Shown piece by piece: positions 1 through 64,000 of a stretch of 64,000 bases of DNA. The notes under the pieces are model-generated. The model was not told where the DNA came from. It did not search any database and was given only the letters and a program-made list of their open reading frames with translations. Each line of letters starts with the position of its first letter. Positions within the stretch are counted from its first letter, which is position 1. A program made the translations under genes and the position numbers. The stretch comes from Pyrobaculum sp. 3827-6 (GTDB taxonomy: Archaea; Thermoproteota; Thermoprotei; Thermoproteales; Thermoproteaceae), in the NCBI RefSeq assembly GCF_025641885.1, contig NZ_JAOTQN010000001.1:806001-870000 (forward strand), in the 5' to 3' direction.

Positions 1-1
1 C

Positions 2-373
2 CTTGGACTGCCCTACAGAGTGGTGAACATATGCGCCCACGACCTCGGCGCCCCAGCCGCGAAGAAATACGACATAGAGGTGTGGTACCCCGCCCAGGGG
101 ATGTACAGAGAGCTGGCCAGCTGTTCAAACGTCACCGACTGGCAGTCCTACCGCCTCGGTATTAGAGTCACCAGGAAGGGCATGAGGCGGGAGTACGTGC
201 ACACGCTAAACTGCACGGGGCTCGCCACCACCAGGACCATCACGGCTATATTGGAGAACTACCAGCGGGAGGACGGCGCGGTGGAGATACCAAAGGCGCT
301 GAAGCCCTACCTAGAGCCCATAAAGACGGCCCCCAAGGACTTCATCCTCCCGAAGGGGGCAAGGAGCTCTTGA
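2..373 (+). CDS. serS: Seryl-tRNA synthetase, C-terminal part (cut by left edge)
   Basis: Class II aminoacyl-tRNA synthetase that charges tRNA-Ser. The reading frame is open from base 2. It shows the late class II catalytic blocks: the [14 protein letters not shown]-like segment ([14 protein letters not shown] here), [19 protein letters not shown], and the [14 protein letters not shown] motif 3 followed by [11 protein letters not shown], all typical of the last quarter of SerRS. The start lies outside the window. The last 30 bases overlap the tail of the convergent CPBP gene. Identity is secure from these motifs. Confidence 0.95.
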
Positions 374-1136
374 GGCCTATCCAGAAGACGGCGGCGACTA
401 TTGACAGCGTGGCGGCGCCGTAGATCCCCGTGACGCCCCACAGAAGATCGCCGGCGGTTTGGGAGTAGAGCAGTATGTAGATGCCAGCCCAGCCATTTAC
501 CGCGCCGTGGAGAAGGGCGGCGCCCCACACGCCGTATTTGAGATAGGCCCAGGTGTGTATGAAGCTCATGGGTATGGTCAAGAGGACGAAGAGGGCTAGG
601 CACGGGAGGCACCACGTCTTGCCGTAGTTATGGCCTACTAACAAAATGGCGGGGGTGTGCCACAGCCCCCAGACGAGGCCTACGACGACCGAGGCCCCTC
701 CCCATCCGTACCTAGAGGCGAGCCTCGGCAGTAGGTAGCCTCTCCACCCCAGCTCCTCCCCGAAGGTGGCAAGAAAGGCGTTTATTACAGGCGCTAGGGG
801 GGCCATAAACGCCGTGGTGGCTAGATACCACCACAGCGGGATCCGCCCCTGGAGCGCCTTTTCCAAGTCGAGCGGCTGGAGGCCGAAGAGGAAGTAGGCA
901 ACTCCACACATTAAGAGTAGCCACGCCGCCGCGGGGGCTGTGGCGCGGTAGATCCTTACGAGGCTACCTAACTCAGAGCGTAGAGGCCTCGGCCTTAGAG
1001 AGCCTTTTTTCTTCATCTCCAGGATGGCCCCCAGCGCGGGCGTCCACATGGCTGCGACGAGCCAGAGGGGGTTGTACAGGGCTAGGTACTGGAAGAGCCA
1101 GCCCAGCGCAAAGGCTGTGGCGAGGAACAGCCTCAT
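342..1136 (-). CDS. CPBP-family intramembrane metalloprotease
   Basis: Membrane-embedded protease of the CPBP (CAAX protease and bacteriocin-processing, Abi) family. I see the family's glutamate-pair motif [15 protein letters not shown] and, after two hydrophobic stretches, the second motif WHTP and a later LLHGAVNGW histidine. About seven to eight hydrophobic segments run along its 264 residues, a normal family length. I chose the ATG of MRLFLATAF because it overlaps the stop of the upstream gene as ATGA, which suggests translational coupling. The substrate is unknown. The 3' end overlaps serS tail to tail. Confidence 0.85.
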
Positions 1137-1615
1137 GTCTTGTCTACACAGACAAGGAGGTATTTCTCCCTCCCCTTTATCTTCACTAGGAGCCACCTGT
1201 CGCCGCAGTTGCGGCCTGCGAAGACATCGACGCCTACCCACTCGCCGCTGCGCCTCTGGAAGCTACCGGCTACCCCCCAGAAGAAGCAGCGGAGGGACAC
1301 CCTGTTTCCTACGGGTACGAGGCTGAGGTATCTTGCCACCTCGTCGTGGGTGTAAGTCTCTACCACGTCGCCCTCCACCACCTTACGCCTCAGGGCGCCT
1401 CTAAGCACAACGGCGTTGTTTAAAACGGTTGCCTCTACTGGAATCCAGTAAACTACTAGAGATAAAGCGGCTATTAGTATTACTGCTACCACTGGCTTAA
1501 GGGGGTTTTCAGGCCCCGTGATGTACATAATTACTATGGCGGTTGTAACAACTACTGTAATAGCTGTTAATAGTGTGAGATTAAGTAAGTAGCAACGTCT
1601 CCTATCCTTATACAT
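1133..1615 (-). CDS. Small membrane protein with C-terminal soluble domain
   Basis: Unrecognised 160-residue protein. Residues about 10-35 and 40-60 are hydrophobic and should form two transmembrane helices. The remaining 100 residues look beta-rich (VVLRGALRRKVVEGDVVETYTH and onward) and resemble in layout the membrane-anchored PH-like domains of prokaryotes, which is only a layout argument. It contains a few cysteines. A TATA-like box at 1638-1646 sits about 26 bases before the ATG at 1615, so it is probably leaderless. It is the first gene of a two-gene operon with the CPBP protease, which may act with it. Confidence 0.7.
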   Translation of the reverse strand: MYKDRRRCYLLNLTLLTAITVVVTTAIVIMYITGPENPLKPVVAVILIAALSLVVYWIPVEATVLNNAVVLRGALRRKVVEGDVVETYTHDEVARYLSLVPVGNRVSLRCFFWGVAGSFQRRSGEWVGVDVFAGRNCGDRWLLVKIKGREKYLLVCVDKT

Positions 1616-1709
1616 ACGTATTTAATGAGTTATATTGTATATAAGCCTTGAGAATATGCGAAGTGGGGAGAGGGCCGGAATTATTATAAGTTGATGGAGG
1701 TGAAGGTGT

Positions 1710-1886
1710 GTGGAGTGGTTAGGTGTTGTAATGGGGGTGGTGGCTGGCGTCGTCTGGACGTTTTTGATGTTAACTGTGTATAAGCATCTCTACATGCCTA
1801 CGCTCGGTATGAGGTACATTGCTTTGATGGCGGTTTTGATGGGCACTGTTATGGGCCTTGGATTTGCGGCGGCGCGATGGGGATAG
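1710..1886 (+). CDS. Small two-helix membrane protein (58 aa)
   Basis: Short open frame of 58 residues starting at GTG (MEWLGVVMGVVAG...) and ending at TAG. It has two hydrophobic segments, about residues 5-20 and 32-52, joined by a short polar KHLYMPTLGMR turn. A TATA-like box (attattataa) at 1680-1689 lies about 26 bases upstream of the GTG, and a purine-rich ggaggtga at 1697-1704 also precedes it, so two independent start signals agree. No family recognised. The composition, with conserved-looking glycines, favours a real gene over chance, but conservation cannot be tested here. Confidence 0.55.
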   Translation: MEWLGVVMGVVAGVVWTFLMLTVYKHLYMPTLGMRYIALMAVLMGTVMGLGFAAARWG

Positions 1887-1997
1887 TCGGCGTTTAGATC
1901 CCTCGTCACGGCTCGGCTAGCCTGGAGTCGTCACCGCCCATTCGGGGGCTGTCTTTTATAAGGTTTAATGTATATAACTGGGTGGCGTCTTGGGGCT

Positions 1998-2519
1998 GTG
2001 TCGGCTCAAGATGTAGTTGTGGGTATAATTGCCGAGGCGTTTGTGGACTTCGTGAGGCGGCTCTGCGAGTGTGAAAGGTTGAGGGAGGCGCATTCGCGAG
2101 ATTTGGAGCTGGCGAAGGTCGCGGACGAGGTGACGCGGGCGGTTTCCGAGGGCCGCGGGGGGGAGTTCGGCCCGGTGGTGGTGAAGGTGCAGAAGAAGTT
2201 TCTGGGGAGGAGGGAGGTGAAGGCGTCGCTGTACGGCAGGGAGGTGGATGTAGACACGTTGCTTGCGGAGCTTTCTAAGGCCAAGTCTAGGGCCGCCTGG
2301 CTGAACAGCGACTGTTCCGAGGGGGCTTTGATAGAGGCTCTCTATAAGTACGAGGATAGGTACCTTATAGAGGTGGCGCAGAGGAATTTCGACAAGTTTA
2401 AGAAGCTGTGTAGCGGCGAGGTGCCGCAGGTGGATTTCGGCGAGGCTCCCGGCCATGTGGTGGAGGGGGTGGTGAGGGGCGTCAAGGCGTATCTCTCGGG
2501 GCATGGCGCTGGTAATTAA
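1998..2519 (+). CDS. Conserved hypothetical protein upstream of UMP kinase
   Basis: Unrecognised, mostly helical protein of 173 residues, rich in charged residues, with cysteines near residues 22 and 24 (RLCECER). I prefer the GTG at 1998 because TATA-like tatata at 1971-1976 lies 26 bases before it; an in-frame ATG at 1968 lies on that box itself and would add ten residues. Its last 17 bases overlap pyrH, so the two are probably cotranscribed and coupled. No function can be inferred. Confidence 0.75.
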   Translation: MSAQDVVVGIIAEAFVDFVRRLCECERLREAHSRDLELAKVADEVTRAVSEGRGGEFGPVVVKVQKKFLGRREVKASLYGREVDVDTLLAELSKAKSRAAWLNSDCSEGALIEALYKYEDRYLIEVAQRNFDKFKKLCSGEVPQVDFGEAPGHVVEGVVRGVKAYLSGHGAGN

Positions 2520-3156
2520 GCTGTCCGGCCGGGTTTTCGATGACGAGGAGCTTGTGCTGAGATACGCCTCTGTTATAAATAAGCTACCTGGCAAGGTGGG
2601 GGTGGTGGCCGGGGGCGGGGAGCTGGCGAGGAGGTACATCGCCGTGGCGAGGAGGGGCGGGGCCTCTAACACTTTCCAAGACCTGCTGGGCATCTACGCC
2701 AGCAGACTCAACGCCCTTCTCCTAATCTCGTTGCTGAGAGACGCGTACCCCCGCGTCCCGGCTAACCTTGAGGAGTTTCTCGCGGCGTGGGGCGGCCACC
2801 GGGTGGTGGTGGCGGGGGGCTTCCAGCCGGGGCAGTCCACGGCGACGGTGGCGGCGCTGGTGGCCGAGGCCGTTGGCTCGCCTGTGTTGCTAAACGCCGC
2901 CAACATCGACGCGGTTTACAGCGACGACCCCCGGAGAAATCCAAACGCCGAGAGGATGCCTGAGCTGAGGTACGACGAGTTTGAAAAAATATTGCACTCC
3001 TCCGCCCTCCCCGGCGGCTACGAGCTTATGGACGTGTGGAGCCTCTCGATACTGCGGCGCAACTGCATAACCACCTACGTATTCGACGGGCGGCGGCCTG
3101 ACCACATAGAGGCGATAGCCAGGGGGGAAAACCCCGGGAGTAGAATTACTTGCTGA
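2503..3156 (+). CDS. pyrH: Uridylate kinase (UMP kinase), archaeal type
   Basis: Amino-acid-kinase-fold enzyme that phosphorylates UMP to UDP with ATP in pyrimidine nucleotide synthesis. Visible family signs are the N-terminal VIKLSGRVF (substrate-loop lysine), the glycine-rich VVAGGGELARRYI, and the uridine/ATP region LNAANIDAVYSDDPRRNPNA. The length of 217 residues fits archaeal PyrH. It starts inside the upstream gene, with 17 bases of overlap. It functions as a cytosolic oligomer in known relatives. Confidence 0.93.
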   Translation: MALVIKLSGRVFDDEELVLRYASVINKLPGKVGVVAGGGELARRYIAVARRGGASNTFQDLLGIYASRLNALLLISLLRDAYPRVPANLEEFLAAWGGHRVVVAGGFQPGQSTATVAALVAEAVGSPVLLNAANIDAVYSDDPRRNPNAERMPELRYDEFEKILHSSALPGGYELMDVWSLSILRRNCITTYVFDGRRPDHIEAIARGENPGSRITC

Positions 3157-3283
3157 CTTCGGGAAGGTGGGTGTGCAACCCCGCGGCAGGGGGCTGGTTC
3201 ACGGGGGCCCTTATGGGCCGCTCCAAGCCCCCCACCCGTTGTGTAGGTAGTCATAGATATAAATGCTTTACTACCAGCCGTCG

Positions 3284-3700
3284 ATGGACTGTATATTTTG
3301 TAAGATAGTTAGAGGCGAGGCGCCTGCCTGGAGGGTGTACGAAGACGAGGATTTTGTTGTGATTCTTGACAAGTACCCGGCGTCCTACGGCCACCTCCTC
3401 GTGGTTTCCAAGAGGCACTTTACCAACATCATAGACGCCCCGGCTGAGCTTTCGGCGCGCGGCTTTGAAATAGCCACGAGGCTTGCCAAGGCCTGGGCCG
3501 GGCTTGGGGCGCAGGGGGTCAACGTGGTGACCAATGCGGGGCGTAGCGCGGGGCAGGTGGTGTTCCACCTCCATATACACGTGATACCTAGGTGGGGCGG
3601 CCAGTTGCTCTGGCATGGCAAGGAGGAGATAAGAGAGGAGACCGCTAGGGAGGTCGTGGAGAAGCTTAAGGGCGTATTACCAGAATATTTCAGGAGGTAG
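3284..3700 (+). CDS. HIT-family nucleotide hydrolase
   Basis: Histidine-triad protein of 138 residues, probably hydrolysing adenosine phosphoramidates or dinucleoside polyphosphates. The catalytic triad is in FHLHIHVIPRW, preceded by the family's N-terminal MDCIFCKIVRGE and HLLVVSKRHF. I start at ATG 3284, which begins MDCIFCK as in relatives and sits about 26 bases after the TATA-like agatataaat at 3253-3262. An upstream in-frame ATG at 3263 overlaps that box. The exact substrate cannot be told from sequence. Confidence 0.92.
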   Translation: MDCIFCKIVRGEAPAWRVYEDEDFVVILDKYPASYGHLLVVSKRHFTNIIDAPAELSARGFEIATRLAKAWAGLGAQGVNVVTNAGRSAGQVVFHLHIHVIPRWGGQLLWHGKEEIREETAREVVEKLKGVLPEYFRR

Positions 3701-3721
3701 TTAATAGGGCCGGCGCTGGTT

Positions 3722-4201
3722 ATGTCGGTGAGACTCACAGAGACAGAGAGGAGAGTGGCTGAGCTCTACTCCAGGGGGATGAGGCCGAGGGAGATTGCTG
3801 AGAGCCTCGGCATTTCGATAAACACGGTGTATAAAGCCCTGTCGAGGGCTAGGAAGGCGATGGAGCTGACCGAGGCGCAGGTAGAGGCGGAGCCTCGGTA
3901 CGCGCCCCAGTACTACACATTCAACACGCTTGTATATGTCTACCCGAGCGCCCAGCCTCAGCTACAGATCTCCCTGTCGGCGAGCAGAGCCGTTGTTGTG
4001 CACGACTCTTACGACGCCGTGCTGAGGAAGCTAGATGAGATAATATCACTCCTCAAGGGGGCGCGTGTGGAGAGGCGCGCCGCGGCGGAGCCTGCGCCGC
4101 CCAACAGATCCGAGGCGGACGGGCACGGGGGAAACGGGCACCTCCCCGACGCGTTGAAAAGAAACGTTTGGATATCGCTCCTCCGTAGCAGGGCTACCTA
4201 G
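3722..4201 (+). CDS. Helix-turn-helix DNA-binding protein (sigma-4/LuxR-like HTH)
   Basis: The first 50 residues form a helix-turn-helix of the sigma-region-4/LuxR type: LTETERRVAELYSRGMRPRE followed by IAESLGISINTVYKALSRARKAM. The middle (VVVHDSYDAVLRKLDEIISLL) looks like a short helix suited to dimerisation. A low-complexity linker leads to a conserved-looking basic tail, NVWISLLRSRAT. It is probably a transcription regulator; the target is unknown. It starts 22 bases after the HIT gene, so cotranscription is likely, and it ends overlapping YchF by 8 bases. Confidence 0.8.
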   Translation: MSVRLTETERRVAELYSRGMRPREIAESLGISINTVYKALSRARKAMELTEAQVEAEPRYAPQYYTFNTLVYVYPSAQPQLQISLSASRAVVVHDSYDAVLRKLDEIISLLKGARVERRAAAEPAPPNRSEADGHGGNGHLPDALKRNVWISLLRSRAT

Positions 4202-5399
4202 CCACTATCTTTACGATAAGCCCGTGGGTGACTGGCTCATCTGAGGCGAGTCTGCGCCCACTTCTGGCGTCGAGCGCCGCGACGAACCTCTCTCCTAGCT
4301 CTGTGTGGATCGCATAGGCCACATCCCTGGCGGTGTAGGTGCGGGGCACCAGTAGCAGGTCGGGCAGGACGTTGCCTTCCCTATCGCTAAGCCGCTTCTC
4401 GTCCTCTACCGGGTAGACGGCGACGTACTGAAGGGCGTTGAAGACGGCGGCGTTCACCGCCTGCACGACGCCGGTGCCTCCCCACTTCTTGAGGACATCC
4501 GCGATCCTCTCCAACACGGCTTTTTGCTGAGGCGTGACCTGTCCCGTGATCTCGAACTGCCCGTCGCCGGGCTTGTACCTAACTAATCCCTTGGCCGCCG
4601 CCCTCCGCAACGCCAACTCCGCCTCCGCCGACGTGGGGATTATCACTCTGTTGGGGTACGCCTCTCTCAGCTTCTTGTATCCCTCCTCCCCCTCGGGTAG
4701 GTCTACCTTGTTAGCCGCTATGACTATGGGCTTGCTGAAAGACCTGGCTAGGTGGGCAAATTTGTAGAAATCGGCATCCTCCCACCTGCTGGGGGGCTTC
4801 TTAGCCAGCCCGGACTCCTCAAGCGCCTTCTCTACGCCTCCCCGGCTCATGCCCAGTCCCGCCAGCCTCTCCAGCAGAACCTCCGCGATATTCCGCTTGC
4901 TGAACTCCACGAGCCTAACCACCTTGTCCCAGTCCCTCCTCACTATCGACGCCATCCACATATCCACCTCCCTCTCCAAAAACTCCACGTCTCTAACCGG
5001 GTCGTGCGTGCCGGGCTTCACCAGGCGGCCCTCCTCGTCGGTGGATCCCGAGGCATCTACCACGTGTATAAGCGCCGGGGCCCTCCGTAGGTGGTCTAGA
5101 AACTGGTTGCCGAGGCCCCTGCCCTGCCAGGCGCCGGGGACGAGCCCGGCAACGTCTATAAGCTCCACAGGCGCGTAGCACACGCCCTCCGCCACCGTGT
5201 AGCTACGGGGGTTGCACTTCACACTTCTACAGGGGCAGTCGTCTATCCTCACGTAGCCGACGCCCACGTTGGGGTCGATGGTGGTGAAGGGGGTGGGGGA
5301 GATCTTCACGTCTTTCATAGTCGCCGCGGCGAAGAACGTCGACTTGCCTGCGTTGGGCTTCCCCACGATACCTATTTGTACCCTCGTCTGTGTGACCAC
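4194..5399 (-). CDS. ychF: YchF/Obg-like GTPase-family ATPase
   Basis: Translation-associated P-loop NTPase of the OLA1/YchF group. Seen: G1 GKPNAGKSTFF near residue 13, switch TPFTTIDPNVG, G3 DVAGLVPGAWQGRGLGNQFL, G4-like AANKVD, and a C-terminal TGS domain (about residues 310-400). YchF proteins usually prefer ATP over GTP. At 401 residues it matches the archaeal members. The TATA-like tattaata at about 5418-5425, read on the minus strand, fits a leaderless start at 5399. Divergent from the membrane gene at 5400. Confidence 0.93.
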   Translation of the reverse strand: MVTQTRVQIGIVGKPNAGKSTFFAAATMKDVKISPTPFTTIDPNVGVGYVRIDDCPCRSVKCNPRSYTVAEGVCYAPVELIDVAGLVPGAWQGRGLGNQFLDHLRRAPALIHVVDASGSTDEEGRLVKPGTHDPVRDVEFLEREVDMWMASIVRRDWDKVVRLVEFSKRNIAEVLLERLAGLGMSRGGVEKALEESGLAKKPPSRWEDADFYKFAHLARSFSKPIVIAANKVDLPEGEEGYKKLREAYPNRVIIPTSAEAELALRRAAAKGLVRYKPGDGQFEITGQVTPQQKAVLERIADVLKKWGGTGVVQAVNAAVFNALQYVAVYPVEDEKRLSDREGNVLPDLLLVPRTYTARDVAYAIHTELGERFVAALDARSGRRLASDEPVTHGLIVKIVAR

Positions 5400-6635
5400 G
5401 TGTATGTAACAGGTGCCTTATTAATACGCATCGCCGCGGCGGCGGCGCTCCTCCTCCTGCTTTTGGTGAATCCGGCGCTCGGCTTGGCGGCCCTCTTCGT
5501 CTGGCTGGCGAGGAGGCACCTCGCGGTGTACGTGGCGCTGTGGAGGAGGTTGCTGAGCTGCGAGGTGTATACGCCGGCGATCTCGGCTCTGGGTCTGGCG
5601 GCCGCCGCCGCCTCGCCCTACACGGGGGCCGCGAAGGCGGTGCTTCTGGCGCTGGGGGGCCTGGCCCTCTACGCGGCGCCGCTGACGCCGCGCCTCGCAA
5701 GATTCGTAGCTGTTTTGACGGCGGGCCTCTCAGCTGAGGTCCCGCTGAAGCCTCTGCTAATCGTTGCGGCCGCGGCCGCGGCTTACTACGCCTACAGGGC
5801 CGAGGCATGTGGGTACATATGCGTCAAGGCGGCGGCGGCACCAACAGGGGATTTGGCCTACTCCCCCCGGCTCGGCGCCGTCTGTGGATACGCCAGGGGC
5901 GGATCAGATTTAGCCGACGTGTGGCTTAGGATAGGCGGCAGATACGCCAGATGTCTCTACTTGGCGTGCTTCGCCGTGGCGGAGTCCGCCTTTAGGAGCG
6001 GGGTGGGCCCCGTCGACACCTACCTCCCCGAGCCCTCTCGGGAGGATTTTAAGAACGTTGTGCATGTGGCGGCCCCCCTCGACGCCGTTTTAAAAATCGC
6101 GGCTAGATACTTCGAGGCCGTGGTTGTGCTCGCCGAAGGCGTACAGGCCAGGAGGACCCGCCTAATCTCTGTGTCAAAAGTTGACCCCGAAGTTGCGGCC
6201 GAGCTGTACTGTTCCGTGTTTAAACTGGGCGGCGAGGAGCGGGAGCTTTTGAAAGAGTTGCTGAGGCGGGGGTCTAGAAACGATGTGGTTATGTGGTCCC
6301 AGCGTTATCCGTGGCTTAAGCCGCTGGCGGAGCTCTGGGATGGCGGAGAGGAGCCGTCGGGCGTTGTGAAGAGCAGTTTAGACGGCAGGGCGGGGGTGTT
6401 TGAGTCGTTGCTGTATGCATATGTTAAGAAGGTGCCTGTGTTGACCGACAGCGAGGAGGTGGCGAGGCTCGCGGAGGGGCTGGGCGTCGTTACACTACTG
6501 ACGTCAAGCAAGCCCGTGAATAGGTTTCTGGTGGCGGGCCCTGCCTCGGTGAAGCTACCGGAGGGGGAGGTAGAGGTGGGGGCTGGGAGGTTCATATTGT
6601 ACGTGGAGGGCCGCCTCTATGGCGGCGAGATATAA
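5400..6635 (+). CDS. Hypothetical membrane protein with large soluble C-terminal part
   Basis: Unrecognised protein of about 410 residues. Residues 1-150 hold four to five hydrophobic segments rich in Ala and Leu; the rest is soluble and mixed alpha/beta, with cysteines in SCEV, CGYIC, CGYARG and RCLYLAC. The start is uncertain: GTG 5400 is directly back to back with ychF, and GTG at 5467 (VNPALG) is an alternative about 26 bases or more after tattaata at 5418. A Thermoproteales-specific protein is my inference. Confidence 0.65.
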   Translation: MYVTGALLIRIAAAAALLLLLLVNPALGLAALFVWLARRHLAVYVALWRRLLSCEVYTPAISALGLAAAAASPYTGAAKAVLLALGGLALYAAPLTPRLARFVAVLTAGLSAEVPLKPLLIVAAAAAAYYAYRAEACGYICVKAAAAPTGDLAYSPRLGAVCGYARGGSDLADVWLRIGGRYARCLYLACFAVAESAFRSGVGPVDTYLPEPSREDFKNVVHVAAPLDAVLKIAARYFEAVVVLAEGVQARRTRLISVSKVDPEVAAELYCSVFKLGGEERELLKELLRRGSRNDVVMWSQRYPWLKPLAELWDGGEEPSGVVKSSLDGRAGVFESLLYAYVKKVPVLTDSEEVARLAEGLGVVTLLTSSKPVNRFLVAGPASVKLPEGEVEVGAGRFILYVEGRLYGGEI

Positions 6636-6652
6636 TTTTTATAAATCGCTAC

Positions 6653-8635
6653 ATGCTTATATATGTGCTGAGGAAAGAGGAGTTGGAAAAACTGGTGGAG
6701 AAGCCGTCGCCTCAGTTTGTTAGAGATGTGCTGGAGCACCCCCCATTTAGGGTGACCGTAAACACCACGCTCGAAACTCTGGTGTCGCATCTCAGGAAGT
6801 TCCCCGTGGACGTAGTCCCCGTGTTTAAGTCCGTATTCTCTGAAGAGGTGGCTGGCGTCGTCTACCCCCACACAGGCCTGTTGATTAAGAGTAGGAAGCT
6901 GGATGCGAAAATAGGCGAGTTTGTAAACCCACCTATCTTTGTCAAGGAGAGCTGGAGAATAGACAACGTATTGGAGATTTTGACAAGCGAGGCGAAGTGG
7001 GGAGCCGTGGTGGTGGATGAAGAGGGGAGGTACGTGGGGGTGGTCACGCTCAGAGGCCTACTCTCAGCGCTGTTGCTGAGGGAGCCTAAGGCCAAGTCCG
7101 TGGCTGCCGTGTACACCCCGGCGAGGGAGGAGAAGTCCCGGGTGGGCTTTGTCAAAGCCATTGAGAGGTTATCTAGGGTATTTAAGAAGCTGGTGGGCGG
7201 CGAGGTGGACGGCTACGTCGTCCTTAACAGAGAGGGGGGCGTCGCCGGGGTTCTCACAGTGTGGGATTTAATAAAGTCGCGTAGGTGGTTCAAGGGGGCT
7301 GGGGAGCCGCGCCCCCTCTTCGGCACCAGGGTTGCGAGGGGCGAGGGCAGACGCGCGGGCGTCGCCAGGGTGTGGAGGCTGATGTTTAGAGGCGTCGCGG
7401 TGGCGGCTCCCGACACTCCGGTGGAGGAGGTGGCTAGGTACATGGCCACCACCGGGCTCTACCTCGTGCCTGTGGTGGATAGAGAGGGCAGGGCGATTGG
7501 CTCGGTGTCTGTGTGGGACGTCATCCACGCCTACCTATACGGGCCTAAGGAGGGGCGGGAGGATGTGGAGGTGAGGAAGGCGGTGGAGGTGGCTGTGGCG
7601 AAGCCGCCTGTGGAGGAGGTGATTAGGCTAAGGCCTTCTAAACACGTGACCGGCCTCAGGGCGCGGGACGTCATGCTCACAGACGTCCCGTCGATCAACC
7701 TGAGAGACACCCTCTCCAGTGTGCGTAAGATGTTTCTACGCACGGGGGCCGGTATTTTAGCTGTGGTGGACGACGACGGCAGGGTGGTTGGGTTCGTCAC
7801 GAGGAGGGACTTCGTAGCGTACATAGCGGAGAAATCCATGGGGTACTGGAGGAGGCAGAAGGGCAAGTTACTGGTGGTGAAGGAGCAGGTTATGCCGGGG
7901 GAGCGGGCTAAGATCGTGGTCGAGGAGGGCACGGCTGGCGACGTGATGAAGACAGAGTACCCGACGGCGGGTCCCGACGCCACGGTGGAGGAGATAGCCT
8001 ACAAAATGTTGGCCGCCGGCACCGACTACGTAGTCATAACAGACGCGAGCAACACCCCGGTGGGGGTCGTCACGAAGGACGAGTTGTTAAAGGCCTTTAA
8101 AGAGAGGGGGAGGAGTGTAAAGGTAGGCGAGTTAATGACGCCTGCTGACGTAGCCTCGGCGGAGCTGTTCAGTAGCCTCTCCTCAGTGGTGAAGAGGATA
8201 AACGCCTACGAGCTAGACGGCGTGGTGGTGAAGGAGGGCGGCGACATAAAAGGCGTCGTCGCGGTAGACGACCTCACGCTGAGGCCAATAGAGGAGAGCT
8301 TCAGAGGAGAAAAACTCGTCTTCTTCACAAAGTCGGGAGTTTTGAGAAAGGTGAAGACGGGGCTCAGTAGGCTTAGGTATTCTAAGGTGGGTACGTTAAC
8401 TGCGTTTGACGTCATGAAGCCGGTTAACCATGTAGTCGCTACGGACGTCGAGGTTAGGGAGGTGGTGGATAAGCTACTTGAACAAGGCGTGGTTCCAGTT
8501 GTGGGCGAAGACGGGAGGCTCGTCGGCGTGCTTAACAAAATGGATGTGGTGAAGGAGCTGGCGAGGGTCTACGTCACCTACTCCATTCCCGAGAAGGTGA
8601 AAGAAGTGGAGAAGGTGGAAAGCCGGGCTAGGTAA
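6653..8635 (+). CDS. Protein with about eight tandem CBS domains
   Basis: A 660-residue chain made almost entirely of CBS repeats, which bind adenosyl ligands in pairs (Bateman modules). Repeats can be traced by their G-V-V-T/D-W-D-like ends: VAGVVYPHTG, YVGVVTLRGLL, VAGVLTVWDLI, AIGSVSVWDVI, VVGFVTRRDFV, PVGVVTKDELL, IKGVVAVDDLT and LVGVLNKMDVV. That gives eight, or four modules, with no attached enzyme or channel domain. It is likely a nucleotide sensor that acts through partner proteins. GTG 6665 is an alternative start given TATA at 6634-6645. Confidence 0.9.
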   Translation: MLIYVLRKEELEKLVEKPSPQFVRDVLEHPPFRVTVNTTLETLVSHLRKFPVDVVPVFKSVFSEEVAGVVYPHTGLLIKSRKLDAKIGEFVNPPIFVKESWRIDNVLEILTSEAKWGAVVVDEEGRYVGVVTLRGLLSALLLREPKAKSVAAVYTPAREEKSRVGFVKAIERLSRVFKKLVGGEVDGYVVLNREGGVAGVLTVWDLIKSRRWFKGAGEPRPLFGTRVARGEGRRAGVARVWRLMFRGVAVAAPDTPVEEVARYMATTGLYLVPVVDREGRAIGSVSVWDVIHAYLYGPKEGREDVEVRKAVEVAVAKPPVEEVIRLRPSKHVTGLRARDVMLTDVPSINLRDTLSSVRKMFLRTGAGILAVVDDDGRVVGFVTRRDFVAYIAEKSMGYWRRQKGKLLVVKEQVMPGERAKIVVEEGTAGDVMKTEYPTAGPDATVEEIAYKMLAAGTDYVVITDASNTPVGVVTKDELLKAFKERGRSVKVGELMTPADVASAELFSSLSSVVKRINAYELDGVVVKEGGDIKGVVAVDDLTLRPIEESFRGEKLVFFTKSGVLRKVKTGLSRLRYSKVGTLTAFDVMKPVNHVVATDVEVREVVDKLLEQGVVPVVGEDGRLVGVLNKMDVVKELARVYVTYSIPEKVKEVEKVESRAR

Positions 8636-8676
8636 GCTGATTACAAGTTTTTATATTCCGACCTCTCTATCAGAAC

Positions 8677-10893
8677 ATGTCAAGCGACGTTATTCTAAAA
8701 GTCGCCGAGGCTAGATCGCGCGACGTTGGCCGTAGTATTGTGAGGGTTCCCGTAAGGGTGATGAAGAAGTTGGGGATTGAGCCTGGGGATTACGTGGAGA
8801 TTATTGGGAGGAAGTCTGCCTACGCCCAGGTGTGGCCCGCCTACCCCGAAGACGAGGACAAGGAAGTTATTAGAATGGATGGTATTATTAGACAAAACGC
8901 GGGGGTGGGGATAGGCGACACAGTCAAGGTGAGGAAAGCCGTGCTTAAAGCCGCCCAGAGAGTGGTGCTAGCCCCCACAGAGCCGGTCCGGGTAGACCCC
9001 GAATATCTCAAAAAACAGATACTACTAGGCAAGCCAGTAGCCAGAGGACAAGCCATAGACGTACCCTTCTACGGAGGCGCCATAAGATTCGTAGTGGTCC
9101 AAGTACAGCCGGGGCCCGCGGCGTACGTCTCCATAGACACAGAAGTGACTGTGCGCGAGGAGCCGGTGAAGGAGGCTGAACTCACAATTCCCAGGGTCAC
9201 CTGGGAGGATATTGGTGATTTGGAGGATGCTAAGCAGAAGATTCGTGAGCTTGTGGAGCTTCCTCTTAGACATCCCGAGTTGTTTAAGCATCTCGGCATC
9301 GAGCCGCCTAAAGGCATCCTTCTGATCGGCCCTCCGGGGACTGGAAAGACTCTCTTGGCTAAGGCTGTGGCTAACGAGGCTAATGCCTACTTCGTGGCGA
9401 TTAACGGGCCGGAGATTATGTCTAAATACTACGGCGAGTCTGAGGCTAGGCTGAGGGAGATATTTGAAGAGGCTAAGAAAAACGCCCCCGCGATTATCTT
9501 CATCGACGAGATAGACGCCATAGCCCCAAAGCGGGAGGAGGTGACGGGGGAGGTGGAGAAGAGAGTAGTAGCCCAACTCCTAACACTAATGGACGGCCTA
9601 CAAGAAAGGGGGCAGGTGGTGGTAATAGGCGCCACCAACAGACCAGACGCAGTAGACCCAGCCCTAAGGAGGCCGGGAAGATTCGACAGAGAGATTCACA
9701 TACCTATGCCCGACAAGAGAGCCAGGCGTGAGATACTCGCCGTCCACACTAGGAATATGCCGCTGTGTACAAAAGCAGATGTCGAGGCTAAGGTGTGCAA
9801 CCCAGGGGATGAGGTGGATCTGGATAAAATCGCCGAGATGACTCACGGCTACACCGGCGCCGACATAGCCGCCTTGGCTAAGGAGGCGGCTATGGCGTCT
9901 CTACGCAAGGCCATGAACAAGGGCATGATCAACATTGAGCAGGACACCATACCCCCCGAGGTACTCAGTAGGCTGAAGGTGGGCATGTCCGACTTCATGG
10001 ATGCCATGAAGTTTGTCCACCCGACTGTGCTCCGCGAGGTGATTATCGAGGTGCCGGAGGTGCACTGGGACGACATCGGCGGCTATGATGCGATAAAACA
10101 GGAGTTGAGGGAGATAGTGGAGTGGCCCATGAAGTACAAGCACTACTTCGACGAGCTGGGCGTGGAGCCGCCCAAGGGCATCCTCCTCTTCGGCCCGCCG
10201 GGGGTGGGCAAGACTTTGTTCGCCAAAGCCGTGGCCACGGAATCCGGAGCCAACTTCATAGCTGTCAGAGGGCCAGAGCTGTTGTCTAAGTGGGTTGGCG
10301 AGAGCGAGAAGGCGATTAGAGAGGTGTTCAAGAAGGCGCGTATGGCCGCGCCTTGCGTGGTGTTTTTCGACGAGATTGACTCCATAGCGCCGGCCCGGGG
10401 CTCTAGGCTTGGGGACTCCGGCGTGACTGATAGAATGGTTAACCAGCTACTCGCCGAGATGGATGGCATCGGCACGCTGAAGAACGTGGTGGTGATGGCG
10501 GCCACCAACAGGCCGGACATCCTAGACCCGGCCCTCCTGAGGCCCGGACGCTTCGACCGCGTTATCTACGTCCCGCCTCCCGACGTAAAGGCGAGGGTAG
10601 AGATATTTAAGGTACACACGAAAAAAGTAAAGCTGGCTGATGACGTCAATCTAGAGGAGCTTGCCAAGAGGACTGAGGGCTACACAGGCGCCGATATCGC
10701 CGCCTTGGTGAGGGAGGCGGCTATGCTGGCGCTGAGGGAGACCATAAAGGAGAAGGCACTGAGGGCGAAGCCGGTGTCTATGAAGCATTTTGAAGAGGCG
10801 TTGAAGAGAATACCCCCATCGCTCACGTCGGCGGATATCCGCCGCTACGAAGAGATGTCCAAGGCTCTGCGGCGCGCCATAGCCGGCTTATAA
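8677..10893 (+). CDS. Cdc48/VAT-type AAA+ unfoldase
   Basis: Hexameric ATP-driven unfoldase that feeds proteins to the archaeal proteasome. Residues 1-165 are the double-psi barrel plus VAT-N domain. D1 has Walker A GPPGTGKT at about 218 and Walker [17 protein letters not shown]2 has GPPGVGKT at about 506 and [15 protein letters not shown]. Both arginine-finger PGRFDR motifs are present. At 738 residues it is a standard length. TATA-like gtttttatatt at 8646-8656 lies 26 bases before the ATG. The small heat-shock protein follows 30 bases downstream. Confidence 0.96.
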
Positions 10894-10923
10894 AACTTAA
10901 ATAGTGGAGTAGAGATTCAGTAC

Positions 10924-11451
10924 ATGTCCATATTTGACGAATTTGAGAAATTTATGAAGAGGTGGCAGAGGTTCTTCGAGGAAATTGAGAGACAGATAGA
11001 GGAGGACTTCAGGAGGTTCTCAGCCCAGCCGCCGCCGGGCGGCGGAAGGCCTAGGTACTACTACTATGGATTTGAAATCACCATGGGGCCGGACGGCAGA
11101 CCCGTGGTGCGGGAGTTCGGCAACGTCAGAAGGAGGTCTGACGTGGAGAGAATTGAAGTAGTCGACGAGATAGACCCGCTGACGGACGTCGTGGAGGAGG
11201 ACGACAAGATTAAAGTCGTGGTGGATATGCCAGGCGTCGAGAAGGATGACATAAAGCTGTACATAAGCGAGGACGGGAGGACCCTCACAATAGACGCCAG
11301 GAGCAAAGACCGGAAGTACCACAAAGAGATTAGACTGCCGGCGGCTGTCGACCCCAACAAGGCCAAGGCCACGTATAAAAACGGAGTCCTCTCCGTAGAG
11401 CTTGAAAAAACCGAGAAGAGAAAAAGGGGGTTTGAGATAAAGATCGACTAG
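10924..11451 (+). CDS. Hsp20 small heat-shock protein
   Basis: ATP-independent chaperone with a charged, aromatic-rich N-terminal arm of about 85 residues, then an alpha-crystallin domain: VVVDMPGVEKDDIKLYI, the KYHKEIRLP strand and the signature AKATYKNGVLSVELEK. The tail ends RGFEIKID with no clear I-x-I motif. It has its own TATA-like aacttaaatag at 10895-10905, so it is separately promoted although it follows the Cdc48 gene closely. Holding unfolded clients near a proteasomal unfoldase is a sensible joint role (inference). Confidence 0.95.
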   Translation: MSIFDEFEKFMKRWQRFFEEIERQIEEDFRRFSAQPPPGGGRPRYYYYGFEITMGPDGRPVVREFGNVRRRSDVERIEVVDEIDPLTDVVEEDDKIKVVVDMPGVEKDDIKLYISEDGRTLTIDARSKDRKYHKEIRLPAAVDPNKAKATYKNGVLSVELEKTEKRKRGFEIKID

Positions 11452-11897
11452 GGTATTTCCTTCAGCAAACTCTCTATTCTTTTCCTAATTTCGGCAAACC
11501 TCTTCTCGCACTCCTCCAGTCTCTTCTGCATCTCGCTGTGGGGCACAAACCACTCGATCTTCGGCTCGCCGAATATCAGCCTCCCGCCCTCCACCGCCGC
11601 CTCCACAGTTATCCTCACGATGTCGAGCTTACCAACGCCCATCGAGATCAGCGCCTCGTATATCTTCTTGTTAAGTTCAGAAGTGGCTCTCACAATCTCC
11701 TCCCTCGGCACAATGCCGCCGAACACCGCAAAGGCCGTCCGCCTAAGCTTGTCGGCGAATCTAGCCGCCACGACGACCCCCGACCTGATTTCGTACTTGT
11801 TAGGCGCCTTCAATACGTGGCCCCCGTAGAGCTCTATACTTTCCTGAGCCTTCTCCATGTCACGTTGAATATTCTCCTCCAGCTTCCACGCCGCCAT
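11448..11897 (-). CDS. DUF2258-like conserved archaeal protein
   Basis: 149-residue soluble protein. The central part, RSGVVVAARFADKLRRTAFAVF, followed by ELNKKIYEALISMGVGKLDIVRI, recalls the archaeal DUF2258 family, whose function is not known to me. The N-terminus is a charged helix and the C-terminus a coiled-coil-like EMQKRLEECEKRFAEIRKR. It is convergent with hsp20 (4-base overlap) and divergent from the THUMP gene, with which it shares the short A/T-rich promoter at 11895-11922. The family assignment is from memory of motifs and is moderate. Confidence 0.7.
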   Translation of the reverse strand: MAAWKLEENIQRDMEKAQESIELYGGHVLKAPNKYEIRSGVVVAARFADKLRRTAFAVFGGIVPREEIVRATSELNKKIYEALISMGVGKLDIVRITVEAAVEGGRLIFGEPKIEWFVPHSEMQKRLEECEKRFAEIRKRIESLLKEIP

Positions 11898-11908
11898 ATA
11901 TATTTATG

Positions 11909-11920
11909 GGCCTGTATTTA
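11909..11920. promoter_or_regulatory. Shared divergent TATA region
   Basis: The near-palindromic gtatttaaat lies about 22 bases upstream of ATG 11897 on the minus strand and about 20 bases upstream of ATG 11933 on the plus strand. One A/T-rich element could therefore serve both leaderless genes. It is the reason for preferring 11933 over the ATG at 11906, which overlaps it. Confidence 0.45.
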
Positions 11921-11932
11921 AATCATTACGTT

Positions 11933-13063
11933 ATGCCTCTCGCCGCAACCAGCCCGGGGGGCGTGGACATAATTGTAAAGACGAGGAGGGAGTTCGAGAG
12001 GATAGCCGCGTCTCACATAAAAGAGCTCCTGCCAGCGGCCGAGGTAGCGCCGGCCCCCATGGGCTACCTAGGGGTGGTGTTCGTAGGCGGGCTGGGGGCC
12101 GAGAGGTGGAGGGCGGCGGAGTTGATAGCCCAGAAAATACCAGAGGCAGACAGAGTGCTCGTCGTAGAGGAGGCCGTGAGGGCCGAGCCGGGAGAGATCG
12201 AACGGGCGGCCGTGGAGGTGGCCAAGCGCTACATCTCGCCGGGCGACACCTTCGCCATTAGGACAACCAGGAGGGGCACCCACAGCTTCACCTCTATAGA
12301 CATCAATGTGAGGGCGGGGGCAGCGGTTAAAGAAGCCACGGGGGCCGAGGTAGATCTCGAAGAGCCCGCGAAGCCCATATACGTGGAGATATTCCAAGAC
12401 GCGGCCGCCATCTGCACCCCGGCGACTGGGGAGTACAGGAAAATGCGCCGCGATAAGCCGCTGGCGCTACAAAACCTCAGGAAGGTGGCCCTCGGCCAGT
12501 TTGTATACGAGGGAGACGAGGAGGCGGTGAGGAAAATGGGCGAGAGAATCGGACGCGCGGCGCAGACGTTTGAGGTGGGGGAGCTGACAGTGCTCCTCCA
12601 CAAGCCCGTGCCGGCGAAGACGCTGAGGGTCTTCCTAGACGCCGTGGAGGAGGGAATTGAGAGCAGGTACCAGATACAGATCAAAAGCTACGGCAGATCC
12701 GTGTGGAGGGTGCCCGTCTACGTCTACGAGCTGTATCAATACGTAAGGGACAGGTCCGGCGAGCCCATAGTCGTGACGGACCCCAAGGGCGACTACATAA
12801 CACATGTAAAGGAGAGGCTCGCAGAGCTGTTTAGAAGCGAGAGGGTAAACATACTCATAGGGGCGAGGGAGGGGGTGCCCCCTGGGGTGTTCCGATTCGC
12901 CTCCCTCGTCGTGGACCTAGTCCCAGAGGTTACCATAGCCACAGATTTCGTAATACCGTCAATAGCCATTGCCATTGTGGCGGCGCTAGAGGAGGCCGGG
13001 GCCCTGCCCAAATACGCCGGCAAGCGGAGGAGAGCCCCCATGCAAGACAAAGAGCGGCGCTAG
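11933..13063 (+). CDS. THUMP-domain SPOUT-like RNA methylase
   Basis: Predicted RNA-modification enzyme of 376 residues. The first half carries a THUMP RNA-binding domain: VAKRYISPGDTFAIRTTRRG, then HSFTSIDINVRAGAAV and PIYVEIFQDAAAI. The C-terminal half looks like a SPOUT trefoil-knot methyltransferase: a VVTDPKGD loop, NILIGAREGVPPGVFRFA and the ATDFVIPSIAIAIVAAL end. In archaea such pairs modify tRNA or rRNA; the target base is unknown. Start chosen at 11933 (MPLAATS) from TATA spacing. The basic tail KRRRAPMQDKERR may aid RNA binding. Confidence 0.75.
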   Translation: MPLAATSPGGVDIIVKTRREFERIAASHIKELLPAAEVAPAPMGYLGVVFVGGLGAERWRAAELIAQKIPEADRVLVVEEAVRAEPGEIERAAVEVAKRYISPGDTFAIRTTRRGTHSFTSIDINVRAGAAVKEATGAEVDLEEPAKPIYVEIFQDAAAICTPATGEYRKMRRDKPLALQNLRKVALGQFVYEGDEEAVRKMGERIGRAAQTFEVGELTVLLHKPVPAKTLRVFLDAVEEGIESRYQIQIKSYGRSVWRVPVYVYELYQYVRDRSGEPIVVTDPKGDYITHVKERLAELFRSERVNILIGAREGVPPGVFRFASLVVDLVPEVTIATDFVIPSIAIAIVAALEEAGALPKYAGKRRRAPMQDKERR

Positions 13064-13113
13064 GCGGCGGCGCCGGAGGAAAACATAAATAGCCCCCATT
13101 TGCCTATGAAGCG

Positions 13114-13539
13114 ATGTCGACGCAAGAACAGCCACAGCAACAACAACAGCCGCAGAAGCTCAGGTGGGGGATCGCGTGGATATACTCATCTTCAAACAAC
13201 ACCATTATCACAATAACCGACTTGACGGGAGCCGAGACCGTGGCTCGCGTAAGCGGCGGGATGGTTGTGAGAGCCGACAAAGACAAGCCCTCTCCATGGG
13301 CCGCCATGCAGGCGGCATACAAAGCCGCGCAGTTAGCCCTCGCCAGGGGGATAAACGCCGTCCATATAAAAGTGAGGGGGCCAGGGGGATACGGGATGAA
13401 GGTCCCAGGCCCCGGCGCCCCCGCGGCGATAAGAGCCCTGGCGAGGTCCGGCCTCGTAATCGGCCGGATCGAGGACGTAACGCCAATTCCCCACGACATC
13501 ATTAGGCCGCCCAGCGGCCGCAAAGGCAGGAGAGTCTAA
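13114..13539 (+). CDS. rps11: 30S ribosomal protein S11
   Basis: Small-subunit platform protein uS11. The core [35 protein letters not shown] and the C-terminal [12 protein letters not shown] are unmistakable. The first 15 residues are an unusual glutamine-rich extension ([11 protein letters not shown]) before the core. TATA-like aaacataaata at 13081-13091 lies 26 bases before the ATG. In many archaea S11 is followed by RNA polymerase subunit D; here an unrelated small gene follows with no gap. Confidence 0.97.
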
Positions 13540-13803
13540 ATGGAGAAGAAGGACTGCCTAGTGGCTGTCTTCGGTTGCGGAGAGCCGCAGATCCAGCCCC
13601 GGGACGTTCTGAGACAGGCCAGGATAAAGAGCAGGAAACTCCTCCTAATAAGTACATGCGGCGAGGCGGCGAAGGCGCTTCCGCTAGTCAGGCAGATCGC
13701 CAGCGACAACATGGATTTCCCAGTGAGGCACTACCACAGGGTGGATCCCATGGAGGCTGTTGCCCTGGAGAACTGTGCCACGTACGAAATTTTAAACCTG
13801 TAA
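13540..13803 (+). CDS. Small conserved-looking protein behind S11
   Basis: 87 residues, unrecognised. The ATG begins directly after the S11 stop (taaatg), so it must be cotranscribed and probably reinitiated. It holds four cysteines (C6, C13, C40, C79) with CGEPQ and STCGEAAK contexts, and a HYHRVDP histidine pair, which could bind a metal. An acylphosphatase- or thioredoxin-like small fold is possible but unsupported. Its 3' end carries a TATA-like attttaaac that sits at promoter distance from the sRNA candidate downstream. Confidence 0.7.
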   Translation: MEKKDCLVAVFGCGEPQIQPRDVLRQARIKSRKLLLISTCGEAAKALPLVRQIASDNMDFPVRHYHRVDPMEAVALENCATYEILNL

Positions 13804-13814
13804 GTAACATATAC

Positions 13815-13868
13815 ACGTGATGAGGAGGCATTTACGGCCGTAGATGGCCGGCGCTGGAACAGCTGATA
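13815..13868 (+). ncRNA. Candidate C/D-box sRNA
   Basis: C box gtgatga at 13817-13823 and D box ctga at 13863-13866 enclose about 40 bases, the usual size of archaeal box C/D guide RNAs. A TATA-like attttaaa at 13789-13796 lies about 25 bases upstream. The internal D'/C' pair is poor (perhaps ccgt and agatggc near 13838-13847). The guide before the D box reads ctggaacag. I cannot name the target. Confidence 0.4.
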
Positions 13869-13893
13869 TATAAACTCCCCCCTCATCATCTCC

Positions 13894-13946
13894 ACATTGA
13901 TGAGAAAGCACCGGCGAGCGGTGAGCGCGCTGAGCTACGCTGACCC
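13894..13946 (+). ncRNA. C/D-box sRNA with a guide matching tRNA D-arms
   Basis: C box ttgatga at 13897-13903, D' gcga at 13914-13917, C'-like ggtgagc at 13920-13926 and D box ctga at 13940-13943. TATA-like atatataa at 13866-13873 gives a predicted start at about 13895, just before the C box. The 11 bases before the D box (gctgagctacg) are exactly complementary to CGTAGCTCAGC in the D-arm of tRNA-Trp (19879-19889) and of the tRNA-Lys in this window, and for 10 bases to tRNA-Arg. By the N+5 rule the methylated base would be G10. Confidence 0.6.
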
Positions 13947-13949
13947 ACG

Positions 13950-14085
13950 ACTAGATCGTCCAGCGAAAACCTCAGCGAAACAGCCGCATGGAATACGTGA
14001 CCGTTGCCACGGCGGCGGTGGCTGAGGCGTCTCCGACGTCGGCGCCAGCCGGGGACTGCCCACGGCTCCCAGCCCCGCGGTTTAA
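13950..14085 (+). other. Gene-free stretch with RNA-like pairing
   Basis: No ORF of credible quality between the sRNA and the promoter of the next gene. A long-range perfect 7-base complement, cctcagc (13970-13976) with gctgagg (14021-14027), encloses further complementary pieces (gccgc/gcggc) and the tetraloop-like gcgaaa runs. This would suit a structured RNA read from the 13866 promoter. I considered a minimal RNase P RNA but did not find its conserved sequences. Confidence 0.25.
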
Positions 14086-14115
14086 AGTCTTATATAGGGA
14101 GGCCGGGATAGATTC

Positions 14116-15207
14116 GTGGAGGCTTTACTGAGTAGGGCACTGCCAGACGGCAGGGTGGAGTGCTTGGCCTGCGCCAGGAGGTGCAAGTTGAGGGAGGGCC
14201 AGACGGGGTTCTGCGGCGTCAGATCTGTGAGAGGCGGCAGGCTGATGCTAGACGTCTACGGCTTGATATCAGCAATAGCGGTGGACCCCATCGAGAAGAA
14301 GCCGCTGACCCATTTCTACCCCGGCGCCATGGTACTCTCCTTCTCCACCTTCGGGTGCAACTGGGCCTGTCAATACTGCCAAAACTATGAGATAAGCCAG
14401 AGGAGGAGGGCAGAGGGGTTTGAGGTAACTCCAGAGCTGTTGGTCAAGCTGGCCGAGAGCTACGGCGCTCACGGCATCACCTACACCTACAACGAGCCCA
14501 CCATATTCATGGAGTTCGCCCACGACGTGGGGGTCCTCGCCAGGTCCCGCGGCCTCTTCAACACCTTCGTCACAAACGGCTACATGACCCCCGAGGCGGT
14601 GAAGTACGCCAGCGAGTTTCTAGACGCCGCCACGGTGGACTTCAAGGGAAACGCCGACGAGAAGTTCCTCCGGAAGTATGTATTCATCCAAGACGCGGAG
14701 CCCATCTTCGAGACCCTGGCCGAGATGAAGAAACACGGGATATGGGTAGAGGTGACAGACCTTGTGGTGCCCCGCGTCGGCGACGATTTGGAGAAGGCCA
14801 GGGCCCTCGTGAGGCGCGTCGTAGACATACTGGGGCCCGACGTCCCCATACACTTCCTCCGCTTCCACCCCGACTACAAGATGATGGACGTACCCCCCAC
14901 CCCCGTGGAGATCCTGGAGAGACACGTAGAGGTGGCGAAGAGGGAGGGGGCTAGATTCGCCTATGTGGGCAACGTCCCGGGCCACCGCTATGAGCACACC
15001 TACTGCCCCGAGTGCGGCCGCGTGGTGATTAAGAGGAGGGGGTTCAACATACTTGAAATAAACCTAGAGGAGAAGGGAGGCGAGTATAGGTGTAAATTCT
15101 GCGGAGCCAAGATACCAATTAGGGGAAAGATTATGCCCACATGGCGCGACGAGTTTCGCTTCGTTTATGTACCAATACACACCTTCGCCAAGTGGACAAG
15201 GCGATAG
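14116..15207 (+). CDS. amrS: AmrS-like radical SAM enzyme (AmmeMemoRadiSam system)
   Basis: 363-residue radical SAM protein of the PflA-like AmrS group. It has an N-terminal cysteine-rich part ([21 protein letters not shown]), the SAM/iron-sulphur motif [19 protein letters not shown] and [11 protein letters not shown] as in relatives, and a C-terminal zinc ribbon (CPECGR...CKFCGA). In other genomes it accompanies Memo and AMMECR1 proteins; neither is in this window. Its reaction is unsettled. GTG 14116 lies 26 bases after TATA-like gtcttatata at 14087-14096. Confidence 0.9.
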
Positions 15208-15237
15208 TTTAAAATACAGTTTTTGAATAAACTACAA

Positions 15238-15894
15238 GTGCACAGGCTAAAACGGGTATTTTCAAGCGGTCTAGAGGAGATTAAGGAGAAGCTCGGGGAG
15301 CATATCACTCTGTCCCAAGAGTCGCTCCGCATACTGCAGGAGGTGGCGTCCAGCCGCGGCCACGACAAGCCCCACGTCGACGAGGCGGTAAGGAAGATAA
15401 CGGCGCTTGAGAGGGAGGGGGACGAAATCGTCAGAGAGCTGGTGGACAGGGTAGCCCAGGGCGCGGTGGTGCCCACAGTCACAAACGTAGTCCTAGTACT
15501 CCTAGACAACGTCGACAACATCCTAGACATGATATATTTTGCCATGAAAGAGGTAAAGAGGGGCTACCACCTCTGGAAAAACGACGCCATTTTCTCAATA
15601 GTCTCCACAGAGCTGAAGGAGATGCTAGACCTCGTAAAATCGATGCTGGAGTACCTACACAACATGCTGAGGACAAACGACGCCGAGGAGCTTAGACGCC
15701 ATGCGCGGATTATAAGTTCCCTCGAGGAGGAAATCGACGAGATAAAAGAAAACATCCTAGACAAGATATACAACCTGGAGCTAAATGCCGTGGAGTTCAA
15801 CCACGTAGTATCCCTAATATACACCGCCGACAAAATAGCCGACAACGTGCAAGACGCCGCCTACCACCTAGCCACAATCATTACGTCGGTCTAA
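15238..15894 (+). CDS. DUF47 (PhoU-like) phosphate transport regulator
   Basis: Helical PhoU-like protein of the DUF47/TIGR00153 family, 218 residues, with the family pattern LEREGDEIVRELVDRV, LLDNVDNILDMIYFAM and the second bundle LEEEIDEIKENILDKIY. Such genes sit next to Pit-type phosphate permeases, and here the next gene, overlapping as TAATG, is a permease-like protein. I start at GTG 15238, 26 bases after tagtttaaaat at 15207-15217; an upstream TTG at 15223 is also in frame. Confidence 0.88.
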   Translation: MHRLKRVFSSGLEEIKEKLGEHITLSQESLRILQEVASSRGHDKPHVDEAVRKITALEREGDEIVRELVDRVAQGAVVPTVTNVVLVLLDNVDNILDMIYFAMKEVKRGYHLWKNDAIFSIVSTELKEMLDLVKSMLEYLHNMLRTNDAEELRRHARIISSLEEEIDEIKENILDKIYNLELNAVEFNHVVSLIYTADKIADNVQDAAYHLATIITSV

Positions 15895-16658
15895 TGGAGC
15901 TCTACAGCTTCGTCCTAGCCGCACTCCTAGTCTACAACAACTCCCTGGTGTTGCTGGGCCCAACAGCGTGGGGAAGCGGCGTCGGGGCGAAGAAGACATT
16001 CGCCATCGCTGTGGCCGCCGAGCTACTCGGCGCTGTCACCAGCACAATGCCAAAGCTCAGCGTAAGGACGGCTGAGTTTATATACATCGCGTCGCTCTAC
16101 GCCGGCCTGTCCCTGGCGAAGATAAGCGTCCCCATCTCCATCCTAAGCTACTCTATCCACTTCCCCAAGCTGGAAGCCGCGGCCTTGTGGCTACTATCCC
16201 CCCTCCTCGCGGCGCTGACCTACATCCTCTGCAAAGCTGTGAGGATAGGCGGCGTCGCCGCGGCGGCGTCGCTATTCGCGGTGATGTACGCCTTCGGCTA
16301 CAACAACGTCGCACTCCTCGTCCACAGCCCCCTCACGGCGGCCGCCGCGGTGGCCCTGGGGACCTACCTAGGGCTCGGCTACTCCAGATGGGTCATGGAG
16401 CTGGCGGCCCTGAGGCCCAGAACCACTGCAACCGTCAACATCACAGTGGCCCTAGCCGCGCTCTTGGGAATACTCTTCTCCATACCCATATCATTCACCC
16501 TAGTCGCCTACTCCTCCATGCTAGCCGCCTCATACAGCCAGAAGATGAGAGTGATAAGAATAGAGAAGTTCCTAAAGGCGTACATAGGCGTGCTGGCCGC
16601 GCTTGGGGCCTCCGCTATATTTCCCTATCTAAAACCACTACTTGCACCTCTGGCCTAA
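15894..16658 (+). CDS. Pit-like inorganic phosphate permease, short and divergent
   Basis: Integral membrane protein of 254 residues with about eight hydrophobic segments. Two internal repeats, each carrying a YNN motif (LLVYNNSLVLLGP at residue 12 and FGYNNVALLVHSP near 140), stand where Pit permeases have GANDxAN-type signatures; the Asp is absent in both. The overlap with the DUF47 gene supports a role in anion, probably phosphate, uptake. It is shorter than most Pit proteins, so substrate and activity should be treated as inferred. Confidence 0.65.
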   Translation: MELYSFVLAALLVYNNSLVLLGPTAWGSGVGAKKTFAIAVAAELLGAVTSTMPKLSVRTAEFIYIASLYAGLSLAKISVPISILSYSIHFPKLEAAALWLLSPLLAALTYILCKAVRIGGVAAAASLFAVMYAFGYNNVALLVHSPLTAAAAVALGTYLGLGYSRWVMELAALRPRTTATVNITVALAALLGILFSIPISFTLVAYSSMLAASYSQKMRVIRIEKFLKAYIGVLAALGASAIFPYLKPLLAPLA

Positions 16659-17286
16659 CAAGCCTCTTAAACTCCTCAGCCTCCCTCCTCGACGCCACGA
16701 TAGAGCCGTAGTGCATTGGAATAGCCACCTTGGGCACAATCGTGTTTACGAACTCCGCAGCCTCCTGCGGAGTCATGACGTAAACCCCCGACACAGGCAC
16801 AAACACCACGTCGGCCACGACTTGGCAGAACTCCGGCACGAAGTCGCTGTCACCCGCGTGGAAAAGCCTCACCCCACCCCACTCCACGAGATAGGCAACC
16901 CTCCCGTCCTCCTTCGGGTGGAAAACCACTCCCCGCGCCGGGTCTCTAAACTTGTTGAGGTTGTAGGCAGGAAAGGCGGTGATCCTCACAGGACCCACCT
17001 CCCTCGACTCCCCCGGCGAAATCTCTAAAATATTCTTCGCCACCTTGGAGACACAGGGCTTGGCAATTCTAGGCGCCACCACCACGGTAGACGGCTTGAG
17101 AACCCTCTGGATAGACGGCGGGTCGCAGTGGTCAAAATGCTCGTGCGTCACCAGGATAACATCAGCCTTGGGCTCCCCCACCTGGAGCTGGTAGGGGTCG
17201 ATATACAAGACCGCCCCCTCACCCACCACCCTAAAGGAGTCGTGACCAAGCCAAGATATGGAGAGGCCACGGTAGGTAAAAGGCAT
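16615..17286 (-). CDS. MBL-fold metal-dependent hydrolase (UPF0173-like)
   Basis: Metallo-beta-lactamase-fold protein of 223 residues. It starts SISWLGHDSFRV, has the zinc motif THEHFDHCD, later LFHAGDSDF and the distal IPMHYGSI histidine, which matches the UPF0173 hydrolase group. The substrate is unknown. The 3' end overlaps the convergent permease gene by 44 bases. Confidence 0.88.
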   Translation of the reverse strand: MPFTYRGLSISWLGHDSFRVVGEGAVLYIDPYQLQVGEPKADVILVTHEHFDHCDPPSIQRVLKPSTVVVAPRIAKPCVSKVAKNILEISPGESREVGPVRITAFPAYNLNKFRDPARGVVFHPKEDGRVAYLVEWGGVRLFHAGDSDFVPEFCQVVADVVFVPVSGVYVMTPQEAAEFVNTIVPKVAIPMHYGSIVASRREAEEFKRLVRPEVQVVVLDREI

Positions 17287-17327
17287 GAAAAAAAATTTGA
17301 GTTATTTTATATAGTTTACCCCTCCCC

Positions 17328-17501
17328 CTACTTCTTCTTCCCTAGCAGTCTGTATACTTTGATGCCGGTGTATGGGGATTTGGCTACTGCAAACATCATC
17401 GGCCCGCGGGCAGTCTGCTTCTCCACAACCTCGTAGTTATCCGTCTCAAACGCCTGCTTCGCCTTAATGTCGTAGAACTTCAACTTCTGCTTCTTGCTCA
17501 T
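17328..17501 (-). CDS. Small basic protein (DUF5622-like)
   Basis: 57 residues, strongly basic at both ends (MSKKQKLKF...LLGKKK), with a compact beta-type middle: YDIKAKQAFETDNYEVVEK then MMFAVAKSPYTGIKVYRLL. It resembles in my memory the small Thermoproteales family DUF5622. A nucleic-acid-binding role is a guess from charge. ATG 17501 chosen because TATA-like gtttaaatat at 17521-17530 lies 25 bases upstream on this strand; an in-frame ATG 21 bases earlier lies on the box. Confidence 0.75.
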   Translation of the reverse strand: MSKKQKLKFYDIKAKQAFETDNYEVVEKQTARGPMMFAVAKSPYTGIKVYRLLGKKK

Positions 17502-17594
17502 GAAACGGGGAAACGCCCGCATATTTAAACGGAACGATTAAAATAACCGCCGGTCAGCCGGGGAAAACATATATATAACCAATATAATTATAAC

Positions 17595-18611
17595 ATGGAG
17601 CTGTGGCTGTTGGCGGCGCTGTATATAGCGTCGCTGGCGGCCTCTATATACCTCGTCCCCCGCCTCGCCGGGTCGCCTAGGTGGAGGCACGTCTTCTACG
17701 GCTCCATGGCCTTGATAGTGGCCGCCATAGCGCTCGCCGGCTTAGCCGTCGTGGCGCCCCTCCTGTTCCCGGTGGTGTGGCTCACGCAGGCTCTCCTCGG
17801 GATTAGGGACTACCTAGTGGCCTTCGCCTTGCTGGCAGCCGCCTCGGCCTTCGCCATGTACATGGCCTCCCCCCACCTCATCAACATATTCTTCTCCCCA
17901 CGCCCAGACCCAGAGCTCCAGAGAATAGTCGACGCGGTCTCCGCGCGGCTCGGCGGCAAGGTGAAGGCCAAGGCCGTGGTCGTCGAGGGGCCGCCTAACG
18001 CCTTCGCCTACGGCAACTTCCACACCGGCAGATACGTGGCGGTCACCACAGGCCTCCTGGAGACAGCCAGCCGCGACGAGCTCGAGGCCGTAATCGGCCA
18101 CGAACTCGGCCACCACATAAACAAAGACATGCCAATCATGACCGCGCTGGGCATACTCCCCTCCCTGGCTTACTTCACCGGGGTAGCCGCGATACACCTA
18201 GGCCTCGCCGACGAAGAAAGACCATCGCTCCTCGCGGTGATATACGGCGTCGTCATGATTGTGATATCCTTCGTCGTGCAGCTACTAGTCCTCTCCTTCA
18301 GCAGGCTGAGGGAGTACTACGCCGACATGCACGGAGCCAAAGCCGCCGGCAAGGAGGCCATGATGCGCGCCCTAGCCAAGATACACAAATACTACAGCCA
18401 AAACCCAGACGCCCTCGAGAAATCCCTAAAAACCACCGGCTTCAAAGCCCTCTTCATATACGCCCTCGTAAACGCCGCCGCCAACCCACTAATAGACATA
18501 ACCCCCGACGAGATGAGACGCCTAATGAAACAGCCAACCTCACTCCTCGAGGAAATACTATCGTCACACCCACCAATACCCAAGAGACTAAACGTACTCG
18601 AAAAAATCTAG
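17595..18611 (+). CDS. htpX: HtpX-type M48 membrane metalloprotease
   Basis: Membrane-bound zinc protease of 338 residues. It has two N-terminal and two central hydrophobic segments flanking the active site HELGHHINKD, with the downstream glutamate in SRLREYYADMHGAKAAG, as in HtpX/Ste24-like proteases that clear damaged membrane proteins. TATA-like acatatatataacc at 17566-17579 precedes the ATG. Single gene between divergent and codirectional neighbours. Confidence 0.92.
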   Translation: MELWLLAALYIASLAASIYLVPRLAGSPRWRHVFYGSMALIVAAIALAGLAVVAPLLFPVVWLTQALLGIRDYLVAFALLAAASAFAMYMASPHLINIFFSPRPDPELQRIVDAVSARLGGKVKAKAVVVEGPPNAFAYGNFHTGRYVAVTTGLLETASRDELEAVIGHELGHHINKDMPIMTALGILPSLAYFTGVAAIHLGLADEERPSLLAVIYGVVMIVISFVVQLLVLSFSRLREYYADMHGAKAAGKEAMMRALAKIHKYYSQNPDALEKSLKTTGFKALFIYALVNAAANPLIDITPDEMRRLMKQPTSLLEEILSSHPPIPKRLNVLEKI

Positions 18612-18671
18612 CTTTTTCCCCGCGCCCCTCCCCCCGGCCCAACGTTTATTAAGAAGTGGGGGTGGGGGGAT

Positions 18672-19607
18672 GTGTCTAAGAGGAGAGACGACCTCTACGC
18701 GCTGGAGGGGGTCGGGCCCAAAACCCTGGAGAAGCTGAGGGAGCTGGGGGTGACGTCGGTGGAGCACCTCGCCGAGTTCACCGTAGAGGAGCTGGTGGAG
18801 GCTGGGATAGAGTACGACAGAGCCGTCAAAATACTGCAACAAGCCATCCAGAGGGTGGGCGGCGCCAGGCCCGTCACACTGAGAGAAATCAGGCAGAGAC
18901 AGGTCAGGACCTTCAAGACGGGGCTCTCCGACTTCGACGAGAAGACCCCCTGGCGCGGGGTAAGGGAGGCCTTCATATACGAATTCGCCGGGGAGTACGG
19001 CGCGGGGAAGAGCATGTTTGCCCACCAGCTCTCAGTCGCCGCGCTGAAGGAGGGCTTCACGGAGAAGGTGGTCTACATAGACACGGAGGGCACCTTCAAC
19101 GACAGGCTGGCGGAGGCAGTGGCCAGGAGGTTCGGCGCCGACGTGGACAGAGTCATGGACTCCATCTACGTCTACCAGCCAGCCAACGTCGTCCAGCTGG
19201 AGCAGATAGTGAAGTTCGACCTGCCGAGGCACATACAGGAGGGTTGCAGACTTGTCGTCATAGACACAATTACAGCCCTCTACCGCGCCGAGTTTGTGGG
19301 CAGGGAACACCTGGCCGCCCGGCAGCAGAGAATACACTACCTCGTCGACTGGCTGAGGAGACACGCCAGGACCTTCAGCCTTACGTCGGTCTTGACAAAC
19401 CAGGTAATGGACATCCCCGAGGTCTTCGCCGCCGGCGCCAAGAGGCCGGCCGGCGGCAACGTGCTGGCGCACGCCGTAAATGCCAGGTTCATGATGACCA
19501 GGCCGAACAAACAGAAGCCGGAGGGCCACATGTGGCCCCTAGACGTGCCCGGCATGGCCCCCGACGTCAAGATAGAGTACAGGCTGACAGACGCCGGCCT
19601 TGAATAG
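18672..19607 (+). CDS. radA: DNA repair and recombination protein RadA
   Basis: Archaeal RecA/Rad51 recombinase of 311 residues. An N-terminal helix-hairpin-helix domain (LEGVGPKTLEKLRELGVTSV) is followed by the ATPase core: Walker A GEYGAGKSMFAHQ, YIDTEGTFND, Walker B CRLVVIDTI, and the loop region NQVMDIPEVFAAGAKRPAGG. Walker A has S where most homologues have T after GK, a conservative change. GTG 18672 is 26 bases after TATA-like gtttattaaga at 18643-18653. Confidence 0.95.
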   Translation: MSKRRDDLYALEGVGPKTLEKLRELGVTSVEHLAEFTVEELVEAGIEYDRAVKILQQAIQRVGGARPVTLREIRQRQVRTFKTGLSDFDEKTPWRGVREAFIYEFAGEYGAGKSMFAHQLSVAALKEGFTEKVVYIDTEGTFNDRLAEAVARRFGADVDRVMDSIYVYQPANVVQLEQIVKFDLPRHIQEGCRLVVIDTITALYRAEFVGREHLAARQQRIHYLVDWLRRHARTFSLTSVLTNQVMDIPEVFAAGAKRPAGGNVLAHAVNARFMMTRPNKQKPEGHMWPLDVPGMAPDVKIEYRLTDAGLE

Positions 19608-19873
19608 CCCCAAGTCCTTCACACCGACAAGACGCCGCGAAGCGGCGCATCCACCACCGCCGAAGAAAGCCTCCCAGGCTTAGAAACCACAAGCCAACCG
19701 CAACGCCATCCGCAGTACACGTCAGAGAATCCACAGCCAACCCCCATGCGCGCCCACGCCTCCGGACTCCCCCAGCCCACTCGCCGCCACACCGGCGCCC
19801 GCCAAAACAGGAGTGGCGTAGCCCCCGGCGGCGGCAGGAAAACTTTAAAAACAAGAAAACACAAAGACACACC

Positions 19874-19963
19874 GGGGCCGTAGCTCAGCCAGGCAGAGCG
19901 GCGGGCTCCAGACCCGTAGACCCCAAGGGGCGGAAGGCGGGGGTTCAAATCCCTCCGGCCCCA
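19874..19963 (+). tRNA. tRNA-Trp (CCA) with an insertion in the variable region
   Basis: Cloverleaf: acceptor GGGGCCG/CGGCCCC, D-arm GCTC...GAGC, anticodon stem GCGGG/CCCGT with loop CTCCAGA (anticodon CCA), T-arm GGGGG-TTCAAAT-CCCTC, discriminator A and encoded CCA at 19964-19966. Between the anticodon and T stems there are 21 bases (19918-19938) instead of about 5. The simplest reading is a noncanonical intron of about 16 bases near positions 45/46; its exact ends are not certain. TATA-like actttaaaaac lies at 19842-19852. Confidence 0.88.
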
Positions 19964-20046
19964 CCAATCCTCTCCACCAAAACCCACAGACAACCCCAAC
20001 GACGTGTTTAGCCAAAGGTAGCAAGGTCAAGTAGCCCGGCTATCGC

Positions 20047-20086
20047 AGGTAGAGAGGAAGGTGCCGTGCAACCGGCACCCCTACCT
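20047..20086. other. Two-tier hairpin at the 3' end of the acetyltransferase gene
   Basis: Lower stem AGGTAG/CTACCT (20047-20052 with 20081-20086) and upper stem GGTGCCG/CGGCACC with a six-base loop, separated by a one-sided internal loop AGAGGAA. It overlaps the stop codon of the acetyltransferase on the minus strand. It could be a terminator-like hairpin, or an H/ACA-like guide RNA; I cannot separate these. Confidence 0.4.
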
Positions 20087-20653
20087 CGGCTCACCACTGC
20101 CACACTCTTTGTACATATAGACTATGTTGAAGTAGCGTCCCCTTAACCTGGCGCCTTTTGGCAAGTAGCCGTACTTAACAAAGCCGAGCTTTTCATAAAG
20201 CCTAACGGCCCTCTCATTCACATCCATAACCTCCAGGACAATTAGTTCGAAAAGCCTCCTGCCACATGCATCTCTAATCGCCGCCTCGGCCAGAGCCCTG
20301 CCGACGCCCCGGCCCCTCCACTCCCTCGCCACAGCTATGCCGAGGACCCCCACGTGGCTAAACCCCCTCCTCCTACTTCTCGCGATTTCGCACGTTCCCA
20401 CCAGCCTCTCCCCGACCTCAGCAACTTTAAACACGGCGTCGCCGCGCTCCAAGGCCCTCAACTTCTCCGCAAACCACGCAAATTCATCCGCTATAGAGGG
20501 CGGCCTCTCTTCCAGAGTCAATCCCACCTCCACGCCGAGCCTCGCAGGATCCCCGTCCACCTCCCGATAAAAGCCGTAATACAGCTCCACAACCTGCCAG
20601 AAATCCCCCGGCTCCAAATCCCTAACAACCACACCCCCAACTCCACCAGCCAC
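20081..20653 (-). CDS. GNAT-family N-acetyltransferase
   Basis: 190-residue acetyltransferase. The fold's acetyl-CoA site is seen in GIAVAREWRGRGVGRALAEAAI (motif R-G-x-G-x-A), followed by LEVMDVNERAVRLYEKLGFVKYGY, typical of the GNAT C-terminus. The substrate is unknown; protein N-termini or small amines are possible. I start at GTG 20653, 24-26 bases after ttttaaaa at 20674-20681; GTG 20632 (VVVRDLEP) is an alternative. An upstream extension to 20767 is in frame but overlaps the promoter. Confidence 0.85.
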   Translation of the reverse strand: MAGGVGGVVVRDLEPGDFWQVVELYYGFYREVDGDPARLGVEVGLTLEERPPSIADEFAWFAEKLRALERGDAVFKVAEVGERLVGTCEIARSRRRGFSHVGVLGIAVAREWRGRGVGRALAEAAIRDACGRRLFELIVLEVMDVNERAVRLYEKLGFVKYGYLPKGARLRGRYFNIVYMYKECGSGEPR

Positions 20654-20784
20654 AGACAAGACAACAGCGACGATTTTAAAACACCCCCTTAGCGGCCCCC
20701 TCAAGACTAAAAGCGGCGGAGGCCGCCACGCGGCACCACACGGCGCGGAGAAAACACTTAAAAACACACCAAGAATATGTAAAG

Positions 20785-20873
20785 GGGCCCGTAGCTCAGT
20801 CAGGATAGAGCGGCGGCCTCCGGAGCGCGGCGGAGAGAGCCGTAGGTCGTGGGTTCAAATCCCACCGGGCCCG
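20785..20873 (+). tRNA. tRNA-Arg (CCG) with a 14-base intron
   Basis: Acceptor GGGCCCG/CGGGCCC, D-arm GCTC...GAGC, anticodon stem GCGGC/GCCGT, loop CTCCGGA (anticodon CCG), variable AGGTC, T-arm GTGGG-TTCAAAT-CCCAC, discriminator G and encoded CCA (20874-20876). The anticodon stem only closes when 20824-20837 is removed, placing a 14-base intron at the canonical 37/38 site. CTCC and GGAG flank it and can form the central helix of the splicing motif. Confidence 0.92.
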
Positions 20874-21021
20874 CCAGCGAGGCGATCCTCACCGCTAATC
20901 CCACGGCGGACACACCTCACCACGGCGACGGCGTCGCACAGGCGAAGCCGCCTAAGACACACCTACGGTGCACCTCGGCGTGTGTAAAGTAATATTTAAA
21001 AACACGAGCCAAAATAAGCGC

Positions 21022-21132
21022 ATGGCTGAGGAAATTAAGAATCAAAACAATCAACAACAGGACAAAAAAGGGCTGAAGGTAGTGAAGACGTATGAAACAG
21101 TGAGAGTGGTAATGGCAATGGGGATTCTATAG
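21022..21132 (+). CDS. Possible leaderless 36-residue peptide gene
   Basis: Short frame starting MAEEIKNQNNQQQDKKGLKV and ending VVMAMGIL. TATA-like aatatttaaaaac at 20990-21002 is exactly at leaderless distance from the ATG, which is why I report it. The N-terminus is hydrophilic and Q/N-rich. It may be a genuine small protein or the surviving 5' end of a disrupted gene, since downstream sequence shows no continuation. Confidence 0.4.
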   Translation: MAEEIKNQNNQQQDKKGLKVVKTYETVRVVMAMGIL

Positions 21133-21470
21133 GCAGAGGCACGTCGGCGGAGGCCCAGACGCCTCGACCCCGGCGGGGACGCGCCGCGCGTAGCGGGCCC
21201 CACCGCCCCATTCTGCTGGCGAGCTCTTGTCTAAAGTAGTGGGCTAGGTGTTCTACATAGTCGCTCCACCACACCACGCCCTTTTCTTGCAGAGTCCCCC
21301 CCCCCCTCGCTGGACGCCGCGTAGAGCGCCCTTTCGAGCGCCTCCCTCAGCTCAGCGACGGCGCGGCTGTGGCTCTCGGTGGGGGGCGCCCTGGGGTAAA
21401 GCGCCAGGCCGCCGACGGAGTGGACCGGCCTGACGTAGTAGTACCTTTTCAACACTGAGAGGCGCCCCAC
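21035..21470 (-). pseudogene. Gene split at a poly-C tract
   Basis: On the minus strand a frame from GTG 21470 (MGRLSVLKRYYYVRPVHSVG, then a helix AVAELREALERALYAAS) runs into an 11-base G tract. It then continues in a poor frame, ending at 21231. Removing one G joins it to a second frame reading LQEKGVVWWSDYVEHLAHYF, which looks like real protein. The join could run as far as 21035, although the last part is low quality and overlaps the 36-residue ORF. It is either a decayed gene or one switched by tract length. Confidence 0.35.
21296..21306. repeat. Poly-C tract of 11 bases
   Basis: Run of 11 C on the plus strand, far above the background of the window. It lies inside the split gene and its length decides the reading frame there. 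Length-variable mononucleotide tracts were reported in the Pyrobaculum aerophilum genome and linked to absent mismatch repair (established knowledge). Confidence 0.8.
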
Positions 21471-21612
21471 GTCAGTAGTAGCACGAGATTAGCCAGTCGC
21501 AATTTTAGTCTCTCGTCAGTGGCCTTAGCTTTGGCTAACTATCTCAGCACACACCAACGAAATACCGACCTCTACACGCGGCAGACGCCTCCCGCAAGCC
21601 GCGCCGACGCCG

Positions 21613-22164
21613 CTACTCACCCAAACCCCGCCTCAACACCCCCAGCGCTTCCTCAAGCTCCGAGCCCCATCTCACTCTGTCTTTTATTGCCTCGACCCTC
21701 GCCACAAGCCCCCTCAATAACAAGACCACGTCCCTCGCCGCCTCCTCTCTACTGCGGTACTTCGACAAGGCCATATCTGGATCAGGCCCGTGGTACTGGT
21801 AGTCGTGGAGATCTAGGGCCTTATCTGTCCCAAAGGAGAACCCAGCAAAGCCAACCTCCTCAAGCATCTGGGACAGAGCCTTCATACGGCCCGTGGGCAC
21901 CCGGGGCACCGCCGTCGACTCTAGCCACCTCCTCTCCTCCTCAGTCTTGGCAAGAGGTTTCAACTTGCCAAGTTCAAGCCTCAGCAGAGCCGCCGTGAGG
22001 GCTCTCCACGCCTGGAAGGCCTTGCCGGCGGCGTTCCTAACCAGGCCGCGGCGGAGGTACTCAAGAGCGAGGCTTGCCTCAACCAAAGCCTCAAGAAGAC
22101 GTGCCGAGATGTAGTCCTCAGCAGAGGGCTTGGGGAGGGGCCTCTCAAGAACCTCCACATCCAC
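21613..22164 (-). CDS. PaREP1-family protein (HEPN-like)
   Basis: 183-residue helical protein of the PaREP1/PaREP8 family, a multicopy family described from Pyrobaculum. Recognisable is the N-terminal pattern PSAEDYISARLLEALVEASLALEYLRRGL then RNAAGKAFQAWRALTAALLRLE. These proteins resemble HEPN-type helical bundles; their function is not established. GTG 22164 or GTG 22158 can serve as start; TATA-like ggtttaaaacc at 22176-22186 favours either. Confidence 0.85.
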   Translation of the reverse strand: MDVEVLERPLPKPSAEDYISARLLEALVEASLALEYLRRGLVRNAAGKAFQAWRALTAALLRLELGKLKPLAKTEEERRWLESTAVPRVPTGRMKALSQMLEEVGFAGFSFGTDKALDLHDYQYHGPDPDMALSKYRSREEAARDVVLLLRGLVARVEAIKDRVRWGSELEEALGVLRRGLGE

Positions 22165-22198
22165 GTACGTGGGGCAGGTTTAAAACCTTCTGCGGGCT

Positions 22199-22903
22199 TT
22201 AGGTTATTAGGACCACTTCTCTGTTGCACCACAGGCGGGGGAGCATCTCCCCCACCCCCCGCGACACGTACATCACAGCCTCTCCCCTCCTGTATATGCC
22301 CTGGGTGTATCCGTAGTAGCTGTTTGTAATAAGCGGGACGCCCCCGGGGAGGCAGAACTGACCCCCGTGGGTGTGGCCGGCGAGGTAGAGGCCCCCTACA
22401 GCCTGCTGGAAGGCGTCTGGCGAGTGGACGAGCACCACGTCGGCGTCTCTCACCGCGGGGTAGGTCCTCGGGTCCTCCCGCCAGTCTAGGCCGTGTACCC
22501 TCAGCGGCCCCACCTGCACCCAGTCGTCTCTAAGGACGTGCACCCCCGCCTCCTCCAGCGCCCTCAGCCCCTCCCCCAGCGGGACGCGCCGCCTATCCCA
22601 ATACTCGTGGTTGCCCAGCACCGCTATCTTCGGCCCCCTCAGCGGCGCCAGCGCCTCCACCACAGCCCACGCCCCAGGCGTGTTGCGGTCGTAGATGTCG
22701 CCGCCGATTAGAAGAACGTCGTACTCCGGCAACTCAAGCCCAGACACGCCGTGGATATGGAGGTCAGACACGAAGACAACTCGGCGCCCAAGGCCGAGGT
22801 CAAGCCGCCTCAGCTCCACACCCACAGAAGCCGCCCCCACAGCCCCCAGCAACCCAACCCCAACCACAGACCCCAGAAAAACCCTCCTATACACCCCAGC
22901 CAC
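22199..22903 (-). CDS. Membrane-anchored metallophosphoesterase
   Basis: Calcineurin-like phosphoesterase of the YaeI type, 234 residues. An N-terminal hydrophobic segment (about residues 8-28) anchors or exports it. Metal-binding blocks follow in order: FVSDLHIHG, IGGDIYDR, LGNHEYWD, VLVHSPDAF and AGHTHGGQ. YaeI relatives hydrolyse lipid or nucleotide phosphodiesters; substrate here unknown. GTG 22903 chosen from TATA-like ctttatatgt at 22929-22938 read on the minus strand; longer in-frame starts overlap the promoter. Confidence 0.88.
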   Translation of the reverse strand: MAGVYRRVFLGSVVGVGLLGAVGAASVGVELRRLDLGLGRRVVFVSDLHIHGVSGLELPEYDVLLIGGDIYDRNTPGAWAVVEALAPLRGPKIAVLGNHEYWDRRRVPLGEGLRALEEAGVHVLRDDWVQVGPLRVHGLDWREDPRTYPAVRDADVVLVHSPDAFQQAVGGLYLAGHTHGGQFCLPGGVPLITNSYYGYTQGIYRRGEAVMYVSRGVGEMLPRLWCNREVVLIT

Positions 22904-23037
22904 AAACCCCCACAATTTAAAAATTGTACATATAAAGTTCCCGGCAACAACACCACAACCCAAGCCCCACACAGCCACCAAAAACAGCCAACAAAGGGCC
23001 AGGGGCGGCCAGAACCCACAAGGCGGCGAGGAATATA

Positions 23038-23193
23038 CTATTCAACAACAGCGCCGCAGACGGCGCATTCAATGGACAAACCGGGGAAGGCCCTCCCCCG
23101 GCCGTAACAAGCTGAGGGGCGCTGGGCGCCCCGCAGCGTAAGAAAGCGGTGGCGATGGTTAGAGGAGACGTAATACAAGCGCTTCTGCTCCAT
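23038..23193 (-). CDS. Possible 51-residue protein with a CxxC end
   Basis: Frame starting MEQKRLYYVSSNHRHRF and ending with ECAVCGAVVE. The CxxC followed by G-x-V-V resembles half of a zinc ribbon; the other ligands could be the NHRH histidines. TATA-like tttttataaag (read on the minus strand, 23230-23240) sits about 40 bases upstream, leaving a short leader. Length and isolation keep confidence low. Confidence 0.35.
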   Translation of the reverse strand: MEQKRLYYVSSNHRHRFLTLRGAQRPSACYGRGRAFPGLSIECAVCGAVVE

Positions 23194-23254
23194 GAGTGTA
23201 GCAGTCGAGAAGGCTGGCGGGGCGCCCCACCCTTTATAAAAACTTGGCAACAAA

Positions 23255-23380
23255 GCGGAGATGTACGCATCTCCGCTCGACCTGCGGCACGGCTCCGGGG
23301 AGATGCGCCGCCTCTTCAGCCGAGAGGCCGCCACTTAGAAGTGGAGAGGGCCCTTGCGTGCGCCGCAGGTGCGGCGAATA
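23255..23380. other. Cluster of four strong hairpins
   Basis: AGCGGAGATG/CATCTCCGCT around a TACG loop (23255-23278), GCCTCT/AGAGGC (about 23310-23328), CCAC/GTGG around TTAGAA (about 23331-23344) and CGCCGC/GCGGCG around AGGT (23361-23376), plus a longer alternative GCATCTCC/GGAGATGC. TATA-like tttataaaa at 23233-23241 lies just upstream on the plus strand. This suits a structured RNA of about 130 bases; I recognise no family. Confidence 0.4.
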
Positions 23381-23828
23381 GACTCGCCTAAATGAATACG
23401 GTCCGCGTCGCGTCAATAACATCACTGGACGCGGCGCCGTACTGCACACATCTGCCGGATTCAAGACGCCGCCGCGAGCTAAGCAACCCGCCATTAACAC
23501 CACCCAGTCCACACGCCCCGCGCCACAGCCACCACCGTCTATACGGCGGCACACCGACGCGCAACTCTCCAAACCACCTCAACCACCACCAGAAGAACAA
23601 GCTACACAGCACCAAACACCTCCGAAGCTAAAACCGGTAAGGCCGAGCATAAGATAAAAATATGTAAAAATTCGAACATATGATCTGTACAGCCTATACA
23701 CCATTCGTGTTCTCAGCTAGTGTCTGGAGGGATGCCGCACCTCGGCGGGGTGGTATCTATGTTGGCCGCCCAATGGGAGGCACCTCTAGCTATACATACG
23801 CTGCGCAAAACACGCTTGTCGTGAGGCG
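23381..23828. other. Gene-free stretch
   Basis: I see no credible gene here. The first half is C/A-rich with a tryptophan-rich antisense frame (23388-23615) that has no promoter; the second half is A/T-richer and ends in TATA-like ctatacatac at 23792-23801, the promoter of the next gene. Confidence 0.6.
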
Positions 23829-24485
23829 ATGAAGCAGAGAAAGCACGTAGTTATTAAAATTCTTTCTATTCTCGCCCTTATATATCTCTCAATCTTCATA
23901 CCAGGGACTATATTGCTATATACCTTTACATCGTATTTTATACACGAATACGCGAAGTCAGACCCAGCCTCTATAATATGGCTGTATGATAAATCTAGTT
24001 ATGAACATGTAGCAGAGATACTTACACAACTGGGCTATAGGTTTGAGCCGTGGGACAACAAAACATTCGCCGGGACTCTTTTGATATTCGGCGACGTGAG
24101 ACCCGTCTATCCATATATCAAGGAGTACGCCTCCAGCCCCGTGGTGTATACATCAGCCTTTGACTGTATTATATGCCTGGGCGCCACTGTGCACAGCCTA
24201 GCAAATTCCCTACTGTTACTAGCCGTCTACAGCACAGCGCTCGCAGTGATATCAGCAGTAGCAGTTAGAAAAGGCGTTCTAAGCTGGCGGGGTGCGGCTC
24301 TAGCCAGCGCGGCGCCCCCTCTAGTCCTGTACCTATCCGAGGTGCTGTACATCTTAGCCACATCCTTTATTCTTCCACACGGCTCATTAGACTACAGAGG
24401 CGTTCTGCCATTCCTAACAGCACCATTTACGCCCATACTCATAGTCGCTCTCACTAAGTGGTCTTTAGCTAAATGGAGGCGCTGA
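23829..24485 (+). CDS. Hypothetical membrane protein
   Basis: 218 residues, unrecognised. A hydrophobic N-terminal segment (about 10-40), a soluble extracellular-looking loop of about 70 residues (residues 45-115), then three hydrophobic segments in the C-terminal half separated by a short basic VRKGVLSWRG. Base composition is lower in G+C than the neighbours, suggesting later acquisition. TATA-like ctatacatac is about 30 bases before the ATG. Confidence 0.65.
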   Translation: MKQRKHVVIKILSILALIYLSIFIPGTILLYTFTSYFIHEYAKSDPASIIWLYDKSSYEHVAEILTQLGYRFEPWDNKTFAGTLLIFGDVRPVYPYIKEYASSPVVYTSAFDCIICLGATVHSLANSLLLLAVYSTALAVISAVAVRKGVLSWRGAALASAAPPLVLYLSEVLYILATSFILPHGSLDYRGVLPFLTAPFTPILIVALTKWSLAKWRR

Positions 24486-24581
24486 CCTCACAAGCCCCGA
24501 GCTACGGGGCGCGGCGCCACGGGCAGTCTGGCGTAGAAACCCAACCCGGCGCTAACACTGAGAAAACACCCTCACAACCCC

Positions 24582-25301
24582 CTACTCAATAACAGCGCCG
24601 TAGACGGCGTCTATTCCCAGCTGGGCGGCTCTTTCCAGAGCTTCTTTGTCTATGTTTACTGCCACTATTATTAGGCGGTTTGCCTTTCTGCCGAGTATCT
24701 TCTCCACCGCCTCCGCCTTCTCGGCGAACCACTCCACATCCTCCAGCTCTGCATGCGACTTAACCTCCAAGAGGTACAACCCCCCGTCGTGTATGTAGAC
24801 GTCGACCTCGATGCGGGTCCCCGGCCTCATGAAGCGGCCGTCTACATCCGTGTAGACAAACTTCTCCACACGGCCAGGCTCAACCCCCCTCTTCTCCAAC
24901 GCATCCCGGTAAATTTCGAGAACCGTGCGCTCCAAATCCCGGCCCCACCTACGGCCTAGGGAGCCCATAGCCACCTTAAGCTCTGCGACAGCCTTGGTCA
25001 ACTCGTCAAGCCTCCTGCCGTGCTCCTCAACTCTCTTGGTCAGCTCAGCCAGAAGCCTGCCTTGTTCCTCTAGTCTCTTGCTGTGTTCTTCTAGTATTTT
25101 CCCGTGGGTCTCAAGCCTCTTGGCTAGTTCTGCTACTGTCTTGTTTAGTTCTTCTATTCTCTTGTTTGTTTCTTGGAATCCTGTTTTCATGTAGTCGGCG
25201 AGGGTTTTCACGGCGTCGGCCACCTCCCTAAGCTCATCAGACCTAGCCCTCCTAACAGCCCTCTCCACAACCTCCTCAAGCCTACCCCAGTCCAGACTCA
25301 C
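24582..25301 (-). CDS. Coiled-coil protein with PD-(D/E)XK nuclease-like domain (DUF3782-like)
   Basis: 239 residues. Residues 30-125 are a long heptad-repeat coiled coil built from repeats such as LAKRLETHGKILEEHSKRLE. The C-terminal domain carries the nuclease-like core EVDVYIHDGGLYLLEVKSHAE (D...E-x-K), matching the archaeal DUF3782 group often found in several copies. DNA cleavage is inferred from the fold only. GTG 25301 lies 24-26 bases after gttaaaaact (25319-25328) on this strand. Divergent from the TnpB-like gene. Confidence 0.8.
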   Translation of the reverse strand: MSLDWGRLEEVVERAVRRARSDELREVADAVKTLADYMKTGFQETNKRIEELNKTVAELAKRLETHGKILEEHSKRLEEQGRLLAELTKRVEEHGRRLDELTKAVAELKVAMGSLGRRWGRDLERTVLEIYRDALEKRGVEPGRVEKFVYTDVDGRFMRPGTRIEVDVYIHDGGLYLLEVKSHAELEDVEWFAEKAEAVEKILGRKANRLIIVAVNIDKEALERAAQLGIDAVYGAVIE

Positions 25302-25452
25302 GAAAACAGACGCCAGCTGTGTTAAAAACTTTTCCCCAGAGCCCCGTGGTGCTCTGCTAGTAGTTGCTTATAAATGGTATGCAAAAGTTCTAGAAAACTC
25401 ACATATACAACCAATACATACAGAGCATAAAACGTAGGGAGATACGCGGTGT

Positions 25453-26457
25453 ATGGGTTGCTTCGCCGCGCTCGGCATAGACGTCAACAAGAGCTACGTG
25501 GCGTTTAGCTGGGTCACCAACGACCCCGACCTAGCCGCCTCGGCGCTGGGCGCCTGGGGGGCGCACCCCATCACCAGCTGGCTGTTTGAGGAGCACTTGG
25601 CGTTTAAGACCCCGCTCAAGCTGTCGGAGGCTGTGTCTGTGCCAGAGGCCCACGTGGAGGCCGTGCTCATGTGGCTACCCGGTAGGCGCAACAACCGCCA
25701 GAAGAGGTGGAGGAGGATGGCCACCGCAAAGCTGTTCGCCACCCTCACCCCGTGGCTCAGATACCTGGCAGACCAAGGTACCCCCGCGGTCATAGGCGTG
25801 GAGGACCTCAGAGGCATGGCCAGGAGGCGCGGCATATCCGAGGTGGAGTACGCCAAGATATGGAAAAAGATAATAGGCGCCTTCGGCACCCCCCTCGGAG
25901 AAGGCCCAGGATACCGGGCGTATATCGGCAGAGGACGCTCCATCGTAATAGCCCTAGACCCCAGAGGCACCTCAGCCACATGCGCCCTATGCGCCGCCCA
26001 GGGCAGAACCACCCCCGTCGAGAAGCGCGGCGACCGCACCGTCCACTGCCCCATCCACGGCCCCATAAACCGCGACATAAACGCCGCCATAAACATCGCC
26101 ATAAAAGCCGTGAGGATATACGCGGGGGACACGCCGGGGGGCGCCCGCGGGGGACAACAACCCCAGCCGCGGACGCCTTCCGCGGGTCTCCCGAATGAAG
26201 AGAAAGGCGGCCACCGACCGCGCGGAGATGAAACCGCAGAAACCTGGCAGGCGTCACAGACTACCGTCGCCCCACTGACGGCGCCCCCCGGCGCCCTAGA
26301 TGCGTATATGGAGGAGGTATTTAAACATTTCGCCGGTGCTGAGGGACGCTGTCTACCGCTGGAAGGAGGCCAGGCGCAGGTTGAAGGGGGGGAGGAGGGC
26401 GGGGCCCTGAATAAGGGCGCGCGCACGCCCCCTTTTTCCCGCCATGTGGGGCCATAA
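25453..26457 (+). CDS. TnpB-like RuvC protein lacking the N-terminal half
   Basis: Homologue of the IS200/IS605 accessory nuclease TnpB. The chain begins almost at RuvC-I (GIDVNKS, D10), then the basic bridge GRRNNRQKRWRRM, RuvC-II (IGVEDLRGM, E117), the zinc finger C177-C180...C199-x2-H202, and RuvC-III (NRDINAAINI, D208). All three catalytic acids are kept. The roughly 150-residue RNA/DNA-recognition part that normally precedes RuvC-I is absent, and TATA-like gcataaaacg at 25427-25436 sits upstream of this ATG. A 110-residue low-complexity tail follows. No TnpA is present. Confidence 0.8.
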   Translation: MGCFAALGIDVNKSYVAFSWVTNDPDLAASALGAWGAHPITSWLFEEHLAFKTPLKLSEAVSVPEAHVEAVLMWLPGRRNNRQKRWRRMATAKLFATLTPWLRYLADQGTPAVIGVEDLRGMARRRGISEVEYAKIWKKIIGAFGTPLGEGPGYRAYIGRGRSIVIALDPRGTSATCALCAAQGRTTPVEKRGDRTVHCPIHGPINRDINAAINIAIKAVRIYAGDTPGGARGGQQPQPRTPSAGLPNEEKGGHRPRGDETAETWQASQTTVAPLTAPPGALDAYMEEVFKHFAGAEGRCLPLEGGQAQVEGGEEGGALNKGARTPPFSRHVGP

Positions 26458-27718
26458 GCTAGCCGCGAACACCCGGGAGGAGTTCCTCGCCGCACTCCTC
26501 TCTCTGAAGTTCTTCGGCCTCGACACGGTGAGGGGCCTCGTCCTCGTGGAGAAGCCCCGCGGGCCCCCCTTCGTGCCTGTGGGGAGGGTTGGCTGGGGGA
26601 AGGTCTGCACCTCCCCGCCCCCTCTCCCAGCCGCCGCGTGGAGGCAGGGGCGGGGCGAGAGGCCCGTCACGTACAGGTCTGCGCTCGGCCGCGGGGTCTA
26701 CTGGTTCGAGCAACTGGGCATCTTCAGGAGGGGCAGGGAGTGGGCAGTGGCGGCGGGCTGCCGGGGGAGGCCTCCCTTCTTCGGCTGGGAGAAGGTCGCC
26801 GGGTGGGCCGTGGCCGAGTTGCTCGCCGAGGCCCCGTACTGGAGGTTCTGGCCCCCGCTGGCCGCCCCCGTCGAGGGCCACCTGCTGATCGCGGGCGGTA
26901 GCGGGGCGGGCAAGACCACCTTCCTCAAGAAGTACCTCTCCCAGGTCCCCAGGTGGTACGTCATAGACCTCACGGAGGAGGGCGAATACGCCGGGCTCGC
27001 CGAGACGGTGGAGGGGTCGGTGGACCTAGCCGCCATGGACCCCGACGACCAGGCGTTGCTCTACAGCCTGGGCATAGCCGCCGCCGTGGGGGCCAGGGAG
27101 CCCGCCGTGTCCGCTGTGCAGCTGGGCGCCTTGAGGCTCGTCGCCAGGCGCGGCGCGGGGCTGGCGGAGTTCCTAAAAGAGCTGAGGGAGGCCCCCGACA
27201 TACCCCAGCTCACTAGAGAGGTCCTGTACACAAAGCTGGCCGCCGCCTGCGTAGAGCACGACGGGGGTTGCAGGCCCCACCCAGCCCTGGGGCGCGACGC
27301 CGAGATACCCCCGCCCCCCGCCGTCATTAGGATAAGGCCCGACAACCCGCTGGCCGCCGCAATAGCCGCCCACGGCACCATCCTCAAAATACTGAGAAGG
27401 GCCAAGGGGCCGCTGGTCCTCGCCGTCGACGAGTACCACAAAATAGCCCCCCGCCTCCCCGTCGAGGACCCGGTGGAGAAGGCCATAAGGGAGGGCAGGC
27501 ACCGCGGCGTCTACATAGCCATCGCCACACAGAACCCCCAAGACCTCAAACAGAGCCTCCTCTCCATAATCGGCAACTACGTCTACTTCCACCTCGCGCC
27601 CCCAGCCGCCGACCTCGCCGCCCAGACCCTAAACGTCCCCACCTGGGCCGTCACCACCCTCAAGCCGGGGCAGTACCTAGCCAGGACCCGCCATGGCCCC
27701 GCAGCCGGCGCTCTATAG
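26444..27718 (+). CDS. HerA/VirB4-type P-loop ATPase
   Basis: 424 residues. Walker A GGSGAGKT at 151-158, Walker B LVLAVDEYHK at about 324-332 and sensor-like IAIATQNPQ at 358-365 place it with the HerA/FtsK/VirB4 DNA-pumping ATPases. The 145-residue N-terminal domain is unfamiliar. Its ATG lies inside the end of the TnpB-like frame (14-base overlap) and its end overlaps the next gene by 26 bases, so the three probably form one unit. The usual partner nuclease NurA is absent nearby. It may move DNA for an integrated plasmid or virus, or in defence. Confidence 0.8.
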   Translation: MWGHKLAANTREEFLAALLSLKFFGLDTVRGLVLVEKPRGPPFVPVGRVGWGKVCTSPPPLPAAAWRQGRGERPVTYRSALGRGVYWFEQLGIFRRGREWAVAAGCRGRPPFFGWEKVAGWAVAELLAEAPYWRFWPPLAAPVEGHLLIAGGSGAGKTTFLKKYLSQVPRWYVIDLTEEGEYAGLAETVEGSVDLAAMDPDDQALLYSLGIAAAVGAREPAVSAVQLGALRLVARRGAGLAEFLKELREAPDIPQLTREVLYTKLAAACVEHDGGCRPHPALGRDAEIPPPPAVIRIRPDNPLAAAIAAHGTILKILRRAKGPLVLAVDEYHKIAPRLPVEDPVEKAIREGRHRGVYIAIATQNPQDLKQSLLSIIGNYVYFHLAPPAADLAAQTLNVPTWAVTTLKPGQYLARTRHGPAAGAL

Positions 27719-28334
27719 GATAGTTACGCCCGAGGGCTGGGCCGTCCTCCCCCCGGGAGCCGAGGCCACGCTCTGGCCCCCAGTCGACCTCCCCAAGGCG
27801 AGGGCCCTAGACACCGCGGGCCACAGAGCCCTCATCCCCATATCAATAACCGTCGTGAAGATCTTGGCCGAGCCCAGCAGAGGCATGTACGAACTCAGAG
27901 CGCGGAGGCGCTACCAAATCGCCGCCGCCAGGACAGACAGAGCCTCCCAGCCCCCCAGAGGCGTCTCCCACGAACTCAGGATATACTGCGGAGGCGGGCC
28001 CTGCGACCTCTCCCCCCTCTACATGCTGGCCCTCCCCCGCGGAGCCACCGCAGTCGTCCGCGGGTACATAGACGCGCAGCCCACAGCCAGGTGGGCCCCC
28101 GCCCCGTCCCCCGAAGGAGACCCAAAAGCCGGCCTAGACATACTAGCCGACCCCCGCAGAGCCCAGCTCCTAATAACACTCGTATACGACAAGTCCAGGT
28201 CCACGAGGCAGAAGGCCTGCGCCCACGAGCTCTGGACCCCTTGCCCAGGCGAGGCGCCGGGGCGCTACACCACAGCCGCCCTCCACGCCCTCAGACTAAT
28301 AGCACACTTCCTCCCAAACACATACGAGGAGTAA
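27693..28334 (+). CDS. Unknown protein, third gene of the TnpB/HerA unit
   Basis: 213 residues, not recognised. Proline- and alanine-rich with no hydrophobic segment; beta-rich middle (LIPISITVVKILAEPS, HELRIYCGGGPCDL) and cysteines at YCGGGPC and ACAHELWTPC that could bind metal. It overlaps the ATPase gene by 26 bases and ends 21 bases before the tRNA-Gly CCA end. Function may be tied to the ATPase. Confidence 0.65.
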   Translation: MAPQPALYRIVTPEGWAVLPPGAEATLWPPVDLPKARALDTAGHRALIPISITVVKILAEPSRGMYELRARRRYQIAAARTDRASQPPRGVSHELRIYCGGGPCDLSPLYMLALPRGATAVVRGYIDAQPTARWAPAPSPEGDPKAGLDILADPRRAQLLITLVYDKSRSTRQKACAHELWTPCPGEAPGRYTTAALHALRLIAHFLPNTYEE

Positions 28335-28354
28335 AAGGAGGAAGAGACCGGTGG

Positions 28355-28445
28355 TGCGGCGGCCGGGATTTGAACCCGGGATCAACGGCTTTCCACGGAC
28401 TACCGTGGCAGGCCGCCATCCTAAACCAGGCTAGACTACCGCCGC
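28355..28445 (-). tRNA. tRNA-Gly (GCC) with a 15-base intron
   Basis: Acceptor GCGGCGG/CCGCCGC, anticodon stem GCGGC/GCCGT, loop C-T-GCC-A then intron then A, T-arm CCGGG-TTCAAAT-CCCGG, discriminator A, encoded CCA at 28352-28354. Removing 28391-28405 (15 bases) at position 37/38 restores a normal loop; the intron forms CCACGG/CCGTGG with the anticodon region. The 3' end points toward the TnpB/HerA unit, the side where tRNA-integrating elements insert. Confidence 0.92.
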
Positions 28446-28614
28446 GCCGGAGGACGGCGGCCTGCCATTGGCACATCACTCTTTCTTGTTTATAAGTTTT
28501 GTGCCTGTGGCTTGGATGCATACTGTGGTTTATTTTCATGTTTCGTGGCTACTTTGCGTTAGGGTCTTGTGGGGGTGTTTTTATAGTCTGGCTACGTATT
28601 TAAAGGGCTGATTC

Positions 28615-30177
28615 ATGGTTGATATGTGTAAGGGTTTTGAGGATTGTGTGGCTTTTTATGTAGAGGCTGCTGGTGAGGTGCGTCATGTTGGTAAGTTTCT
28701 ATGGAGTCCCGCTGATGTGCGTTGGGGCGCGATGAGGAATATTAAGCCTGGGGGTTGTGTGATTCACTATTTGACTGAGGAGGCTGGGTTGAAGGCTTTT
28801 GTGGGTGTGTCGAGGGTTAGTGAAGCGGCGAGGAGGGTTAGTAAGGAGGAGAGCTTGAGGCTTCTGAGTGATGTAAATCTTGAATACTATAGGAGGTGGC
28901 TTGATAACTTTGGCGAGTTTTATTTTGTTCCTCTGCGTGGCTTTACCGAGTTTAGAAGGCCTCTGAAACTTGAAGAGGTGTTGAGGGTATTGGGGGTGGC
29001 GCACCCGGTGTTGATTCCGCAGAACTATCTTAAGGAGGTACCTGAGCAGTATGGTCGCAGAATTATTGAGATGGGGTGTGGTGGGGATGGCGAGATTAGT
29101 GGAGGGAGTGTGGAGCTGGAGAGGTTTGTTGCCTTGCTTATGTTGGCGGGGAAGAATGTGTTGTTGGTGGGGGCGCCTGGGGTGGGGAAGACTGAGCTGG
29201 CGTTGAGGGCGGCTGGGTTTTTCACCTCGTGTGAGCCGGAGGTCGAGGTTGGCCGCGAGGATTTGTCTTATGACGATTTGGTGGTTAAGTACGTTGTTTT
29301 GGAGGGGGGTCGGCTGGAGCGTAGGCTTGGTAGCCTGGCGCGGGCTGTCGCGCGTAGTTGGGATTCTATACGCCAGGGCGGGGGGCCTTGCCACTTTGTT
29401 TTTGACGAAATTAATAGGGCTAATGTGGACGTGGCTCTTGGGCGTATATTCACCGCGTTGGACGTGGAGCACCGGGCCCGTGTCAAGGTTTTTGATGGCT
29501 TGGTGGATCCTCCGTACATTCCGCTTTCGTTTAGGGTGTTTGCTACGATGAATGTGATTGATAGGGGGCAGTTGTTTAGGCTGAGTTTCGCGTTGCTGAG
29601 GCGGTTTGCCTATGTGTATATGACTCCGCCTCATATTACTCCAAAGCCTCAGCTGAATAAGAATAGCCTCCCTACTTCACAACGGGATTTGTTTAGGCCC
29701 TATGCGGAGAGGGCTCTTCGCTACCTTGCTATGAGGGGTGTGTTGGAGGAGGATTTGGCGACTCTTGTCGTGCTGGGTTTGCCGGGGGTGGAGGAACTGT
29801 TGGGTGAGGCTGATAGGTTGGGGTTACTGGGGGTTCTCGAGTGGGCGCTGGGAGTGGCTGATAGGCTGGGGCTTGAGGTTGGGCCTTCGATGGCGTTGGA
29901 CGTATTAAGGGTGGTGGCGGTGCACGCGGCGGCTCCCAGCTCTCTGAGGTTGAGCGACGATGTGTTTGTGGATTATGTCGTCTCGTCGCTTATTTTGCCC
30001 TACTTCGCCGCGGTGGCGCCGAGGGTTCGGCAGAAGGCCGTGCTGTCGGCGAGGCAGCCTAGGGAGGTCAACGAGGTGAGGGATATGCGGGAGAAGATAG
30101 GTGAGTGGCTCGGGGCGCAATCGCTTTCTATTCGTGTAATGGAGGGTCTTCTCCATGAGCTCCCCGTCGAGGTGTGA
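28615..30177 (+). CDS. mcrB: EVE-domain McrB-type AAA+ GTPase (type IV restriction)
   Basis: 520 residues. Residues 1-120 resemble an EVE/YTH-like modified-base reader (W30, GGCVIHYLTEEAGLKAFVGVSRV, YFVPLRGF). The motor follows: Walker A GAPGVGKT at 186-193, Walker B FVFDEINRAN at 262-270, and the McrB signature ATMNVIDRGQ near 310-319 with an RR pair at 329-330. McrB rings use GTP and drive the McrC nuclease on modified nucleic acid. TATA-like gtatttaaag at 28587-28596 lies 26 bases before the ATG. Overlaps mcrC by 23 bases. Codons are T-rich compared with core genes. Confidence 0.88.
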   Translation: MVDMCKGFEDCVAFYVEAAGEVRHVGKFLWSPADVRWGAMRNIKPGGCVIHYLTEEAGLKAFVGVSRVSEAARRVSKEESLRLLSDVNLEYYRRWLDNFGEFYFVPLRGFTEFRRPLKLEEVLRVLGVAHPVLIPQNYLKEVPEQYGRRIIEMGCGGDGEISGGSVELERFVALLMLAGKNVLLVGAPGVGKTELALRAAGFFTSCEPEVEVGREDLSYDDLVVKYVVLEGGRLERRLGSLARAVARSWDSIRQGGGPCHFVFDEINRANVDVALGRIFTALDVEHRARVKVFDGLVDPPYIPLSFRVFATMNVIDRGQLFRLSFALLRRFAYVYMTPPHITPKPQLNKNSLPTSQRDLFRPYAERALRYLAMRGVLEEDLATLVVLGLPGVEELLGEADRLGLLGVLEWALGVADRLGLEVGPSMALDVLRVVAVHAAAPSSLRLSDDVFVDYVVSSLILPYFAAVAPRVRQKAVLSARQPREVNEVRDMREKIGEWLGAQSLSIRVMEGLLHELPVEV

Positions 30178-31507
30178 GTGGAGGGAGGGTGAGGTCTTCT
30201 CGCTTAGGGATAAGGCTAGGGAGTGTGGAGTGTCGGAGGACGTTTTGAAACGTGTTGTGTTGGATCTCAGGGCGGCTTTGGGGGAGTATGCGAGGTTGCC
30301 TGGGGGTATTAGGGTGGATACTCCCCGTCCCGATGTCAGGGGGTCCAGGGGCTTCGGGGGGTTCTGGGTGGGGGTTTTCGACGTTGCGGTGGACGGTGGG
30401 GGGTTGGTGAGGGTTGTGGTTCGTCCTAGGGTGAGGCGATACGGCGCTATGATTGAGAAGGTGGGTAGTGTTCTCGGCGGCTTGGCTTGGCTGTTCCCGG
30501 TGGCGGCTGGGTTCTACGCCTCTGTGCCCAGGCTGGCGGTGTATGTCGACGCGGTGCGGCGTCTGTACGAGGCCTACCTATTAGCTTTTAGGGAGCATAA
30601 GTTTTTGACTAGGCGGGTTGTTGGTGCCGGGGGGTCTGTGGGGGTTGACGAGGGTGGGTTTTACGTGTTTAGGAGGCAGAGGGTGAGAAACGTAGCGTTG
30701 GCTAATTCCGTGGTGTTGGCGTTGAGGAGGGTCGTGGAGGCTGTGGAGGAGGCGAGGGGTCTGGCGGAGGATCTCCCGGGGGATGTTAAGGGGGTTGTGG
30801 AGGTGTATCTATCGGCGTTGGAGCGGGGGGCGGCGGCGGTGCTCGAGGAGCTTGGCGACTTGACTGGCTGGGTCGACGGGGAGGAGCTGGGGCCTTATTG
30901 GCACCTCGCGGCTAGGGCGGTGGCGGGCTCTCTGTGGGGCCGTGAGGCGGAGGGTGTGGGGAGGTACGTCATGATCCCCAGCACGAAGCTTTACGAGCTT
31001 TATGTCTACTCGCTGTTTGTGGAGAGGCTTAGGGGGTTTAGGGCTTGTGGAGATAGTAGGGGGATCGCCGGCGGCGTGTGCATCGAGGGATCGGCGTCGT
31101 CGGTCGACGGCGCATCTTGTGACGCATTTGCACGGCTTTACTTCAACGTTGCGCCTAGCTCGCGGCTGGTTAGAAGACTGTCTCGTAGAAGGCCCCGGCC
31201 CGATACGGCTGTAGAGGCTGCTGGGTCAATAGCCGTGGTTGAGGCTAAGTATAGGTTTCTGGAGAGTGGGCGTCTTCCTCTACCCGACTCGCTTAGGTTA
31301 GTGGCGTATCTGGCTGACGTTGCAAGGAACGGCCGTCTTAAGGCCGTGTTGGTGTCTCTGTCTAGGCCCCAGGACTTGACAAAGCCTCTGAGTGCCAAGA
31401 TCGGCGATGGTGTCGAGGCTAGCGTGTACTACGCTGGGGTTAACCCTGACGGCGACGTTGAGGAGGAGGTGAGGAGGGCTATTGCCTTTGCTATCTGCGA
31501 GCCGTAG
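30155..31507 (+). CDS. mcrC: McrC-type nuclease subunit
   Basis: 450 residues. The C-terminal part has a PD-(D/E)XK core: D350 in RPRPDTAV and E363-x-K365 in VVEAKY, with a following helix and VLVSLSRPQ. The N-terminal part is the beta-rich McrC/LlaJI-like domain that contacts the McrB ring; central helices contain REHKFLTRRV and IPSTKLYELYVYSLFVERL, the latter typical of McrC. Together with the upstream gene it forms a type IV restriction system. The stop overlaps the convergent gene by 79 bases. Confidence 0.85.
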   Translation: MSSPSRCEWREGEVFSLRDKARECGVSEDVLKRVVLDLRAALGEYARLPGGIRVDTPRPDVRGSRGFGGFWVGVFDVAVDGGGLVRVVVRPRVRRYGAMIEKVGSVLGGLAWLFPVAAGFYASVPRLAVYVDAVRRLYEAYLLAFREHKFLTRRVVGAGGSVGVDEGGFYVFRRQRVRNVALANSVVLALRRVVEAVEEARGLAEDLPGDVKGVVEVYLSALERGAAAVLEELGDLTGWVDGEELGPYWHLAARAVAGSLWGREAEGVGRYVMIPSTKLYELYVYSLFVERLRGFRACGDSRGIAGGVCIEGSASSVDGASCDAFARLYFNVAPSSRLVRRLSRRRPRPDTAVEAAGSIAVVEAKYRFLESGRLPLPDSLRLVAYLADVARNGRLKAVLVSLSRPQDLTKPLSAKIGDGVEASVYYAGVNPDGDVEEEVRRAIAFAICEP

Positions 31508-32028
31508 GGAATGCACGTTGGCGGCACCTCCCTGTTGAAGATGTCTACTGCTTTCTTTATGAGATCTGCGTATTCTCCTAGTTCGCCTCTGGAGATGGCT
31601 GTGCAGAAACCTGCCTCGTCTTCTCTAATTCCCCACTTCTTTACATAGCATAGGGCGATGGGGAGGGCGCCTAGTAGCTCATCCCTCGCGCCGTCGAGAC
31701 ATCTCTTGATGTGCTCGCCGAGTGGTGTTGGGCTGGCCGTTGCATCTTTATGCCAGTCGCATCCCCTGCCTATTGTAATTACGCCTAGACGGCGTAGGTC
31801 GTTGTATATCAACGCATAGAGAGTATCGTGGAAGGTGGTCCCTAGCCCCATGTTCTTCACCACCAAATCTACCACGCTTACTACCTGGTCCTTTTTCAGA
31901 GAGCCAGAGCCGAGTACATTTTTTATAACTCTGCCGAGTAACGAGAAGAGCCTATCGTCGCGGAGTTTGTTATATGTGAGTAGGCTCTTAGGGTCGTACT
32001 TTGCGCAGTCTGCGGCATCACGCCCCAT
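31429..32028 (-). CDS. Unknown protein, winged-helix-like C-terminal half
   Basis: 199 residues, unrecognised. ALIYNDLRRLGVITIGRGCD followed by SPTPLGEHIKRCL looks like the end of a winged helix (strand-turn, T-x-L-G). ATG 32028 is 24-26 bases after atttttaag (32045-32053) on the minus strand, so it is independently transcribed. The 79-base antisense overlap with mcrC is unusual and could matter for regulation. A regulator of the island is a guess. Confidence 0.6.
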   Translation of the reverse strand: MGRDAADCAKYDPKSLLTYNKLRDDRLFSLLGRVIKNVLGSGSLKKDQVVSVVDLVVKNMGLGTTFHDTLYALIYNDLRRLGVITIGRGCDWHKDATASPTPLGEHIKRCLDGARDELLGALPIALCYVKKWGIREDEAGFCTAISRGELGEYADLIKKAVDIFNREVPPTCIPYGSQIAKAIALLTSSSTSPSGLTPA

Positions 32029-32079
32029 ATGGGGTCAGCTTTAGTGGCTTAAAAATAGTGGGCTAGTAGTTTCGGGTTG

Positions 32080-32607
32080 TTAACTGACGTTGTGTGTAAA
32101 GAAGGTGAATACTTCTCTTTGGTTTGTTTGTGCTGGTTTGATATCTAGTACGTATCTACGTACCACGTCTGTTGGCTTTGTATTTCTCTGTCTATATAAC
32201 CTGTGTAGTTGATCTGCTATGTCGGCTATGTGGAGGGTGACCCACTTGACTCTTTTTTCTTCTACTAGGCGTTTGATTGCTTGTTGTTTTTCGGTTAGTC
32301 TCGTGGTTTTGCCTGACTTGACTTCGATGAAGAGGATTTCCTGGGGGTTGTCTTGGCTTAGTCCTTTGAAGTCGATGGGTGTTCCGAGGAATCTCAGGTC
32401 GCGTGGGTCTGCTCTCAGTGTCTGGGTCGTGAGGAGGGGTGCGAGCTGTTCGCCGATGTGTCCGAGGAGGGTGGAGATGGAGCGTCTTATGGCGTCTTGT
32501 CTGATTTCGGCTTCTTTTTCTAGGCGCCACCGCTCGAGCTCTGTCTTGTAGCGCTCTTCTATGTCTCCAGCTCGGCTCTCAGCCTCTCCTCTTCTCGTCT
32601 TCTCCAC
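32080..32607 (-). pseudogene. Holliday-junction-nuclease-like domain (3' part of a frameshifted gene)
   Basis: 175-residue frame with the Endonuc_Holl (PF10107-like) pattern: EIRQDAIRRSISTLLGHIGEQLAPLL, DPRDLRFLGTPIDFKGL, ILFIEVKSGKTTRLTEKQQ. The D...E-V-K core (PIDF...FIEVKSGK) is intact. In relatives this domain follows an N-terminal membrane helix and coiled coil. Here those lie just upstream in another frame (32559-32816), and the coiled coil continues across the junction, so one base has been lost or gained, or the two parts are made separately from GTG 32607. Confidence 0.6.
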
Positions 32608-32816
32608 TCGTCGAAGAGTCTCCTGGCTTCTTCTGCGGCTTTTATGCCGGCTTCTCTCTGTAGCTCCTCTACGCGTCTCTGTAGCGCCGCGTAATCCGTC
32701 TGGAGGGTGTTGTACTGGGTCTGGAGTGCCTTGAGCCGCTTGTTTGTCTCTGTGTATTTGACGTAGAGGGCGGCGGCGACTGCGAGGGGGGCCGCGGCTG
32801 TGATCCGCTCCAGCAT
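32559..32816 (-). pseudogene. Membrane anchor and coiled coil (5' part of the frameshifted nuclease gene)
   Basis: 85 residues from ATG 32816: a transmembrane helix (TAAAPLAVAAALYVKY) then a coiled coil ending REEERLRAELET and a stop. TATA-like aaatattta at 32837-32845 is at leaderless distance, so this is the true 5' end. The adjacent frame resumes EERYKTELERWRLEKEAEIR, a natural continuation. A recent frameshift, a programmed shift or a sequence error would all explain it. Confidence 0.6.
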
Positions 32817-32900
32817 GGGGGCCTCCGCGTCCTGGGTAAATATTTGTTGGTTTTTTAGGATGGCCTCTTCCGTGTCTGCGGATTTGTTGGGTTTTTCAAT

Positions 32901-33380
32901 GTGGGGGGTTTGCTGAACTGTGTAGTTGTGGATGAGAGGTGTGTGAAGGGGGTGTCTCGGTGTGAGCGGGAGGTGCGTGTTGGCAGGTGGAGGGCTAGCT
33001 TGAGGTGTGGCGGTGTTTATTTGGAGGTGGAGCCTGTAGAGAGGGTTGCCTGCGCGGTTGGGCAGGTTTTGCTGTGGCGGGTTTCTGAGGGGGTGGAGGG
33101 GGGGGCTGTGGTCTTCGGCCGCGGCGGCTTCGATAGGGCTGTCTTGGCTTCGCTTGTTGTGCCCGTGCTGTATATTGACGTAGAGCTTAAATTGGTGTGT
33201 CAGTACGTGGGTGGTGGGGGTTCTTGCCTTTCTTTCGGCCAGCGGCGGGGTTGGGAAGACCACGGTGGCTCTGCACCTGGCTCACAGGTTTCTGGGCGAG
33301 GGGAGGAGGGTGCTTTTGGTGGATTTGGACCCGAGCGCCGGCTTGACGGCGGCTCTGCTGGGGGAGAGGGGGGCGGCTGA
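32901..33380 (+). CDS. Uncertain protein overlapping the ParA start
   Basis: Frame from GTG 32901. The first 100 residues look protein-like and beta-rich (VYLEVEPVERVACAVGQVLL, FDRAVLASLVVPVLYIDVELKL) with several cysteines. After about 33210 the frame runs for 170 bases inside ParA and becomes glycine-rich, so the true product probably ends near there through a frameshift, or the frame is not real. A bidirectional TATA-like aaatatttg at 32838-32846 lies about 60 bases upstream. Confidence 0.3.
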   Translation: MGGLLNCVVVDERCVKGVSRCEREVRVGRWRASLRCGGVYLEVEPVERVACAVGQVLLWRVSEGVEGGAVVFGRGGFDRAVLASLVVPVLYIDVELKLVCQYVGGGGSCLSFGQRRGWEDHGGSAPGSQVSGRGEEGAFGGFGPERRLDGGSAGGEGGG

Positions 33381-34023
33381 GCTTGAGGAGAGGAGGAGGA
33401 CTGTGGGGGACGCCTTGCTGAGGTTTATGAGGGGGGAGGTGGTGGATCTGGGGGACTACGTGGTGCCGGCTAAGCTGGGGGCTTTTAGGGTTGACGTGGT
33501 GCCGAGCGGCGACTCTCTGAGCGACGCCATGGGTCTGGCGTGGTTTTCTGGGAGCAGGCCGAGTCCGGAGCGGCTTCTTGGGCAGTTTTTGGAGAGGTCG
33601 GGGGTCTCGAGGTGGGACGTGGTTCTGCTGGATACTCTGCCTTTTTACGAGAGGCGCTATACGCTCTCGGCCTTCTACGCCGCCGACAAGGTCATCGTCG
33701 TTACCCACCCCTACGGGGCTGAGCCGGTTAGGGTGAGGAGGATGTACGGGAAGCTTATGGAGGTGGTGGAGAGTGGTATCGACATAAAGGCGAGGGTTTT
33801 GATCAACAGGGTGGACAGGGGCACGAGGGAGGGGCGCGAGGCCTTTAGCATAGTGGAGCGGAGCCTCAACCTGCCTAGGTTTCAGACTGTTCTGCACATG
33901 AGGGTGGACTACACGAGGGTTCCGGAGATGCGCTACGAGAAGAATCGCGACGCGAGGCGGGAGGTGGAGTCTCTGTATAGGGAGGTGAGGGAGTGGCTCA
34001 GCGTGGAGCTGTCTATATACTAG
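33211..34023 (+). CDS. ParA/MinD-type ATPase
   Basis: 270-residue deviant-Walker ATPase: LSASGGVGKTTVALHLAHRFL at the N-terminus, Walker A' lacking the first lysine of KGGxGKT, switch VLLVDLDPSAGLT, VVLLDTLPFYERRY and INRVDRG. Such proteins partition DNA or position complexes. No ParB-like gene is next to it. It belongs by base use (G/T-rich + strand) to the accessory block. The nearby membrane nuclease gene and the HerA ATPase would suit an integrated plasmid-like element. Confidence 0.85.
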   Translation: MVGVLAFLSASGGVGKTTVALHLAHRFLGEGRRVLLVDLDPSAGLTAALLGERGAAELEERRRTVGDALLRFMRGEVVDLGDYVVPAKLGAFRVDVVPSGDSLSDAMGLAWFSGSRPSPERLLGQFLERSGVSRWDVVLLDTLPFYERRYTLSAFYAADKVIVVTHPYGAEPVRVRRMYGKLMEVVESGIDIKARVLINRVDRGTREGREAFSIVERSLNLPRFQTVLHMRVDYTRVPEMRYEKNRDARREVESLYREVREWLSVELSIY

Positions 34024-34080
34024 TCAGCGTGATAACCGCGAAGTCACCGCTCGGCCGCTCCCCGAGACTTCATCACGGGG
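34020..34080 (-). ncRNA. Candidate C/D-box sRNA (left of divergent pair)
   Basis: On the minus strand: C box gtgatga (34076-34070), D' ccga after a 15-base guide, C'-like ggtgact, and D box ctga (34027-34024). Total about 55 bases. The TATA-like box at 34096-34104, read as ggataaaaa, lies about 25 bases upstream. The guide before D reads gcggttatcacg. It is antisense to the last bases of the ParA gene. Confidence 0.5.
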
Positions 34081-34095
34081 GGTGTCGGTGTCCGG

Positions 34096-34104
34096 GTTTT
34101 TATC
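34096..34104. promoter_or_regulatory. TATA-like box between two divergent sRNA candidates
   Basis: gtttttatc on the plus strand, gataaaaac on the minus strand. It is centred 25 bases from both predicted RNA 5' ends (C boxes at 34076 on minus and 34125 on plus). Confidence 0.45.
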
Positions 34105-34120
34105 CATGTGTGTTTTGTGG

Positions 34121-34176
34121 GCTGGTGATGAGCCTCACGGTGGGCCCTTTATGGGCGGAACGCCCTTCACTGAGCG
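34121..34176 (+). ncRNA. Candidate C/D-box sRNA (right of divergent pair)
   Basis: C box gtgatga at 34125-34131 and D box ctga at 34170-34173, 49 bases in all, with a TATA-like box 25 bases upstream. Internal boxes are poor. A gggc/gccc pair inside could fold. The 3' end overlaps the stop region of the convergent small gene by a few bases. Confidence 0.4.
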
Positions 34177-34391
34177 GCGCCTAGCTGGCGTTTTAGGTGC
34201 TGGAGGAGTTCCCGTGCCTCCTCCTCTGTGAGCACGCCGACGCCGAGCCGCCTGGCGAGCTCCTCGTCGCCTACCACAAGGGCGAATCTGCCTTCTATGG
34301 TGTCTAGCTCGTCTGCTTTCACGGCTTTTATGCCTGGTATCTGTTTCCACTCGGGGGGCGGCTCCCCTCTGAATATGATGTAGATTTCCAT
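34167..34391 (-). CDS. Small hypothetical protein
   Basis: 74 residues, MEIYIIFRGEPPPEWKQIPG at the start, then alternating strands and helices ending in LTEEEARELLQHLKRQL. No family recognised. I begin at ATG 34391, 24 bases after ttttttaaac (34409-34418) on this strand. Compact alpha/beta, cytosolic, no cysteines. Confidence 0.65.
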   Translation of the reverse strand: MEIYIIFRGEPPPEWKQIPGIKAVKADELDTIEGRFALVVGDEELARRLGVGVLTEEEARELLQHLKRQLGAAQ

Positions 34392-34431
34392 GTGCGTGGG
34401 TTGCATCCAGTTTAAAAAATTCTGCGTAGTT

Positions 34432-34983
34432 CTATAGGCCGATGTAGGGCTTGTAGCAGGTCTCGCGCCAGAGGGTCTCCACTTCTGGGGTGTGTCTGGC
34501 GGCTTCTGTGGGGTGGGCTCCTTTTATGAGGAGGATGTCGTCGTCGTATCCGCAGGTGGCTTTTAGGAGGGTTTCCCTGGCGTGTCTTGGTATTTCGCGC
34601 CACTGGTAGGGGGTGTACCCCAGCTTGGTGAAGAGGGCTGTGGCGGCTTGGTTGTCCAGCGTCGTGGTGGCCATGTAGACGGGGGCGCCGCACAGCTGCT
34701 CCACCGTCTTCACGAGCTGGGTGGCTATGCCTCTTCTGCGGTGGTGGGGGGCGACGGCTATGTAGTAGTGGACGCAGGTGGGCTTGGCGAGCTCTACTAG
34801 GTAGTATATCTCGGCGGCGGCTGGCTGGCCTTCTGCTATGGCGACTATGGCGTGGGCGCGCGGCCACCTCTCCAGCACGGCCTTGGCGTACTTCAGGGGG
34901 CCTCTGTAGCTGGCGGCTATTATCTCCAGGGCCGCGTCCCTATCCTCGGCGTATCTCAGCGGCGATTTTGGCGTAGTCGTCAT
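34432..34983 (-). CDS. GNAT-family N-acetyltransferase
   Basis: 183 residues. Acetyl-CoA site HYYIAVAPHHRRRGIATQLVKTV (R-x-x-G-x-A) and ATTTLDNQAATALFTKLGYTP. Substrate unknown. It overlaps the aldo/keto reductase by 44 bases, so the pair is cotranscribed; this suggests a shared small-molecule pathway but does not identify it. Confidence 0.85.
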   Translation of the reverse strand: MTTTPKSPLRYAEDRDAALEIIAASYRGPLKYAKAVLERWPRAHAIVAIAEGQPAAAEIYYLVELAKPTCVHYYIAVAPHHRRRGIATQLVKTVEQLCGAPVYMATTTLDNQAATALFTKLGYTPYQWREIPRHARETLLKATCGYDDDILLIKGAHPTEAARHTPEVETLWRETCYKPYIGL

Positions 34984-35761
34984 CGCCGAGCTCCACCGCG
35001 TAGGCGCCGGCGATTTCGTCGATGTGTTCCCTCCTCTCGGCCTTGGGTATGGGGACGACTCCGTGTTTGACGTACCACGCCAGGGCCGTCTGGACCGGTG
35101 TCGCGCCGTAGCGCCTTCCTACCTCGGCGAGTAGGGGGTCGCGGGCGACGGCGCCCTTCTCCAGGGGGGTGTAGGCGATGTACATTATGCCGCTGGCCTT
35201 GGCGTAGGGGATTAGGTCGGCGTCGTCGCGGCGGTTGTAGAGGGAGTAGTGGTTCTCCACGGCGGCCAGCTCGTACTTCTTGGCGCAGGCCTCGGCTTGG
35301 CGTAGCTGTGCAAGGGTGAAGTTGCTGACGCCGAAGTATCTGATGACGCCTCGGTCCACCAGCTCCTCGAAGGCCTTCACAGTCTCGCAGATGGGCACTG
35401 CGTCGGAGGGCCAGTGGAGGAGGTACAGGTCGATGTAGGTGCCGAGCCTCGCGGCGCTGGCCTGCGCGGCTTTTATAACGTCGTCGTGTCTGGTGTGGCT
35501 GGGCCAGACCTTGGTGACGATGAATACCTCGTCTCTGGGGTAGCCCCTCAGCGCGGCGCCGACGAGCTCCTCCGAGTGCCCCGCGCCGTACATCTCGGCG
35601 GTGTCTATAAGCCTGAGCCCCCTCTCCACTGCGTATCTGATGGCCTCTATCCACTGGGGGTCTCTGGAGGTGTCTGCGCTCCAGTAGCCGCCGCCGATGC
35701 CCCACGTGCCGAGGCCTATGGCGGGGACGCAGCCCACCCTTCTGTAGCAGGTCTTTTTCAT
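34940..35761 (-). CDS. Aldo/keto reductase
   Basis: 273-residue NAD(P)H-dependent TIM-barrel reductase. Catalytic tetrad positions seen: D in LIDTAEMYGAGHSEE, Y in the same segment, K in VTKVWPSH, H in YLLHWPSD. The cofactor end GVVPIPKAERREHIDE is typical. Substrate not predictable. TATA-like ctttatatac at 35780-35789 precedes ATG 35761 by about 26 bases. Confidence 0.92.
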   Translation of the reverse strand: MKKTCYRRVGCVPAIGLGTWGIGGGYWSADTSRDPQWIEAIRYAVERGLRLIDTAEMYGAGHSEELVGAALRGYPRDEVFIVTKVWPSHTRHDDVIKAAQASAARLGTYIDLYLLHWPSDAVPICETVKAFEELVDRGVIRYFGVSNFTLAQLRQAEACAKKYELAAVENHYSLYNRRDDADLIPYAKASGIMYIAYTPLEKGAVARDPLLAEVGRRYGATPVQTALAWYVKHGVVPIPKAERREHIDEIAGAYAVELGDDDYAKIAAEIRRG

Positions 35762-35790
35762 GTCCGCGCCCTCGGCGCGTCTTTATATAC

Positions 35791-36489
35791 TTACGCCACG
35801 GCGAGTATGAACCTGGCGTCTACCACGTAGGCGCCCTTGCCCTCCTCTAGGGCGATCACGGGGTTGAGGTCCGCCTCTCTTATCTCTGGGTTTTCCTGGA
35901 CTAGTCTGGAGAATTTGATGAGGACGTCGACGACGGCGGCGACGTCGCGCGGGGGCATGCCTCTGTAGCCGGTGAGGAGGCGGTAGGCCTTGACTTCGCG
36001 GATCATGTCCCAGGCGTCCTCCGGCTCTAGGGGGGCTAGGCGCATGGATACGTCTCTGTAGAGCTCTGTGTATATCCCGCCGAGGCCGAAGAGGACGACG
36101 TGGCCGAATATTTCGTCGTACACCGCGCCTACTATGAGCTCGACGCCTTTGGGCACCATGCGCTGTATCAAGACGCCCTCCAGCTCGGCGTAGGGGACTT
36201 TCCTGACCACCTCCCTCAGCTTCCTGCAGGCCTCTCTCACTGCCTGGGGGTCGCCGATGCCCAGCACCACGCCGCCGACGTCTGTCTTGTGGACTATCTG
36301 GGGGGATATTATCTTAGCCGCCACGGGGTAGCCCACCTGCTCAGCCGCCTTGACGGCCTCCTCCTCGTCGCGGGCGACGGCGTAGTCGGGGACCGGTATG
36401 CCGTACGCCCTCAGCAGCGCCAGGGCCTCGTCTTCCCTGAGCTTCCCCCGGCCCTCCGCCAGCGCCTTTGCTACGATGGGGTGGGTCAT
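35791..36489 (-). CDS. acdB: ADP-forming acetyl-CoA synthetase, beta subunit
   Basis: 232-residue ATP-grasp subunit: the N-terminal LLRAYGIPVPDYAVARDEEE, then PVAAKIISPQIVHKTDVGGVVLGI with the phosphorylated-histidine acceptor region, VLIQRMVPKGVELIVGAVYDE, and the ATP-grasp end EADLNPVI. With the alpha subunit it turns acetyl-CoA (or another acyl-CoA), ADP and phosphate into acid, ATP and CoA, the archaeal fermentation step. It overlaps the alpha gene as ATGA. Confidence 0.93.
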   Translation of the reverse strand: MTHPIVAKALAEGRGKLREDEALALLRAYGIPVPDYAVARDEEEAVKAAEQVGYPVAAKIISPQIVHKTDVGGVVLGIGDPQAVREACRKLREVVRKVPYAELEGVLIQRMVPKGVELIVGAVYDEIFGHVVLFGLGGIYTELYRDVSMRLAPLEPEDAWDMIREVKAYRLLTGYRGMPPRDVAAVVDVLIKFSRLVQENPEIREADLNPVIALEEGKGAYVVDARFILAVA

Positions 36490-37874
36490 GGCCTCCCCCT
36501 CTTGACTTGGCTGTATTTGTAGAGGGCCCAGAGGGCCTTGGCTGCTCTGTCCGGTGTTGGGTAGACGGGCACCCCGCTATCTTCCAGCGCCTCTTCGAAC
36601 TTCTGCACAAGCTCGCTCCCGCCGAAGTTGACGACTGCGATGGGCTTGCCGTACCTCCTGGCGTCTATTATATACTCGGCGAGGTTTTTGGTGAGGCCGG
36701 GCACCTGCAAGAGGGTGACCACAAGCGCCATGTCGAAGAAGGCTGTTGGGAGCAGGGCGTCTAGGGCTATTTTGTAGTGCTCGTCTGTGGCGCTACCTGT
36801 TACGTCTATGGGGTTGGAGACGGCGGCGAAGGGGAGTAGCTCTCTTTTGAGCTCCCGGGCTATGCTCTCGGGCACCTCGGGGACCTCCAGCCCGAGGGCC
36901 TCCAAGGCGTCCACGGCCTGTATCCCCATGCCGCCGCTGTCTGTGACCACGAGCACCCTCCCGCCGCGGGGGGTGGGCTGGGTGGCGAGTGCCTTCGCCA
37001 TGTCGAACATCTCCCTCACGGAGGAGGCCTCTATGGCTCCCGCCTGTTTGAAGAGGCCGTGGTACATCTCGTAGGTGCCAGCCATGGCGGCTGTGTGGCT
37101 CTTCACGGCTCTCTGCGCCGCCTTTCCCCTCCCGGCCTTGTAGACTACCACAGGCTTCTTAGGCGCTATCTTCCTCACCGCGTCTAGGAAGCGCTTGGCT
37201 TCGCCGGGGTATTTAAACCCCTCGACGTACACCGTTATGACCTTCACCCTGTCGTCGGCGGCGAAGGCCTCCATCAGCTCCACCTCGGTTACGTCCGCCT
37301 TGTTGCCGTAGTTGGCCATGAAGCCGAGGCCTATCCTCCTCCTGGCGGCCCAGTCCATGATGGCGGCCGCCACGGCGCCGCTCTGGCTAATCAAGGCGAG
37401 GGGGCCGGGGGGCGGCCTGCCGGCGCGTTCAGCCGGGAGGAAGACCGTGTCGAAGTTTGTGTAGGCGTTGTATATGCCTATGCAGTTGGGGCCGAGGACC
37501 CTGATGCCGTACTGCTTCGCCACTGCCTTGACCCAGTTTTCGAGCTCTGTGTTCCCCGCCTCGGCGAACCCGCTGCTGATTATCACCGCCGCCGCCACGC
37601 CCCTCCTACCAGCCTCCTCTAGTATCTTAGGCACGGTGGGGGCGGGGGTGGCTATCACCGCGACGTCTACGGGGTCGGGTATCTCCGCCACGGACTTGTA
37701 GAACTTCAGCCGCCGCCCCCAGAGCTCCACCTCGTCGTATTTGGGGTTTACCGGGTAGACAGGGCCTTTAAACCTGGTGGCTAGGTTTTCCAGGATTACG
37801 TAGCCTACGGAGCCTTGTTTGGGGGAGGCGCCGACCACCGCGACGCTCTGCGGGTCGATTAATTTTGTGAGCAC
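36486..37874 (-). CDS. acdA: ADP-forming acetyl-CoA synthetase, alpha subunit
   Basis: 462 residues. CoA-binding Rossmann domain LIDPQSVAVVGASPKQGSVG, two succinyl-CoA-synthetase-like domains with LISQSGAVAAAIMDWA, and the phospho-histidine site VKSHTAAMAGTYEM, then VLVVTDSGGMGI. First gene of the acd operon, followed by the beta subunit. TATA-like atatataaatatata near 37890-37905 precedes it. Confidence 0.93.
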   Translation of the reverse strand: MLTKLIDPQSVAVVGASPKQGSVGYVILENLATRFKGPVYPVNPKYDEVELWGRRLKFYKSVAEIPDPVDVAVIATPAPTVPKILEEAGRRGVAAAVIISSGFAEAGNTELENWVKAVAKQYGIRVLGPNCIGIYNAYTNFDTVFLPAERAGRPPPGPLALISQSGAVAAAIMDWAARRRIGLGFMANYGNKADVTEVELMEAFAADDRVKVITVYVEGFKYPGEAKRFLDAVRKIAPKKPVVVYKAGRGKAAQRAVKSHTAAMAGTYEMYHGLFKQAGAIEASSVREMFDMAKALATQPTPRGGRVLVVTDSGGMGIQAVDALEALGLEVPEVPESIARELKRELLPFAAVSNPIDVTGSATDEHYKIALDALLPTAFFDMALVVTLLQVPGLTKNLAEYIIDARRYGKPIAVVNFGGSELVQKFEEALEDSGVPVYPTPDRAAKALWALYKYSQVKRGRP

Positions 37875-37959
37875 ATCACCTGTTTTAGAGATATATAAAT
37901 ATATATAGGCGGCGGCACGTTAAACGTTGGGTTGATAAATGGAGGTGTCGGTCTAGGCG

Positions 37960-38682
37960 TTGATCAGGGTGAATGTGCTAAAGGCGCTGGGGGCGGAGGT
38001 CGGGTATCTGGGGGAGAGGGTTTTCGCTGGAGCGTTTCCGCAGGCGGCTAGGGGGGAGGCAGTGGCGGTTCTGCTAGAGGGGCTGTACTCCGCCGGGAGG
38101 GTGGCGCCGCGGGGGAACTCGCTCCCCCGGGAGAGGGGGGACGGGGTGTATTCGAGGCACGTCTCAACGGCGTGGCCTGTGCACAAGTCTTGGTACGTGC
38201 CGGTGGTGGACTGGGGCGAGCCAGCCGTCTACATCGACCCTCCAAGGGGGCTTGTCAAGTACGTGGGGAGGGATCTGGAGGGGAGCTACGCCTACCTCCT
38301 AGAGATCGGCCTGGGGGAGCTTAGGAAGTATGTCATGGACGGGGCCCCGCCGACTTATCTAAGGGGGCTGGAGGGCTTCTCCATGTCGGAGGTGGAGGCG
38401 GCCTCCGTCCTGTACCGCAGGCTGGAGGGCGGAGGCGGCGAGTTTGTGGCGGAGGTGGTGGAGACGCTTAGGGAGGTGGATTTCTTGGTGGTGGAGGGGG
38501 ATGAGGTGTACCACGTGGAGGTTAAGACCACGTCGTCTCCCCACGAAAATAAGCTGAGGAAGAAGAGGTTGCTTCTGCAGAAGAGGCAGTGGGTGTTGGG
38601 GAAGCTGGGGCTTAGGCCTGCGCTGGCTGTGGTTGTGCCGAGGGAGAACTGGGAGGTGGAGATCTGGATAGAGAGGGGCTGA
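37960..38682 (+). CDS. PD-(D/E)XK nuclease-like protein
   Basis: 240 residues, no named family. The C-terminal 80 residues hold a nuclease-type core: VDFLVVEGDEVYHVEVKTTS (D...E-x-K) followed by a basic helix NKLRKKRLLLQKRQW and ALAVVVP. The N-terminal part (VSTAWPVHKSWYVPVVDWG) is unfamiliar. TTG 37960 or GTG 37969 may start it; TATA-like gttgataaat lies at 37931-37940 and ggaggtg at 37941-37947. Role in DNA repair or defence is open. Confidence 0.7.
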   Translation: MIRVNVLKALGAEVGYLGERVFAGAFPQAARGEAVAVLLEGLYSAGRVAPRGNSLPRERGDGVYSRHVSTAWPVHKSWYVPVVDWGEPAVYIDPPRGLVKYVGRDLEGSYAYLLEIGLGELRKYVMDGAPPTYLRGLEGFSMSEVEAASVLYRRLEGGGGEFVAEVVETLREVDFLVVEGDEVYHVEVKTTSSPHENKLRKKRLLLQKRQWVLGKLGLRPALAVVVPRENWEVEIWIERG

Positions 38683-38693
38683 AAAAGGGGGGT

Positions 38694-39314
38694 TTACGAC
38701 TTCTTTATCTTTAGTATGTCGCCGACTAGCTTGTTGTTGGGGACTAGTATCTTGTTGCCCTCGGCGTCTCTGATGACTGTAAACATGGCGTTTATGTCCT
38801 CGACTACGCCTTCCTGGCCCGCGCCGACTATCTTATCGCCTATCTTAAAGGGCCTGGCGAGTAGGAGGAAGGTGCCCGCCACAGCCTGGCCTAGAACCTG
38901 CTGGGTGGCGAAGCCGATGACTAGGCCTATGAAGCCTCCGAGGGCCGCCGCCGCCGGCCCGCCGGAGACGGCGCCGGCTATTGCGGCGACCAGGGCGCCG
39001 ATGCCGATAAGCTTTATGAGGTTGGAGACGGCCTTGGCGGCGGTCTCCCCCTGCTTCTTGGCGACTGGGAGGGCGATTATGTCTGCGAAGGCTTTTACAA
39101 TCTGCCAGCCGAAGAAGAGGGAGAGTAGTATGTCGACGTAGGGCTTGTAGTCCTTCACTGGTGGGTAGATCCCGGCGGCGTAGCTAAAGGCGAACTGCAC
39201 TGCTGCCATTACTACTACGAACAGTACTATCCACACCGCCAGCGCTCCTACTGGGTTCATGCGGGAGTAGATGTATCTGTTTTTAAATATAACGGTGAAG
39301 TTTAATTTAGACAT
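38694..39314 (-). CDS. MscS-family mechanosensitive channel
   Basis: 206 residues with three hydrophobic segments; the third (AAALGGFIGLVIGFATQQVLGQAVAG) is the pore-lining helix, followed by the MscS beta domain FLLLARPFKIGDKIVGAGQEGVVEDINAMFTVIRDAEGN and ending NNKLVGDILKI. Short form lacking the large C-terminal vestibule. ATG 39314 lies 26-31 bases after cgttataaat (39340-39349) on this strand. Confidence 0.9.
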   Translation of the reverse strand: MSKLNFTVIFKNRYIYSRMNPVGALAVWIVLFVVVMAAVQFAFSYAAGIYPPVKDYKPYVDILLSLFFGWQIVKAFADIIALPVAKKQGETAAKAVSNLIKLIGIGALVAAIAGAVSGGPAAAALGGFIGLVIGFATQQVLGQAVAGTFLLLARPFKIGDKIVGAGQEGVVEDINAMFTVIRDAEGNKILVPNNKLVGDILKIKKS

Positions 39315-39337
39315 TGCCTCTCGTATTATTCTATACA

Positions 39338-39349
39338 TTTATAACGGTG
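39338..39349. promoter_or_regulatory. Bidirectional TATA for MscS and the small GTPase
   Basis: catttataacgg is centred about 26 bases from GTG 39365 on plus and about 30 bases from ATG 39314 on minus. Longer in-frame starts of either gene would lie on the box, so it decides both starts. Confidence 0.5.
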
Positions 39350-39364
39350 GGTCAGTCTCATGCC

Positions 39365-39841
39365 GTGGCTCGTCACATAGTTGTGTTGCTTGGGGTGGGT
39401 GGGGTGGGGAAGACGACGTTTGCGTATAGGCTGATGGGGCTGTCTATTAGGCCTACGGTGACGCTTAGACCTGGGATTTACAGAATCTACGTCGCCGACA
39501 AGGAGATTAACCTTATAGACGTGCCGGGGCAGTACGTCTTTGAGGTGGTTCAAAACTTTGCCCGTATGTGGAGCTTCTACGTGGACAAGGCGGTGTACAT
39601 GTACGACGTGTTGGATTACTACACCCTCAAGTCTCTGGTGGAGATCCACAGCGGCCTGCTGGATAGGGGGATTAAGCCGTTTAAGAGGCTGGCCATTGTT
39701 GGAAACAAGATGGATCTCGCCCGCGAGTTTGGGGTCCAGGTGGAGGCTGACGAGATCGCGGGATCGCTTGGGGCCCAGGAGATTTACTACATATCGGCGC
39801 TGAGGGACGACCCGAGGCAGTTGCTGAAGATTATTCTATAG
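39365..39841 (+). CDS. Ras-like small GTPase
   Basis: 158 residues. G1 GVGGVGKTT at 10-18, a switch T in RPTVTLRPG, G3 IDVPGQYVFE at about 51-60 (glutamine kept), G4 VGNKMDL at 112-118, and G5 ISAL at 143-146. This is the Arf/Rab/Ras-like set, present in various archaea with unknown roles; the closest neighbours of this type in bacteria (MglA) act in polarity. No lipid-attachment site. It converges with a large P-loop NTPase, with a 6-base overlap. Confidence 0.85.
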   Translation: MARHIVVLLGVGGVGKTTFAYRLMGLSIRPTVTLRPGIYRIYVADKEINLIDVPGQYVFEVVQNFARMWSFYVDKAVYMYDVLDYYTLKSLVEIHSGLLDRGIKPFKRLAIVGNKMDLAREFGVQVEADEIAGSLGAQEIYYISALRDDPRQLLKIIL

Positions 39842-41767
39842 GAGGGTTTCGAGCGAGGCTTGTTTGTAGAGTAGCTCTATCTGTCTGGTGAACTGCGGCG
39901 TGTATTCGTACCTCGGGTCTCGTCTTTCTAACTCGTCCAGGGCGAGGTTTAGTAGGTTGAGAGCCTCCTGGCTCTTTCCGGCCTCCGCCATTTTTTTCGC
40001 GACGTGGTAGAGCGCGGATATCCTTAGGTAGGGGCAGTCGCAGCTCGGCACGAGTCTGGCCGCGGCCTCTGGGTCGAGCGCCGCGGCGGACGCGATGGCG
40101 GCTTCTGCAGTTTTGTAGTCGCCGAACTCCAGCGCGGTGTCGACGATCCTGGCTAGTATGGGTATTGAGTCTCTAGGCGGGGTTCCGAGGAGGTGCGCCA
40201 CGGCTAGCTTCCTAAGTGTGTGCGGCGTGCCTCTCTCAGCGGCTACTTCTATGTAGTCTCTGTAGAGTTTGTAGAAGATCTCCACGCCGTCTTTTCGCCG
40301 TGGCGCATGTGTGTGGAATATGTCGACGAATTTCTCTAAGCACGCCGCGGGCACCCTCCGTGCGTCTGTTAGGGCTAGCCTTGCCAAGATGTCCGGGCCC
40401 TCGTCGTCGCACCGGACGGTTTGGATTGCTGGGAGCTCCAGCGTTATCCTCCTCCCGGGGTCTGTGCCGAGGGCTTCTATAACTATGCGGGGCGTGGCGC
40501 CGTTGTAGCACAGATAGGGCCCGGCCTCTCCGCTGCAGTGCTCTCCGGTGCCCAGGGCTATCGACGCGATTGCCCTCGCTATTTGTAGAATAATATCTGG
40601 GCGCAGGACGAGGAGGCCTCTGTAGACCGTCCTGAGCTTCTGGACTGGGTTTCCCATAGGCGTCATGCACGGATCTGCGCCTGCCGCCTGCTTGAGTGCT
40701 TCCCTCACCACGCTTTCCTTGGGGGCGACGGACCACCTAACTGCGTGGATGATCTCCTCCCGGGGGCTGTACAGCTCTCTGAGTTCTTCTAATATCTCCT
40801 CTCTCAGCAAGGCGTCTGCCGCCGTCCCCATCTTGCCCAGTATTGAGAGCCTCCTCGCTATGTGGTCAACGTTTGCGAGGGGGTAGGCCACCTCGACGGG
40901 GAGGTGTTCGTTTTCCAAGCTCAGCGTTAGCGGCACCGCCAGAATCCTCGCCTCTCTGCAGGTGGGGAAAAACAGCTCGCGGTACAGCCCGTAGTACACC
41001 TTTGAGAGCTCTTCCATCGCTTTTTTATAAAGCGCCTCTGGCTGGTAGGGGGCGCACCTCTGCCGCGCGTAGAGCCTCCCGCCGTATGCGGCCAGGGCGT
41101 AGACGCCGCTTAAGTCGCCGTGTCTCCTCAATATATAATCCACGTAGGGCCGGGGATCTGCCTTTCTGCAGCCAAGTGCCGACGAGTGCGATAGGAATAC
41201 CTCCTCCAATACGTGACTCAACTCGACGTGTTTGAGGTACTCGGCTACGTCTAGGACTCTCATGTTTTTCTCCACTAGGTCTCTGCACGGCGAGAAGTGG
41301 AGGACGTCGCGGGGCAGGACGAGCAGGGTGGGGACCTCCCTGGTGTCTAGATACATCGCCCGGTCCACCACATATCTACACCTGTGTATCCACTGAGTCG
41401 CCAGCTCCCCCCTGGGCACCAGGGGGTTGTCGTAGAAAGATATGCCGAGAGGGTCGTAGAAGCCCAGGGCGTTGGGGACCTCGTGGAGCATCTCCAGCAA
41501 GCTGTCGAAGGTCACCACGTCTACGCCTAGGTCGATCACCGCGTAGTACTCGCCCACGAAGCGGGCTGCGATGTACCTAGCCAGCACAGACTTGCCGGTG
41601 CCGTGCGGCCCCACGAGCGCCACGGAGTTCCCCGCCTTCAAGCTGGCGGCAATGCGGTTCTCCAGATCGCCGAACCAGCGCACAAGCCTGGCTTTGTAGT
41701 TCTCTGTGATGTTGATTACGAAAAACTCCTCGCCCTCCTTGGCGATGCCCAGGAGAGAGGTAGACAC
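39836..41767 (-). CDS. Large P-loop NTPase with helical-repeat tail
   Basis: 643 residues. An AAA/STAND-like ATPase module begins at VALVGPHGTGKSVLARYIA (residues 50-68), followed by AVIDLGVDVVTFDSLLEML. The C-terminal 200 residues look like TPR-type helix pairs (LARIVDTALEFGDYKTAEAA, ALYHVAKKMAEAGKSQEALN). This layout is shared with signalling and defence NTPases, but no effector domain is visible. GTG 41767 is 26 bases after tatttata (41788-41795) on this strand. Confidence 0.7.
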   Translation of the reverse strand: MSTSLLGIAKEGEEFFVINITENYKARLVRWFGDLENRIAASLKAGNSVALVGPHGTGKSVLARYIAARFVGEYYAVIDLGVDVVTFDSLLEMLHEVPNALGFYDPLGISFYDNPLVPRGELATQWIHRCRYVVDRAMYLDTREVPTLLVLPRDVLHFSPCRDLVEKNMRVLDVAEYLKHVELSHVLEEVFLSHSSALGCRKADPRPYVDYILRRHGDLSGVYALAAYGGRLYARQRCAPYQPEALYKKAMEELSKVYYGLYRELFFPTCREARILAVPLTLSLENEHLPVEVAYPLANVDHIARRLSILGKMGTAADALLREEILEELRELYSPREEIIHAVRWSVAPKESVVREALKQAAGADPCMTPMGNPVQKLRTVYRGLLVLRPDIILQIARAIASIALGTGEHCSGEAGPYLCYNGATPRIVIEALGTDPGRRITLELPAIQTVRCDDEGPDILARLALTDARRVPAACLEKFVDIFHTHAPRRKDGVEIFYKLYRDYIEVAAERGTPHTLRKLAVAHLLGTPPRDSIPILARIVDTALEFGDYKTAEAAIASAAALDPEAAARLVPSCDCPYLRISALYHVAKKMAEAGKSQEALNLLNLALDELERRDPRYEYTPQFTRQIELLYKQASLETLL

Positions 41768-41885
41768 ATGCGAGCCCCCCCTGTAGCTATAAATACGTGT
41801 CACCTAGAGACACGCAACCGCCCGGCGGCGTCTCGTTGCGAGGCGGCGGGGGAAAGCTATATAAACTCACCTATTTCCCCCTACC

Positions 41886-42047
41886 ATGCCCATTACCCTA
41901 GATCCCGAGAAGCTCGCCATAGTGATGAAGCACCGCTTCCAGTACAAAATCTGTAGAGAGTGCGGGGCGAGGAACCCACCCGACGCGGAGAAGTGCCGCC
42001 GTTGCCGCTCCCGCAACCTGCGGCCAAAGAAGTTTAAGAAGAAGTAG
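41886..42047 (+). CDS. rpl40e: 50S ribosomal protein L40e
   Basis: 53-residue zinc-finger ribosomal protein starting [18 protein letters not shown]; the finger is C-x2-C (ICRECGA) then C-x2-C (KCRRC), ending in a basic [11 protein letters not shown] tail. TATA-like gctatataaac at 41855-41865 gives a leaderless ATG. It stops one base before the convergent regulator gene ends. Confidence 0.95.
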
Positions 42048-42347
42048 CTATAGGGGTTCGACGTAGAACCTGGGGGGCTCTATCCTCTCGCTTTTGCAAC
42101 GGGGGCACCGGCCCGGCTTCTTGAGCCTCTCCCTGTCTCTAAATTCGTATCCGCAGTTTCTGCAGACCGCCGGCACCACCTCCAGCCGGTACCCCAACCT
42201 CTTTAGCGTCTTTTTGACGTGCTCGAGCTCGTCGTAGAGCTCGCTGGGCTTCAGCTCTGTGTTGACTAGGATCTGTAGCTGGTTTACTGTCAGCGGCTCT
42301 CTGCTCTCGATGAGGGCCTTGATCAGCCTCTCCCTGACCGTCTCCAT
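42048..42347 (-). CDS. HTH plus zinc-ribbon predicted transcription regulator
   Basis: 99 residues. N-terminal winged helix (VRERLIKALIESREPLTVNQ, HVKKTLKRLGYRLEVV) joined to a zinc ribbon C-x2-C...C-x2-C (VCRNCGYEF, GRCPRCKS), matching the archaeal COG3357-like regulators. Targets unknown. It directly follows the upstream gene with a one-base overlap (TAATG). Confidence 0.85.
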   Translation of the reverse strand: METVRERLIKALIESREPLTVNQLQILVNTELKPSELYDELEHVKKTLKRLGYRLEVVPAVCRNCGYEFRDRERLKKPGRCPRCKSERIEPPRFYVEPL

Positions 42348-42661
42348 TACTTTTCAATAACGGCGGACTGGAGCCAGAGGGCTTTATACACCCCGCCAGG
42401 CTTCAAGACGGCGAAGGTGAAGACGTGGGTGTTTCTGTCGCCCGCCCGCTGGGCCTCTATTCTTATGAACCTGGCGTGCTCCGGCTTCTCGGCCGGGTCG
42501 ACGTTGGCGTCTAGTAGCTGGGTGGCTGTGGGGGCGTAGCCCGCGGCCTTGAGCTGGGCCTCTATACATTTTACAAGCTCCAGCGGAGAGGCGCCGGAGC
42601 ACTGGGCCTTCTCTATTGCCTCCTTAACCCGTGCGTGTTCTACGCTGTAGTTCATGGACAT
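42347..42661 (-). CDS. Hypothetical protein
   Basis: 104 residues, cytosolic, unrecognised: helical N-terminus (VKEAIEKAQCSGASPLELVKCIEAQLKAAG), then a beta region ending FTFAVLKPGGVYKALWLQSAVIEK. ATG 42661 or ATG 42655; TATA-like atttaaataaatt at 42674-42686 excludes the longer frame. It probably shares an operon with the HTH/zinc-ribbon regulator that follows. Confidence 0.65.
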   Translation of the reverse strand: MSMNYSVEHARVKEAIEKAQCSGASPLELVKCIEAQLKAAGYAPTATQLLDANVDPAEKPEHARFIRIEAQRAGDRNTHVFTFAVLKPGGVYKALWLQSAVIEK

Positions 42662-42772
42662 CCCTAACTCACCCATTTAAATAAATTGGGCTCAGCAGCT
42701 CAGCCCTCTTCACCGCCTCCGACCTTGTAAGCCTCGTCACCACTGCTTAAAAACTCCCGGCATTAAATACTT

Positions 42773-44860
42773 ATGAAGTGGGTAGGGGCGGCGGTTATTG
42801 TCTTGGTTTTTCTTGTTGTTTTTCTTATGCCTCCCTCACTGCTGAGGTTTACAGATCCTTTTCAAGGCCCTCTCAAGGCTGTGGCGCGTCCGGCGCCGCC
42901 GGCGCCTCTTGAGAACTACGCCTTGGTGATTAAAGCCGCCGACGAGAGGGAGGCCTTCTACAAGCTGGGCTACGCCCACGCCTACTACCGCTTCTTCCAG
43001 ATGGACGTCATGAGGAGGGTGGCGGAGGGCCGGCTGTCGGAGCTGGTGGGTGGGGCGGCTCTTGACACCGATATCTATTTCAGAACGAGGGGGTTGTATA
43101 TATCTGCTGAGAAGACGTGGGAGTACATTAAGCGGAACTACCCTCAATACGCCGCGCTTGTGGAGGAGTACGTCAGGGGGGTTAACGACTACCTAGCCGC
43201 GAATCCTCCGATTGTCGAGTACTTAATCCTGGGGAAGAGGCCCGAGCCGTGGAGGCCTGTTGATACCTTCGCAGTGAATAAGCTCGTTGCGTGGTCTCTA
43301 AGCGGCGGCGAGGACGATCTACAGCTTAAAGTTCTGGTCGACGCCTTGGGGCCCCAGTTTTTGGATATAGCCCTCGCCAGGGAGTTGAACACGCCTATTC
43401 TGCCTCGCAAGGCGACGTTTTCCCCGGCTATTGAGCTGGGTAGCAACAATTGGATCATCTCGCCTAACTTAACCGCCACGGGCAGGCCGATATTGGCTAA
43501 CGATCCCCACCTCTCGCTCACAGCCCCGCCTACATGGATTTTTCAACGGGTCGAGACGCCTGACTACACGGTGATGGGTGTCGCCTTCCCCGGAACGCCG
43601 GTTGTGGTGATTGGGACTAATGGCTACGTGGCGTGGGGCTTCACCAACACAGGAGTGGACGTGATTGACTACTACTACTACGTGTGGAACGGCACCAAGT
43701 ACCTCTACAAGGGCGCGTGGGTGGAGGCCGACAAACGTGTGGAGAGGTTCAGGATATGCGACCTCGATAATAAATGTGTCGAGAAGACTGTCGAGGTTCT
43801 GGAGACTGTGCACGGCCCCGTGATTGAGTTTAGGGGGCAGAGGTACGCCATGCGCTGGCTTGGCAACAACGTGACTCTCGAGGCCCTTGCGCTTTACTAC
43901 ATGGATAGGGCTAGGAACCTCACCGAGTTTCTAAACGGGCTTAGGTACTTCGTAACGCCAAGCCAAAACACAGTATACGCAGATAGATACGGCGTGGTTG
44001 CGTACTTCGCCAGCGGCTACTACCCCATTAGAGAAGGCGGCTACCTGCCCTTCAACGGGTCGAGGGGCGAGGGGGAGTGGACGAGGTATGTCTGGCTCCC
44101 CTCGGTCCTCAACTACGTAAACCCGCCCTACCTAGCCACTGCAAATAACAAGGTGGCAGACGCCAATATCTACCTACAGTGGAGGTGGGCAGACCGCTAT
44201 AGACACGACAGGATTACGGAACTCATCGCCCAGAAGCTGGTCCGCGGCAAGATTACTGTGGAAGACGTGATGGACATACAGCGGGATGTTGTAGATATCT
44301 CGTGTAGAGATGTGAAGCAGTTGCTTGAGCTCTACGGAGGGGACAGCGGGAGGAGGCTTCTAGACGAGTTGAGTAGGTGGAGTTGCGAGATGTCTCCAGG
44401 TTCCACAACGGCGTCTAGATACGCCGCGTTTCTATACAACCTGCAGAAACTCGCGTGGGAGAGGTTTAACATATCCACCACCTTTGTGCCTTTTGAGGTG
44501 ACCATGGCCTCCATCAAGAAGGGGCTTATTGACAGATCGGTTGTGGAGAAGGCGGCGGAGGAGGCGTTGAAGGTAGATGCCCCCTGGGGCTCGGTGCACA
44601 AGTACGCCATCTCCCATCTGCTGGGCTCCGCCTTTCCGGGGCTTAACTACAGGAGGGTGGAGGCGCCTGGCGACTGGTTCACGGTTAACGTGGCGCCTGG
44701 GTTCAACGTGGCTCACGGCCCAAGTGTTAGGTTTATAGTGGCTTTTGGCTCGGGGGTGTATATGGTGTTGCCGGGGGGTCCGGACGGGGATCCCCTAAGC
44801 CCGCTTTACGACGCGATGTACATGCCGTGGGTTAGGGGGGAGTATGTCAAGGTGGGTTAG
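42773..44860 (+). CDS. Penicillin-acylase-family Ntn hydrolase
   Basis: 695 residues. An N-terminal hydrophobic anchor (residues 4-22) suggests export. The alpha part has FQMDVMRRVAEGRLSELVG. The nucleophile is Ser224 in ELGSNNWIISP, exposed by self-cleavage in this family, followed by NDPHLSLTAPPTWIF and VIGTNGYVAWGFTN, all family marks. Substrates in archaea are unknown; amide-linked acyl groups are expected. The next membrane gene overlaps its end by 17 bases. Confidence 0.92.
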   Translation: MKWVGAAVIVLVFLVVFLMPPSLLRFTDPFQGPLKAVARPAPPAPLENYALVIKAADEREAFYKLGYAHAYYRFFQMDVMRRVAEGRLSELVGGAALDTDIYFRTRGLYISAEKTWEYIKRNYPQYAALVEEYVRGVNDYLAANPPIVEYLILGKRPEPWRPVDTFAVNKLVAWSLSGGEDDLQLKVLVDALGPQFLDIALARELNTPILPRKATFSPAIELGSNNWIISPNLTATGRPILANDPHLSLTAPPTWIFQRVETPDYTVMGVAFPGTPVVVIGTNGYVAWGFTNTGVDVIDYYYYVWNGTKYLYKGAWVEADKRVERFRICDLDNKCVEKTVEVLETVHGPVIEFRGQRYAMRWLGNNVTLEALALYYMDRARNLTEFLNGLRYFVTPSQNTVYADRYGVVAYFASGYYPIREGGYLPFNGSRGEGEWTRYVWLPSVLNYVNPPYLATANNKVADANIYLQWRWADRYRHDRITELIAQKLVRGKITVEDVMDIQRDVVDISCRDVKQLLELYGGDSGRRLLDELSRWSCEMSPGSTTASRYAAFLYNLQKLAWERFNISTTFVPFEVTMASIKKGLIDRSVVEKAAEEALKVDAPWGSVHKYAISHLLGSAFPGLNYRRVEAPGDWFTVNVAPGFNVAHGPSVRFIVAFGSGVYMVLPGGPDGDPLSPLYDAMYMPWVRGEYVKVG

Positions 44861-45176
44861 GTACATAGGTCTCCTAATTCCGTTGCTCGGCGCGGCGTCG
44901 CCTTGGCATGTGTTAAACGCGGCGTTGTTGCCCTTCGTAGGGGGCGTTGTTTACGGCTACTTCACAGAGAGGCGCCGCGGGGTTGTTCTAGCGCCGCTGG
45001 CCGCCCTCATCCCAATAGGTCTCGTGCTGGTCTACTACGCTGCTGTGGACGTGGCTAGGCTAACACGCTTCTTTTCAATATTCCCGCTCTTCGTTGGTTT
45101 GTGGGCTGTGTTTTGGCTATTGTTTTTCACGGTTGGGGCAGTGGCTGGGCACTTACTACGGCCTAGGAATAGATAA
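44844..45176 (+). CDS. Small membrane protein
   Basis: 110 residues with three to four hydrophobic segments separated by ERRRG and DVARL; unrecognised. It starts within the acylase gene (ATG 44844) so is cotranscribed. Its tail contains agataaaaatac (45172-45183), the promoter of the BMP transporter operon. Confidence 0.75.
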   Translation: MSRWVRYIGLLIPLLGAASPWHVLNAALLPFVGGVVYGYFTERRRGVVLAPLAALIPIGLVLVYYAAVDVARLTRFFSIFPLFVGLWAVFWLLFFTVGAVAGHLLRPRNR

Positions 45177-45198
45177 AAATACGCGAAAAGCAGAAATT

Positions 45199-46458
45199 AT
45201 GAACACCAAACTTTTGGCAGTAATAGCGGCAGTGGTGGTGTTGGCGGTGGTCGGGGCTTTGGTGGCGCTCCAAGCTCCGCCGCCCCAGCAGCAAACCTCC
45301 CCAGCGCCTACACAAACTACACCCCCCACTACAACGACTAAGCAAGCGCCCAAGGGTGCTATATATGTTATATACGATATAGGCGGAAGGGGGGACCTCT
45401 CTTTTAACGACATGGCCTACCTCGGGGCGTCCAGAGCCGCTGAGACTTTTGGGCTTGGCTTGAAGGAGGTGCAGAGCAGAACTCAAGACGACTACGTGCC
45501 TAATCTACGCGCAGCCGCCAAATCCGGCGATGCCACTATAATCGTCGCCGTGGGCTTCTTGATGACTGACGCGGTGAAGTCGGTGTCCAATGAGTTCCCC
45601 GACGCCAAATTTGCAATAATCGACGGCTACATACCGGACAGGCCCAACGTCATGTCTGTCTTGTACAGAGAAAACGAGGGCTCCGCCCTAGTGGGGGCCT
45701 TGGCAGCCCTCACTGCTTACTACTACAACTGTAGCAAGGTGGGTATTGTGCTGGGTATGGAGATACCGGTCCTCTGGAAGTTTGAAATCGGCTACGCCTA
45801 CGGCGTTAGGTGGGCGGAGCGCTACATTAAGCAGAAGTTTGGAAAAGACGCCAAGTTCGACATCCTCTACATATACACCGGCTCCTTCAACGACCCAGCT
45901 AAGGGCAAGCAGGCCGCCGAGGTGATGCTGGCCCAAGGCGTCTGCGTGATTTACCAAGCCGCCGGCGCCACGGGGCTAGGCGTCTTTGAGGCGGTGGCCG
46001 AGGCTGGCAAGAGGGCTGGGAGGTCGATGGGGCCGCCGTTCGCCATCGGCGTCGACGCGGATCAGGACTACCTGAAGCCCGGCTTTATACTGGCGTCGAT
46101 GATGAAGCGCGTCGACGTGGGCGTCTACACAGCGGCGAAGATGGCCGTCGAGGGTAAGTTCAAAGGCGGCGTGTTGGAGCTGGGGCTTAAGGAGGGCGGC
46201 ATCTCGGTGAGCACGCTCGACGACCTTAACCAGTTTATACAGATAGGCGTGAGGGCCGGGGCTGTCAAGCAGGCGGACGCCGATAGGATTATCGCCGCTG
46301 TGAGGGAGATGAGGTCTAAGATACCTACGTGGGTTTGGGAAGCTGTGGATCAGCTAAAGCAAGACATCATCAACGGCAAGGTCGCCGTGCCGCTTCCCAC
46401 GACGCAGGACCAGGTGGCTCAGCTCAGGAAGGAGCTCGGCCTAGGCGCCGTCAGCTGA
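45199..46458 (+). CDS. BMP-family ABC transporter substrate-binding lipoprotein-like protein
   Basis: 419 residues. N-terminal hydrophobic segment (MNTKLLAVIAAVVVLAVV) and a Thr/Pro-rich linker tether the binding domain outside the cell. The PnrA/BMP signature GGRGDLSFNDMAYLGASRAA and FAIGVDADQDYLKPGF are present. Relatives bind purine nucleosides or other nucleoside-like ligands. First gene of a four-gene importer operon with overlapping starts throughout. Confidence 0.92.
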   Translation: MNTKLLAVIAAVVVLAVVGALVALQAPPPQQQTSPAPTQTTPPTTTTKQAPKGAIYVIYDIGGRGDLSFNDMAYLGASRAAETFGLGLKEVQSRTQDDYVPNLRAAAKSGDATIIVAVGFLMTDAVKSVSNEFPDAKFAIIDGYIPDRPNVMSVLYRENEGSALVGALAALTAYYYNCSKVGIVLGMEIPVLWKFEIGYAYGVRWAERYIKQKFGKDAKFDILYIYTGSFNDPAKGKQAAEVMLAQGVCVIYQAAGATGLGVFEAVAEAGKRAGRSMGPPFAIGVDADQDYLKPGFILASMMKRVDVGVYTAAKMAVEGKFKGGVLELGLKEGGISVSTLDDLNQFIQIGVRAGAVKQADADRIIAAVREMRSKIPTWVWEAVDQLKQDIINGKVAVPLPTTQDQVAQLRKELGLGAVS

Positions 46459-47894
46459 TGAAGGCCTCTCTAAAGGAAATTCACAAGGTTTTTTCAGACG
46501 GCACCCACGCGCTACGTGGGGTTTCTCTCGATATTTCGCCTGGCGAGGTGCTGGCCCTCTTGGGCGAGAACGGCGCTGGGAAGACCACTCTTATGAAGAT
46601 ACTGGCCGGCGTCTACCGCCCCACCTCGGGGGAGATATACATAGAGGGGAGGAGGGTGAGGTTTAGAAACGCCAGGGATGCGCAGAGGGCTGGTATCGCC
46701 ATGGTGCACCAGCATCTCTCCCTAATACCGGGCCTCACCGCTATTGAAAACATAGCGCTCGCCGAGGGCGCCGGTCTGAGGCCCATATCTGCAGAGGTTA
46801 GGCAGAGGGCTGTGAAGATCGCGGAGGAGCTGGGTTTCGACGTCGAGTGGGACAGGGATGTGGAGGAGCTGCCTCTGGGGGTTAGGCAGAGGGTTGAGAT
46901 AGTGAAGGCCCTGTACTGGGGGGCCGACTTGTTGATACTTGACGAGCCCACCACCGTGCTGTCGCCTCTAGAGGTGAAGTCGCTCTTCCAAGTGGTGAGG
47001 AGGCTTAGGGAGCGGGGCAAGTCTGTGGTGTACATTACCCACAAAATCCCGGAGGTGCTTGAAATTGCGGATAGGGTGGTGGTGTTGAGGAGGGGGGTTA
47101 AGGTGGCGGAGTTTACGCCGCCCTACGACCCGAAGAGGCTTGTGGAGGCTATGGTGGGCGAGTTGAGGGTGGAGGCCGTCAGCCGCGTCGGGCGGCCGGG
47201 GGAGAGGCCTGTTCTAGAGGTCGCGGATCTGTGGGTGTACGAGGGCGGCAGGGCTGTGGTTCAGGGGGTGAACCTAGTGGTTAGGGAGAGGGAGATACTG
47301 GCCGTGGTGGGGGTGGAGGGTAACGGGCAGGAGCATTTGGTGGAGGCTATCGTAGGCGTGAGGAGGCACAAGGGCGTTGTGAAGATCCACGGCGGGTACG
47401 CCTACATACCCGACGACAGACAGAGGAAGGCCATGCTTCTCGAAAGGCCGCTGGTGGAGAACGCCGTGTTGGGGAGGGAGGGGGAGTTCGCGCGGCGCGG
47501 CTTAATCTCGTGGAGCGCGGCCAGCCGCTTCACCGCTAAGCTAATTGAGGAATTTGGAATCGTGGCGCCGGGCCCGTGGGCGGTGGCGAGGCACCTCTCA
47601 GGGGGCAACCAGCAGAAGCTGGTGGTGGGTAGGGAGCTGAGTAGAGGGGCTAGGCTCATCATAGCGCACCAACCCACGAGGGGGCTCGACGTCGCGACCA
47701 CCGAGTATGTCCAGCAGTTGCTAATCAAGGCGAGGAACGGGGGCGCCGGCGTTCTCCTTGTGACGAGCGATCTAGATGAGGCGTATAAGCTGGCCGACAC
47801 CATAGCCGTGATGTACAGAGGCAAGGTGGTGGCCGTGGGGCCTGTGGACGAGATGACTGTCGAGGTGGTGGGCAGGAAGATGGCTGGGCTATGA
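46458..47894 (+). CDS. ABC importer ATPase with two nucleotide-binding domains
   Basis: 478 residues. NBD1: Walker A GENGAGKTT, signature-like LPLGVRQRVEIVKAL, Walker B LLILDEPTTVLS. NBD2: degenerate Walker A GVEGNGQEHL, signature LSGGNQQKLVVGREL, and IAHQPTRGLD, where the Walker B glutamate is replaced. This asymmetry is normal for the YufO/RbsA-type sugar and nucleoside importers. Start overlaps the binding-protein stop (TGATG). Confidence 0.93.
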   Translation: MKASLKEIHKVFSDGTHALRGVSLDISPGEVLALLGENGAGKTTLMKILAGVYRPTSGEIYIEGRRVRFRNARDAQRAGIAMVHQHLSLIPGLTAIENIALAEGAGLRPISAEVRQRAVKIAEELGFDVEWDRDVEELPLGVRQRVEIVKALYWGADLLILDEPTTVLSPLEVKSLFQVVRRLRERGKSVVYITHKIPEVLEIADRVVVLRRGVKVAEFTPPYDPKRLVEAMVGELRVEAVSRVGRPGERPVLEVADLWVYEGGRAVVQGVNLVVREREILAVVGVEGNGQEHLVEAIVGVRRHKGVVKIHGGYAYIPDDRQRKAMLLERPLVENAVLGREGEFARRGLISWSAASRFTAKLIEEFGIVAPGPWAVARHLSGGNQQKLVVGRELSRGARLIIAHQPTRGLDVATTEYVQQLLIKARNGGAGVLLVTSDLDEAYKLADTIAVMYRGKVVAVGPVDEMTVEVVGRKMAGL

Positions 47895-48898
47895 AGATCC
47901 AGACGCTTTCCAGCCTCAACATTATCGCCGCGTTGGCTCTGGCGTTTGTGATAGGCGCCGTGCTTATGTTGGCCTCGGGCTACGACCCGGCCTCCTCCTA
48001 CTACTCCATGCTCGTCACCCCCTTCTCGGATAGGGTCTACCTCCTCTCAGCTCTTGCATTCTCGGCGCCCATAGTCCTCACCGGGCTGACCTTCGCCCTT
48101 GGGCTCAGGACGGGGCTCTTCAACATAGGGGCCGAGGGGCAGGTATACATGGGCGCCCTGGGGGCGGTGATCGCCGCTTACTTCGCGAGGAGCTTGGCGG
48201 CTCTGCCGCTTGCCTTCGCCATTGGCCTAGCCCTCGCCGTGTTGTGGTCGGCCGTGCCCGCAGTGTTGAAGATGTGGCGCGGCGTCAACGAGGTGGTGAG
48301 CACGATAATGATGAACTGGGTCGCCTACTGGACCGTCATCATGGCGGTCTCGACAGCGTTCGCCAACCCCCTCCAGCCCGAGGAGTCTGTAAAGACGCCG
48401 GAGGCCGCGAGGCTCACCCCCTTGATTCCGGGCACCGACTTCACAGTGGCGGTGCCTGTGGCGTATATAGTGGCCTCGCTGATGTACATATTTCTGAAGT
48501 ACAGCGTGTGGGGGTACAGGATATCTGTCAGCGGGTTGAATCCAACCGCCGCGAGGTCGTACGGCATAAAGCCAGAGCGGGCTGTGCTCGCCGTCTTCGC
48601 CCTGGGGGCGCTGACAGCCGGCCTAGCCGGCGTGTTGCAGGTGGTGGCGAGGCCGCCGTCCTACAGCTTAATGAGAAACCTCGCCAATGTATACGGCATA
48701 GGCTTCGACGGCATCACCGCAGCGATGCTGGGCAGGGGGCACCCCCTCGGCGTGGTGCTGGCCTCGATATTCCTCGGCGTTATGCAGGAGGGGGCGCGAC
48801 ACATGCAGATTGAGGCGGGGACGCCTTTTGAGTTTGTGAGGGTGGTGCAAGGCCTCATCATACTGCTCCTCGCAGTGCAGATTTTGAGGAGGCCGTGA
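47891..48898 (+). CDS. ABC importer permease 1 (BPD_transp_2 type)
   Basis: 335 residues with about nine hydrophobic segments and the family's EAA-less permease pattern: LTFALGLRTGLFNIGAEGQVYMGALGAV and NEVVSTIMMNWVAYW. Overlaps the ATPase gene as ATGA. It forms the membrane channel with the second permease. Confidence 0.92.
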   Translation: MKIQTLSSLNIIAALALAFVIGAVLMLASGYDPASSYYSMLVTPFSDRVYLLSALAFSAPIVLTGLTFALGLRTGLFNIGAEGQVYMGALGAVIAAYFARSLAALPLAFAIGLALAVLWSAVPAVLKMWRGVNEVVSTIMMNWVAYWTVIMAVSTAFANPLQPEESVKTPEAARLTPLIPGTDFTVAVPVAYIVASLMYIFLKYSVWGYRISVSGLNPTAARSYGIKPERAVLAVFALGALTAGLAGVLQVVARPPSYSLMRNLANVYGIGFDGITAAMLGRGHPLGVVLASIFLGVMQEGARHMQIEAGTPFEFVRVVQGLIILLLAVQILRRP

Positions 48899-49785
48899 TC
48901 GACCTAATACTAATGCAAGCCCTCTTAGCCGCCGTGCCGATTCTCCTGGCGTCGCTGGGGGAGATCTTGATGGAGAGGAGCGGCGTCGTCAACATCGGGC
49001 TGGAGGGCCTTATGTTGCTAGGCGCCTTCTCAGGTCCGCTCTTCGTAGACTACCTACACTACAGACTTGGGGCTCAGTTGCCAGATCCCCTCTGGCCGCT
49101 TGCGGCTTTCCTAGCCGCCGCGCTAGTCGGCATGGCGGTAGGCCTCGTGCACGGCTACATATCCACCTACCTGGCCGGCGATCAGATAATCAGCGGGGTG
49201 GCCATAAACCTCTTCGCCGCAGGCGCCGTGGCTTACGGAATACAGGCCTACTGGGGCGTGGCCGGGTATAAACAGGTGCCTGACTGGGCGAAGGCCGACC
49301 CCCTGGCGCTCGCCGCCTTCGCCCTGGTCCTCGCCGGCTTTATGTGGTATGCGCTGTTCAGGTCTAGGCTGGGTATCGTCATCAGGGCATGCGGCGAGGA
49401 TCCAGAATCGGCGTTTAACGTAGGCGTAGACGTCAACAGAGTAAGGCTCCTAGCCACAGTCATAGGCTCCTCCCTCGCGGCGCTCGCGGGGGCGTATCTC
49501 AGCATTGCCTACCTCTCTGTAGTCACCAAGGAGATATCCGCCGGCAGGGGCTTCATCGCGCTGGCCAACGTTGTTTTCGCCAACTGGAACCCAGCCCTCG
49601 CGGTGGCGGGCGCCTACATATTTGGCTTCTTCGACGCCCTCTCCTACTGGCTACAGACGGCGGGGGTCGCCAGGTACGAAATAACGAGAATGATACCGTA
49701 CATAGCCACCCTCCTCATAGTAGCCGGCGTAATTGGCCGCGCCAGGCCGCCGAGGGCGGTGGGGAAGCCGTTTAGGAGAGAATAA
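48895..49785 (+). CDS. ABC importer permease 2 (BPD_transp_2 type)
   Basis: 296 residues, about eight hydrophobic segments, with LMERSGVVNIGLEGLMLLGAFSG, DQIISGVAINLFAAG and IRACGEDPESAFNVGVDVNR as in YufQ-type permeases. GTG start overlaps the stop of permease 1. Last gene of the importer operon. Confidence 0.92.
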   Translation: MIDLILMQALLAAVPILLASLGEILMERSGVVNIGLEGLMLLGAFSGPLFVDYLHYRLGAQLPDPLWPLAAFLAAALVGMAVGLVHGYISTYLAGDQIISGVAINLFAAGAVAYGIQAYWGVAGYKQVPDWAKADPLALAAFALVLAGFMWYALFRSRLGIVIRACGEDPESAFNVGVDVNRVRLLATVIGSSLAALAGAYLSIAYLSVVTKEISAGRGFIALANVVFANWNPALAVAGAYIFGFFDALSYWLQTAGVARYEITRMIPYIATLLIVAGVIGRARPPRAVGKPFRRE

Positions 49786-49811
49786 TTATAAAGTGGAGAG
49801 TTGGTATATCC

Positions 49812-50159
49812 ATGGAGGAGTTCAAAAAGGCAATGGAGGAGATTTCTAAATCTCTACAGAAAATGGTGGAGGAGCTCAAGGAGAAGAGGGACTACAGACT
49901 GGTGGAGGAGGGGGACGAGGTGAGAATTGAAATCGACATGCCGGGGCTGGAGCCCAGCGACATATCGCTCTCAGTGACTAAAGACGGCACAGCTCTGAGG
50001 GCGGAGGGCGCTAGGGGGGATAGGAAATACTCTAGGCACATCCGCCTCCCCGTGAAGATAGATCCCAGCTCAATCTCGGCGCTGTATAGAAACGGTGTTT
50101 TGACCATCACAGCCAGGAAGGTGAAAGAGGAGGAGATCAGGATACCCGTAAGGGGCTGA
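49812..50159 (+). CDS. Hsp20 small heat-shock protein, compact
   Basis: 115 residues: a short charged coiled N-terminus (MEEFKKAMEEISKSLQKMVE) then an alpha-crystallin domain (IEIDMPGLEPSDISLSV, KYSRHIRLP, ISALYRNGVLTITARK) and a C-terminal IRIPV, an I-x-I/V oligomerisation motif. TATA-like ataattataaag at 49782-49793 precedes the ATG by about 25 bases. Confidence 0.94.
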   Translation: MEEFKKAMEEISKSLQKMVEELKEKRDYRLVEEGDEVRIEIDMPGLEPSDISLSVTKDGTALRAEGARGDRKYSRHIRLPVKIDPSSISALYRNGVLTITARKVKEEEIRIPVRG

Positions 50160-50167
50160 TTTTTTGC

Positions 50168-50596
50168 CTACCCCCCAAGGAGTTTGTAAAGCGCCACTGC
50201 CAACTGTCCAGCGGAGCCGATGTCCTTCTCGACGGCGTGGCTTAAGACGGCGTTGGGCGGTAGCTCCCGGGGGGAGAAGACGAGGTCTGAGCCGTGTACC
50301 AGTAGCATCACCCTGCCGTCTGCCTTTTCGACCGGCTTGGTATCTCTGTCCGGCCTACCCAGGGCGTAGATGACGTCAGGCCTCAGCACCTCCACAGCGT
50401 CTTTTACGTCGTTGAAAACCAGGACCTCGCCCCCCATCTTAAACGCCAGCTTGAAGAGGTCCCCGATCTGCTGAGCCGCCGCGCCGAAGACTTTAATAAG
50501 CGCAAACCGCCTAACTCCGAAGCCGTATGTGATCTTCGCCAGCTCCAGCATCTTGGGGACGGAGCTTATGTTGTAAACCGCGACAACCAGCTCCAT
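50168..50596 (-). CDS. SPOUT-like (COG4080-like) RNA methylase
   Basis: 142 residues. VVAVYNISSVPKMLELAKITYGFGVRRFALIKVFGAAAQ, VIYALGRPDRD and VMLLVHGSDLVFSPRELPPNAVLSHAV resemble the small archaeal SpoU-like methylase group. The late glycine loop (VHGSDLVF) suits the trefoil-knot SAM site. Target RNA unknown. TATA-like aatttataaatt at 50610-50621 fits ATG 50596. Confidence 0.6.
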   Translation of the reverse strand: MELVVAVYNISSVPKMLELAKITYGFGVRRFALIKVFGAAAQQIGDLFKLAFKMGGEVLVFNDVKDAVEVLRPDVIYALGRPDRDTKPVEKADGRVMLLVHGSDLVFSPRELPPNAVLSHAVEKDIGSAGQLAVALYKLLGG

Positions 50597-50617
50597 GGCG
50601 GCTACGATGAGCCCAAT

Positions 50618-50854
50618 TTATAAATTAACCCTGGCCGCCACGCAGTTGCCTCCCTCACACTCAACGAAGAAGGGCGTCTTCACTAGCACGAGGAGGCCTT
50701 TTCTAAACTCCTCAAGAGGCTCCGGCAACACAACCGTCTTTCCGCACAGGTGGATCTCCCGCCCCTCGATCCTAAACGTAAACACATCTGCGCAGGGCTC
50801 CAGCTCCATATCTATAATAGCCACGTCACGGACGCGCACTACCTTGACTATCAT
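50618..50854 (-). CDS. Small hypothetical protein
   Basis: 78 residues, beta-rich, unrecognised (MIVKVVRVRDVAIIDMELEP at the start). Three cysteines (CADVF, LCGKT, ECEGGNC). ATG 50854 lies inside the 3' end of the uridine phosphorylase gene, so it is probably translated from the same mRNA. Confidence 0.6.
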   Translation of the reverse strand: MIVKVVRVRDVAIIDMELEPCADVFTFRIEGREIHLCGKTVVLPEPLEEFRKGLLVLVKTPFFVECEGGNCVAARVNL

Positions 50855-51611
50855 ACTCGGCAAGGATCCTCACCGCCTCGTTAGCCACCCTAATGGCGTC
50901 CTCCACGCCTACCTCGGGGGCGAACTCGTCTGTCTCGCGGTTGGCAATCGCCGCGTAGACGCCCCCCGCCCTGGCGCCGTAGATCGACGAGAGGGTAAAG
51001 ATGGTGGCGGACTCCATCTCAAATGAAACCACCCTGAGGCTCCTCAAAGTGTCTATCAGCCCCCGGGCCCACGGCGGGAGGAACCCCCCGTGGCCCGGCC
51101 TCTCCTGACCTACGTAGAACGAGTCGGTGGAGGCTACTATGCCGACGTGGTACCTAACCCCCAGCGCCTCCGCGGCGGTGACGAGGGCAGACACCACTCT
51201 CCAGTGGGCCACCGCCGGGTACTCCGGCGGGGCGTACCACCTAGAGGCTCCGTCCCACCTCACCGCCGCCACGCCTATTACAAGGTCGCCCAGCTTCACC
51301 TCCCGCCTCAGCGCCCCCGTGGTCCCCACTCTAATAAAGGTGTCCGCCCCGGCCTGGAGGAGCTCCTCGACTGCGATGGCAGTAGAGCCCGAGCCGATGC
51401 CCGTAGACGTAGCCGCTATCTGGACGCCCTTGTACCTGCCGACCCACGTGACGAATTCCCGGTTCCTAGCCACCTCCCTAGCCCCCTCCCAGTGCCGCGC
51501 TATCAGCGGCACCCGCCCGGGGTCGCCGGGTAGCAACACGTAGCGCGGAACCTCCCCCGGCGCGACTAAGATGTGATACGCCTTGCCGCCGACCACCGGC
51601 CTCTGGGCCAT
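50826..51611 (-). CDS. Uridine phosphorylase-type nucleoside phosphorylase
   Basis: 261 residues of the PNP/UDP family: LLPGDPGRVPLIARHWE, GSGSTAIAVEELLQAGADTFIRVGTTGAL and VVSFEMESATIFTLSSIYG, the last carrying the ribose-binding E-M-E motif. It splits a nucleoside with phosphate to base and ribose-1-phosphate, in pyrimidine or purine salvage. The nucleoside importer at 45.2-49.8 kb would supply substrate (inference). Confidence 0.92.
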   Translation of the reverse strand: MAQRPVVGGKAYHILVAPGEVPRYVLLPGDPGRVPLIARHWEGAREVARNREFVTWVGRYKGVQIAATSTGIGSGSTAIAVEELLQAGADTFIRVGTTGALRREVKLGDLVIGVAAVRWDGASRWYAPPEYPAVAHWRVVSALVTAAEALGVRYHVGIVASTDSFYVGQERPGHGGFLPPWARGLIDTLRSLRVVSFEMESATIFTLSSIYGARAGGVYAAIANRETDEFAPEVGVEDAIRVANEAVRILAEYDSQGSARP

Positions 51612-51620
51612 GGCAGTGGC

Positions 51621-51863
51621 TCAACCCGGTGTTTTAATACGTAGCGCCCTAACCAAGTTGATAAAAGACAAGACACTCGACAACGCGTTTAATACCGTGA
51701 ACACCGCGTCGCCCAGCACCGCGGCGTATATAGTCAAGGCCACGCTGCCGAAGAAGTACAACACAGTTAAGTCGAGCGGCGGAGGCGGCCCCCTCCTCGC
51801 TATGTTCACAGCCCAGGCGGCGGCTATCAGCAAGAGGCCTATGAGGCCGAGGACTTGGATCAT
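51621..51863 (-). CDS. Small three-helix membrane protein (PQ-loop/SemiSWEET-like)
   Basis: 80 residues: three hydrophobic helices with PPPPLDLTVLYFFGS between the first two, recalling the PQ motif and size of SemiSWEET or lipid-A-synthase N-terminal-type proteins. The prolines and order of helices fit, but no firm family is claimed. Starts overlapping the mevalonate kinase stop (ATGA). Confidence 0.6.
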   Translation of the reverse strand: MIQVLGLIGLLLIAAAWAVNIARRGPPPPLDLTVLYFFGSVALTIYAAVLGDAVFTVLNALSSVLSFINLVRALRIKTPG

Positions 51864-52807
51864 ACAGCGGCGGCGCCTCCGTGGTATATAGAGACTTTGT
51901 AGTAGGGGTGGCCCCAGGCGGTCAGTATCTTCTCCACCACGTCCCCCTCCCGGGGCAGTATCAACACAACGCCGCCGCGGCCCGCGCCGCTTATCTTACC
52001 TCCGTAGATAAACGGCCTCAACTTCTCGAGGAGGTTCACCACTCTGCCGTCGACGACGCCCAAGGCGCCTAGTAGCCAGTTGTCTATCTCCATGAGCTCG
52101 CCGACGCACCCCCAGTCTCCCCTCGCCAGACACCCCTCCGCCTCCTCGACGACGCGTCCAATGGCGTCGATCACCGAAGCAGCAGAGCGCCGCCTCTCCA
52201 ACAGCGACTTGACATCTCTGACGATCCCCCCCGTGGTGCCGAAGCGGGGGAGCACCACAACGTAGAACGGGGGGAGGTCCACGTTCAGCCTCTCGACGCG
52301 GAAGGGGTTGGCCCATATCTTCAGCACCCCGCCGAGGGAAACCGTGGCCGTATCCATGGGGGAGGCTATCCCCTGGACCTCGAGCTCCACCCTGTGCCCC
52401 AGCTTCGCCAGCTCCTCGGCGCCCGCCTCGGCGCCGGCGCAGTGGGAATACGCCTTCAACAGCCCGACAGACACCGCGGCCGACGTGGCTGCCCCAACGC
52501 TGGGCGGCAAGTCGCTCCTTATCGAAAACCTAGCGGCCAGCCTCCCCCACCTCTCCTCTGCAATTCTAAGAGCTGTCTCGACGTATGAGAGGAACTTCTC
52601 CACCCCCACAGCCTCCGCACGCCCCTCTCCAGGCCGGTACCTCAACACGGCGGGAGGCCCCAGAGTCTCCACCACGAGCTCGCCCCCCACCTTGCACTCT
52701 ATGTAGACGCCTTTGTCTATGGTGGCTGATATGGCGGGCTTGCCGTAGACCACCGCGTGTTCTCCAAACAGCTTTACAACACCTGGGGCGAAAATCCTAA
52801 CAGACAC
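51860..52807 (-). CDS. mvk: Mevalonate kinase
   Basis: 315-residue GHMP kinase that phosphorylates mevalonate for isoprenoid lipid synthesis. Motif 1 APGVVKLFGEHAVVYGKPAI, motif 2 LPPSVGAATSAAVSVGLL, the MDTATVSLGG region, and motif 3 GGKISGAGRGGVVLILP are present. It lies 22 bases after the L10 gene, so may share its transcript. Confidence 0.94.
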   Translation of the reverse strand: MSVRIFAPGVVKLFGEHAVVYGKPAISATIDKGVYIECKVGGELVVETLGPPAVLRYRPGEGRAEAVGVEKFLSYVETALRIAEERWGRLAARFSIRSDLPPSVGAATSAAVSVGLLKAYSHCAGAEAGAEELAKLGHRVELEVQGIASPMDTATVSLGGVLKIWANPFRVERLNVDLPPFYVVVLPRFGTTGGIVRDVKSLLERRRSAASVIDAIGRVVEEAEGCLARGDWGCVGELMEIDNWLLGALGVVDGRVVNLLEKLRPFIYGGKISGAGRGGVVLILPREGDVVEKILTAWGHPYYKVSIYHGGAAAV

Positions 52808-52828
52808 GGGACGAGGCGGCTGGGGGGT

Positions 52829-53866
52829 TTAAAAAAGCGACGCCAGCGACCCGGCTACCTCCTCCTCGCTGGGGCCCTCCTTCTTCTCCTCCACAGCCTC
52901 CTCCTTGGGGGCCTCCGTCGGCTGCGCGGCCTGCGGCTGGGCGGCTGGCTGAGGCGCCGCCACGGAGATACCAAGCTCCGGGGCCTTACCGGCGACGGCC
53001 GCGGCTAAGGCGTTCGCCTCGGCCACAGCCCTGCTGAGCAACATAGGCAACGTCTCCCTTGTCACAACACCCAGCCTCGCCGCCAGCGCCACCGCCCTCA
53101 TGTGGGCGGCCGGCAACACCACCTGCAACACCTCCCTCGTCGGGTACACCACGTTAAGCGCGAGGTTCCTCGCGTAGGCCGCCGCCGCCTCGAAGAGCTC
53201 TCTGTACTTCGCCACGTCTATAACCAGCTCGGAGATGTCCACGTACCTCTGCCCCCTCCAAATCACCCCCAGAAGCCTCAGCTGTTCAAAAATAGGCTCG
53301 ATGCCGACAACCCTCAACACCTCGGCCATCTCCGGCGTTATCTCCTGGCCGGCCTTGGCCACCACGGTGTCCTTAGCTATCCAGATCTTGCCCTCCTGCA
53401 CCCTGGTGGGGATCTTCAGCTTGCCGAATTTCGAAATAATGGGGCCGGGGGAGGCGTTGGTAGGCCCAGCCGGCACCACGATGTCAAAGGGAGCTTTGTC
53501 TCCCGGTTGCGCCGCCCTCCTCACGCTGTTCTCAGCCACTATCTTAATCACCTCCGCGGGGTTAGCCTCGGTAAAGAAGAACCCCACCTCGCCCCTCACC
53601 CTCTCCGCCACCTCCGCAGGCACGCCGCCGAAGACCTTGGCAAACGCGATCTTGAACAGGGTGGGCTTAATTATCTTCACAGCGCCGTAGGGCCTCAGCC
53701 TGTACCTATACTCATTCAAAACCCTCGACGAGAGACCGTGGAGATCAAAGAGGAACACGTACGGGTATTTTCTCAACAGCTCAACGGCCTCGTTTACGAT
53801 CCTAACCTTACTCTGCGGGTAGGGCCTCGACCTGGCGTACGCCCTCTTACTTATAGCAAGCATCAA
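52829..53866 (-). CDS. rpl10: 50S ribosomal protein L10 (P0)
   Basis: 345 residues. N-terminal rRNA-binding domain (NEAVELLRKYPYVFLFDLHGLSS), the archaeal insertion domain, and an Ala/Pro/Gln linker leading to the acidic tail EEEVAGSLASLF that binds translation factors. It anchors L12 dimers on the stalk. Third gene of L11-L1-L10. Confidence 0.95.
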   Translation of the reverse strand: MMLAISKRAYARSRPYPQSKVRIVNEAVELLRKYPYVFLFDLHGLSSRVLNEYRYRLRPYGAVKIIKPTLFKIAFAKVFGGVPAEVAERVRGEVGFFFTEANPAEVIKIVAENSVRRAAQPGDKAPFDIVVPAGPTNASPGPIISKFGKLKIPTRVQEGKIWIAKDTVVAKAGQEITPEMAEVLRVVGIEPIFEQLRLLGVIWRGQRYVDISELVIDVAKYRELFEAAAAYARNLALNVVYPTREVLQVVLPAAHMRAVALAARLGVVTRETLPMLLSRAVAEANALAAAVAGKAPELGISVAAPQPAAQPQAAQPTEAPKEEAVEEKKEGPSEEEVAGSLASLF

Positions 53867-53910
53867 GTCGTGGAGTTTGTGAGCTATTTAAATTTGAGTG
53901 GAGGGGGTCC

Positions 53911-54579
53911 CTACTTGACTAAAGCCTCGGCGGCTCTTATCTTGACAGGCGGCCCCATCGTCTTTTTGATATATATGTCGTCTAGGTACTGCCTCAGAGG
54001 GAACCTCCTATTCACTTCCTCAAGCACCGCCAGGGCGTTGTCTAGAATCTCCTTGGGGTCCTGGGCCTCTGACCCTATCCTCACCTTGATAACAGGTTCG
54101 TTTCTAAGCCTCACCCTAACTGCCCGCTTCAGCCTCTCCACAACGGCCTTGACCTCTATGTTTGGCGGCACCACCTCTGGCATCTTGCCGCGGGGGCCGA
54201 AGATGGGGCCTACCACTCTGCCGAGAAGCGGCATTAAGTCGGGCGGCGCTATGAAGAAGTCGTACTGCTTCGCCAGCTTTCTAATAGCTCTCTTGTTTCC
54301 AGAGAGGCCCTCCACTTGGTCCCTGGTGATGACGGCGTCGACACCTGCGTTTCGGGCATTTACCTCAAATGCGCCGTGGGCAAACGCTGCGATTTTATTA
54401 GGCTTAGGCGGGTGGGGAAGCTCGACAAGTAGGTTAATACGGTTCTCAGGCTTGCTCAGGTCCACCCCCCTCAAGACGACTATAAGCTCCACGCTCTGTT
54501 TAAAACGCCTCTGTCTGCCCCTCTTCAACGCCTCGGCGATCTTGGCCAGGAGAGCCTCTTTGTTTATTACGGCGCTCAT
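53911..54579 (-). CDS. rpl1: 50S ribosomal protein L1
   Basis: 222 residues, uL1 of the L1 stalk, with [21 protein letters not shown] and the signature [14 protein letters not shown] start at ATG 54579 ([11 protein letters not shown]), which overlaps the L11 stop as ATGA; a GTG/ATG nine bases earlier is also in frame. L1 often represses its own mRNA in archaea (known for methanogens). Confidence 0.95.
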
Positions 54580-55079
54580 TGCCGCCACTGTTTCTCAAAC
54601 TTATTTAAAATTTCGTCGTACTTACCCCCCTCCACGTCTTTCATCACCTCGTCGGCCCGCTTCCCGTCCACGCTTACGCCCATGGCCTTGCAGGTGCTGA
54701 GCAACTGCTTCACCGCCGATTTCAAGGACTTGGACTTAAGCTCGTCTTTCTTCAACAACGCTATCTCTACTAGCTGCTCAAACGATATATCGCCAATAAC
54801 CTCGCTTCTCGGGTCGTGGGCCCCGGTGTCCTTCCCAAAAAGCTTAAGAAACAAGTCGCCTATGGGGGGCAGGCTGACCTTAACCTCGTACCTAGCGGGC
54901 GAGGAAACCTCCACCTCCACCTTCTGCACTGGGTACTTCCCCACCTTTTTCAACTCCTCCTGCACTCTCTGCACGACGGCGTTGGGGTCGAGCCCCGCCT
55001 GCTTAAGGGCGTCTTGAAACTGGGGGTTGACGGCCACCTTTCCGCCCTGCAGAGGCACGGCTATGACGCGCTTCGACAT
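54576..55079 (-). CDS. rpl11: 50S ribosomal protein L11
   Basis: 167-residue uL11 of the GTPase-associated centre. The proline-rich N-terminal domain ([39 protein letters not shown] region) and the C-terminal [12 protein letters not shown] signature are present. The N-terminus is unusual: it reads [20 protein letters not shown] where most L11 proteins have GGKATPGPPLGPALG. Starts a new A/T-rich leader after Spt5. Confidence 0.9.
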
Positions 55080-55122
55080 CGCCCCAGTAAAGGGCTTGAT
55101 ATAAAAGTTTTACCACTCCAAC

Positions 55123-55581
55123 CTACTGGCCCTTCTTCACCAGCTTAACCTCGCTGATCTTCAAGTCGAGGGGCATTGGAAACGCGCTGTCTAGAAGCTC
55201 CACGCGGACAATGCCCTTCTCCTTATCTATAAAGGTAACCCTACCCCTGCTTCCCTTCAACACGTCGGCCGTTATCTCCACCTCGTCATTGACATCTATC
55301 TCCACAGCCGGCTTGGCAGGCTTCAAGATCTTCATGACCTCCTCCACGTTGGTGACTCCCCTCATCACGCCCTTGACGTGCTTCACGCCGTATACCGCGC
55401 GGTTGACGGCTGGGAGGGACTCGCCCTCCATGAACAAGACCCCGAAGGACTCCGGAGGCACCACAATTGAGTAGATGGGGATCTTAGCCGACTCGGCGCG
55501 CATCTTCAACACAATCACGACGTTGTACTCCTGCCGCGACACCACGCTCACTGTATACACAGGGCACCTCTCCTGTGCCAT
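55123..55581 (-). CDS. spt5: Transcription elongation factor Spt5 (NusG)
   Basis: 152 residues. NGN domain (VYTVSVVSRQEYNVVIVLKM, GVLFMEGESLPAVNRAVYGVKHVKGVMRG) followed by a KOW motif (ITADVLKGSRGRVTFIDKEKGIVRVEL). It clamps RNA polymerase with Spt4 for processive elongation. Directly follows secE, the common archaeal order. Confidence 0.95.
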   Translation of the reverse strand: MAQERCPVYTVSVVSRQEYNVVIVLKMRAESAKIPIYSIVVPPESFGVLFMEGESLPAVNRAVYGVKHVKGVMRGVTNVEEVMKILKPAKPAVEIDVNDEVEITADVLKGSRGRVTFIDKEKGIVRVELLDSAFPMPLDLKISEVKLVKKGQ

Positions 55582-55582
55582 A

Positions 55583-55882
55583 TCACCTCAGCTTAGCCAT
55601 TAGGTAGAGCAGAGCCGCCAAGATGACGCCTATAGAGGTCAAGGCCGCTATCGTCTCCTTCACGGGGTCGCCCAGGGTGGGGATCGTCGACCTCGCCACG
55701 GCGCTTTTGAGATACACCCCAGCTATGTGGAATACTATCTGGAACGCCCCGGCGATAAACGCCAGGAGTATTAAAAACCTCGCCGTGAGCTTAAACTCAT
55801 CGTCGTCAGGCCTGCTGGCTGTGGACACCACCCACTTGATGTCGCGCCAGAGGTTCTCCAGCTTTTCCTGTAGCGACGCCAC
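55583..55882 (-). CDS. secE: Protein translocase SecE/Sec61-gamma
   Basis: 99 residues. The amphipathic ENLWRDIKWVVSTASRPDDDEF and the hydrophobic helix FLILLAFIAGAFQIVFHIAG match SecE. A second hydrophobic helix at the C-terminus (about residues 75-97) makes it longer than the usual 60-residue archaeal protein. It stabilises SecY. Located between ftsY and spt5. Confidence 0.88.
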   Translation of the reverse strand: MASLQEKLENLWRDIKWVVSTASRPDDDEFKLTARFLILLAFIAGAFQIVFHIAGVYLKSAVARSTIPTLGDPVKETIAALTSIGVILAALLYLMAKLR

Positions 55883-55911
55883 GCACCAATTCTAAAGCCT
55901 CTATAAAAGTT

Positions 55912-56829
55912 TTAGGCCACCAGCTGCCCAATGTAGTCCTGCTTAGAGAAGGGGACCAAATCCCTGTAGGTCTGGCCGACCCCCAGGAAGTAGACAGGCC
56001 TCTTCAAAGTGTAGAGAAATGTCAATATGGAGCCCCCCTTGGGGTAGGCGTCCACCTTCGTGGCTATCATGCCATCTATCTTTACATATTTAGAGTAGTA
56101 CCTGGCAATTTCAAGGGCCTCGTTTCCCAACTGCGCGTCGAAGACGAAGACAGAGTAGTGCGGCTCGGCGACCCGCTGGATTTTGCTCAACTCCTGCATG
56201 AGGTTGGCGTCGGTGTGCATACGCCCCGCCGTGTCTATAAGCACGAAGTGAATCCCCCTAGACCTGGCGTGCTGGACCGCGTCGAAGGCGACGGCGGCGG
56301 GGTCCGCGCCGTAGGGCCCTCCGACGACCCTAAACCCCACGCGCCTGCCGTGCTCCTCCAGCTGCTCCCTCGCCCCGGCTCTGAAGGTATCCGCGGCAGC
56401 CGCCACGACTTTGTAGCCCATTTCTTGCAGTTTGAAGGCGAGCTTCGCCAAGGTGGTGGTCTTCCCATAGCCGTTTGGGCCGAGGAACATCACCACCACA
56501 GGCCTCGCGCCCTCCATCACCCTCCTGGCGTCTTGGTAGAAGTCCACGTCTGGGACGTCGCTCAACACGCCGAGAAGGGCGTCGAAGACCGCCTTCTTCA
56601 CCACCTTGTCTCTGTCGCCGAATCTCGGCACCTTCACCCCCACAAGCCTCTTCTTAAGCTCCTCCGACACCGCGTCAGCCACCTCCACCGCCACGTCGCT
56701 CTCCACCAGGTCGATGTACAAGTCGTCGACAAGCCTCTCCACCTCCTTCGCGTCGAGAGTGTCCTCTTTAACTGTACTTACTACAGATTCGACAAATTTA
56801 GCAAAAGTCTTCTTAAGCCTGTCAAACAT
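55912..56829 (-). CDS. ftsY: Signal recognition particle receptor FtsY
   Basis: 305-residue SRP-type GTPase. N domain (VERLVDDLYIDLVESDVAVEVADAV), then G domain with GPNGYGKTTTLAKLAFKL, DTFRAGAREQLEEH, DTAGRMHTDANLM and TKVDAYPKGG. It docks ribosome-SRP complexes at the membrane. One-base overlap with the prefoldin gene. Confidence 0.95.
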   Translation of the reverse strand: MFDRLKKTFAKFVESVVSTVKEDTLDAKEVERLVDDLYIDLVESDVAVEVADAVSEELKKRLVGVKVPRFGDRDKVVKKAVFDALLGVLSDVPDVDFYQDARRVMEGARPVVVMFLGPNGYGKTTTLAKLAFKLQEMGYKVVAAAADTFRAGAREQLEEHGRRVGFRVVGGPYGADPAAVAFDAVQHARSRGIHFVLIDTAGRMHTDANLMQELSKIQRVAEPHYSVFVFDAQLGNEALEIARYYSKYVKIDGMIATKVDAYPKGGSILTFLYTLKRPVYFLGVGQTYRDLVPFSKQDYIGQLVA

Positions 56830-57227
56830 TACCTAATCCCGAGGCTCTCCAGCACCTGCCTAAGCTGGGCCGCCCTCGCCGCGAGCTTCTCGATATTCTC
56901 CTCCAGAGACGTCTTCAGCCTGGAATACTCCTCAATCCTCTCGTTGAGAATCCTCTCGGCGTTGTCCAAATCGAGAAAGGCGTGGTACCTCGCGCCGAGG
57001 GGAGTCAACACCTCCCTCACCTCGAAGACGCCCTTGGCGAACAGCCCGGCGCCGATGTGCACAAGCCTCTCCCCCTCCCCACTCTTCAAATGCCTCACCC
57101 CGTCTAGAGCCGTGGTGAGCTCCTCAAGAAGCTCCACCACAGTCGAGTGTTGCGCCTGGAGGCTGGCGAGGAGCTCCCCAACCACCTGGTACTCCTCCAA
57201 AAGCCTCTGGACGTCCTGCCGAGACAT
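56829..57227 (-). CDS. pfdA: Prefoldin alpha subunit
   Basis: 132 residues: two long coiled-coil helices at the ends (QRLLEEYQVVGELLASLQAQ... and ERIEEYSRLKTSLEENIEKL) around a beta hairpin VHIGAGLFAKGVFEVREVLTPLGARYHAFL. It works with prefoldin beta to hand unfolded chains to the thermosome. Sits in the usual LX-pfdA-ftsY order. Confidence 0.9.
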   Translation of the reverse strand: MSRQDVQRLLEEYQVVGELLASLQAQHSTVVELLEELTTALDGVRHLKSGEGERLVHIGAGLFAKGVFEVREVLTPLGARYHAFLDLDNAERILNERIEEYSRLKTSLEENIEKLAARAAQLRQVLESLGIR

Positions 57228-57229
57228 GT

Positions 57230-57466
57230 TCAGTACCTAATTACCTTGTCGATGCTCATCAAGATCTTGACGTCCTCAGACCGCGCCTCCTCGGGAGGGA
57301 TGACAGACACCTCCTTGATCCTAATCTGCGTCCTCGACAATTTGTGCCTGCTGCCTATCAGGGAGTAGGCCTTCTCCACGGCGTCGTACGGCTTCTCGCC
57401 GACAACCTCAAGTCTGAATTTCATACCGGTGGTGGTCTCCCCAACGACTCTGTAAATCTTGGGCAT
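57230..57466 (-). CDS. rpl18ae: 50S ribosomal protein L18Ae (LX)
   Basis: 78 residues, IYRVVGETTTGMKFRLEVVGEKPYDAVEKAY and SRHKLSRTQIRIKEVSVI, matching archaeal LX. Follows aIF6 in the L31e-aIF6-LX operon order common in archaea. Confidence 0.92.
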   Translation of the reverse strand: MPKIYRVVGETTTGMKFRLEVVGEKPYDAVEKAYSLIGSRHKLSRTQIRIKEVSVIPPEEARSEDVKILMSIDKVIRY

Positions 57467-57496
57467 GGCGGCGAGTCTATAGGCAACTTAAAAAGT

Positions 57497-58544
<1,048 letters not shown>

Positions 58545-58632
58545 ATGTGAATCTCGCCCCTTCTTATTATACTTTTCTTCGTAACTTTTTCAAGCAAAGT
58601 AAAGAAGATAAACCCACTGCCCAAGATACAAT

Positions 58633-59397
58633 GTGATCGATCCGGAGAAGCTACACCAACTGGTCCTTAGGTTCGCGGTGAGGGAGGAGGGGGGCGTGGT
58701 GTATAGGCGCTATAGGCGCTTCCGCGGAGATAGGTGGTACGGAGGCATCGCCACGGCAGACGTGGTGGGGTGCAACTTGAGGTGCGGGATGTGCTGGGCC
58801 TGGCGCAACACCTCATACGTCCTCGCGGCGGGGGATTGGATGGCCCCCTGGGACGTGGCCAGGCGGCTGGATAAAATCGCCAGGGACAGAGGCTACAGGC
58901 AGGTTAGGATATCTGGCGGGGAGCCCCTAATAGCGCCCAGACACCTCCTCGCCGCCGTCGACCACCTACCCCACTACGTCTTCGTCGTGGAGACAAACGG
59001 CACCTTGATAGACAGGCCGCTCGCCAGGGAGCTAGCCGCGAGGCCCAACGCCGTGGTGCGGGTCTCCATAAAGGGGGCCACGCCGCGGGAGTTTGTAAAA
59101 ATTACAGCCTCGCCAGAGGCCTACTTCTACAAACAGCTTGAGGCCCTCCGCCACCTCGTGGAGAGCGGGATGGAGCCGTGCCGTGACGTGTACCCAGCCG
59201 CCATGCTGGGCTTCTCCACAGACGAATCCGCAAAAGAGCTGGAGAGAGCCCTGGCGGACATAGACCCCAGACTGCCCAGTTGCCTAGATGTGGAGTACGT
59301 CATCTTGTACCCCCACGTGGTGAAGCTAATGGCCGCCCGGGGGCTCACCCCCACCAGAGCCGTGACGCCCAGCGGAGTCCCCGCCTTCATGATATGA
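58633..59397 (+). CDS. Radical SAM protein
   Basis: 254 residues. SAM/iron-sulphur motif CNLRCGMC near residue 48, VRISGGEPLIAPRHLL and FVVETNGTLID, the usual radical SAM core, without extra cysteine clusters at the C-terminus. Substrate unknown. GTG 58633 starts it; its stop overlaps the next gene as ATGA, so it is coupled to a DNA-glycosylase-like gene. Confidence 0.85.
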   Translation: MIDPEKLHQLVLRFAVREEGGVVYRRYRRFRGDRWYGGIATADVVGCNLRCGMCWAWRNTSYVLAAGDWMAPWDVARRLDKIARDRGYRQVRISGGEPLIAPRHLLAAVDHLPHYVFVVETNGTLIDRPLARELAARPNAVVRVSIKGATPREFVKITASPEAYFYKQLEALRHLVESGMEPCRDVYPAAMLGFSTDESAKELERALADIDPRLPSCLDVEYVILYPHVVKLMAARGLTPTRAVTPSGVPAFMI

Positions 59398-60134
59398 ACT
59401 GCCTCCAGCTCACCCTCTACCCAAGCCTAACCCTCACCCTCTTGGACGAGAACTACGTGAAGAAGTTCGGCGTGAAGAAGGGGACGCGGGCGTGGGAGGA
59501 CCTGTATATATCTGGCCGGTGGTACAGCCCGTGGAGGTATATAAACGAGGCCGACGGCCCTCTCCGCGACGTGGTTCATCGGTTGGCCGAGAAATACGGC
59601 GACTGTGTCGGCATATCCATATCGCCGGGCGACGAGGATTTAATATTCGCCGCCGCCTTCCTCACCCAGAACACGAACTACCACACCAACGTCCTCAGGT
59701 GGACAAGACAGCTCTTCACAGCCACGGAGGACGTCGGAGAGATGGCCGAGATAGCCCCCACCGTGGCGAGGAGCTACCAGCTCCAGAGGCTACCCGCCGC
59801 CATACGGGACTACCTCGCCTTGGGGAGGCCCAGGGATAGGAGAGAGTTGCTGAGGATAAGGGGGGTGGGGCCGAAGGTGGCCGACCTGTACCTACTCTTC
59901 ACAGGCGACACCACCTCTGCCCCCGTGGACAAGCACTACATGAGAATCGCGCCGAGGCTCGGCCTAGCCGGCGCCCCGCCCAGCCCCGCACACTGTAGGA
60001 GATACACATGCGGGGAGTGCCCCATCGCCCACAGGTGCCTCAGAGGCCTCTCCCAGACGAAGCTGGGCAGACTCGCCGGCTGGGTCCAGACTCTAGCCTA
60101 TCTAGTGGACAAGGGGGCGCTACCGGCGGTTTAA
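59394..60134 (+). CDS. HhH-GPD DNA glycosylase (endonuclease III-like)
   Basis: 246 residues. Helix-hairpin-helix LLRIRGVGPKVADLYLLF, catalytic Asp in SAPVDKHYMRI, and an iron-sulphur cluster motif near CRRYTCGECPIAHRC. The usual catalytic lysine position in the hairpin is K (GPKVAD). The N-terminal 90 residues are unlike standard Nth (LYPSLTLTLLDENYVKKFG), so base preference may differ. Removes damaged or mismatched bases. Confidence 0.85.
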   Translation: MNCLQLTLYPSLTLTLLDENYVKKFGVKKGTRAWEDLYISGRWYSPWRYINEADGPLRDVVHRLAEKYGDCVGISISPGDEDLIFAAAFLTQNTNYHTNVLRWTRQLFTATEDVGEMAEIAPTVARSYQLQRLPAAIRDYLALGRPRDRRELLRIRGVGPKVADLYLLFTGDTTSAPVDKHYMRIAPRLGLAGAPPSPAHCRRYTCGECPIAHRCLRGLSQTKLGRLAGWVQTLAYLVDKGALPAV

Positions 60135-60159
60135 TTTATAAACAGTCAAGAAGCCCACG

Positions 60160-61293
60160 GTGTATGGGGTGGAGGAGGAGTTTGTAGTAACGCCCTGGGA
60201 GGTCAGGGGCAGAGTCGACTACGACAAGCTTCTTAAACACTTCGGCGCCAAGCCCCTCACAAGCGGCGAGGTGGCTCTGCTGGAGAGGTACGCCGGGGAG
60301 GTGCACCCCCTAATCAGGCGGGGCTTCTTCTACGCCCACAGAGACTTCGACTTCATACTAAAGTGGCACGGCGAGGGGAGGCCGTGGGCGCTCTACACCG
60401 GGCGGGGCCCCAGCGGCCCGGTGCACATCGGCCACATGGTGCCGTGGATACTGCTAAAGTGGTTCTCAGACAGATTCAACCTAGAGGTGTACTTCCAGAT
60501 GACAGACGACGAGAAGTTCTACGACGACCCCGAGATGAAGCTAGAAGAGGCCACCAACTGGGCGTACGAAAACGCCCTCGACGTAATAGCGCTGGGCTTC
60601 ACCCCCGACAAGCTCCACCTAATAATAGACACAAAAGACATAGAGCCGCTGTACCCAATAGCGGTGCGCGTCGCGAAGAAGCTGACGTGGAGCACGGTGA
60701 AGGCCACCTTCGGCTTCACAGACTCCACCAACATAGGCCTCATATTCTACCCCTCTCTACAAATCGCCGTGGCCTTCCTCCCCACGGAGCTCAGAAGAGA
60801 GGCAACCCCCGTCCTCATACCCTGCGCAATCGACCAAGACCCCTACTTCAGACTCGCCCGCGACATCGCCGACACCCTCGGCTACCCCAAGCCCACCACC
60901 CTCTACTCCAAATTCATCATGGCCCTCACCGGGGAGAGCAAGATGTCCGCCTCCAACCCCGACTCGGCCATATACACCCTAGACGACGAGAAGGCCGTGA
61001 AGCGCAAAATCATGAACGCCTACACAGGCGGCCGCCCAACCGCCGAGGAGCAGCGCAAATACGGCGGAAACCCCGACATATGCCCAGTCTTCCACTACCA
61101 CATGCTATTCGACCCAGACGACTCCTCCGTGGAGAAGATTAGACAAGACTGCAGAAGCGGCGCCCTCCTATGCGGCGAGTGCAAGCTAAAGCTCCACGAG
61201 AAGATAGCCAAATTCCTAAAAGAACACAGAGACAGGAGAGAGAAGGCCAGAGGGAAGGTAGACCAATACAGACTAAGCCAGAAAATCAGATAA
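60160..61293 (+). CDS. trpS: Tryptophanyl-tRNA synthetase
   Basis: 377-residue class I synthetase of the archaeal/eukaryotic kind. HIGH-type site GPSGPVHIGHMVPW, KMSKS-type site GESKMSASNPDSA, and a C-terminal CRSGALLCGECK cysteine pair set. GTG 60160 lies 22-26 bases after taatttataaac at 60132-60143. Its tRNA-Trp is encoded at 19874. Confidence 0.95.
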   Translation: MYGVEEEFVVTPWEVRGRVDYDKLLKHFGAKPLTSGEVALLERYAGEVHPLIRRGFFYAHRDFDFILKWHGEGRPWALYTGRGPSGPVHIGHMVPWILLKWFSDRFNLEVYFQMTDDEKFYDDPEMKLEEATNWAYENALDVIALGFTPDKLHLIIDTKDIEPLYPIAVRVAKKLTWSTVKATFGFTDSTNIGLIFYPSLQIAVAFLPTELRREATPVLIPCAIDQDPYFRLARDIADTLGYPKPTTLYSKFIMALTGESKMSASNPDSAIYTLDDEKAVKRKIMNAYTGGRPTAEEQRKYGGNPDICPVFHYHMLFDPDDSSVEKIRQDCRSGALLCGECKLKLHEKIAKFLKEHRDRREKARGKVDQYRLSQKIR

Positions 61294-61343
61294 CCCAGCG
61301 ACGCCAGACAAAACGCGGCGACAGCCGCGGCAAAAAACAGCGC

Positions 61344-61583
61344 CTAACTAACTATCTTCCCCACCGCGTAGGACCCCCCAACCTTCTCAATCTGGATCTT
61401 CACCCTCTGGCCAGGCTCCGCGCCAGGCACAAACACCACAAACCCCTCAACCCTAGCCACGCCATCGCCCCTCCTAGACCTCTCCACAATCTCAACCTCA
61501 ACAACATCACCCTCCTTAACCGGTTTAGGCCCCGACGGGCCACGCCGCCCACGGGGCGGACCCCTTCTAGTTCCTCGTTCCAT
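61344..61583 (-). CDS. TRAM-domain RNA-binding protein
   Basis: 79 residues: a basic Arg/Gly/Pro-rich head (MERGTRRGPPRGRRGP) then a TRAM fold (VKEGDVVEVEIVERSRRGDGVARVEGFVVFVPGAEPGQRV). TRAM proteins of this size act as RNA chaperones in archaea. ATG 61583 lies 24-26 bases after tttatatac (61603-61611) on this strand, which excludes longer frames. Confidence 0.9.
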   Translation of the reverse strand: MERGTRRGPPRGRRGPSGPKPVKEGDVVEVEIVERSRRGDGVARVEGFVVFVPGAEPGQRVKIQIEKVGGSYAVGKIVS

Positions 61584-61679
61584 CTGTGCCAATGAATATG
61601 GGTATATAAACCTTTGCACAGACAGAAAAACGGCGGAGGGCGGCCGGGCACAGATAAAAACAGCTGAAGGCCGTGAAAC

Positions 61680-62660
61680 GTGCTTACTGACTTCGAGGCG
61701 CTGAGGGCGTACCTCGAAGCCAGAAACACCGCGGTCTCCAGCATACGCGACGTCGTGGAGACCGCCCAGAAGATAATCAGCGGCGGGGAGCTCTCCAAGA
61801 GTGAGAAGAGAACCGCGGATTTGCTGTGGCACCTCGGACTAGTGTTAAAGACGCCGGGGGGCGCGCTGACGCCCACGGCCCAGCTAAGAGCAGTGGCCCG
61901 GGGTAGCCTTGATAGCTACAGCCTAATAGCCAGGAGGCTGGCTAGGTGGACTCCCATGAGGATACTGCTGAGATACCTAGCCGCCAAGGGAGGCGCCGCG
62001 GGGCTAGACGACGTTGCGGAGGAGCTCGGAGCCGAAATGAAAAATGTGACCGGGAAATACCTCCCCGTCTTGAAGCTAGCCAACCCCAGGCTCAAAGCCC
62101 CTGTATCCAAGCCCTTCAACCCACACGTCGTTGAGGCTGTGCTCTTCAAACTAGGGGCAGAGGTAGGCCTCCTCACCTACGACCGGGCACACAAGACGGC
62201 AAGCTTGACAGAGCTAGCGGAGGAGCACATGGAGCAACAAGGCGTGGAGGTCGTGAGAACGGCCCCAGGGAGCCCCATAGTGCTGGCCGCCGTGGCCGCA
62301 GCAGTAGCGTCTGCGAATAAGGTGCACATAATATCGCCCTGGGTCGACGACAAGGTGGCGCAGGCCCTAGATCCCTTGCTCCACGGGAGAAGGGCAGTGG
62401 TGATTAGCAGAGAGCCGCGCGACGAGTCCCACAGACGTGGGCTGGAGATACTGTCAAAACACGGCGAGGTCCACTGCTACAGACACCTACACACAAAACT
62501 CGTAGTGGGGATATCCGCAGTAGTTACAAGCGCCAATTTGGTATACACAAGCATGCTCCGCAACATAGAGACTGGGGTATTCTACCAAGACGCCCCGCCA
62601 GCCCTAAGATTACACGCAGAAGAAATCCTGGCGTCGGCGAGGAGATGCGATCAAAATTAG
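61680..62660 (+). CDS. PLD-like protein with N-terminal helical/HTH part
   Basis: 326 residues. The C-terminal part holds one HKD-type motif (LHTKLVVGISAVVTSANLVYTS: H, K, and the later SAN) preceded by VHIISPWVDDKVAQAL, as in single-motif PLD nucleases. The N-terminal half contains winged-helix-like pieces (LLRYLAAKGGAAGLDDVAEELGAEM). It may cut or bind DNA; the role is unknown. GTG 61680 is 26 bases after agataaaaac at 61650-61659. Confidence 0.75.
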   Translation: MLTDFEALRAYLEARNTAVSSIRDVVETAQKIISGGELSKSEKRTADLLWHLGLVLKTPGGALTPTAQLRAVARGSLDSYSLIARRLARWTPMRILLRYLAAKGGAAGLDDVAEELGAEMKNVTGKYLPVLKLANPRLKAPVSKPFNPHVVEAVLFKLGAEVGLLTYDRAHKTASLTELAEEHMEQQGVEVVRTAPGSPIVLAAVAAAVASANKVHIISPWVDDKVAQALDPLLHGRRAVVISREPRDESHRRGLEILSKHGEVHCYRHLHTKLVVGISAVVTSANLVYTSMLRNIETGVFYQDAPPALRLHAEEILASARRCDQN

Positions 62661-62686
62661 CCGCAGGGCATAGGCTAGAAAACTGG

Positions 62687-62800
62687 CGGGCCCGGTGGGA
62701 TTCGAACCCACGACCTACGGGTTGCTCGGGCCAGGCCCGTTAAGAGCCTCGGCGGGCCCCGCCGGCCCACCGCCGCTCTACCAGGCTGAGCTACGGGCCC
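62687..62800 (-). tRNA. tRNA-Lys (CTT) with two introns
   Basis: Acceptor GGGCCCG/CGGGCCC, D-arm GCTC-AGCCTGGTA-GAGC, loop CTCTTAA (anticodon CTT), variable AGGTC, T-arm GTGGG-TTCGAAT-CCCAC, discriminator G and encoded CCA (62684-62686). The anticodon stem GCGGG/CCCGT forms only if two inserts are removed: 22 bases at position 30/31 and 18 bases at 37/38. Length 114 = 74 + 40 fits exactly. TATA-like cttaaaaac lies at 62821-62829. Confidence 0.9.
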
Positions 62801-62945
62801 CCTTTACTAATATTATACATGTTTTTAAGTTTTTTGGCTTTGGCCCAGGTCGGCGTACGCAAGTCCCAGCATCGCCGGCGCCCAAGTCGCCGCCGAGGAG
62901 TAGCATCTGCTCATGACCCCCCTCCGCCCCTTCCATTTCTCCATT

Positions 62946-62959
62946 CTCAAGATCTTGAG
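62946..62959. repeat. 14-base perfect palindrome
   Basis: CTCAAGATCTTGAG, no spacer. Could be an operator for a dimeric regulator or part of a mobile-element end. Confidence 0.5.
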
Positions 62960-63028
62960 CGGGTTGGCCGTCCTCATGGAATCTGACTGGCTCCCAACCT
63001 GGCGTGGGCGTATGTCCACACTTGCCGT

Positions 63029-63050
63029 CTCTGGTTTTTCAAAACCAGAG
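63029..63050. repeat. Inverted repeat with 10-base arms
   Basis: CTCTGGTTTT and AAAACCAGAG with a two-base spacer. Too tight for an RNA hairpin without opening; as DNA it is a near-perfect palindrome suited to dimer binding. Confidence 0.55.
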
Positions 63051-63248
63051 GCCGCGGCGTTTCTGGCTTCTAGAGCCTCGAAACCGCTGGGCGTCTGCAG
63101 TTGTTCATCCCCGGCCACGGCATTCTTCACATCTCAGCATTGCCGGCCCCAATCACCGTATCTAAGTGGGGGAGGGGCTTAAATCTCTTCGCGCCAGGGT
63201 GAAGGAGTGGGGTATTGGAAGGGGTCCGCCCCGCGGGCGGCGTGGGTG

Positions 63249-63638
63249 CTATATCTCTTTCTCGCCGGTGTGTAGCCAGGTTAGCTTGGTGAGGTCGATT
63301 TCCTTGCCCTGTTTTAGGAGGGACGTCATGTTCCAAGTTATGACGCCTATGATTATGTGTTTGCATATCTTGCCTCCTATCGTGTTGCCTTCGCATGTGC
63401 ACTTAGCTCCGTAGTATCCAACGGCGGTGTAGTACCACACGTCTGGCTTCTTCTCGGAGCGCACGGCGAGTCTTATCCCCGCGATCTCCCCGCCGCGCTC
63501 GACTAGCTCCACGATGCGGACCTTGTCGGGGGTGGCGTAGAGGTAGAGATCGAGCACCCTTTCAATCCTCACGCCCAGTGTCCTCGAGAGGGTTAGGAGG
63601 AAGGACCTGACCTTCTCCTCAATCTGTGGTTGCGGCAT
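63249..63638 (-). CDS. SWIM zinc-finger protein
   Basis: 129 residues. SWIM motif C-x-C...C-x-H in AKCTCEGNTIGGKICKHIIIG near residues 78-97, preceded by an alpha/beta part. SWIM proteins pair with RadA/Rad51 paralogues in some archaea and eukaryotes, which makes a recombination role possible; no such partner is adjacent. Starts overlapping the upstream gene by 20 bases. Confidence 0.85.
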   Translation of the reverse strand: MPQPQIEEKVRSFLLTLSRTLGVRIERVLDLYLYATPDKVRIVELVERGGEIAGIRLAVRSEKKPDVWYYTAVGYYGAKCTCEGNTIGGKICKHIIIGVITWNMTSLLKQGKEIDLTKLTWLHTGEKEI

Positions 63639-63999
63639 TTACGAAATCTACGTCGCCCGCCACTAGGGATATCCTGGAGTGCGGCTTGGTGTCGCCCATC
63701 ACCACGTACCTAAAGCCGTCTACGTATTTGCCTATCGTCAACGCCCCCGCCACGTCGAGCAGTCTGAGCTTGCCCCGGAGGTCTAGGAAGCCGCGGGCTG
63801 TGCCCTCCACCGTGTACGCCAGCTCGGCGGCGGAGCTGCCGAGGCTCCTCCCCCTCAGCCCCAGCCGCCTCACGACTTCGCAGGTCTTTGGGGGGAAGCT
63901 GTTGCTCACTGCCACGAATACTATATTGCTCCTCGGGGTCCTCCTCAACGGCTTTCCGTTTTTGCGGGCGCCGACGCCGGGGGCCGCCGTGTAGACGTC
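63619..63999 (-). CDS. Inositol-monophosphatase-family protein, C-terminal part (cut by right edge)
   Basis: Frame open to the right edge. VYTAAPGVGARKNGKPL corresponds to the family's V-Y-A-A..G-x-G-A..N-G block, and SLGSSAAELAYTVEGTARGFLDL and LLDVAGALTIGKYVDGF to the G-S-A and W-D-x-A-A-G motifs (here LLDVAGA). Relatives are inositol or fructose-1,6-bisphosphatases. The N-terminal metal-site half is outside the window. Confidence 0.85.
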   Translation of the reverse strand, partial: DVYTAAPGVGARKNGKPLRRTPRSNIVFVAVSNSFPPKTCEVVRRLGLRGRSLGSSAAELAYTVEGTARGFLDLRGKLRLLDVAGALTIGKYVDGFRYVVMGDTKPHSRISLVAGDVDFVNAATTD

Positions 64000-64000
64000 T

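Follow-up and report, generated by a model that had tools for sequence, protein, structure and literature searches.

Cas12 descends from TnpB, and how small a protein can be and still serve as an RNA-guided nuclease is an open question. In TldR, a group of TnpB-like, nuclease-dead repressors, and in CreTA, a tRNA-linked module, short or partly matched guides are directed at host genes, a tRNA being the vulnerable target in CreTA. More generally, tRNA genes are common integration sites. In archaea, omega RNAs that overlap tnpB are known (PMC12558985), and HerA-like ATPases are frequent in dark-matter islands (PMC4158269). Searches covering part of the literature found neither a RuvC-only TnpB nor a tRNA-matching omega RNA.

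The locus described here lies in a 64,000-nt stretch of the heat-loving archaeon Pyrobaculum sp. 3827-6 (the window; its genome is G000). Three further genomes of the genus (G004, G006, and G002) and a distant relative (G026) are referred to throughout. As the initial annotation had proposed, the ORFs comprise three overlapping genes for a TnpB-like protein, an ATPase, and a 213-aa protein; all are on the + strand, and their frames overlap by 14 nt (first and second) and 26 nt (second and third):

25453-26457, + strand: RuvC-only TnpB-like ORF, 334 aa (from the ORF list)
26444-27718, + strand: HerA/FtsK-type ATPase, 424 aa (profile matches, selection)
27693-28334, + strand: third protein, 213 aa (confident model, without a fold match)

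The same three genes were looked for elsewhere and found, in order, in G004 (93-97% identity to the window), G006 (60-72%), and G002. The linkage of the TnpB-like gene to the ATPase and third genes, which had been singled out for checking, is therefore conserved in four species, in differing contexts, all of one genus.

Like the TnpB/OMEGA systems of IS200/IS605 and IS607, this locus combines a RuvC triad and a zinc ribbon with a putative structured RNA over the 3' end of the gene, and the RuvC-only copies of G026 share their element ends with a copy that carries a full-length TnpB. Unlike them, it has no N-terminal WED/REC half and contains one very long hairpin; unlike IS200/IS605, it is accompanied by no Y1 transposase TnpA in the genomes searched. 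The TnpB/OMEGA guide is flanking DNA past the right end, whereas the corresponding segment in G026 is internal and antisense to the adjacent RNA gene. The RuvC triad is intact, in contrast to TldR, and there is no CRISPR effector, in contrast to CreTA. The HerA/FtsK-type ATPase beside an RNase H-fold nuclease resembles NurA-HerA and other HerA-containing defence systems. However, the nuclease is TnpB-derived, the neighbouring proteins give no NurA match, and the nuclease-ATPase linkage is restricted to one genus, unlike HerA-type defence systems. With respect to MADS, an eight-gene set, the only match among seven neighbouring proteins scanned is Mad8-like. The explanation to which we give slightly better than even chances is that of a TnpB derivative, RNA-guided and parked at a tRNA gene, with the ATPase operon of a defence island next to it.

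A RuvC-only lineage of TnpB-like proteins

The first ORF matches the Pfam family Cas12f1-like_TNB at 7e-08. Its coding part and the region upstream are as follows:

25368..25398, + strand: TATA-like promoter region of the TnpB-like gene, TTATAAAT and AAAAGTTCTAG (from the sequence)
25453..26118, + strand: selected coding part, residues 1-222, with D10, E117, D208, and the zinc ribbon (codon positions, alignment, dN/dS)

The (A/G)AAACTT(N)TA part of the promoter region is kept in G004, G006, and G002. RuvC-I lies at residue 10 of the window protein. D10, E117, and D208 are invariant across 13 aligned members, as are the zinc ligands C177 and C199, which bears out what the initial annotation had said of the triad and the ligands. 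Its report of a missing N-terminal half also held, none being present upstream in the homologues examined. Similarly, the reported lack of TnpA extends to the four genomes searched with the Y1_Tnp profile (G000, G002, G006, and G026), which gave no match while the controls gave a signal. Relaxed selection, listed there among the points that would refute the proposal, was not seen: dN/dS over residues 1-222 is 0.15-0.16, and purifying selection acts on all three genes of the locus (about 0.16 overall).

RuvC-only relatives, taken in class and phylum searches as short TnpBs with RuvC-I at most ~100 residues from the start, occupy at least 15 loci in Thermoproteales, and none was found outside this order at E 1e-12 among 398 genomes of the phylum. 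The searches added five copies in G026 and one each in G025, G029, G030, G032, G036, G042, G024, and G040. In a tree with seven full-length TnpBs of the same order, a small sample with some long branches, a branch with 97/94 support separates the 13 aligned RuvC-only sequences from the full-length ones. Residues 1-225 were modelled by AlphaFold with a pLDDT of 80, and a fold search with these residues finds Cas12 proteins best, weakly (E about 0.03). The TnpB-like gene is a member of a selected RuvC-only lineage and not a stump. Among individual copies, both TnpB genes of G002 are broken, and a second copy in G000 ends at residue 60.

The 3' cassette and its match to RNA genes

Past residue 222, constraint switches from protein to nucleotides. 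Between G000 and G006, substitutions at codon positions 1/2/3 number 57/36/110 over residues 1-222 and 21/18/17 over residues 223-299, a distribution that rules out the tail as a protein domain; its DNA is strongly conserved, broken G002 copies included. The initial annotation had left hardly any room for a 3' guide RNA of the usual kind. This was wrong, as the last ~110 codons are without protein constraint and contain conserved hairpins. The features of this region and of the nearby tRNA gene are:

26119..26457, + strand: remaining ORF, an open frame without protein constraint (codon-position counts, residues 223-299)
26119..26200, + strand: hairpin 1, ~30 bp, candidate omega-RNA-like scaffold, followed by GAATGAAG (structure, conservation)
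26222..26237, + strand: hairpin 2, GCGG..CCGC (structure, covariation)
26245..26270, + strand: guide-like segment against mature tRNA-Gly(GCC), partly decayed in the window (complementarity)
26310..26325, + strand: conserved promoter-like GGAGGAGGTATTTAAA upstream of the ATPase (kept in all five complete tails of the genus)
28352..28445, - strand: tRNA-Gly(GCC) gene with an intron, convergent with the module and matched by the guide-like segment

Structure potential and nucleotide conservation point to a structured RNA in the 3' region, the expression of which is predicted. The folding z-score of hairpin 1 is -2.5 in the GC-rich DNA of the window and -6.8 in G006, and the motif CGAATGAAG or GTGATGA lies between the two hairpins. 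Covariation among five sequences of the genus is modest, with three pairs altered on both sides; most shuffles and every slid control score lower. Long hairpins of unrelated sequence occupy the same place in G026, G029/G030/G042, and G036 (z -6.7 to -7.6), and an equally long hairpin is absent at that place from seven full-length TnpBs of relatives. G024 and G040 have no 3' hairpin and carry a 5' hairpin instead; in their RuvC-only genes (L136 and L135), a covarying hairpin spans the start codon. No copies of hairpin 1 were found in the genus besides the known loci, and only tRNA and 5S exceeded the threshold in a search for known RNA families.

The guide-like segment is complementary to the anticodon arm of tRNA-Gly(GCC), with one base skipped, and then to its 5' end. 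From the end of hairpin 2 it consists of TGGCAGG, one skipped base, CG or CGCCA, a gap over the D arm, and the 5' end. The tails of G006 and G002 contain the tRNA-Gly 5' end in antisense, as an exact match of 17-18 nt; this 17-mer is confined in each genome to the three tRNA-Gly genes, plus the tail in G006 and G002. A match by chance was ruled out, the reversed-pattern 17-mer control being 0. In a comparison of 13 tRNAs, drawn from an incomplete Pyrobaculum set, the GCC isoacceptor is the best match in G000 (p 0.003), G006, and both G002 copies (0/1000 shuffles). The matching segment is lost in G004, and none rises above shuffles in G030, for which the tRNA set is incomplete. GCC is the nearest tRNA-Gly in all four genomes of the genus; 18 bp separate it from the third gene in G000 and G004, and about 11 kb (G006) and 13 kb (G002) from the module.

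An att-type duplication of the tRNA 3' end was also considered and rejected, with no second copy in the window (≤3 mismatches) and nothing longer than a 12-nt match in the G006 and G002 neighbourhoods. As a separate observation, some tRNA-Gly genes (L156, L164) carry inserts at odd places, in the D loop in G002 and in the T arm in G000.

The elements of G026 provide an independent test. All five ORF-bearing copies have the order hairpin 1, GAATGATGAAG, hairpin 2 ending in GGAA, segment, and end palindrome CCCACGTGGG, and each faces the 3' end of a convergent tRNA or 5S gene about 20-265 bp away. In a rank test of antisense matches against all 46 tRNAs plus 5S, the adjacent RNA gene came first of 47 in five out of five cases; one copy matches 5S rRNA. 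Two more copies, one of them ORF-less, were located through the palindrome beside other tRNAs, and both match their tRNA. At two further G026 tRNAs with a palindrome nearby, hairpin 2 is absent and no clear match is seen. A block-skip-block model fits five of the seven copies exactly, with one skipped base. The tRNA-Phe segment fits the spliced form only; the scripted model skips two bases here, a number that falls to one for an anticodon loop of the standard seven bases. The seventh copy needs one mismatch in a hand alignment. For the first six segments, no other RNA reaches an equal score. The base skipped in the target usually comes after 4-6 nt in G026 and after 7 in Pyrobaculum. Because the model was picked after the sequences had been viewed, its exact form is descriptive; the rank test is independent of it. 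An eighth copy with the same ends contains a frameshifted full-length TnpB, without the hairpin motifs and without a nearby tRNA.

The G026 elements (L103, L105, L102, L104, L244, L246) also have in common a nearly invariant ~200-nt noncoding 5' block, in which a repeated GATGAGGTAGGGGAGGA motif lies within two stems. This block is absent from Pyrobaculum.

Could the locus be a decayed TnpB element beside an unrelated operon, its tRNA-like segment being captured flanking DNA? The broken G002 copies, the G000 copy cut at residue 60, and the imperfect tRNA match are compatible with this, as is the general frequency of integration at tRNA genes. However, neither the low dN/dS of the coding part nor its invariant triad is that of a decaying gene, and the architecture is shared by the Pyrobaculum and G026 lineages despite about 25% protein identity. 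In addition, the segment lies inside the element and is antisense to mostly the 5' half of the tRNA, whereas integrases duplicate the 3' end. We regard decay as distinctly unlikely.

Because the layout recurs next to tRNA genes in a genome as distant as G026, the locus may represent an RNA-guided system not described before. In the mechanism that we propose, the lineage has lost the N-terminal (WED/REC) half of TnpB and kept the complete RuvC triad. The cassette would be transcribed as an omega-RNA-like guide whose large hairpin partly substitutes for the missing protein lobe. With this guide, the RuvC domain may bind or nick tRNA loci, thereby keeping the element there or placing it there. 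The ATPase and 213-aa operon would belong to the same tRNA-linked defence island without being obligate for the nuclease. The skipped base suggests that guide and target form a duplex with a fixed bulge, or that self-cleavage is avoided in this way. Several findings count against this mechanism: the segment is partly decayed in the window and lost in G004, both G002 TnpBs are broken, G030 yields no tRNA match, G024 and G040 have a 5' in place of a 3' hairpin, the z-score of the window hairpin is modest, and the tRNA gene is 11-13 kb distant in G006 and G002. More tentative, and in our judgement somewhat doubtful, is the full form of this proposal, in which a lone RuvC domain of ~220 residues, with a hairpin-rich RNA replacing the recognition lobe and a one-base-skip guide, would bring the element to tRNA and 5S rRNA genes or hold it there. 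If true, it would provide a natural lower size limit for RNA-guided nucleases and a new way of target choice, and the settling of mobile elements in tRNA genes would become directly testable.

The same segments might act as antisense RNA on the tRNA itself instead of guiding a nuclease to DNA, with the cassette serving as a regulator or a toxin-like addiction RNA and the RuvC protein processing or restraining the cassette RNA. Pairing with tRNA and the existence of an ORF-less copy agree with this idea, and the match of the tRNA-Phe segment to the spliced form only favours an RNA target or an intron-free ancestor. It leaves unexplained, however, the position of each element beside its matched gene, and the copy that matches 5S rRNA also argues against it; this alternative appears quite unlikely.

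The ATPase, the 213-aa protein, and their neighbourhood

The second ORF matches AAA_22 over the cut-off, with sub-threshold matches to HerA_C and FtsK, and the PADLOC Mad8 profile matches it at 6.5e-12. In the tail, the guide-like segment is followed by the promoter-like GGAGGTATTTAAA upstream of the ATPase, and TATTTAAA at 26318-26325 is a candidate ATPase promoter element. The dN/dS is 0.11-0.16 for the ATPase and 0.16-0.28 for the third gene. The G004 ATPase gene carries a single additional C within a C run, possibly a sequencing error; its G002 counterpart has a stop at codon 86. The 213-aa protein has no family match. Its identification by fold was attempted and gave no PDB or viral match; a viral origin of the ATPase and third protein was likewise rejected, with no relative among viral contigs.

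Among 300 genomes of the phylum, the close ATPase family is confined to the genus and G011. ATPase relatives without TnpB occur near genes that, judged by their sequence, are ParA- and TadA-like, in G005, together with a distant relative of the third protein, and in G011, alone. Conversely, RuvC-only TnpBs without the ATPase are found in at least eight genomes. The elements of G005 (L049, L047, L045) and G011 (L046) carry ParA-, TadA-, and HerA-like ATPases and a relative of the window ATPase, and those of G005 additionally carry TadC- and pilin-like genes. In three other Pyrobaculum genomes (L093, L095, L096), relatives of the 213-aa protein are found on their own, next to a gene for a HAD hydrolase.

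These data bear on the core idea of the initial annotation, a nuclease-translocase machine in which the RuvC nuclease, a DNA-pumping ATPase, and the third protein form one defence complex. Part of it stands, namely a RuvC nuclease without the N-terminal half, under selection, linked to the ATPase and third gene in four species, and set in a defence neighbourhood. The common order and overlapping frames in differing contexts, the equal purifying selection on the three genes, and the defence-like neighbours speak for such a complex. As the core idea, however, it gave way, because the ATPase has its own promoter-like element, its relatives occur without TnpB (in G005 and G011), and other genera carry RuvC-only TnpBs that lack the ATPase. 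In addition, different members of the trio are broken in G004 and in G002. The machine is possible, but we consider it unlikely and do not favour it over the tRNA-parked TnpB derivative, beside which the ATPase and 213-aa genes would form a separately promoted operon, most likely travelling with the element in a defence island.

The genes adjoining the module resemble defence genes. Upstream of the trio in G004 and G006 are a C5-methylase, an HhH-GPD glycosylase, and a ~340-aa protein; the context in G002, with a DEAD helicase, an MZB protein, and a PLD protein, recalls DISARM. Downstream in G000 are a McrB-like AAA protein and a 450-aa partner, of which G004 has a distant version. G015, which belongs to another genus, has the McrB-like pair, the tRNA-Gly, and the end of the third gene, all ~90% identical to the window, and lacks TnpB and the ATPase. 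This level of identity across genera, over the pair and the end of the third gene, points to recent transfer. The pair lies at 28615-31507 in the window and at 9558-12465 in L097, from another genus (~90% identical).

Two side observations concern the left flank. Part of it, at 21613-25636, recurs in rearranged form ~430 kb away in G000 (L044, 9384-11649); the duplicated part includes a HEPN-like 183-aa gene, a phosphoesterase, a PD-(D/E)XK gene, and the first 60 codons of the TnpB-like gene. Within the flank, 24582-25301 (- strand) is a DUF3782/PDDEXK_10 coiled-coil nuclease-like gene, of which several copies exist in several genera.
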